Shown here: one piece after another, positions 1 through 34,910 of the stretch
Position numbering within the stretch: the first letter of the stretch is position 1
How the letters are laid out: each line of letters starts with the position of its first letter
NCBI GenBank assembly: GCA_000998425.1
Contig: LCDG01000002.1
Coordinates: 1 to 34,910 of the forward strand
Direction of reading: 5' to 3'
Origin: Candidatus Nomurabacteria bacterium GW2011_GWC2_42_20
Lineage (GTDB): Bacteria > Patescibacteriota > Minisyncoccia > Phycocordibacterales > UBA1550
DNA: 34,910 nt
Program-made: the position numbers and the translations under genes
Notes under the pieces: model-generated
Databases searched by the model: none
What the model was told of the DNA's origin: nothing
The model's input: the letters and a program-made list of their open reading frames with translations, nothing else

Positions 1-62
1 ATCCAGAGTGATAGTACTAAAAACTTCTTTCCTATGCTTGGTTTTATTTCATCTGGTTCCAC
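1..62 (-). CDS. 5' end of a partial gene (GTG start), paralog of the protein at 22565..23191
   Basis: Reverse strand from 62 reads GTG GAA CCA GAT GAA ATA AAA CCA AGC = (M)EPDEIKPSIGKKFLVLSLW..., resembling MEPEINLPSHSTAKWIITGV of 22565..23191; both are preceded by the same 59-bp element. Confidence 0.5.
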   Translation of the reverse strand, partial: MEPDEIKPSIGKKFLVLSLW

Positions 63-67
63 GCTTC

Positions 68-126
68 TAGTTTACCTTTAATTACCCCCCAACCGCAAGG
101 GGTCGAGGTGTGATGTGTGTGGATAA
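68..126 (-). promoter_or_regulatory. Upstream element copy A (59 bp, includes TTATCCACA)
   Basis: tagtttacctttaattaccccccaaccgcaaggggtcgaggtgtgatgtgtgtggataa; same length and conserved ends as 23222..23280. Confidence 0.6.
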
Positions 127-196
127 CTCGATAATAGTCCGACTGAAAAATATAGGTCATTAAGCAACTTCATAAAATAGTTTCTCTCAGAACGAA

Positions 197-970
197 TTAC
201 CGTTTCGTCAGAATCTCTGCATCTCCGTCAGTTATCAAAATTGTGTGCTCAAAATGCGCAGAACGCTTGTGGTCTTTTGTCACATAAGTATAACCATCTG
301 GCATGAGTTTTATATATCGTGTACCCTCGTTCACAATAGGCTCAAGCGCTATTACCATTCCTGGCTTCAAACGCATGCCTTGCCCACGCTCACCGTAATT
401 CGCAATATGAGGATCCTCGTGCTGACTGTACCCAACTCCATGACCACCAAGCTCCTCAACCACTACAAAACCGTGCTCTTTTACATATTTTTCAATAGCA
501 TATCCAATATCGCCAATGGTGTTTCCAGTGCGCGCCGCGCCGATACCAGCTACAAGGGCTCCCTCTGTGGCAGAAATGAGTCGTTTTGCGATGTCGTCAA
601 TTTTCCCAACTGGCACTGTAAGAGCGGAATCTGTAAAAAATCCTTTGTGTTTGACACCAGTATCAATGCTTACAATATCACCCTCTTTTAGAACACGGTT
701 TCCGCCAATACCATGCACAACTTCATCATTTACTGATACACACAGAGTACTCGGGTAAGCAGTATGCGCTCCCTCTGGTTGATAATGCAAAAAAGCTGGC
801 TCATCTCCTCCTTCTCGTATCAACTTTTCTGCGAGTTGGTCGAGTTCATTTGTAGTGACACCTGGTGCAACACTGTCGCGCACAGTAGACAAAACGCGCG
901 AGAGACGCCTGCCACCTTCGCGGAGAACTTCAATTTCTTCTTTTGTTTTTATTAGTCCATTTTTTGCCAT
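197..970 (-). CDS. map: Methionine aminopeptidase, type I
   Basis: ORF 257 aa with GHGVG, HEDPHIANYG and ALEPIVNEG motifs; position after secY-adk. Confidence 0.96.
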   Translation of the reverse strand: MAKNGLIKTKEEIEVLREGGRRLSRVLSTVRDSVAPGVTTNELDQLAEKLIREGGDEPAFLHYQPEGAHTAYPSTLCVSVNDEVVHGIGGNRVLKEGDIVSIDTGVKHKGFFTDSALTVPVGKIDDIAKRLISATEGALVAGIGAARTGNTIGDIGYAIEKYVKEHGFVVVEELGGHGVGYSQHEDPHIANYGERGQGMRLKPGMVIALEPIVNEGTRYIKLMPDGYTYVTKDHKRSAHFEHTILITDGDAEILTKR

Positions 971-1008
971 CTTAGTTTTTAAGATTTACTAAACTCAGTC
1001 TTTAATAA

Positions 1009-1602
1009 TTAGAGGTCAAGCCCGTTCTTAATATCATTAAAAACTTCGTCTGGTGTTTGCTCGCCGTTAATTTCTAGAAAACGATATGATGAATCACTAC
1101 GATAATGGTCAATGGCCGGAACGACGTCCTTTGTAAAAAATGCCAGCCTCCTTGCCACAACTTCGTCACTTATGTCATCCGCACGACCGCGCCCGCGCAA
1201 GCGTTCCTCCGCCCACTCCTGTGATACATTTAGAAAAATTACTGTTGGATTCTTTCGTTCATAAAAAGGGAGCGCTGTATCAAGAATATTTGCCTCAATG
1301 ATTGAGCGTGGCATACCATCAAAAACAATATGCTCACCCCCACGAATCTTTTCAATAAAAAGATGTGACCAGATCCACACGGCAAGGAAGTCCGGTTGAC
1401 GACCCCCCAAATCATTCACTTTACGCGCAAGCTCCCACGTATACCCAGAATCCTTGATATGCCGACGAAAATGGTCGCCTGTTTCAATGTAGAGAATTGG
1501 GTTTTCTGGAGTTTTCTCTGTGAGAAACTTTTGGAGCATACCCGACTGCATCCCTTTTCCTGCCCCTGAGCGTCCGATAAATATAACTGTCTGAAGTTCC
1601 AT
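1009..1602 (-). CDS. adk: Adenylate kinase
   Basis: ORF 197 aa; P-loop GRSGAGKGMQ, FDGMPRS motif, between secY and map. Confidence 0.93.
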   Translation of the reverse strand: MELQTVIFIGRSGAGKGMQSGMLQKFLTEKTPENPILYIETGDHFRRHIKDSGYTWELARKVNDLGGRQPDFLAVWIWSHLFIEKIRGGEHIVFDGMPRSIIEANILDTALPFYERKNPTVIFLNVSQEWAEERLRGRGRADDISDEVVARRLAFFTKDVVPAIDHYRSDSSYRFLEINGEQTPDEVFNDIKNGLDL

Positions 1603-1655
1603 TTTGCCAGTGTATCAAGAAATCTTGAAGAAAACAAAGATGGAAAATTGGACTT

Positions 1656-2927
1656 TTAGTACTCCCTCATCGTTATCTGAGCATCAATCTTTTTTACAAG
1701 ATCAAGAACAACAGAAACAATAATAAGAAGAGCGGTACCTCCAATCGATAGGCTGGCAATCTTTGTAAGGTTTTGCATAACTAGAGGCAAAACAGCAATA
1801 AGTCCAAGGAATACTGCTCCGACGAGTGTGATTCGAGTTAGTATTTTTGAAAGATACTCTGCTGTTGATGCACCCGGACGAATACCTGGGATGAATGCTC
1901 CATTCTTTTGAAGGTTGTTTGAAATAGCCTCTGGGTCAAATGTAACTGCCGTATAAAAGAATGTAAATACAAATACAAGACCAAAGTAAAGCGCGCCATT
2001 TATCCATACATTTGAAAGCACTTTTTGTATAAAGATTGCAACTGTTTGAATAGTTCCCTCACCCATAGTTGATAGAGCGTTTGCAACAACTGTTGGGAAA
2101 ACTAAAATGGAAAGCGCAAAAATAATTGGAATAACGCCTGCCTGGTTTAGACGAAGTGGAAGGTATGTCATTGTACCACCAGTCGTATGGTTACCACGAA
2201 CCTGCTTTGCATATGTAATAGGCACTGGGCGTTCTGCTTCTGTCATGTAAACGACTGCTCCTATGAGCAGAATCGTTGAAACAAGAGCGGCAATATATAC
2301 AGGGATTTGTGATACATCAAACGAGAACAAAAGCTGCCCAACAGTTGCGGGAATACTTGAAACGATACCAGCGAAAATAAGTAAAGAAACACCGTTGCCG
2401 ATACCAAACTCTGAGATAAGCTCTCCAATCCACATAAGAAGCATTGAACCAGCCGCAACAATAATCGTATTTGTAAAAATCTCAAAAGGAGTAAGTCCTA
2501 CAAGAATCCCCTGCTGTGTTAAATATGCAATAAGTCCATAACCCTGCATTAGAGAAAGTGGCACAGTAAGCAAACGTGAGTACTGAGTCATTTTACGTCG
2601 ACCCATTTCTCCTTCCTCGCTCTGCATCTGCTTGATCTTTGGCGACATCATCGTCAAAAGTTGCATAATAATAGACGCGGTAATGTATGGCCCGACACCG
2701 AGCATCACAATAGAAACCGCAGAGAGGCCACCTCCAGTAAGGAGGTTCAGGAAGCCGAGAGCCTGATCATTCGCAAGGAGCGCACCTATGTTTTGTCCTG
2801 CAGCTGCTGGGATAGGAATGTTCGCAAGCAAGCGAAAGATTACAAGCGCGACAAGTACAAAAAGTACTTTGCGACGAAGCGTGCTATCTTGCACAATCAT
2901 CTTTAGTTTGCGAACAAGTGTTTCCAT
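1656..2927 (-). CDS. secY: Preprotein translocase subunit SecY
   Basis: ORF 423 aa with multi-TM SecY signature and conserved operon position. Confidence 0.97.
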   Translation of the reverse strand: METLVRKLKMIVQDSTLRRKVLFVLVALVIFRLLANIPIPAAAGQNIGALLANDQALGFLNLLTGGGLSAVSIVMLGVGPYITASIIMQLLTMMSPKIKQMQSEEGEMGRRKMTQYSRLLTVPLSLMQGYGLIAYLTQQGILVGLTPFEIFTNTIIVAAGSMLLMWIGELISEFGIGNGVSLLIFAGIVSSIPATVGQLLFSFDVSQIPVYIAALVSTILLIGAVVYMTEAERPVPITYAKQVRGNHTTGGTMTYLPLRLNQAGVIPIIFALSILVFPTVVANALSTMGEGTIQTVAIFIQKVLSNVWINGALYFGLVFVFTFFYTAVTFDPEAISNNLQKNGAFIPGIRPGASTAEYLSKILTRITLVGAVFLGLIAVLPLVMQNLTKIASLSIGGTALLIIVSVVLDLVKKIDAQITMREY

Positions 2928-2933
2928 AGGAAT

Positions 2934-3380
2934 TTATTTTACAGTACCTCCAAGTTTTTCTACAGCTGTCTTTGCAGACTCTGAAATCAAACATCCTCGA
3001 ATATCGAGCTTTTTGTCCAGAACACCAGAACCAAGAATCTTTATAATAGGAACCTTGTTTCCTTTTTTCTCAACAAGAGAATGCTCGAGCAAGACCTTTG
3101 GGGTAACACGGTCACCTGCTTTAAATTCAAGATTTAGAATTCCAAGATTCAAAACAACGTAGTGCGTAAACTCAGTCTTAAATTGATTGCGAGATACTCC
3201 TTCTCCGCGAAGCTTTGGGAGCTTCTTAATAGTGTCACGCATTTGTGGGCGCTTGCGGTGTCCAGCGCGTGCGTCCTGACCTTTTGTTCCGCGTCCAGAT
3301 GTCTTGCCACGCTTACCTCCACGTCCAACAACCTTCTTTACGGCGCGTGGCTTTCTTGTTTTTACTTCATGTGCTTGCAT
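2934..3380 (-). CDS. rplO: Ribosomal protein uL15
   Basis: ORF 148 aa; KKVVGRGGKRGKTSGRGTKGQDARAG. Confidence 0.96.
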   Translation of the reverse strand: MQAHEVKTRKPRAVKKVVGRGGKRGKTSGRGTKGQDARAGHRKRPQMRDTIKKLPKLRGEGVSRNQFKTEFTHYVVLNLGILNLEFKAGDRVTPKVLLEHSLVEKKGNKVPIIKILGSGVLDKKLDIRGCLISESAKTAVEKLGGTVK

Positions 3381-3395
3381 AGTAGTATTATTTAA

Positions 3396-4109
3396 TTAGC
3401 TGTTGGCCTTCTCTACAGTAGCAACCTTTGAGGCGATGCCAGCTTTGGCGCGTAGCTGCTCCAAGGCCTTTATTGTAGCGCGCGCATTGTTGAGCTTGTT
3501 CTTTGAGCCAGAAAGGATTTTTGCGCGAACATCCTTGATACCAGCTAACTCAAGCACATTACGTACCGAGCTTCCAGCAACCATACCGCGACCCTTTGCT
3601 GGCATAATCATTACAGTTGCAGATGATTCCTTTGCTTCCACTTCATGAGGAATCATCATACCACTTGTAAGGAGGACTTTGATCATGTTCTTTTTTGCAT
3701 TCTTTGTAGCCTTTTCAATAGCAAGCGCTGTGTCAGACGCCTTACCGATACCAACACCAACAGAACCCTTACGGTTTCCAGCAACAAGAGCTACAGAAAA
3801 TGCGAAACGGCGACCGCCAGCAACAACGCGAGTTACGCGACGAATCTGAATGAGTTTATTATCAAACTCTGGCTTCACACGCTCAAAACCAGCGCCACCG
3901 CGGCCACCGCGTGGTGAACCACCCTTGCGAGCTCCTGCGCCACCGCGAGCAGGTCCTCTGGAAGATGACGCTCCACGTGCGCCACCAAATGATGGGCGGG
4001 CTGAAGAAGTCCCAGTCTTTGTTGTAGTTACTGGAGCCACTTGGGCAGTTGTTTCAGAATCAGCTGATTCTCTGCTTGGCCGTAAACTTTTTTGTGTTGT
4101 CTCTGTCAT
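3396..4109 (-). CDS. rpsE: Ribosomal protein uS5 with long RG/S-rich N-terminal extension
   Basis: ORF 237 aa; RVTRVVAGGRRFAFSVALVAGNRKGSVGVGIGKA core, about 85 residue low-complexity N-terminus. Confidence 0.96.
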   Translation of the reverse strand: MTETTQKSLRPSRESADSETTAQVAPVTTTKTGTSSARPSFGGARGASSSRGPARGGAGARKGGSPRGGRGGAGFERVKPEFDNKLIQIRRVTRVVAGGRRFAFSVALVAGNRKGSVGVGIGKASDTALAIEKATKNAKKNMIKVLLTSGMMIPHEVEAKESSATVMIMPAKGRGMVAGSSVRNVLELAGIKDVRAKILSGSKNKLNNARATIKALEQLRAKAGIASKVATVEKANS

Positions 4110-4126
4110 AAAATTATTAAATGAAA

Positions 4127-4477
4127 CTAAAATATTAGTCCTCCCTCGCGTGCACCATCTGCGAATGCTCGGACACGACCAGTGTAGATAAATCCTCCAC
4201 GATCAAACACAACCGTAGATATCCCCTTTGCTTTTGCGCTCTTTGCTAGAGCATCGCCTGCAAGCTTTGCGCGCTCTGTCTTTGTCTTCCCTTTTAGGCC
4301 AAGATCTGACACAGCAGAAAGCGTGTTGCCTTTTGTGTCATCGATGATCTGTGCGTAAATATAGCTGTTTGACTTGAAAATTGCTAGGCGAGGTCGCTCT
4401 GATGTACCAGAAACCTTTGCCCGGATGCGGTTGTGGCGACGTGTACGCTGTTCGTTTTTTGTTAGTTTTGTAGTCAT
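4127..4477 (-). CDS. rplR: Ribosomal protein uL18
   Basis: ORF 116 aa; [35 protein letters not shown]. Confidence 0.96.
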
Positions 4478-4497
4478 GATAGTAAATTATCTAAATG

Positions 4498-5031
4498 TTA
4501 TGCAGACTTCTTGCCTTGCTTGCGACGAACAACCTCTGTGCCGTAACGAATACCCTTCCCTTTGTATGGCTCTGGCTTCTTCTTTGCGCGAATCTGCGCT
4601 GCGAACTGCCCGACAGACTCCTTGTTAATCGACGAAAGTGTAAGTACGTTTTTCTCAACCAAAACCTTTACATCTTTTGGTATCTCCATAGGAACTTTGT
4701 GTGAAAAACCAAGACTAAATACAAGTGTGTTTCCTTGCGCCTCAACCTTGTATCCTACACCTTCAATAATAAGCTTCTTTGCAAATGCTGTGTTTACTCC
4801 TGCAACCATATTTACGAGATGTGACGCGTACGTACCCCATAGAGCTCGAGCCTCCTTTGAACTATTCTTTGGAGAAAACGAGATTGTATTCCCTTCAACC
4901 TTGATATCAACAGGACCAGAAAAGTCGCGAGTAAGCTCACCCAAAGGACCCTTCACAGTAAACACTGTGTCGTTTTGAGTGACGGTTGTACCCGTCGGAA
5001 TCGTTACGCCTTTTTTTCCAATTCTTGACAT
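4498..5031 (-). CDS. rplF: Ribosomal protein uL6
   Basis: ORF 177 aa; MSRIGKKGVTIPTG... and KKPEPYKGKGIRY. Confidence 0.97.
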   Translation of the reverse strand: MSRIGKKGVTIPTGTTVTQNDTVFTVKGPLGELTRDFSGPVDIKVEGNTISFSPKNSSKEARALWGTYASHLVNMVAGVNTAFAKKLIIEGVGYKVEAQGNTLVFSLGFSHKVPMEIPKDVKVLVEKNVLTLSSINKESVGQFAAQIRAKKKPEPYKGKGIRYGTEVVRRKQGKKSA

Positions 5032-5042
5032 ATAAGTATTAA

Positions 5043-5432
5043 TTACCAGATTTTAAAGAGTGCCTCACCACCGACCTGCCCCTTTTTTGCATCACCCCCA
5101 GTCATAATGCCTTTTGGAGTTGACATAATCATCAAGCCAAAACCATTTTTAATAGGTTTGATCTCCTCTGCTTTCAAATAAAAACGACGTGATGGCTTTG
5201 ACATACGCGCAACATCTACAACACGTGGCTTCTTCCCCTCGTATGCAATGCCGACCTCTAGCGTCTTTTGAACCTTCTTGCCTTTTTTTGCATACGAGGC
5301 AATGTACCCTTCAGTAAAAAGAACCTTTGCGATAGCCTCTTTTAGGTTTGAGAAAGGCATCTCGACAATATCCTTGCCGGCGTTACCTCCGTTCTTAATG
5401 CGTATAAGCATGTCTGCGATTGGGTCGTGCAT
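5043..5432 (-). CDS. rpsH: Ribosomal protein uS8
   Basis: ORF 129 aa; MHDPIADMLIRIKNG..., C-terminal GGEALFKIW. Confidence 0.97.
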   Translation of the reverse strand: MHDPIADMLIRIKNGGNAGKDIVEMPFSNLKEAIAKVLFTEGYIASYAKKGKKVQKTLEVGIAYEGKKPRVVDVARMSKPSRRFYLKAEEIKPIKNGFGLMIMSTPKGIMTGGDAKKGQVGGEALFKIW

Positions 5433-5444
5433 AATAGTATAGGA

Positions 5445-5630
5445 TTACCAAGAAGACTTTTTAACTCCAGGAATCTTGCCGTCATTGGCAAGCTCACGGA
5501 AGCAAATACGGCAAAGATCAAAATCGCGCATATAACCACGTCGACGACTGCAGTTGAAACAGCGACGTACTGTACGTGAACTGAATTTTGGCACCTTTGC
5601 GGCGCGTGCGGTTACTGATGTTTTTGCCAT
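5445..5630 (-). CDS. rpsN: Ribosomal protein uS14, zinc-binding type
   Basis: 61 aa from the internal Met (MAKTSVTARAAKVPK...); CFNC...CRIC zinc motif. The longer ORF to 5762 is not needed. Confidence 0.94.
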   Translation of the reverse strand: MAKTSVTARAAKVPKFSSRTVRRCFNCSRRRGYMRDFDLCRICFRELANDGKIPGVKKSSW

Positions 5631-5668
5631 AATTAAAATATGGGGTTTCTGCCAATATCGCGTGTTAA

Positions 5669-5704
5669 TTCTTTTTAAAACGAAACCTCGCTTTAAAAAG
5701 GAGA
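5669..5704 (-). other. Hairpin in the leader of rpsN
   Basis: ctttttaaa ... tttaaaaag arms with extension, between the putative promoter and the rpsN start. Confidence 0.4.
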
Positions 5705-5734
5705 AGCACGGATTGCTCAAAAACCCGTATGAGC

Positions 5735-5762
5735 ATCCTAGCATATGAGGAAATAATGTCAA
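5735..5762 (-). promoter_or_regulatory. Putative sigma70-type promoter for rpsN and downstream genes
   Basis: Reverse strand TTGACA-16 nt-TAGGAT. Confidence 0.6.
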
Positions 5763-5785
5763 CCATTATTGAGGGTTCCAAACAA

Positions 5786-5809
5786 AAAAGGCACCCTGGA
5801 GTGCCTTTT
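5786..5809 (-). terminator. Rho-independent terminator after the ORF at 5826
   Basis: AAAAGGCAC-6 nt-GTGCCTTTT followed on the minus strand by a T tract. Confidence 0.85.
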
Positions 5810-5825
5810 GGATGATAAATCAGAT

Positions 5826-6077
5826 TCAAGTGATGCGGAGGTGTCCGCAGAACACTGGGTGTTTCCGAATTTCAGCATGAAACCGCATAGCCCCGCGCCG
5901 AAACATTGATGCAAGGGTTTCTGAGCGGGTGTGATTTTTGTGCCCTGACAAGACGTCAGATGGTGGCGGACTGCCGGTTTTCAAAATATCAACGACACCA
6001 CATGGCGCATCGTGACGAACACGACCGATTTGCTGATGTCCAACTTGCTGGATTTGCCGAACTTCTTTTTTGAGCAT
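5826..6077 (-). CDS. Hypothetical small protein (83 aa)
   Basis: ATG at 6077 preceded by GGGAGAAAGTC (SD); own promoter-like sequence and terminator. Confidence 0.55.
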   Translation of the reverse strand: MLKKEVRQIQQVGHQQIGRVRHDAPCGVVDILKTGSPPPSDVLSGHKNHTRSETLASMFRRGAMRFHAEIRKHPVFCGHLRIT

Positions 6078-6122
6078 GACTTTCTCCCTGTAAAGAACAT
6101 GTCCTCGCACATGCGACAACAG

Positions 6123-6133
6123 ATTCAATTATC
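6123..6133 (-). promoter_or_regulatory. -10/initiator motif GATAATTGAAT of the 83 aa ORF
   Basis: Shared motif with 6499..6509 and 16700..16710; TTGTTT about 17 nt upstream. Confidence 0.45.
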
Positions 6134-6171
6134 CCACAAACAGATACTGAAAACAAGCTTTTTCATGCGAC

Positions 6172-6195
6172 AAAAAAGGCGGCCGTATGGTCGCC
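6172..6195 (-). terminator. Terminator after the ORF at 6240
   Basis: Minus strand GGCGACC-ATAC-GGCCGCC-TTTTTT (one mismatch). Confidence 0.75.
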
Positions 6196-6239
6196 TCTCG
6201 AGGTAGGGTTGTTTTATTTTTATGTTTCAGTCAGTGTTG

Positions 6240-6452
6240 CTATGGGTGGAGACAACCGACACTGCCACTAGATGCAAAGAAGGCATCTCCGCCGACATTG
6301 CGCCCAGAGCTGTTTTCATTGTCCATTTTGCACCCATACAAACAAACTGGCGCTCCGTTGAATGCGAGTACATCTGGGCACCCATGATTTTCAAGATGCT
6401 CTGTCTCGAGGACTGTGTCATCCCCTAAGTTACGGATAGCTATTGCAGGCAT
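6240..6452 (-). CDS. Hypothetical small protein (70 aa)
   Basis: ATG preceded by AAGGGAGAAATA (SD); own promoter and terminator. Confidence 0.55.
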   Translation of the reverse strand: MPAIAIRNLGDDTVLETEHLENHGCPDVLAFNGAPVCLYGCKMDNENSSGRNVGGDAFFASSGSVGCLHP

Positions 6453-6498
6453 TATTTCTCCCTTAAACTAAAAGAACTCTTGAATACACCAAATGCGT

Positions 6499-6509
6499 AT
6501 TCAATTATA
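6499..6509 (-). promoter_or_regulatory. -10/initiator motif TATAATTGAAT of the 70 aa ORF
   Basis: TATAAT on the minus strand; inverted repeat TTGAATAC/GTATTCAA at 6480..6504 overlaps it. Confidence 0.5.
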
Positions 6510-6574
6510 CAAATAGTGCCACTTTTGTGTAAAAATGCAAGGGGGAATAGCCAAAGATCCTTGGCTAAAACAAA

Positions 6575-6681
6575 AACGTTTCATTTTAGATGCAGTACGC
6601 GAAGCAAGTTTTGTTGTTCAACGGAGCCGTACACGAGACAACAAAACGAAACGACAAAGTAATGCGCTAAAATGAAACGTT
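6575..6681 (-). repeat. Long imperfect inverted repeat, family copy 1
   Basis: aacgtttcattttag (6575..6589) / ctaaaatgaaacgtt (6667..6681) perfect 15-nt outer arms, inner gttttgttgt/acaacaaaac arms, apical ggagccgtac. Confidence 0.75.
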
Positions 6682-6685
6682 ATTA

Positions 6686-7191
6686 TTATTTCTTGAAAGG
6701 AACACCGATGATATCGAAAAAGCTGGTTGCCTCCTTTTTATTCTTTGCTGTAGTCACGATAGTAACAGCTAAACCAAATAGATCCTTTACATCCTCATCT
6801 GAAACTTCAGGGAAGATTGTTTGCTCTTTTACTCCAAGCGTAAGGTTCCCCATTTCATCAATACTTTTTCTGTCATAACCACGGAAGTCACGAGTGCGAG
6901 GCGCGCGCCACGTAGAGTCACCGCAACTCCGATCTTGTCTCCCTCACGAAGTTTGAAAGCAGCAATGGATTTCTTTGCAGCACGAAGTGATGGCTTCTGC
7001 CCCGTGATCTTTGCAATTCGCCCCATCACCATGTCGTTGCGATTCTTATCCTTTGAGCGTCCTGTCGTTGCAGACACAACGACCTTTACAAGACGAGGGG
7101 CGGCAAGCTTGGCCTTGTAGCCAAACTCAGTCTTCATTGTATCGAAGGCGCTTGCTTGTCTTTCTTTAACTGTTTTAAATGCAGATTTCAT
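6686..7191 (-). pseudogene. rplE: Ribosomal protein uL5, disrupted reading frame
   Basis: First 112 or so residues in the 6829..7191 ORF; C-terminal part PRTRDFRGYDRKSIDEMGNLTLGVKEQTIFPEVSDEDVKDLFGLAVTIVTTAKNKKEATSFFDIIGVPFKK* lies in another frame, stop at 6686..6688. Confidence 0.85.
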
Positions 7192-7208
7192 AGTTTTAAT
7201 ATTTAAAA

Positions 7209-7517
7209 TTACTTAAGCTCGCTACCGCTTTTCTTGGTAACACGAACATTCTTGCCGTCAATTTTTTTCGAACCAACGCGTGTGCGCGCTCCAGTCTTTG
7301 GGTCTACGACCATAACGTTTGAAGCATTTATCGGCATTGCCTTATCTATTATTTGACCGCTCTTTCCTCTCTCGCGAGACTTCTCGTGGAGCCTTGAAAT
7401 ATTTGCACCCTCTACAACTACGCGATTAGCAGAAGGAAGAACCTCAAGAATCTTTCCTTTCTTTCCTTTATCTTTTCCGGTGATTACGATCACGTTGTCT
7501 CCTTTTTTGAGTTTCAT
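7209..7517 (-). CDS. rplX: Ribosomal protein uL24
   Basis: ORF 102 aa; MKLKKGDNVIVITGKDKGKKGKIL. Confidence 0.96.
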   Translation of the reverse strand: MKLKKGDNVIVITGKDKGKKGKILEVLPSANRVVVEGANISRLHEKSRERGKSGQIIDKAMPINASNVMVVDPKTGARTRVGSKKIDGKNVRVTKKSGSELK

Positions 7518-7543
7518 AGTGGTGGTAGAGTTAATAATTTTGA

Positions 7544-7915
7544 TTAAAGCACTTCTGGCGCAAGCGAACCGATCTTGTTGTAGCCGATCTCGGTGATCTC
7601 ACGAGGAATCGGACCAAAAATACGTCCTGCCTTTGCCTCCTTCTTTACCTTGTCAACTATAATAACAGCATTGTCGTCAAAACGAATGTATGAGCCATCC
7701 TTGCGACGGTATGCATTGCGCGTACGAACAACGAGCCCAGTAAGCACGTCCTTTTTCTTTACCGACTTGCGTGGCTCAGCAACTTGCACAGAAAGCACAA
7801 CAAGGTCTCCGATCATAGCATAACGCTTTTTCGAGCTTCCTAGCACCTTAAACACGCGCCCGATTTTGCCTCCGGTGTTGTCCGTTATCTTTACGATTGT
7901 TTGTGGTTGAATCAT
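7544..7915 (-). CDS. rplN: Ribosomal protein uL14
   Basis: ORF 123 aa; MIQPQTIVKITDNTGGK... Confidence 0.97.
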   Translation of the reverse strand: MIQPQTIVKITDNTGGKIGRVFKVLGSSKKRYAMIGDLVVLSVQVAEPRKSVKKKDVLTGLVVRTRNAYRRKDGSYIRFDDNAVIIVDKVKKEAKAGRIFGPIPREITEIGYNKIGSLAPEVL

Positions 7916-7952
7916 GGTAAATTTTGTTACTATATACTACTCTTTATGAATG

Positions 7953-8234
7953 TTATGCAGACTGCTTTCCGATAACCTTGAAAGATTTGTCCTTCGAGAT
8001 TGGGCGACACTCCTCAATAACCACCTTGTCCCCTGTCTTGAATACTCCTTCTTCATCGTGAGCTTTATACTTCTTTGATATGTTCATGAACTTACCATAC
8101 TTTGGATGCTTTACAAAACGGTTTACTAGAACAGTCACTGTTTTCATCATTTTGTCTGACACGACAACACCTTGAAGCTTCCTTCGAGTTACGTTGCTTG
8201 CTGCACTAATTTTTTTGTTGGTTTTTTCAATCAT
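7953..8234 (-). CDS. rpsQ: Ribosomal protein uS17
   Basis: ORF 93 aa; [32 protein letters not shown]. Confidence 0.96.
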
Positions 8235-8242
8235 GATAGTGT

Positions 8243-8443
8243 TTATGCTTTTGCTAATTCGTCATTGCTACGAATTTTTTGCTCAGTTAGAATGCGGGCA
8301 ATTTCTCTGCGCGCTAGAAGTGGCGCTTTCACATTCTTTCTTGCGCTCCCTGCAATATCAAAACGAAATGCTCGAAGCGCCTCCCTCTTTTCATTGAGAA
8401 GTTTTACCAAGTCAGTAGCGCTTTTTTTCTTGATTTCTTTCAT
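8243..8443 (-). CDS. rpmC: Ribosomal protein uL29
   Basis: ORF 66 aa; L29-like composition and conserved position between L16 and S17. Confidence 0.88.
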
Positions 8444-8457
8444 GGTGATAATAGATA

Positions 8458-8889
8458 TTATGCTGCTTCTACACGACGCACAATGCGTGTCTTAAGAGGA
8501 AGCTTTGCTCCAGCCTTACGAAGTGCCTTTACAGCCGTAACCTCGTCGACTCCATCAACCTCAAAAAGCATGCGCCCTGGGCGTACTTCAAATACATACC
8601 CTTGAGGGTCACCCTTACCTTTACCCATACCTACTTGTGCAGCCTTTGCTGTATATGGTCTATCTGGGAAAATACGGATCCACATCTTGCCGACCTTCGT
8701 GATCGTGCGAACAATCGCTTTTCGAGATGCTTCGATTTGGTTTGACTTTACACGCGCAGGGGTCTCCGCTTTAAGTCCGAATGAACCAAAAGCAAGTGTG
8801 ATGCCACGTGTCTCAGGCATAGCAAGCTTTGCCTCGCTCTTGCGAGCATTTTGCCATTTTCTAAATTTTACTTTCTTTGGGAATAACAT
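8458..8889 (-). CDS. rplP: Ribosomal protein uL16
   Basis: ORF 143 aa; GMGKGKGDPQGYVFEVRPGRMLFEVDG. Confidence 0.97.
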   Translation of the reverse strand: MLFPKKVKFRKWQNARKSEAKLAMPETRGITLAFGSFGLKAETPARVKSNQIEASRKAIVRTITKVGKMWIRIFPDRPYTAKAAQVGMGKGKGDPQGYVFEVRPGRMLFEVDGVDEVTAVKALRKAGAKLPLKTRIVRRVEAA

Positions 8890-8909
8890 GGTAGTGTATT
8901 AAAATTCGT

Positions 8910-9596
8910 TTATGCCTCGGATACAACGAGCTTCTTCTTGCTATCTGCAAAAATCTGGCCCTTGTAAATCCAAACCTTAACACCAATAGCTCCATACGGA
9001 AGACGCGCTGTGTTCTTTGCAAAATCAATATCTGCGCGGAATGTCTGCAATGGGATGCCGCCACGGCGAATTTGCTCGTAACGTGCCATTTCGGCGCCGC
9101 CCAAACGACCAGATATTGCTATTCGCGCACCCTTTACATCACGGTTTGCCATAACCTTTTCAATAGTCTGCTTCAAAACCATACGGAAAGGAAGACGCTT
9201 CTCAAGACCTTCGCAAACCATCTCTGCAACAACACCGGCATTCGACTCTGGAGAACGAACCTCCTCAATGTCGAGTTTGAAATCCTTTGGTATATCGAGC
9301 TTTAGGCGTGTCGCCTCTTTCAAAATATCATTCTTGAGTTTCACTGAGCCCTCTCCTGCGCGACCAATAACCATGCCGGGGCGAGCAGTTTTTATGAGAA
9401 TACGAAAGGTCTTTGCATTGCGCTCGATTTCGATGCCAGCGATATGACTACCGCGAAGACGCTTATCTAGAAACTTTCGAATAAGTACATCGCCTTTGAG
9501 AAATTTCTTAAAATCATCTTTTGCTCCAAACCAGCGTGACTTCCAGTCGCGAATAATTCCTAAACGATGAGCATATGGGTGTACGATGTGTGTCAT
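8910..9596 (-). CDS. rpsC: Ribosomal protein uS3
   Basis: ORF 228 aa; KH-domain GRAGEGSVKLKNDI and LPYGAIGVKVWIYKG. Confidence 0.97.
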   Translation of the reverse strand: MTHIVHPYAHRLGIIRDWKSRWFGAKDDFKKFLKGDVLIRKFLDKRLRGSHIAGIEIERNAKTFRILIKTARPGMVIGRAGEGSVKLKNDILKEATRLKLDIPKDFKLDIEEVRSPESNAGVVAEMVCEGLEKRLPFRMVLKQTIEKVMANRDVKGARIAISGRLGGAEMARYEQIRRGGIPLQTFRADIDFAKNTARLPYGAIGVKVWIYKGQIFADSKKKLVVSEA

Positions 9597-9597
9597 G

Positions 9598-10101
9598 TTA
9601 TTTTGCTTTCTTTTCTGCTTTAACCTTCGGCGCTTGTCGCGCTTCAGTCGACGGTGCGCGACGTGATTTCGCAGAATCAGCCGCAGCCTTTACTTTAGCT
9701 AGAGCAATCTTTTTGGAAACCTTTTTCGCTGGGGCCTCCTCTAATTTTGCTACTTTTTTTGAAGGAGCTACATCTGCGCTAGTAATAAGCTCAATCATAA
9801 TGTGGCTTGTGTGCTTATGAATAGGGTGTGCTGTGCCGTGCGACTTTGGCATTGAACGCTTTAGAATAGTGCCTTGATCAACACGTACTTCTTTTACAAA
9901 AAGGTTTACAAGATCAACCCCGTCATTCTCCTTTGCGTTTGCAACAGCGGACATTAAAAGCTTCTTCATTGGACCTGACGCACGCTTTGGAAGCACGTCA
10001 AGCTCAACCAAAGCACGAGGAACAGTCTTCCCTTTAATGAGATTTGCCACAAGGCGAACCTTGCGTGGTGCTTGACGATAGCTTCTAAGAATTGCTTTCA
10101 T
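9598..10101 (-). CDS. rplV: Ribosomal protein uL22 with long Lys/Ala-rich C-terminal tail
   Basis: ORF 167 aa; SYRQAPRKVRLVANLIKGK; tail from about residue 112. Confidence 0.95.
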   Translation of the reverse strand: MKAILRSYRQAPRKVRLVANLIKGKTVPRALVELDVLPKRASGPMKKLLMSAVANAKENDGVDLVNLFVKEVRVDQGTILKRSMPKSHGTAHPIHKHTSHIMIELITSADVAPSKKVAKLEEAPAKKVSKKIALAKVKAAADSAKSRRAPSTEARQAPKVKAEKKAK

Positions 10102-10110
10102 GATTTAAAA

Positions 10111-10455
10111 TTATTTCTTTTTAGCTGGGGTTTCAGATTTAGCGGCTTTTGCAGCAGTAATTTCTGCCTCTTTCTTCTTTTGCTCAAGCTCCTTCTGCAT
10201 CTTACCTCCGTGTCGTACAAATTTCTTTGTAGGAGAAAACTCTCCGAGTCTGTGGCCAACCATATCTTCGGTTACACGAACCTCAATATGAGCCTTACCA
10301 TTATACACGCCAAAAAGGAAACCAACCATTTCAGGGGAGATTTGACTTGAGCGAGCCCATGTCTTTATCATTTCTGCTGTGGAAGCACTCTTGCCAACAA
10401 GTTTCTCTAAGAGTCTTGGGTCAATATGAGGTCCTTTTTTAAGTGATCGTGTCAT
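10111..10455 (-). CDS. rpsS: Ribosomal protein uS19
   Basis: Start at MTRSLKKGPHID; GHRLGEFSPTKKFVRHGGK. Confidence 0.96.
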   Translation of the reverse strand: MTRSLKKGPHIDPRLLEKLVGKSASTAEMIKTWARSSQISPEMVGFLFGVYNGKAHIEVRVTEDMVGHRLGEFSPTKKFVRHGGKMQKELEQKKKEAEITAAKAAKSETPAKKK

Positions 10456-10513
10456 TTGGTATTTATAATAGTTTGTCTTTAAACAAAACAAGCTCGGAGT
10501 GAGCTCGTGATGT

Positions 10514-10541
10514 ATCTTACCAAATTAAGAAATAATGTCAA
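10514..10541 (-). promoter_or_regulatory. Putative sigma70-type promoter for rpsS and downstream genes
   Basis: Minus strand TTGACA-16 nt-TAAGAT. Confidence 0.65.
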
Positions 10542-10563
10542 ATTTACTGACATTTTCTACTTG

Positions 10564-10706
10564 GCTTAGCAAGAACAAACACGAAGACTTTTGCTTTCCC
10601 GTGAAGTCTTGGAGCGCAGAAACCCTTGAGCCGTACTTATTGTACGGCGAAAAGGGTTTCTGTGAGAAAGACGAGTGGGGAGCAAAAGTGGCGTGTTTTT
10701 CGTTAA
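10564..10706 (-). repeat. Long imperfect inverted repeat, family copy 2
   Basis: aaacacg..acttttgct..cagaaaccctt.gccgtac / gtacggc..aagggtttctg..agcaaaagt..cgtgttt around loop ttatt. Confidence 0.75.
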
Positions 10707-10728
10707 GGTAAGTAGAAAAGGTCGGTAT

Positions 10729-11622
10729 CTAGAATTGCTGATATTTTGCCTTACAATCTGCCGGACAAGTAAGGAGTGTCTCGCCTGTATCGCAAACATT
10801 ATTGTTGTTACAACCAGCTGTTGGAGCTGCTGTCGTTTGGCATGTTATCGTCTTGCTGCATGACTGGATGGTTGTGCTCCCACCAACACAGATTCCCACC
10901 CTTACACCAGCAACCGTTTGTGTGGATGGTGGAGCTGTACACGATGAAAGGGCCTGACATGTTCCCCATGTACCAGATGCATCTACGTCTGCTGGAGTGC
11001 ATGGAGGGGCGCCAAGGACCGGCCCAACAGGAACAGTACCGATAAGAGGTGCAAAATCTACCCACCCAACAACACCAGCAACTCCCGCTCCATCTCCACC
11101 TCCCCATGCATATCCTGAAAATTTGTTTGCAGAAATTTTTACACCCTTCCCTGCCCACACACCTACAGTATCATCAGAAAGCTTGATCCAGCCATCCCAA
11201 CCACTTGCTGAACCTACCGCTGATAGAGCGCGAGCCCAACCAGTAACTTTGCCAGTAGACCAATCTACTTGAGCCTTACATGTTCCTGAAGGACATCCGG
11301 CTAAGTCTGTAGCAGAAAAGCTTATCCAGCCAATATTTTCGCTCCATGCGTAACCAGAGAAATCACCAGACCCGCCAGTTGCTTTATTTGCAATATCAAC
11401 ATTCACGCCGTATGAAGTCGTTGATCCGTCGCCAGTGCTATTAAAGCTGATCCACCCAATATTTTCGCTCCATGCGTAACCAGAGACGTTCTCTCCTGCT
11501 CCAGCCTCTGCATGTGGAGCTTTTAGGAATGCTGGGTTCGTAATGTATGCTACGCCAATGAGCATCGCCACGATTCCGATAGCTACGATATTGCGCACCT
11601 GATTGATTTTGAGTGTTTTCAT
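10729..11622 (-). CDS. Secreted surface protein with SGYAWSENIGWISF repeats and Cys-rich C-terminus
   Basis: Start MKTLKINQVRNIVAIG (signal/TM); two SGYAWSENIGWISF units plus diverged ones (FSGYAWGGGDG..VGWVDF); C-terminal CNNNNVCDTGETLLTCPADCK. Confidence 0.88.
   Translation of the reverse strand: MKTLKINQVRNIVAIGIVAMLIGVAYITNPAFLKAPHAEAGAGENVSGYAWSENIGWISFNSTGDGSTTSYGVNVDIANKATGGSGDFSGYAWSENIGWISFSATDLAGCPSGTCKAQVDWSTGKVTGWARALSAVGSASGWDGWIKLSDDTVGVWAGKGVKISANKFSGYAWGGGDGAGVAGVVGWVDFAPLIGTVPVGPVLGAPPCTPADVDASGTWGTCQALSSCTAPPSTQTVAGVRVGICVGGSTTIQSCSKTITCQTTAAPTAGCNNNNVCDTGETLLTCPADCKAKYQQF
11330..11360. repeat. 31-bp direct repeat unit 1 in surface-protein gene
   Basis: ccaatattttcgctccatgcgtaaccagaga, identical to 11456..11486. 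Confidence 0.85.
11456..11486. repeat. 31-bp direct repeat unit 2 in surface-protein gene
   Basis: Identical to 11330..11360, 126 bp (42 codons) apart. Confidence 0.85.
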
Positions 11623-11684
11623 AAATAAATAATTATCTTGCCAATACAGTATAGCACCTAAAAACAAAACAAGTGAAGTGGGGG

Positions 11685-11693
11685 TGTGGATAA
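11685..11693 (-). promoter_or_regulatory. DnaA-box-like TTATCCACA upstream of the surface-protein gene
   Basis: tgtggataa on the plus strand; a TATACT -10-like hexamer follows downstream on the minus strand. Confidence 0.4.
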
Positions 11694-11805
11694 AACAAAA
11701 GATCATGACTACTTTTTATTTATTGTGAAACTCAGCTAGAATACGCAAAAGTCAAAAAAATTGAGAGTGCCAATCGTTTACATATTTCCATATAATATAC
11801 AAATA

Positions 11806-11839
11806 AAAACCCCTCTTTTCGGCTGAAAAGAGGGGTTTT
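11806..11839 (-). terminator. Rho-independent terminator after rplB
   Basis: AAAACCCCTCTTTTC-4 nt-GAAAAGAGGGGTTTT. Confidence 0.92.
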
Positions 11840-11843
11840 TTTA

Positions 11844-12683
11844 TTACTTCGACTTCTTTGTCTTTCGACGAGCGACGATGAGATTGTTTGAATACTTCTT
11901 TGGTGAACGTGTCTTGCGACCTCCTGTTACCTTTCCGTATTTTGTCTTTGGACGTTTTGTTCCACGACCCTGACTACCTTCACCTCCACCGTATGGGTGA
12001 TCTACTGGGTTCTTTGCACTTCCACGAACTGTAGGGCGGATGCCGAGCCAACGATTGCGTCCCGCTTTACCAATATTGCGATGCTTGTATTCCTCGTTTG
12101 AAACAGCTCCGATTGATGCCCATACATTTTCTGACACCTTGCGAATTTCTCCAGATGGCATCTTTAAATGGCTCTGACCTCTGTCGTTTGCAACTACTTC
12201 AGCATAGTTTCCTGCTGAACGTGCGATGCGCGCGCCGCCATTTGGCTGAAGCTCGATATTATACACAAAGGTACCTACAGGAACCTTGCGCAAGATAGTG
12301 CGGTTACCAGGCTTTAGTGGAGCGTCTTCTGCGACAATCAGACTGTCCCCAACTTTTATTCCCTGTGGAAGAAGGTTGTAACGACGTTCTCCGTCTGCAT
12401 AGCAGACTACGCCAATGAATCCGGAACGGTTTGGGTCGTACTCAACTGTTTCAACCTTTGAAGGAATGCCGATTTTATCAAAACGAAAATCTATCTCACG
12501 GAATGAACGCTTGTGTCCGCCACCTTTGTGCTGAGTAGTAATGCGGCCAAATGCATTGCGCCCTGAGCCACGACGAAAACCTGTTGTAAGCGCCTTGAGA
12601 GGCTCATTTGTTGTAAGCACGCCACGGTATGAAACAATGGCTGTCTGACGATTTGAGGGGGTTGTTGGTTTAAATTTTTTCAT
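11844..12683 (-). CDS. rplB: Ribosomal protein uL2
   Basis: ORF 279 aa; NPVDHPYGGGEGSQGRGTKRPKTKYGKVTGG. Confidence 0.97.
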   Translation of the reverse strand: MKKFKPTTPSNRQTAIVSYRGVLTTNEPLKALTTGFRRGSGRNAFGRITTQHKGGGHKRSFREIDFRFDKIGIPSKVETVEYDPNRSGFIGVVCYADGERRYNLLPQGIKVGDSLIVAEDAPLKPGNRTILRKVPVGTFVYNIELQPNGGARIARSAGNYAEVVANDRGQSHLKMPSGEIRKVSENVWASIGAVSNEEYKHRNIGKAGRNRWLGIRPTVRGSAKNPVDHPYGGGEGSQGRGTKRPKTKYGKVTGGRKTRSPKKYSNNLIVARRKTKKSK

Positions 12684-12707
12684 GCTGTTGTTAGTAAAAT
12701 GTAAATA

Positions 12708-13082
12708 TTATACGATTTCAATTTTGTCGCCAGACTTGAGTGTGACGAGCGCCTTACGAACGCCAGACTTCACACCTTTTCTATTGCGCACGAACACTCG
12801 AGTATTAGGCAAGCTTACGATATTTACACGAACTGGTGTTACATTGTAAATCGCTTTAATAGCATTTGCTATCTCAATCTTGTTTGTATCTCGTGCAACC
12901 TCAAATACGTATGTTCCTTTTTCTGCAAGGATGGCAGACTTCTCTGTAATATGCGGACGCACAAGAACGTTTGCGTTTGCCCCAAGCATTGAACCCCCTT
13001 CTGTCTTCGCCTTGGTCGACTTTGTAACAACTGGCTTTCCAGTTGCTTCCTTTTCTTTTGTTGTTTTCTTGAAAATAGCCAT
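12708..13082 (-). CDS. rplW: Ribosomal protein uL23 with N-terminal extension
   Basis: ORF 124 aa; RPHITEKSAILAEKGTYVFEVARDTNKIEIANAIKAIYNV. Confidence 0.95.
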   Translation of the reverse strand: MAIFKKTTKEKEATGKPVVTKSTKAKTEGGSMLGANANVLVRPHITEKSAILAEKGTYVFEVARDTNKIEIANAIKAIYNVTPVRVNIVSLPNTRVFVRNRKGVKSGVRKALVTLKSGDKIEIV

Positions 13083-13093
13083 GATAGTTTAGA

Positions 13094-13780
13094 TTATTTT
13101 GCGTTAGCTTCTTTAGCAACAGCAAGTTTGCCTTCAATAAAACTGATAGCTTTCTCAGGGCTCACAATCACGACATATTTGTGGTTCAAGAGATCGACTG
13201 GGTTCATATTTTCCACTGCGTCGAAGTCAATGTTGCCGAAGTTTGAAAAACTCTTGCTTACAGCATCAGACTTCTCGCTTGTGGCGAAATAAGCGGCATT
13301 CTTTTTCTTTGTGAGTATTTTTTCAAAACCCTTTACTCCTGCAAGTGCGGAAAGAATGCCTTTTGCCTCGGCAGTCTTTGGAGCTTCCATTCTAATATTG
13401 TCTACAAAGAGAACCTCGCCGTTGCGCATCTTTTCTGACAACACAGTGTAAAGAGCCTTTGCGCGAACCTTCTTGTTGATTTTCTTTGAGTAGTCCTTCT
13501 CATTCATTGGGCCGTGTGTAACACCGCCGTGACGCCAGATTGGTGAACGAGATGAGCCGTGACGAGCGCGACCAGTCCCTTTTTGCGCCCATGGCTTTTT
13601 GCCACCGCCAGACACAGCGCTGCGATCCTTTACCTGAGCTGATGATGTACGCGCATTTGAACGCATTGACTCAACAACCTGGTGAACCAAGTCGGCATTC
13701 CATGAGAGCCCCCACACCTTTTCATTCAAAGCAAGCTTTCCAGCTTCTTTTCCTTTTGTATTGTAAATTGTTGCTTCCAT
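13094..13780 (-). CDS. rplD: Ribosomal protein uL4
   Basis: ORF 228 aa; KKPWAQKGTGRARHGSSRSPIWRHGGVTHGP. Confidence 0.96.
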   Translation of the reverse strand: MEATIYNTKGKEAGKLALNEKVWGLSWNADLVHQVVESMRSNARTSSAQVKDRSAVSGGGKKPWAQKGTGRARHGSSRSPIWRHGGVTHGPMNEKDYSKKINKKVRAKALYTVLSEKMRNGEVLFVDNIRMEAPKTAEAKGILSALAGVKGFEKILTKKKNAAYFATSEKSDAVSKSFSNFGNIDFDAVENMNPVDLLNHKYVVIVSPEKAISFIEGKLAVAKEANAK

Positions 13781-13785
13781 GATAT

Positions 13786-14403
13786 TTATTTAGCAGTTGC
13801 TTTAATCTCTAGGAGTGCTCCTTTCACACCTGGCACACATCCAGACACGAGAATCTTTCCATTAGTAGTGTCGACGCCTAGAACGCGCAAACCTTTTACA
13901 GTAATGCGTTCACCACCCATACGTCCTGCCATACGACGACCTTTTGAAATCTTCTGCTGACCAGTAGAGCCAATAGAACCTGGCTCACGCTCAGAGTGCT
14001 TCTGTCCGTGCGTGCGCTGACCTCCTCTAAATCCGTGTCGCTTTACCACACCCTGGAACCCCTTACCTTTTGATGTGCCTGACACTGTTATTTCGTCACC
14101 AATTTCAAAAGTAGAAGCATCAACGACATCTCCTTTCTTCCACGCGCTTGTGTCGTCAACACGGAACTCGCAAATCGTCGCAAAGAGCCCGAGGTCTTTT
14201 GTGTGTCCTTGAACGGCCTTTGAAATGTTTTTTACAGCACGAGTACCAAAGCCCATTTGAATAGCATTGTACCCATCATTCTCTTTCGTTTTAACCTGTG
14301 TAATAGACACTGGTCCAACAGAAAGAAGTGTTGCAGCAGTTGCACGCCCATCAGAACCGACGAACGAAAACATATTTTCTTTTTTTCCTAGAATAAATTT
14401 CAT
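13786..14403 (-). CDS. rplC: Ribosomal protein uL3
   Basis: ORF 205 aa; GKGFQGVVKRHGFRGGQRTHGQKHSEREPGSIG. Confidence 0.97.
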   Translation of the reverse strand: MKFILGKKENMFSFVGSDGRATAATLLSVGPVSITQVKTKENDGYNAIQMGFGTRAVKNISKAVQGHTKDLGLFATICEFRVDDTSAWKKGDVVDASTFEIGDEITVSGTSKGKGFQGVVKRHGFRGGQRTHGQKHSEREPGSIGSTGQQKISKGRRMAGRMGGERITVKGLRVLGVDTTNGKILVSGCVPGVKGALLEIKATAK

Positions 14404-14513
14404 AACGGTAATTTACGGTAACCATTGCATTCTAGCCTACATGAGGCTGAGTGTTGGTATTTTTTACTAACTAATAACTTTCCCTTGTATCTACTTTTGA
14501 CTTGCGCGAGGCG

Positions 14514-14885
14514 CTACATCATCTTCACATCAATATTCACGCCTGATGGGAGAGAAAGATTGGTGAGCGCCTCAACGACTTTTGCGTTTGGATTCAAGAT
14601 GTCGATCAAGCGCTTATGAACGCGCATTTCAAACTGCTCACGCGCATTCTTGTAAATGAACGCGGAGCGAAGCACTGTGTACTTCTTGATTTCAGTTGGA
14701 AGTGGCATTGGCCCAATGACTTCAGCATCATAGCGAAGCGCTGTATCCACAATCTGCTTTACAGAGTTGTCGAGCACTTTGTTTTCATATGCGCGTACAC
14801 GAATACGAAGCTTGTGCGTTACCTCTTTGTCTGCGACTTTCTTGGTTACAGATTTCGTAGTTGTTTTTTTTGTTGCTGTTGTCAT
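14514..14885 (-). CDS. rpsJ: Ribosomal protein uS10 with basic N-terminal extension
   Basis: ORF 123 aa; GPMPLPTEIKKYTVLRSAFIYKNAREQFEMRVHKRLIDI. Confidence 0.96.
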   Translation of the reverse strand: MTTATKKTTTKSVTKKVADKEVTHKLRIRVRAYENKVLDNSVKQIVDTALRYDAEVIGPMPLPTEIKKYTVLRSAFIYKNAREQFEMRVHKRLIDILNPNAKVVEALTNLSLPSGVNIDVKMM

Positions 14886-14921
14886 AGCTGATTTTTTTCT
14901 CAGAGCGAGCTAAATTGCTTT

Positions 14922-14991
14922 TTAGGGGGTTGCGAGTGTGTCGACACTAGCATTTCAGGATTTTTTAAGCTTCAAAAAATCCGTACCCTAA
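14922..14991 (-). promoter_or_regulatory. Candidate three-way-junction RNA between tuf and rpsJ (possible S10-operon leader and/or tuf terminator)
   Basis: Closing stem TTAGGG/CCCTAA, two internal hairpins GGATTTTTT-7 nt-AAAAAATCC and AGTGT-GTCG-ACACT. Confidence 0.5.
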
Positions 14992-15013
14992 TAAAGAATT
15001 TAGCGAGCGGTCT

Positions 15014-16207
15014 TTATGCAATAATCTTTGTTACTACGCCGGCGCCTACTGTGCGACCTCCTTCACGAATAGCGAAACGCTGTTCTACTTCGAGCGCAAC
15101 AGGTACGATAAGTTTAACGGTAAGCTTTACAGTATCTCCAGGCATAACCATTTCTGTTCCTGCTGGAAGTGTTGCATCACCAGTTACGTCGGTTGTACGG
15201 ATGTAAAACTGAGGCTTGTAACCGTTGAAGAATGGAGTGTGGCGTCCACCTTCCTCCTTTGTAAGGATATAAACCTCTGTTTCAAACTCTGTGTGAGGAG
15301 TAACTGAACCTGTCTTGCAGAGAACCTGACCACGAGTAATGTCATCCTTCTTGATACCGCGAATAAGGATGCCGGCATTGTCTCCAGCCATTCCTTCTGT
15401 AAGTGACTTGTTGAACATTTCAATACCAGTAACTGTGGTCTTTACAGTATCCTTGATTCCAACGATTTCAATTTCCTCGCCAACTTTTACAACTCCGCGC
15501 TCAATACGGCCAGTTACAACAGTACCGCGACCTTCAATAGAGAATACGTCTTCAACTGGCATAAGAAATGGCTTTGCGACATCACGCTCTGGAACAGGTA
15601 CGTATGTGTCAACAGCTGCGATAAGATCGAGAACTTTCTTTGCCCACTCATCATTTACGTCCTTTGCTTCAAGAGCCTTGAGAGCTGACCCACGGATAAC
15701 AGGCGCGCCCTTGCCATCAAATTCGTACTTCGTGAGAAGCTCGCGAACTTCTTCTTCAACCATGTCGATCATTTCTGGATCATCAACCATGTCACACTTG
15801 TTGAGGAAAATAACAATCTTTGGTACACCAATCTGCTTTGCGAGGAGGATGTGCTCTCGTGTCTGGGGCATCACACCGTCTGTTGCAGCAACCACCAAGA
15901 TAGCGCCGTCCATCTGTGCGGCACCGGTGATCATGTTTTTAATGTAGTCTGCGTGACCAGGCGCGTCGATGTGCGCGTAGTGACGTGTGTCAGACGAATA
16001 CTCGTTGTGAGAAAGCGCGATTGTAATACCACGTGCCTTTTCTTCTGGAGCTGAGTCAATATCATCAACTGACTTCATCTTTACATCCTTACCCGCCATA
16101 TGGAGAGTGTTAAGAATTGCTGCTGTAAGTGTTGTCTTGCCGTGATCAACGTGACCAATGGTACCTACGTTGACGTGTGGCTTGGAACGATCAAATGCTT
16201 CTGCCAT
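15014..16207 (-). CDS. tuf: Elongation factor Tu
   Basis: Start [31 protein letters not shown]; 397 aa. Confidence 0.98.
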
Positions 16208-16219
16208 AATGTTTGTGTT

Positions 16220-16273
16220 TCTTGTAATGAAGGGTTTGGACACGAGAAGCCCAACAAACCTTTAATTACAAGA
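16220..16273 (-). other. Long hairpin in the tuf 5' leader
   Basis: tcttgtaat-gaa-gggtttg ... caaacc-ttt-aattacaaga. Confidence 0.5.
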
Positions 16274-16334
16274 GAAAAATTAAGTAAAATTGATAATTAA
16301 GAAACAAAAGTACCGCATACGCGATACAAAGGTC

Positions 16335-16362
16335 ATACTACCAAATCGTGAAGAATAGTCAA
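16335..16362 (-). promoter_or_regulatory. Putative tuf promoter
   Basis: Minus strand TTGACT-16 nt-TAGTAT. Confidence 0.65.
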
Positions 16363-16430
16363 CCCCCTGCATAACCCCACACCTATCCTCGCATGGTGTT
16401 TTTTGACACTTGACCACAGACCATCAAAAC

Positions 16431-16454
16431 AAAAGGGCTCAAATGAGCCCTTTT
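16431..16454 (-). terminator. Terminator after the ORF at 16465
   Basis: AAAAGGGCTC-AAAT-GAGCCCTTTT. Confidence 0.88.
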
Positions 16455-16464
16455 AATCTACGTT

Positions 16465-16674
16465 TTAATGAATTTTGTATGGAATATCCGCCATTACCTG
16501 ATTGAACCTCTGTGCAGCTTCCTGCCCTGCTTGGCGAAACTTTTCAAGACCCGGAAGCATTGCGACGGGAACCATTGCGCGAACTGGCTCGGTTACGCCA
16601 ACAACATTGGTATACTGAACCAGATTATCAAACTCAATCAGAACTTGTCCGTCATCTATCGAAAGTACTTTCAT
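16465..16674 (-). CDS. Hypothetical small protein (69 aa)
   Basis: ATG preceded by AAGGAGGTAAAA (strong SD); own terminator and -10-like TATTATTGAAT. Confidence 0.65.
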   Translation of the reverse strand: MKVLSIDDGQVLIEFDNLVQYTNVVGVTEPVRAMVPVAMLPGLEKFRQAGQEAAQRFNQVMADIPYKIH

Positions 16675-16699
16675 TTTTACCTCCTTTTTGTTGAACCAA

Positions 16700-16710
16700 A
16701 TTCAATAATA
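16700..16710 (-). promoter_or_regulatory. -10/initiator motif TATTATTGAAT of the 69 aa ORF
   Basis: Shared with 6123..6133 and 6499..6509; part of TTGAA-5 nt-TTCAA inverted repeat. Confidence 0.45.
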
Positions 16711-16711
16711 C

Positions 16712-16757
16712 CATTATAAGCAAAACCCCGCCAATTGGCGGGTTTTTGCTTATAATG
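16712..16757 (-). terminator. Extended palindromic terminator after fusA
   Basis: CATTATAAGCAAAA.CCCGCC-AATT-GGCGGG.TTTTGCTTATAATG, 21-nt arms with one mismatch. Confidence 0.85.
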
Positions 16758-16771
16758 CTTAAAATCTTAAT

Positions 16772-18916
<2,145 letters not shown>

Positions 18917-18955
18917 GATAATAAGATTTTTATAAATTAAATAATTAGAAACTTT

Positions 18956-19132
18956 TTACAAAACAATTGGGTCTTTCTCTTCTGGTGCTGGAGGGAATGG
19001 GTTATTTAGGTCAATCAATTCTTCAGGGTCAGCGAGGTATTCCTTCACATCATCAGAAACATCAATATTTATTTCTTTTGGAAGTTCCTGAGTAGGCTTA
19101 GGCTGCTCAATGTTAGGTTGATCAAAATTCAT
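18956..19132 (-). CDS. Hypothetical small acidic protein (58 aa)
   Basis: MNFDQPNIEQPKPTQELPKEINIDVSDDVKEYLADPEELIDLNNPFPPAPEEKDPIVL; fills the rpsG-fusA gap. Confidence 0.5.
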   Translation of the reverse strand: MNFDQPNIEQPKPTQELPKEINIDVSDDVKEYLADPEELIDLNNPFPPAPEEKDPIVL

Positions 19133-19173
19133 ATAAATGATATTTAAAAAAATAATTAAACCACAGCGGTAGA

Positions 19174-19299
19174 AAAGTTTGTTATTTCGAATGCAGTGCG
19201 AGGCGCCGAGTGAGAAAATTGACGAGCTGTACACGAAGTACTGCTCGTCAATTTTCTCACTCGAGCAACGATGCAATGCGTCAAAATTACGAATTTTTT
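19174..19299 (-). repeat. Long imperfect inverted repeat, family copy 3
   Basis: 21-nt perfect core arms 19208..19228 / 19244..19264 (cgagtgagaaaattgacgagc), apex GTACacgaaGTAC, imperfect outer arms reaching the rpsG stop. Confidence 0.8.
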
Positions 19300-19768
19300 A
19301 CCAGGCGAAGTGTGCAAAGGCTTTGTTTGCCTCCGCCATCTTGTGCACATTCTCACGCTTCTTCACTGCTTCGCCCTCGTTGTTGCTTGCGGCAAGAATC
19401 TCGTCCGCAAGCTTCTCGTGCATTGGGCGGCCCTTCTTTGCCTTTGCTGCACTAATTACCCATCGCATTGAAAGCGCAAAGCGTCTATCTGGGCGCACTT
19501 CGTGCGGAACCTGATAGTTTGCGCCACCAACACGACGTGAGCGAATCTCCATAAGAGGCCCTGTATTCTTGAGCGCAAGCTCAAAAACCTCAAGCGGCTC
19601 AAGGTCCTTCTTTTTCTCCTTGATGATATCGAAGGCTCCGTACACGATCGCGCGTGCGGTGTTCTTTTTCCCACGCTCCATCACATAGTTAATAAGCTTC
19701 TCAACTTTTGTTGAATTGTATACCATGTCCTCGCCGGGGATATTACGATTTTTTACTTTTCTACGCAT
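19298..19768 (-). CDS. rpsG: Ribosomal protein uS7
   Basis: ORF 156 aa; [25 protein letters not shown]. Confidence 0.97.
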
Positions 19769-19788
19769 ATGAATTTATTATATGTATT

Positions 19789-20223
19789 TTATTTCTTTGC
19801 TGCTGGAGCTCCTGCCTTTGGACGCTTTGCACCATACTGACTACGACCCTTGCGACGTGTATCTACTGCTGTAGCATCTAGTACGCCACGCACGATATGG
19901 TAACGTACACCACCAAGGTCCTTTACACGACCACCACGAATCATGACCACTGAGTGTTCCTGAAGCTTGTGACCCATACCTGGAATGTACGCAGTAACTT
20001 CCATGCCGTTTGTGAGGCGCACGCGGGCAATCTTTCGAAGAGCTGAGTTAGGCTTCTTTGGTGTAGTTGTTGTAACTTTTGTGCAGACACCACGTTTGAA
20101 AGGTGAATTGTGAAAAACAGGCTTATTCAAAACACTGTTAAAGCTTTTACCGAGCGCGATCGAACGAGACTTCTTTTTTAAAGTCTTGCGAGGGCGCTTT
20201 ACTAGCTGGTTTGTTGTTGGCAT
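19789..20223 (-). CDS. rpsL: Ribosomal protein uS12
   Basis: ORF 144 aa; [41 protein letters not shown]. Confidence 0.97.
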
Positions 20224-20303
20224 ATATTAAATTAAAACTGGCCGAATCAACGGCTAAGTGCAACTACTCTACTATGACGCCCGAAAAATTGCAAGCTCCT
20301 GAA

Positions 20304-20926
20304 TTAAACCCAAACCCCGGTAATCATCCAAAAAATAAAACTTGTTATTGGCCATATAATGTACCGTGCAAAAAACACTACAAAAATTATAAAAATTAAC
20401 CAATTTTGCTCTAAATAGTCGTGAATATACTGAAAACGAAAAGGTAGAAACGCAAAAAGAACCTTTGCGCCATCGAGTGGCGGGAACGGAATCATATTAA
20501 ATACAGCGAGGACAATGTTTAATATAACAATAGTACCAAGCATTTCTGCAAATGGTCCAGGAGTGATCCCAAGCTCCACGTTAAATCTAAGCATTAGCCC
20601 AAAAACAATTGCAATTGCGAGGTTTGCAAGAACACCGGCTAAACCAACAAAAACAGTCCCCCACTTGAAGCTCCTTAGATTGTATGGATTGTAAGGCACT
20701 GGCTTTGCCCACCCAAATGCAAAAGTGCCACCTGAACCAAAGAGCATCAACGCTGGTAATATTATTGAGCCGAGCGGGTCAATATGAGGAACTGGGTTTA
20801 ATGTAAGCCTGCCAGCAAGGCGCGCTGTTGGGTCACCAAACCATTCAGCCATATATCCGTGAGCTATTTCATGGATAATTATCGAAAAGATAAGGATAAC
20901 GAGGAAAAAGAGTATTTCTACTTGCA
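20304..20926 (-). CDS. Site-2 protease family (M50) membrane metalloprotease
   Basis: HEIAHG (HExxH) and NMIPFPPLDGAKVLF motifs; start at MQVEILFFL. Confidence 0.92.
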
Positions 20927-20975
20927 TAATGTGAAATATATGATAGCATAAGCCGACTAGATAAGAAATACATAT

Positions 20976-21182
20976 ATGGCAAAAGTCTGTCCAACCTGTA
21001 ATAAAGGAACAATAATCGTAGGTCACTACTCAAATCGCGTTCGCGCGACAAAGTTTAACCCTACGGGAAACAAGCGCAAGTACCCAAATCTCCAATGGGC
21101 GCCCCTTGCCGATGGCTCACGAATCAAGATCTGCACCAAGTGCATGAAAGTAGGTAAGCACACAAAGATTCAGGTTATATAA
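20976..21182 (+). CDS. rpmB: Ribosomal protein bL28
   Basis: MAKVCPTCNKGTIIVGHYSNRVRATKFNPTGNKRKYPNLQW, CTKC motif. Confidence 0.92.
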   Translation: MAKVCPTCNKGTIIVGHYSNRVRATKFNPTGNKRKYPNLQWAPLADGSRIKICTKCMKVGKHTKIQVI

Positions 21183-21192
21183 TGCTTTTAAC

Positions 21193-21227
21193 AAAACCCC
21201 CGCCATTCAGAGAATGGCGGGGGTTTT
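21193..21227. terminator. Bidirectional terminator between rpmB and the surface gene
   Basis: AAAACCCCCGCCATTC-AGA-GAATGGCGGGGGTTTT. Confidence 0.92.
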
Positions 21228-21248
21228 AATAATATCTCTTTTTACGTT

Positions 21249-22563
21249 CTATGGGAACATCGCTGTTGTGAGAGGGTAGATGCCACCTTTTACAGTAACC
21301 CCATTTTGCGAATATGAAATGGTGACATTCCTGCTACCAGCCTCAACTCCTAACCAACCACCAACAACAAGTTTATACCCGCTCGAATAATGTGGAGTTG
21401 CTACACTAATAGTGCATGACCCATTCCCTGTGGTATTAAGCGATGGTGTCGCATAATAACAAAGCTGGATATTATTTACTCTGTTGGCGCCATTAGTTTC
21501 ATACAGTCCCCAATATCCATATCCAGCATCAATATAAGGTACGCTGTCAGCATAGATATAACCATCAGACCCAAATTTTATTGTTTGAGTGGCAGAATAG
21601 CTTTGACAATGACTGGTAACACCATTGCAATAGTATGCACCGCTTGAATAAACATTATCCCATGTGTATCCTATCAAGTTGACCCAGTGACCAGCCGCTA
21701 CAACAGCTGGGATAGTTGCTACCTTCCCCGAATAAGCATTTATGTAATCTTGGGCGGTTTTAAATGTCCCGCCTGATGCACCTGTTGTAGCCGCACTCAA
21801 GCACTTTCCAGCTGTTGTACACACATCTGTTGAAACATAAACTTTGTCAGTTATCTGCATTTGTAGTCCAGCAGGGTTCCCTGTCCCATCCCACCCTGTA
21901 TAAAATTGATGTCCACCGTAACCTTGGTAAGCGTCGTATTTTATTCCCGTATGGTATTGAATTCTTAAATCTGGGTACGGGTATGACCATGGTCCAGATT
22001 CTTGGTATATGGAATAAACATCCGCTCCAGCCTTGAATGTTGCCTGAAGCGGTTACTGTACCTGCGGTGTTTAGACCCGCTGCAGTAAGCCCGCCTGCAA
22101 GCACCACATTGCCACTTGTATCCATCGTGAGCTTGTCTCCGACACCATTGCGGTGTATTGCATAATTACCGTTTGTGTTTTCACTCATCCACCAGTTGTT
22201 GCCAACCCCTATGCGGCTGGCTAAATCTCCGCCATTCCCTCCTACTGCCTTGAGCCACCCAGCCTTCGTCTGCGCTGTTGCACTAGTGTTCAGGAACTCC
22301 GACCCTGCAGGTGGCGTAACTCCGCCACCAGTTGGCCATGAGGTAATACAGCTTGCTCCAATGCAATGAGAAGGAGCTGTAATACTACCAACGGTGAGTC
22401 CACCTGACTTTGTCTGCGCTGTCGAGCTTGTATTTATTGGAGCAGAGACATTACCGTTTGGTGGTGTCATTGTCGGAGCTGTCCATGCGTAGACATAGGA
22501 GATGCCAAAGGAGAGGATGAGAGCGAGGGCAACAACTTTTAATGCTTGAATGATGTTTTTCAT
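21249..22563 (-). pseudogene. Surface/pilin-like adhesin, split by a 1-nt frameshift
   Basis: ORFs 21847..22563 (signal peptide, TAPTMTPPNGNVSAPINTSSTAQTKSGGL) and 21249..21860 join in register as ...SGNI|KAGADVYSIYQESGPW...GNPAGLQMQITDKVYVSTD... near 22030..22045. Confidence 0.75.
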
Positions 22564-22564
22564 A

Positions 22565-23191
22565 TTATTTAGTTCTCGATGGAATTTGTGGAGGAGTAGT
22601 GTTTTTCATTTTTGGATGGATACGTATCTCGCTGGCAATAAACTCTTTCTTTGCCTCAATATTTTCTGAAGCAAAGACTGTTAGCATATCTTCTTTTTTA
22701 ATATTTGAAATGTCTGCTGAAGCCAGAACAAACGGCTCCGGTTGTTGTACTTTCCCAGTAGCACCTGCTTCTTGTGACTGCTTCATAAAAATTTCCATTT
22801 CTTGGTTAAATATTTTTGGATCCTTCATGGAAAGAGTGTATATTTTTGTATCTTTTGTTATGGTAACAATGCGCTCATCAGTCGCCTGATCCTTCAAAAT
22901 AGCCAGCGTATGTACTTTTAATGTATTATCGTCAACAACTGAAACAACCTCAACTGATAAAGCTCGAATATCATTAATTGTGTGTGGCATATTAGCAAAA
23001 TTGCTTTCCTCGACACGTTTCTTCGTTGATTCTACGATTACTTGAGAACTATTATCTGTTTTGTTGGTAAAAAAAGAAAGAATGGGAGTCCTCACGAGTA
23101 CTCCGACAGCGACGCCAACAACCAGCATTGCAACGCCTGTAATGATCCATTTTGCAGTTGAATGGCTAGGTAAATTTATTTCAGGTTCCAT
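22565..23191 (-). CDS. Single-pass membrane protein with DUF5666-like beta domain
   Basis: One N-terminal TM; VVSVVDDNTLKVHTLA...ERIVTITKDTKIYTL...SADISNIKKEDMLTVFASENIEAKKEFIASEIRI. Confidence 0.7.
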   Translation of the reverse strand: MEPEINLPSHSTAKWIITGVAMLVVGVAVGVLVRTPILSFFTNKTDNSSQVIVESTKKRVEESNFANMPHTINDIRALSVEVVSVVDDNTLKVHTLAILKDQATDERIVTITKDTKIYTLSMKDPKIFNQEMEIFMKQSQEAGATGKVQQPEPFVLASADISNIKKEDMLTVFASENIEAKKEFIASEIRIHPKMKNTTPPQIPSRTK

Positions 23192-23221
23192 TTATTTAAT
23201 TTTTATTAACTTCTTACTATT

Positions 23222-23280
23222 TAGTTTACCTTTAATCACCCCCCCCCCGCAAGAGGTTTAGTATATAGAGGTGTGGATAA
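23222..23280 (-). promoter_or_regulatory. Upstream element copy B (59 bp, includes TTATCCACA)
   Basis: tagtttacctttaatcaccccccccccgcaagaggtttagtatatagaggtgtggataa; matches 68..126. Confidence 0.6.
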
Positions 23281-23299
23281 CTACTGAAGGATAAGATTT

Positions 23300-23373
23300 C
23301 ATCAAGGTTAAACCTTGATGAACTTAGTAGTCGGAGTACTAAGTGGAATTATCAAGGCTTAACCTTGATAATT
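23300..23373 (-). repeat. Cluster of three consecutive hairpins
   Basis: catcaaggtt-a-aaccttgatg (23300..23320), acttagta-7-tactaagt (23322..23344), aattatcaagg-cttaa-ccttgataatt (23347..23373). Confidence 0.7.
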
Positions 23374-24227
23374 AGATTTTTTCCATTGGTTTTAAAGACG
23401 ACTGTTCCTTGTTCATATGTACTAACTGCTGGAATCTTTAACTCTCTAAGCAGGTCAGTGACTTCCTTGTGTGGGTGGCCATACTTATTATCCTTTCCTG
23501 CAGAAATTACCGCATATTTTGGATCTACTGCTGAAAGGAATGTTTTTGAGCTCGAAGTGCGAGAACCGTGGTGTCCTAGCTTTAGTACACTTGAATGCAG
23601 GGCTCCACTACTTTTACTTACAATATACTTCTCTATCGACTCCGGCGCATCTCCTGTAAAGAAGAAGGATTCTTCACCATAAGAAAGTCGCGCAATGATT
23701 GACGATGTGTTGGACTCCCAATTTGTCGTGTTTCTGTCGGGGAACAAGATTTCGAGCACAATACCATTGTCTAAAATAATGCGCTCACCTGCGCGGGCAA
23801 AAATACGACTAGATTTATTTTCTGCGACAGCTTTTTCAAACGCACCATACGCTCCTGTGTCTGAGGTGTTTTCGGTTGTCATAACACTATCAACATTCAT
23901 GTTCTCGATAACTGCAGGTAACCCGCCTACATGATCCTGATCTGGGTGTGTCGCCATGACTACATCTATAGAGCGATCCCAAAACGGCATCACACCACCG
24001 AGGGCGCGAAGAAGTGCTCCACTCGACGGACCGCCGTCGATGAGCATCTGGTTACCATTTGGCGCCTCAATATAAATTGCATCACCTTGCCCAATATCGA
24101 GAAACGCGACAGTCAACACGCCTGCTCTATCCGCTCGCGATACTGCTGTCCAAATAAAAATATTCGTAAACAGAAAAATTATAATCACGGCATATTGCAG
24201 TGATTGTTTCGATGGCTTCATCATCAT
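23352..24227 (-). CDS. ComEC/Rec2-like metallo-beta-lactamase domain protein
   Basis: FLDIGQGDAIYIEAPNGNQMLIDGGPSSG, THPDQDHVGG, LGHHGSRTSSS. Confidence 0.93.
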   Translation of the reverse strand: MMMKPSKQSLQYAVIIIFLFTNIFIWTAVSRADRAGVLTVAFLDIGQGDAIYIEAPNGNQMLIDGGPSSGALLRALGGVMPFWDRSIDVVMATHPDQDHVGGLPAVIENMNVDSVMTTENTSDTGAYGAFEKAVAENKSSRIFARAGERIILDNGIVLEILFPDRNTTNWESNTSSIIARLSYGEESFFFTGDAPESIEKYIVSKSSGALHSSVLKLGHHGSRTSSSKTFLSAVDPKYAVISAGKDNKYGHPHKEVTDLLRELKIPAVSTYEQGTVVFKTNGKNLIIKVKP

Positions 24228-24244
24228 GCTACTATGTTAGCATG
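24225..24244. promoter_or_regulatory. Symmetric divergent promoter/start element
   Basis: CATGCTACTATGTTAGCATG; start codons of both divergent genes at its ends, TGCTACTAT (+) and TGCTAACAT (-) extended -10 sequences. Confidence 0.45.
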
Positions 24245-24832
24245 ACTGACATAACTATTGAGACACTAATACAGGGAGGAAGCTATGTTGCAATCTTTCT
24301 TTTAATGATCGCAAACGGCGCTGTGTCCTTTCCTTCAAGCCAAGTACTTTATATTGTGGCCGGATACTTTATAGCGCGTGGCGACCTCACTCTTTTTTTT
24401 GTGGCTCTCGTGGGTGCTCTCGGCAACGCTATTGGGAATATTATTCTCTATGAGCTTGCGCGTAAACACGGGCGAACTTTTATAGAGCGTATGAAAATTT
24501 TTCCAACGAGGGAGCTCGCAAAAGTTGAACGAGCATTTCAAAAAAAGGGAGCTTGGTTTATTTTTATAGGAAAACTTTTGCCAGCAATAAAAGTTTTTGT
24601 TCCGATTACCGCAGGTCTTGGAAAATTTTCTCGCACACTTTTTGCGCCACTTATGTTCGTCGCGTCCTTCATCTGGTCTCTTGGATTTATTTCAATCGGA
24701 TATTTTTTTGGGAAATCGTCAGACCTATTTGGTCAGTATGCAATCATTCTCGCTATTGTCGCAGCAGTTGTACTTCTTCTCTTTTATAGATACATAAACA
24801 GTCCCGCGATTGTGAACGAACTCGAAAAATAA
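24242..24832 (+). CDS. DedA/SNARE-associated family membrane protein
   Basis: GNAIGNIILYELARKHGRTFIERM, GKLLPAIKVFVPITAG. Confidence 0.9.
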   Translation: MTDITIETLIQGGSYVAIFLLMIANGAVSFPSSQVLYIVAGYFIARGDLTLFFVALVGALGNAIGNIILYELARKHGRTFIERMKIFPTRELAKVERAFQKKGAWFIFIGKLLPAIKVFVPITAGLGKFSRTLFAPLMFVASFIWSLGFISIGYFFGKSSDLFGQYAIILAIVAAVVLLLFYRYINSPAIVNELEK

Positions 24833-24864
24833 TATTTCTCTTCTCTCTACCTCTAACAATCTAA

Positions 24865-24910
24865 CACTGACTGCGTATACGGTACTATAGTACCGTATAC
24901 GCAGTCAGTG
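24865..24910. repeat. Perfect 46-bp palindrome between convergent genes
   Basis: CACTGACTGCGTATACGGTACTA/TAGTACCGTATACGCAGTCAGTG, no loop, no T tract. Confidence 0.95.
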
Positions 24911-24924
24911 CACATCACCAAAAT

Positions 24925-26472
24925 TTATTTTGCGGTTTTTTCTTCTGCCGTGTGTTGCAAATTTTTTACAATATACAGACAGAGAAACAGATACGCGAGG
25001 ACGAGTGCCCATAGTGGAAACGAAATTCCTGAAAGGGAGGCAAATGGGACTTTTGCAAAAAATTTGACAGCTGTAACAATGTACGCAAGAAGCGCATGTG
25101 CAAAAATTGCGAGCACACTCCCCATGAGTGGAGCCCATGCAAATACTGCAACCAAGGCAACAGCGAGCATCGCGAGTGGCACCACAGGAAGTATAAAAAT
25201 ATTTGAAATGAATCCAATGAGTGAAGCGGTTCCCATATGATAGAGAATGAGTGGCATTACAAATATCTGCGTTGCAAACGTTGTAACAACAATTTCACGA
25301 AGAACACGGTTTGATATAAATATAAAATATTTTTCTATAACTGGCACGAATACAACTATCGCAAGCGTGGCAGAAAATGAGAGCTGAAACGAGACATCGT
25401 TGAGGAGAATCATCGGGTTTACAAATACCATAATGCCACCTGCGAGTGCGAGTGCGCGGAGAGCATCATTCTCACGTCCAAGCGCGCGGGCAAGAATAAT
25501 AATGAGCGCCATAATTGTTGCGCGCACCACAGTGGCGCCACCACCAACCATTACCGCAAAAAGTACTATGCCAAGAGCACTCATGACCAAGCGAATGGAG
25601 AATGGCATAAAAATAACAAGTCGAGAAATTATCCCAGCAACAACTGCAATATTGTAGCCTGATAGTACAACAATATGAGCTACCCCCGTTTCACGAAACT
25701 TCTGTAGTAGCTCCTCGCCGAGTGACTGCTTTGCGCCAAGAGTGATCCCGCTTGCAAGCGACGACTCTGGCTCAGGGATCTTTTGCGAAATATTTTTTAT
25801 AAGCATCGATTTTATATTGGAAAGTTTTTCACGAACAATGCTACCCTTGCTGTGTGTGACAATAGATACTTTTGGAAAATACATTTGGTAGTGAATGTCA
25901 TCTTTTGCAAGGTAGGCACGATAGTCAAATGCTCGTACATTACCTTTTGATTCAAAGTTTTTTGGAGGAATTAACTTACCAACAACCGATAATTCATCTC
26001 CGTACCGAAACTCCGGATACGTTGGCACCCGCATAAGCACACGTGCAGACTTTATTTCACGTCCAGGGTGGCGTCCAAGACGTGAACCTGCTGATTCAGC
26101 CTCTGCTGACCCTAGGACATTGGAAACACTGTGAACATAAAGGACAATATTTGTGTATGTCTCTCGGACATCTGGCTCGTCAATAATAATTCCCTCAAGT
26201 GTTACAACTTTTTCTGTGAAACCGTCGAGCGTATGCGCATATGTATTCATCTGAGAAACATCGACACGGAAAATTCCTAGGGCAGACCCAAAAAGAATCA
26301 GTGAAACCAGAAGAACATTTTTTAAATACGCACTCGTTCTAACGATGAGGAACACAAAAATAGATAACATTGTGCACAAAATAGCGAATGAGTACCCAAA
26401 ATTGAGAATACTTTCAACAGCAACTCCAACAATGAAACTAACCATGAAACCAAAAAAATATTTAGCGCGCAT
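24925..26472 (-). CDS. ComEC/Rec2 competence family channel protein
   Basis: ORF 515 aa; GAKQSLGEELLQKFRETGVAHIVVLSGYNIAVV and multi-TM competence domain. Confidence 0.93.
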   Translation of the reverse strand: MRAKYFFGFMVSFIVGVAVESILNFGYSFAILCTMLSIFVFLIVRTSAYLKNVLLVSLILFGSALGIFRVDVSQMNTYAHTLDGFTEKVVTLEGIIIDEPDVRETYTNIVLYVHSVSNVLGSAEAESAGSRLGRHPGREIKSARVLMRVPTYPEFRYGDELSVVGKLIPPKNFESKGNVRAFDYRAYLAKDDIHYQMYFPKVSIVTHSKGSIVREKLSNIKSMLIKNISQKIPEPESSLASGITLGAKQSLGEELLQKFRETGVAHIVVLSGYNIAVVAGIISRLVIFMPFSIRLVMSALGIVLFAVMVGGGATVVRATIMALIIILARALGRENDALRALALAGGIMVFVNPMILLNDVSFQLSFSATLAIVVFVPVIEKYFIFISNRVLREIVVTTFATQIFVMPLILYHMGTASLIGFISNIFILPVVPLAMLAVALVAVFAWAPLMGSVLAIFAHALLAYIVTAVKFFAKVPFASLSGISFPLWALVLAYLFLCLYIVKNLQHTAEEKTAK

Positions 26473-26551
26473 CTCTTAGATTATCCCATACCATCTTGCA
26501 AAAGGACATCTACCTGGTACCATTATAAAAGACATTGGAAAGGAGCGTGCC

Positions 26552-27061
26552 ATGAAAATCGAACGTATCGAAACATTTGTTCTTAGTGAAATAGTGTGGC
26601 GAGAAAATATTCTTACCCCAAACGATGATCGGGATGAAGTGTCCAATGATTTCATTCGATGCTACAAAACAGCTGGTTTGTGTATCCCAGCACAAGAACA
26701 ACCAGCCAATGAGGTGCTCATCACTATTGCTCTTTGTATTCTTGAAGAGAAAGAGGATTGGAAAACGGTCTCTGCTGAAATTAAAAATGATGGCTGGTCA
26801 GGATCCTCACTTTTTTTCTGGAACCTGTACGTGCAGAGTAAAAATATTGCGGTTCCAGACACCGTGATGTTGCCAGGGGTATTGTATCGCGACGACGAAA
26901 TCGTGGAGTGGTTTCCTATCGTACACCATCGTCCCATGGTTTCCATATTGGGCGCATTACGTGGGAGCGAAACAAAGATTTCAATGAAGCATTCAATGAC
27001 ACTTAGCTTAGCAAAACCTCGCACTATACTCATTTCAAAAACTGACATTATTAAAACCTAA
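26552..27061 (+). CDS. Hypothetical protein (169 aa)
   Basis: SD GGAAAGGAG 8 nt before ATG; own terminator. Confidence 0.75.
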   Translation: MKIERIETFVLSEIVWRENILTPNDDRDEVSNDFIRCYKTAGLCIPAQEQPANEVLITIALCILEEKEDWKTVSAEIKNDGWSGSSLFFWNLYVQSKNIAVPDTVMLPGVLYRDDEIVEWFPIVHHRPMVSILGALRGSETKISMKHSMTLSLAKPRTILISKTDIIKT

Positions 27062-27089
27062 ATGGCTATCATTTTTATGATAGCCATTT
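27060..27089 (+). terminator. Terminator after the 169 aa ORF
   Basis: AAATGGCTATCAT-TTTT-ATGATAGCCATTT followed by T-rich sequence. Confidence 0.88.
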
Positions 27090-27093
27090 TCTT

Positions 27094-27828
27094 TTATAGA
27101 CCCCACGATTTCATTATTATTTTCTCATCATCTGCACTCACTGATTTTTTAAACTTCACTCCTTTCACCCCTTTTACACGTTTTTCACACTCTGCCCAAG
27201 TTGTGTGTTTCTCAAGATTACCATTTACTAAACTTAGATATGAGTATGCTTTCACTCCATTCTTTAAATTTGACTTAGATTTTTTTAAAGCCAAAAGTTT
27301 TGGGTCGCCAGCATGAGGCACAAGATCAACATCGTATTCGCTCCTATCTCCATTAAAAAGCTCTGGCTTCTCATCATCTGCAAACGTCGTCGCAATAATA
27401 TCAGCGCGGTCGTTGCCTTCTATCCCCGCATGACCAGGTGTATAGTGCCAAGAAATTTTACATCCGCTCATTTGTAAATCCGCCACAACTTCTGCGAGTG
27501 GCTCCCAAAGATCACGATTTAATACCTCTTCCTTTTTACTATTTATCCAACCATTTCTTTCCCAACCTGCTACCCATTTTGTAATGCCGTTGATAACATA
27601 CTGTGAATCAACATGCATATCAATAGTATATTCACCACCAAGATCTCTCACATACGACAGCGCGCTTATCGCCGCAGAGAGTTCCATCTTATTGTTCGTT
27701 GTGTGCCGATTCCCAGCGCCAAGCTCCACAACTCGCTCGCTTGTTGCCACAATAGCCCCCCAGCCTCCAGGCCCAGGGTTGCCCCTAGAGGAACCGTCTG
27801 TGTAAATAATAATGTCTGGTGATTTCAT
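27094..27828 (-). CDS. rnhA: Ribonuclease HI with C-terminal viroplasmin/HBD-like domain
   Basis: IYTDGSSRGNPGPGGWGA, NNKMELSAAI, HVDSQYVINGI, YTPGHAGIEGNDRAD; C-terminal TTWAECEKRVKGVKGVKFKKSVSADDE. Confidence 0.93.
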   Translation of the reverse strand: MKSPDIIIYTDGSSRGNPGPGGWGAIVATSERVVELGAGNRHTTNNKMELSAAISALSYVRDLGGEYTIDMHVDSQYVINGITKWVAGWERNGWINSKKEEVLNRDLWEPLAEVVADLQMSGCKISWHYTPGHAGIEGNDRADIIATTFADDEKPELFNGDRSEYDVDLVPHAGDPKLLALKKSKSNLKNGVKAYSYLSLVNGNLEKHTTWAECEKRVKGVKGVKFKKSVSADDEKIIMKSWGL

Positions 27829-27837
27829 AAAGTCAGT

Positions 27838-29502
27838 CTAACTTTTTTTTGTAACGTTCACAATTCTTAAGCGAAGTTCTCTTTTGTTGCGAAAAGTATT
27901 AACCTCCATTGTCGCGACCATATCAATGAGGTCTCCAGCGGTAAGACTTTTATATTTTTCATCCCCCGCAAAAAACAAAATAGCTTTCACAGATGAGCTA
28001 TCGAAAGAAAGTTCAAGATGTGTTTTTTCTTTTCCAAAGTAGCGCGCCTCCGCGAGTTTTATATTTTCAAAAAGAAAAACTGGTTTCGGGTTACCTATTC
28101 CAAACGGCGCAAACTTTTCAACATGCCTCCAATTCATCCAATTCACGTCAGAAAGAGTAAGTGTTGTGTCAACAGAAAGCTCCACTGTTTCCTTTTCTTT
28201 CCGCACCACTTGATACACTTTTACGAGTTCGTCCTCGAGTGTGTGTATCGCGTCACTCGAAACAGAGAAACCTCCAGCTTCTTCATGTCCGCCAATACCA
28301 TCAAATACCCCCTCGCAAACACTAGTCATTAGATTAACAACACTAACACTGCCATCCGAGCGACACGACCCTTTGATTGCTCCGTCTTCAGTGCGCCCCC
28401 ACACAAAGACAGTTCGTGAATATGCCTCAACAAGATTTGCTGCAACAAGACCAACAAGTCCAGGCTTCCATAATTGATTTCCAATAACTATAATTTCACG
28501 TAATTCTCGAGTATCCAAATGTTTGCGTGCCTCCTTTACCATACTTGCAACAAGCCCCTTGCGCGCGTCATTTAGGTGCACGAGTTTGTCAGCATATTCT
28601 TCCGCCTCCTCGCGCGTTTCCGCGGAGAGTAAACGAAAAGCATCCATTGGCTCCCCCATCCTACTAGCTGCATTAATGCGTGGTCCAATCATAAAACCAA
28701 TATCATCCTCGACAATATTTGCTTGCACCATATCCATTTTTGCAATGAGCGCAAGTAGCCCAGGTCTTCGTGATTTGCGCATTACCATCAAACCATATTG
28801 CGCGAGTGCACGATTTTCATTTTTAAGCGGAACCATATCTGCAATAGTCGAGAGACCCACCATATCGAGTAGCCATTTCTCCCAGCCTTTTTGAACCCCC
28901 CATGATTCCCCACGACGCATAAGTAGCGATGAAACCAGCTTCCATACTACTGCTGCCCCACAAAGCATGTTGTCGTGATATACATCCCCAGCTTGTTTTG
29001 AATTTATTATTGAATGAGCGCGAGGAAGCACGTCTTGAGGGATGTGGTGGTCAGTAATAATAACATCAACACCTAAAGAGTTCGCATGAGCGACTTCTGC
29101 AACATCTGTAATTCCAGAATCTATTGTAATCAAAAGTGTCGCCCCATGTGAAGCCAGTGCGTCAATAGCTTTTGTATTTAGTCCATACCCTTCGCTATTG
29201 CGATGCGGGATATACACCTCAAAATTTTTATAATTAATCTTTTTTAGGAAATCGCTAAAAATTACTGCCCCAGGAATACCATCACAATCGTAGTCGGCAA
29301 AAATAGCGATGCGTTCATTTGCATCAATGGCGCGCAAAATACGATCCACGGCCTTTCCCATATTCAAAATCCCAAAGGGGTCATGAACATCACGGTCAAA
29401 ATCTGGATATAAAAAATGTTCTGCGTCAGCTGAATTCGTAATACCCCTTTTACTGAGTAGAGTCTGCACAAGTTCTGGATAGCCTGAGAGGTCGGACGAC
29501 AT
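27838..29502 (-). CDS. recJ: Single-stranded-DNA-specific exonuclease RecJ
   Basis: ADYDCDGIPGAVI, TDHHIPQ, GPRINAASRMG, GGHEEAGGFSV; start at MSSDLSGYPEL. Confidence 0.95.
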   Translation of the reverse strand: MSSDLSGYPELVQTLLSKRGITNSADAEHFLYPDFDRDVHDPFGILNMGKAVDRILRAIDANERIAIFADYDCDGIPGAVIFSDFLKKINYKNFEVYIPHRNSEGYGLNTKAIDALASHGATLLITIDSGITDVAEVAHANSLGVDVIITDHHIPQDVLPRAHSIINSKQAGDVYHDNMLCGAAVVWKLVSSLLMRRGESWGVQKGWEKWLLDMVGLSTIADMVPLKNENRALAQYGLMVMRKSRRPGLLALIAKMDMVQANIVEDDIGFMIGPRINAASRMGEPMDAFRLLSAETREEAEEYADKLVHLNDARKGLVASMVKEARKHLDTRELREIIVIGNQLWKPGLVGLVAANLVEAYSRTVFVWGRTEDGAIKGSCRSDGSVSVVNLMTSVCEGVFDGIGGHEEAGGFSVSSDAIHTLEDELVKVYQVVRKEKETVELSVDTTLTLSDVNWMNWRHVEKFAPFGIGNPKPVFLFENIKLAEARYFGKEKTHLELSFDSSSVKAILFFAGDEKYKSLTAGDLIDMVATMEVNTFRNKRELRLRIVNVTKKS

Positions 29503-29508
29503 TTCAGT

Positions 29509-29514
29509 ATTGTA
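29509..29514 (-). promoter_or_regulatory. -10 box of recJ (TACAAT, extended -10), 6 nt before ATG
   Basis: Minus strand TGGTACAAT-ACTGAA-ATG. Confidence 0.5.
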
Positions 29515-29550
29515 CCACATACCAAGCTCCGTCCTTTAGATGAACTGGTG

Positions 29551-29556
29551 TATAAT
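29551..29556 (+). promoter_or_regulatory. -10 box of HIT gene (TATAAT), 6 nt before ATG
   Basis: TATAAT-ATTGAA-ATG. Confidence 0.55.
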
Positions 29557-29562
29557 ATTGAA

Positions 29563-29973
29563 ATGGAAAGCTGTCTATTCTGCAAAATTATCGCTGGGGA
29601 AATTCCAAGCTCAAAAGTCTACGAGGATGATAACGTTCTTGCATTTCTAGATATTCGTCCGGTAAACATTGGGCACACGCTCGTTATCCCAAAAAATCAT
29701 CATATAAATCTCTACGAGACCCAAGACGAAGACCTGTCTCGCATGATAGCCGTTATAAAAAAGCTTTCAATAGCAATAAGAAACGCGCTCAACGCTGATG
29801 GCATCAATATTGAAATGAACAACGACCCTGTTGCGGGGCAAATCATTTTTCATACTCATATCCACATAATCCCACGCTTTAAAGGTGACGGTTTCACCCA
29901 CTGGCACGGCGCGCGAGGATACAATGAAGGCGAGGCTGACGAAGTGATACAGAAAATCAAAACGCGTCTCTAA
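29563..29973 (+). CDS. HIT family (histidine triad) hydrolase
   Basis: CLFCKIIAGEIPSSKVYEDDNVLAFLDI and HTHIHIIPRF. Confidence 0.95.
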   Translation: MESCLFCKIIAGEIPSSKVYEDDNVLAFLDIRPVNIGHTLVIPKNHHINLYETQDEDLSRMIAVIKKLSIAIRNALNADGINIEMNNDPVAGQIIFHTHIHIIPRFKGDGFTHWHGARGYNEGEADEVIQKIKTRL

Positions 29974-30048
29974 GTAGGTTTGGCCTATTCCCATTTTGAA
30001 ACTCACTTTTGCAAGGCGATTGAATAGTTGTATACTACAACGGTACCT

Positions 30049-30318
30049 ATGGATGCTTTTGTAAAGATGGATATTTTCTTTGTGGTCGCCACAGTCGCAA
30101 TTATAATAGTTGCGCTCTTTGTGGCGACCCTTCTTTTTTATGTACTACGCACTACTCGAGATGTGAGCGAGGTTGTGCATATTGTACGAAGGGAAACTGA
30201 ACGTTTTGCAAAAGGTACATCATCGGCGCGCAAGCGAATGAGAGGGAATGGTGAAAGTATGTTGCAAAAGCTTATCGCATTTGTTCAATCATTTACTCCA
30301 CCCAAAAATGGTAAATAA
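30049..30318 (+). CDS. Small membrane protein (DUF948-like)
   Basis: One TM followed by charged helix; TATACT promoter-like sequence upstream. Confidence 0.7.
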   Translation: MDAFVKMDIFFVVATVAIIIVALFVATLLFYVLRTTRDVSEVVHIVRRETERFAKGTSSARKRMRGNGESMLQKLIAFVQSFTPPKNGK

Positions 30319-30343
30319 TGGGTTATTAGTTAAAAATATTTAT

Positions 30344-30706
30344 ATGAAAAAAACGACGACGGGAACAAAAGTAGCTATTGGCGCAGGGGTTGCTGCTCTT
30401 GCAGCATTTGCAGCGGCAGGATATTTCCTATACGGAAAGGACGGAGCAAAGAACCGCAAGAAGGTGCGTGGCTGGATGCTTAAGGCAAAAGGTGAAGTGC
30501 TTGAAGGTGTGGAAAAACTAAAGGATGTTACCGAGGAGCAATACGCGATGATTGTCGACAAAGTTGGCGCAAAATACAAGGCAGTAAAAAATATTGACCC
30601 CAACGAAGTGGAGGCTATGGTAAAAGAGCTCCATGGACACTGGAAGAATATTAAAAAATCAATTTCCCCTGCACCAAAGAAAAAGGTTTCGAAGAAAACT
30701 AAGTAA
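30344..30706 (+). CDS. YtxH-like small membrane-anchored protein
   Basis: MKKTTTGTKVAIGAGVAALAAFAAAGYFLYGKDGAKNRKKVRGWMLKAKGEV. Confidence 0.72.
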   Translation: MKKTTTGTKVAIGAGVAALAAFAAAGYFLYGKDGAKNRKKVRGWMLKAKGEVLEGVEKLKDVTEEQYAMIVDKVGAKYKAVKNIDPNEVEAMVKELHGHWKNIKKSISPAPKKKVSKKTK

Positions 30707-30715
30707 CAAGATTTA

Positions 30716-30769
30716 CAAAATAAAAGGGACCAGCCTTCTGAATTCTTAAGGCTGGTCCCTTTTATTTTG
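30716..30769. terminator. Bidirectional terminator with perfect 22-nt arms
   Basis: CAAAATAAAAGGGACCAGCCTT-10 nt-AAGGCTGGTCCCTTTTATTTTG between convergent genes. Confidence 0.95.
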
Positions 30770-30779
30770 TTTTAGTTAT

Positions 30780-32036
30780 CTAGAAATCATGTATAACGTG
30801 CCTATATACGTACGAGGAAAACGCAATGAAGGTTGCGCCTATCAACAATGTGGCTACTGGAGTTACGACGGTGGCAATCACACCGCCAAGAAGCGGAGGG
30901 AATGCCTGAGCTAGAGCATTCACACTACTATTGATCCCTAAAACCTCACCTTGAATTCCTTCTCCAGCGCGCCTACTCACTGCTGCTGTGAGGTTCGCCA
31001 TGGTGAGGCCGACAGATACTGCAAATAGTGGCGCGATAGCATAAATAATAAATGTGCTTGGAGCAAACGCAAGTAGCGCAACACTGAGCGACGCAAGCGG
31101 AATAGATAATCGAAGAATTTGTTTTTCAGTGAAGCGACGAGTTACTGGGCGCGTGATGAGTCCTTGAGTAATTACAATAAAAATCCCAACAAAGCTAAAG
31201 TATGTTCCAATGTCTACTTCGCTCATTGCAAAGCGGTATACGAGAAGCACGCCAAGAAACGACGTATAAAAAGAGAAACCTGATTGAAACAAAAAATTTA
31301 CACCAAAAAGCGCGCGAAGTGCACCTGGACGAAATGCGCGTACTATATTGTGAAAAGAACGAAAAAATGAAAGCTTACCTGGAAACTTTCTGATATTTTT
31401 GTTTGTCTCAGGGAGAACTAAAAACACCCACAAGGCATTTGCCCCGGCTAAAAATGCTGAGAACCAAAACGGTGTTGCTGCGCCAAAAACACCTAGTCCT
31501 TGCGGATTAGAAAGTATCCCGCCTATTGAAGGGCCTAGAATAAACCCGATGCCAAATGCTGCACCAATAAGCCCAAACCGCGCGGCGCGCAATGCTGGTG
31601 GAGTAATATCCGCTATGACGGCCTGAGCAATCCCAATATTACCAGCAGACAATCCCCCCGCAATCCTCGCAAGGATGAGTAGTGGAACACTTTGTATTGC
31701 AATTCCAATAGCAAAAAGTGAGTACGATATAAAACTTCCAAGAAGCGCCAACGATAGCATTTTCTTGCGACCGTATCTGTCAGAGAGCTCTCCGAATATG
31801 GGCGCTGAAATAAACATTCCCGCTGCATAAAGAGCTAGTAATAGACCTACTAAAAAATATCCACTTTCTCCGTACGTGGTACTACTTAGAATATAATGCG
31901 GAGATACTGGATTCGTAAAGAGCTGCGGAATGATTGGGATTAAAATCCCGATTCCGAGCATGTCAACAAGTATTGTGATAAAAAGAAGCGGAACGATCTT
32001 TCGAGAAGAATCTTTTTTGCTGGTACTAGAAAACAT
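30780..32036 (-). CDS. MFS transporter (TetA-like)
   Basis: 12-TM pattern; GELSDRYGRKKML motif. Confidence 0.93.
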   Translation of the reverse strand: MFSSTSKKDSSRKIVPLLFITILVDMLGIGILIPIIPQLFTNPVSPHYILSSTTYGESGYFLVGLLLALYAAGMFISAPIFGELSDRYGRKKMLSLALLGSFISYSLFAIGIAIQSVPLLILARIAGGLSAGNIGIAQAVIADITPPALRAARFGLIGAAFGIGFILGPSIGGILSNPQGLGVFGAATPFWFSAFLAGANALWVFLVLPETNKNIRKFPGKLSFFRSFHNIVRAFRPGALRALFGVNFLFQSGFSFYTSFLGVLLVYRFAMSEVDIGTYFSFVGIFIVITQGLITRPVTRRFTEKQILRLSIPLASLSVALLAFAPSTFIIYAIAPLFAVSVGLTMANLTAAVSRRAGEGIQGEVLGINSSVNALAQAFPPLLGGVIATVVTPVATLLIGATFIAFSSYVYRHVIHDF

Positions 32037-32043
32037 AAAAAAC

Positions 32044-33249
32044 TTATCTCTTTTTACACTTTATAACAGCATCAATACCAACGAGTTTCCCGTCAGAAAG
32101 ATAATCCAGTGTCGCGCCACCGCCAGTTGATACAAATGAGAGCTTATTACCCAAACCAAGCTTTTCTACAACTACAGCGGTATCTCCTCCTCCAATTATT
32201 GATGTTGCTTTAATTTCTGCAATTTCATTCAGGAGCGTGATGGTACCCTTGTCAAATCCTCCTTCATAATAACCGAGTGGTCCATTCCACACGACAAGTT
32301 TTGTCTTTTTGAGTATGTGTGCAAGATTTTTGATAGTCTCTGGACCAACATCTACAATTATTTCTGTTGATGACACGTTGTCGATGTTTTTTATTGCTAT
32401 CTTGTTGCTGTCGATATTTTTTACAACAACGTCGGACGGCAAAATTATTTTTCCATTTTTCAAAAGCGGCGTGAGCTTGAAATCATAGGTATCAACAACA
32501 GACTTCCCAACTTCAAGTCCAATATCATGAAAGAAATCATTTGCAAGGATCCCGCCCACAAACACATGGTCAGCGATTTTCATAAACTTTTTCATAAGTG
32601 GCATTTTTGTATCAAACTTTGCTCCTCCTAAAATAAAGAGAAATGGGTGCTTTGGATTGAGCGCTAGTGAAAGATTTTTTATCTCATCTGAAATAAGCAG
32701 ACCTATATAACTAGGAAGGTACTTTGTAATACCGACTACTGACGCATGCGCGCGATGCGACACAGCAAAAGCATCATTTACATATACGTCACCAAAAGAT
32801 GCAAGATATTTTGCAAACTCTGGATCATTCTCTAGCTCTCGATTATCGAGGCGCAGGTTCTCAAATACGACGACCCCACCTTCTGGCAAACTATCCACAA
32901 CCATACGCGCTTGCTCTGTGCGAAAATCTGGCACAAACCCAACTTTCATTTTTCTCCGCCCACCATCGCCACCTGTTTTTTTTGAGCGATAGGTGGTGGC
33001 GGGCAAGGTATTCAAATACTGAACAACAGGCTTTAGCGAAGAAGAAGCATCTTTGCCGATATGTGACAATATTATCACTCGAGCCTTTTTCTTTATTAAA
33101 TATTCCACAGTTGGCAATGCGCGGTCGATGCGCATTGTCTCAACGATCTTTCCATTCTGTGTTGGCACATTAAAATCAAGGCGGAGCACAACACGTTTAC
33201 CTTTTAAATTCTTAATATCCTTTATTGTGGGTATTGCTATTTCTTTCAT
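32044..33249 (-). CDS. pgk: Phosphoglycerate kinase
   Basis: KGKRVVLRLDFNVP, ENLRLDNRE, NDAFAVSHRAHAS, GGGDTA. Confidence 0.97.
   Translation of the reverse strand: MKEIAIPTIKDIKNLKGKRVVLRLDFNVPTQNGKIVETMRIDRALPTVEYLIKKKARVIILSHIGKDASSSLKPVVQYLNTLPATTYRSKKTGGDGGRRKMKVGFVPDFRTEQARMVVDSLPEGGVVVFENLRLDNRELENDPEFAKYLASFGDVYVNDAFAVSHRAHASVVGITKYLPSYIGLLISDEIKNLSLALNPKHPFLFILGGAKFDTKMPLMKKFMKIADHVFVGGILANDFFHDIGLEVGKSVVDTYDFKLTPLLKNGKIILPSDVVVKNIDSNKIAIKNIDNVSSTEIIVDVGPETIKNLAHILKKTKLVVWNGPLGYYEGGFDKGTITLLNEIAEIKATSIIGGGDTAVVVEKLGLGNKLSFVSTGGGATLDYLSDGKLVGIDAVIKCKKR
32958..33004. repeat. Hairpin-forming inverted repeat inside pgk
   Basis: gcccaccatcgccacct-16 nt-aggtggtggcgggc, in frame, coding LPATTYRSKKTGGDGGRR. 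Confidence 0.65.
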
Positions 33250-33250
33250 G

Positions 33251-34018
33251 TCACTTTATTTTCTCCGCGCTCATTAATATCTCGCCAAATATTTTTGGGT
33301 CCAAGCTCGCGCGCCCTACAAGAAGCCCATCCACTTGCGATTTCATCAAAAATTCCCATGCATTTTTTGCGTCTACAGAGCCTCCATACAGTATCGGCAC
33401 CACCATACCTTCCTTGCCATATAAATCTGAAAGCGTTTTTTTGATAAGGATCGAAACCTCTAAAGCGTCATCTGTGGATGCGGGGCGTAGCGCGTGCTTT
33501 CCTATTGCCCATACAGGCTCGTACGCGATTACCACTTTTGCCAAATCTTTTTTCTGAACACCATGCAACGCTAGCCTTATCTGACCAGAAATAAATTTCA
33601 TATAATCACCATCCTGATCGCGAACTTTCTCTCCAACACAAAGCACGACAGTGATGCCTGCCTTAATACCAGCAAGAACTTTTTTGTTCACGAGTTCATC
33701 AGATTCTCCTATCGCGCGTCTCTCTGAATGCCCAACGATGACATGAGTGAGCTTTAGAGATGAGAGCATCAATGGCGACACCTCCCCAGTATACGCACCA
33801 TCATTCTCAATCCACGCATTTTGTGCGCCTATGGTACAACGATGCCCAGTCACTAACTTTTGTAAATCACTCACATGTACAAATGGCGGGCAAATAACCG
33901 TTTGTACATTACGGAGAGTACTTGCCAATTTTTTAATGTCTACAAACCTTGTTTTTGCATCTTTTATGCTTACTGGGTACATTTTCCAGTTGCCGATAAT
34001 GAGTTTTTTTGATTTCAT
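33251..34018 (-). CDS. tpiA: Triosephosphate isomerase
   Basis: IGNWKMYP, GAQNAW, VGHSERR, AYEPVWAIG, ILYGGSV. Confidence 0.97.
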   Translation of the reverse strand: MKSKKLIIGNWKMYPVSIKDAKTRFVDIKKLASTLRNVQTVICPPFVHVSDLQKLVTGHRCTIGAQNAWIENDGAYTGEVSPLMLSSLKLTHVIVGHSERRAIGESDELVNKKVLAGIKAGITVVLCVGEKVRDQDGDYMKFISGQIRLALHGVQKKDLAKVVIAYEPVWAIGKHALRPASTDDALEVSILIKKTLSDLYGKEGMVVPILYGGSVDAKNAWEFLMKSQVDGLLVGRASLDPKIFGEILMSAEKIK

Positions 34019-34042
34019 ACGGCTATTGTAGCACAGGATTCA

Positions 34043-34102
34043 CAGTAGCAATAAATAAAAGACGTTCATTTTAAAATGAACGTCTTTTATTTATTGCTAC
34101 TG
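34043..34102. terminator. Perfect 60-bp palindrome, probable bidirectional terminator
   Basis: CAGTAGCAATAAATAAAAGACGTTCATTTT/AAAATGAACGTCTTTTATTTATTGCTACTG. Confidence 0.9.
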
Positions 34103-34910
34103 GCCTTCCTTCCAATCCTGAATTGTCCATGCCCCGCCTGGCCCAGAGTTAAATAGTACATTTTGAAGCCCAGACTCATATATTACACTTGAAGAACCAT
34201 CAAGTGATATCTTATACCCAGTTACCTCTCTTACAGATGTGGTATTTCTAAGATATATAGTCCCGAGACGCGCGTATAAAATAATCGCTCCTGTTACTCC
34301 GTCTGCAACCCTTATCGCATCCTCGTTAACTCCCTGTGATGCTGCACTATTCTCAGAAAGAAGCATGACCCAAGAATTTGCGCCAGCACCTTCAAAAATA
34401 GGATTATAGTTCTCTACTTCAATTTCACTACTATCGATACGATCTGCTGGATTATCAGCAATCATAACCATACTTAGACCCTGGCCAGAAAGTGAAGGAT
34501 CTACGCGTACAGTCAAATACTTCGAGATATCTATCTTCCCTCTTACCCATACTGGTCCAGTAAGGGTGATAGTAGGGCCACTGCCAGATGTCGCTCCAGT
34601 TATTTCTAAGTCACACTGTATTTCAACAGGGCCTAGGCTTCGTGAAGAATTTATTATATATTCATACTCATACGTACCGTCCCCTTCAAGATGTGATGAG
34701 CATTCTGCCTGCGTAATCACACCACCCGCTGTCGCAGCAGCCTCCCATGATTCTATTTGTGGGCGTTGAATAGGGAGAGCTACTGGTTCTTGTGTCCCCC
34801 ATGGGTAGGTACATGAACCACGGTTTGAACCAGAGATTGTGTTACAGGTTACAGTAGTACTTGCAATAATAGAGCTGTATATCTTGTTTGCATACATTGA
34901 TGCAGTACCT
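34097..34910 (-). CDS. Partial surface/pilus-type secreted protein (5' end outside window)
   Basis: Frame stays open to 34910 (GTASMYANKIYSS...); C-terminal FNSGPGGAWTIQDWKEGQ. Confidence 0.7.
   Translation of the reverse strand, partial: GTASMYANKIYSSIIASTTVTCNTISGSNRGSCTYPWGTQEPVALPIQRPQIESWEAAATAGGVITQAECSSHLEGDGTYEYEYIINSSRSLGPVEIQCDLEITGATSGSGPTITLTGPVWVRGKIDISKYLTVRVDPSLSGQGLSMVMIADNPADRIDSSEIEVENYNPIFEGAGANSWVMLLSENSAASQGVNEDAIRVADGVTGAIILYARLGTIYLRNTTSVREVTGYKISLDGSSSVIYESGLQNVLFNSGPGGAWTIQDWKEGQ

Follow-up and report, generated by a model that had tools for sequence, protein, structure and literature searches.

Three long imperfect hairpins in a ribosomal-protein region are very probably copies of one small, non-autonomous mobile DNA element, which takes the form of a palindromic, MITE-like interspersed repeat and occurs in Patescibacteria. 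The members of the family are about 128 nt long, with longer forms of about 180-230 nt, and these small mobile DNA palindromes form a family that extends across the phylum of ultra-small bacteria. Patescibacteria are thought to be streamlined, yet this mobile palindrome is spread across the phylum and lies behind core genes such as rpsG.

Three hairpins behind minus-strand genes

All coordinates refer to the window, the whole 34,910-nt stretch of DNA that was analysed, which is a ribosomal-protein region of a 679-kb genome. The three hairpins and their neighbouring genes are all on the minus strand:

6565..6574, minus strand: T-rich tract TTTTTGTTTT (sense strand) directly after copy 1, read from the sequence
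6569..6687, minus strand: copy 1, a palindromic element separating rplE from the gene that follows (model R2 match at 6569-6685)
6686..7191, minus strand: rplE (L5), upstream of copy 1 (NCBIfam L5 match to a 120-aa ORF; frame broken in the assembly)
10545..10727, minus strand: copy 2, a longer (~183 nt) diverged subfamily (arms and models R1 and R2)
10729..11706, minus strand: 325-aa ORF without family match, preceding copy 2
19170..19299, minus strand: copy 3, abutting the stop codon of rpsG, in the rpsG-fusA interval
19298..19768, minus strand: rpsG (S7), upstream of copy 3 (NCBIfam TIGR01029, E 1.6e-57)

We find self-complementary arms at all three sites, as a preliminary description of this DNA had proposed, and the hairpins are confirmed as real features, with chance excluded by their covariance-model scores. 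Searching the window with model R2 yielded 112.3 bits for copy 3 (E 4.8e-24) and 67.7 bits for copy 1 (E 1.1e-13), both of which were used to build the model. Copy 2, which was not, scores moderately with R1 (E 1.5e-5) and R2 (E 3e-5). Copies 1 and 3 are clear members of the family, and copy 2 is a diverged, longer member of it.

Copy 1 forms its long imperfect hairpin at 6575-6681, starting 4 nt after the rplE stop codon, with outer arms that are perfect at 6575-6589 and 6667-6681 and 90% complementary over 21 nt. Copy 2 starts 1 nt after the stop codon of the 325-aa ORF, has the sense-strand ends TACCGACCTTTTC...GAAAATGTCAGTA and the apex GCCGTACAATAAGTACGGC, and has relatives elsewhere in genomes G011 and G008. 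The preliminary description had put all copies at 105-145 nt, a range that copy 2 exceeds, with arms spanning 10545-10727. Copy 3 abuts the rpsG stop codon and has an inner arm pair of 26 nt with 96% complementarity.

At the rplE place, G003 and G009 carry elements that match copy 1 with compensating changes in the outer arms, and most other members of the genus have an ordinary terminator-like hairpin. Judging from the sequence, the outer stem of copy 1 followed by TTTTTGTTTT resembles an intrinsic terminator, and this T-run makes a terminator role for copy 1 plausible. At window 5826-6570, the usual place of rpsN and rpsH, the two ORFs that come after rplE (100 aa and 70 aa) lack a Pfam match, and a terminator-like hairpin occupies this position in other members of the genus, so the spc operon seems to be interrupted behind rplE. 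The rplE frame itself is broken into an N-terminal 120-aa ORF and a C-terminal part, ending in FFDIIGVPFKK*, in another frame. This apparent frameshift may be an assembly error; the counterpart ORFs have 185 aa in G003 and 181 aa in G009. Within the S10 operon, the 325-aa ORF lies between rplB and rpsS; it contains SGYAWSENIGWISF repeats and a C-terminal CDTGETLLTCPADC motif. Most genomes of the genus have homologues of it close to rpsS, about 35-49% identical over long stretches, and G000:C1 (L397:1572-1853) contains a relative of its C-terminus.

Anatomy and distribution of the family

On the sense strand the element is 124-132 nt long, mostly 128-130 nt, and consists in order of a variable outer stem, a conserved internal loop, a variable inner stem and a conserved GTAY...RTAC apex. 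The outer stem has about 18 pairs and is followed by a stem of 7 positions in which a pyrimidine mismatch is conserved (T.C in 42/67, C.T in 13/67). The reach of the inner stem is near-constant, with 28 nt from loop to apex in 41/64, and the apex is made of GTAY, a few variable bases and RTAC, then AKCTTGGTC or AKCTC. The stems total about 45-50 pairs. Long forms of 206-231 nt contain an extra hairpin-forming segment inside the apex (L334, L335, L336, L339:4491-4698, L340, L354, L376). The three copies had been described as sharing only an apical GAGC(C/T)GTAC, which corresponds to the 3′ side of the apex in reverse complement; they also have in common the conserved internal loop, with 5′ CTTYGTTG opposite 3′ CGCCTCG on the sense strand. 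The string GAGCYGTAC was rejected as a signature of the family, since 11 of its 14 genomic occurrences lie outside long inverted repeats, the remaining 3 being the window copies.

A covariance model found about 50 copies in 13 of the 16 genomes of the genus, among them three further copies in the window's own genome (C14:10207-10333, C7:21824-21949, C12:15064-15191). In the order, 150 of 397 genomes (72 of 179 genera) have matches at E<=0.001. Across the phylum, 44 of 380 genomes have matches at E<=1e-4, and many of these belong to other classes; copy numbers from these large genome-set searches, in which few candidates were scored per genome, are lower bounds. A gapped pattern with ~23 specified positions matched 30 stretches in about 85,000 species. 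All matches with informative titles are from Patescibacteria (Parcubacteria, Yonathbacteria, Taylorbacteria, Vogelbacteria), the others being titled just 'bacterium' or 'uncultured bacterium'. Viral contigs gave no match to the element, and viral carriage, being unsupported, was rejected. Rfam 15 likewise gave no match above the gathering score; at a permissive threshold, copy 3 returned generic miRNA hairpins that were below threshold. We found no paper on such elements in Patescibacteria in the openly accessible literature, a scope that leaves most subscription papers outside. So far as Rfam and openly accessible papers show, the family is apparently undescribed, in agreement with the initial impression that no described family has this apex.

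Recent mobility

Twelve genomes were probed with one mobile-type sequence, revealing bursts of 21 matches in G192, 26 in G152 and 20 in G038. The burst copies within each genome are closely similar, in G152 mostly nearly identical, and have unrelated flanks. The ends of mobile copies are TAGGACNTACGC and its complement (TAGGAC...GTCCTA), with TA at both ends in almost all copies. Identical 5-mers directly outside the ends were observed in 21 of the 52 recent copies on which this count rests, compared with a mean of 0.8 and a maximum of 4 in flank shuffles; the copies hugging stop codons mostly do not have the TAGGAC ends. Given the bursts of similar to near-identical copies and the 5-bp target duplications, the family is transposable and MITE-like and has spread recently in several genomes. 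As in other MITEs, we see a short non-coding palindrome of 128 nt, terminal inverted repeats, a target duplication and dispersed recent copies. Selection on a fold had previously been offered as an alternative to a transposable sequence, an opposition that fails here, as the elements are transposable, an outcome that the preliminary description itself had named as speaking against its reading, and not every copy adjoins a stop codon.

The element would be moved as double-stranded DNA by a predicted transposase that recognises its ends, TAGGACNTACGC, and perhaps also its folded core. The search for an autonomous partner was negative: exact motif matches in 5 draft genomes gave no complete-looking inverted pair of end motifs ~0.7-3 kb apart. 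The same ends also bound other short elements of ~132 nt and one of 302 nt (L258:1181-1312; G192 C14, C15, C26, C35, C55), and their presence on other short elements of G192 points to a shared predicted transposase. The interior of the L258 element, GTCATTCCCG...CGGGA, differs from the family, and this is apparently a second miniature element with the same predicted transposase.

An element lies behind rpsG in nine genomes of the genus, the window's genome and eight others. The elements of G001 and G013 are 98% identical at this site, whereas rpsG is 74% and fusA 77% identical. Similarly, the G009 element resembles those of G007 (83%) and G004 (79%), while the rpsG gene of G009 is closer to those of G000, G010 and G013. 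These mismatches between element and gene identity contradict purely vertical inheritance at rpsG. The history of the element here differs from that of the gene, and the comparison indicates that elements were gained or exchanged repeatedly; covariation at this site reflects the history of the family and not only local selection.

Compensating changes and the level of constraint

Copies 1 and 3 and their genus counterparts align in the conserved core, and both variable stems change on both sides. In a first alignment, two-sided changes were found in 29 of 47 pairs versus 15.5 in shuffles. A 26-sequence alignment has 41 of 47 pairs varying on both sides and 297 double-changed cells versus 93 when shuffled, and sliding the partner by 1-3 columns lowers the paired cells from 87% to about 40%, although this covariation leans towards structure because the alignment was fitted to the structure. 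The earlier proposal that the fold is kept while the sequence of the arms differs is borne out by these counts. We do not claim concerted correction of both arms in recent copies, since one-sided changes are present too.

The kinds of imperfect pair can help to separate constraint on DNA from constraint on RNA. If selection acted on the sense RNA alone, G.U would be expected to be far better tolerated than A.C. Across the three variable stems, G.T was counted 64 times and A.C 58 times in 2,445 cells, and in the diverged class that hugs stop codons the counts are 25 and 21. By contrast, tRNA acceptor stems from the same loci have 14 G.T and 2 A.C. Fisher tests of the contrast with tRNAs give p 0.0076 and 0.033, values that are indicative only, as cells within related sequences are not independent. 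That G.T is no commoner than A.C suggests a constraint on the DNA palindrome and not on an RNA fold. We therefore consider a palindrome kept at the DNA level, or one in which both strands have a role, more likely than a fold of RNA alone. With many copies in which the arms changed and pairing was kept, the family is a natural experiment for this G.T/A.C comparison.

Clustering behind stop codons in sense orientation

Copies of either age, recent or old, are concentrated at positions immediately following a stop codon on the sense strand, as the preliminary description had claimed for the three hairpins of the window. In a first classification of 118 copies, 77 had a same-strand stop codon <=30 nt upstream and 9 an opposite-strand stop <=30 nt downstream, with 5 counted in both classes; the contexts of individual copies can be wrong, as the genes are simple longest-ORF calls. 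For recent copies, we compared adjacency within 10 nt with random placement in the same intergenic space (20,000 simulations). Adjacency to a sense stop was seen 20 times, versus 5.4 expected and a simulated maximum of 14, and antisense adjacency 5 times, as expected. Many copies are not beside a stop codon.

Copies may survive at the 3′ ends of genes because they do least harm there, or because they are of some small help, for example if the hairpin helps to form the mRNA end; copies that lost their mobile ends would likewise persist at these positions with their pairing intact. At some genes (rplE here and rpsG in the genus), the hairpin with its T-run is probably a transcription terminator or mRNA 3′ end. 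The terminator role suggested earlier accordingly fits only part of the family: a U-run follows the hairpin in copy 1 and several rpsG copies and, by inspection, is absent in many others. Mobility alone does not explain the sense-only bias, because both ends are alike. An asymmetric core could steer insertion, or selection could remove antisense copies, and this bias is the point that the mobile-element reading explains least. Copy 2 also counts against that reading, with its different ends and merely moderate model scores.

Alternative explanations and known elements

A more specific version, to which we give rather low confidence, is that a sense-specific mechanism directs the element to the 3′ ends of genes or selectively retains it there, and that a predicted Patescibacteria factor reads the loops and apex and couples the hairpin to transcription or translation termination. 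If so, a domesticated mobile hairpin would serve as a phylum-wide 3′-end module. A native 3′-UTR RNA element, that is, a hairpin bound by a protein or RNase and under selection at the RNA level downstream of highly expressed genes (as terminator, mRNA stabiliser or processing site) and not mobile DNA, would account for the sense orientation directly behind stop codons, the housekeeping genes upstream, the conserved loops and apex, and the T-run after copy 1 and several rpsG copies. It is nevertheless improbable, given the bursts with target duplications, G.T pairs as rare as A.C in contrast to tRNAs, exchange of the element independently of its gene, and the many copies away from a stop codon or without a T-run. 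Still further down in probability are ordinary intrinsic terminators that are merely long. Other genus members do have terminator-like hairpins at the rplE site, but the near-constant 124-132 nt, the conserved internal loops and apex, and dispersal with duplications speak against them, and for the whole family they are refuted by the duplications and bursts; an intrinsic terminator may still describe how copy 1 is used. Integron attC sites are imperfect inverted repeats of conserved fold and variable sequence found directly behind stop codons, all of which is seen here. We regard attC-like recombination sites as the remotest of these readings, as the conserved part here is the core and apex and not the ends, GTTRRRY-type ends were not seen by inspection, and the genes form core housekeeping operons and not cassettes.

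REPs are extragenic palindromes with stems of 5-13 bp, and GTAG REPs often supply the TAG stop (PMC3733652). The present elements are also palindromic, extragenic, near stop codons and able to supply a TAG stop, and 14 of the 16 genomes in the genus contain Y1_Tnp genes. It is nonetheless very unlikely that the elements are REP-like repeats generated by a RAYT-type (Y1 HUH) transposase. No linked Y1 transposase was seen, ten sampled Y1_Tnp loci having no significant element match beside them, and the RAYT/HUH link was rejected on this ground; G003 (91% complete) has several elements and no Y1 gene; and about 45-50 pairs in 124-132 nt differ from the short stems of REP/BIME repeats. In addition, HUH transposition would not be expected to leave 5-bp target duplications.

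The mobile, MITE-like palindrome is nearest in kind to the 127-bp ERIC palindrome, likened here on its published description. ERIC (IRU, RU-1) of enterobacteria is intergenic and MITE-like, with TA termini, target duplications and a highly paired transcript, and its orientation matters for its effect on mRNA (PMC2229807). The size of the intergenic palindrome (~127 bp), the TA termini and the target duplication recur here. Unlike ERIC, our element has Patescibacteria hosts, a 5-bp duplication, sense clustering at stop codons and arms that diverge with compensation across the phylum. The Correia or NEMIS repeats of Neisseria, MITEs of 107-155 bp with inverted repeats and stem-loop transcripts near genes, and RUP, a further MITE-like element (PMC2229807), have been described as well. 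Size, inverted repeats and a stem-loop near genes are shared with Correia/NEMIS; in contrast, the present family conserves its core and varies at the ends of its old copies.

A 5-bp target duplication, as found here, is typical of the Tn3 family. The ends TAGGACNTACGC, however, presumably do not resemble Tn3 ends. TIMEs are Tn3-derived miniature inverted-repeat elements (PMC4133298) and to that extent are similar, whereas the whole element here is one hairpin. We assign the element to none of the named families ERIC, NEMIS, RUP and REP; the general kind, MITE, fits except that no autonomous partner was found. The element also provides a marker for unannotated mobile elements, and possibly for 3′-end signals, in organisms that are hard to manipulate.

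Genes preceding the element

The genes upstream of the element are often core translation or housekeeping genes. rpsG is upstream in six families of the order, and others encode S15, S9, L5, L11, L2, L6, EF-Tu, LepA, EF-P, SSB, FtsE, ATP synthase epsilon, YchF and AlaRS. Some insertions lie within the stop codon, and the duplication repeats the stop (for example TAGTA in L354 and TAGGT in L351); some elements supply the stop codon from their own TAG end. A recurrent neighbour gene of ~310 aa was rejected as a partner, since it resulted from cutting the loci at about 900 nt. In G013, an ORF for a 450-aa beta-CASP nuclease (L163:3125-4474, minus strand) directly precedes an element; by NCBIfam it is aCPSF1 / type VII Cas14-like, below curated cut-offs. 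A homologous 450-aa ORF precedes an element in G009 (L150).
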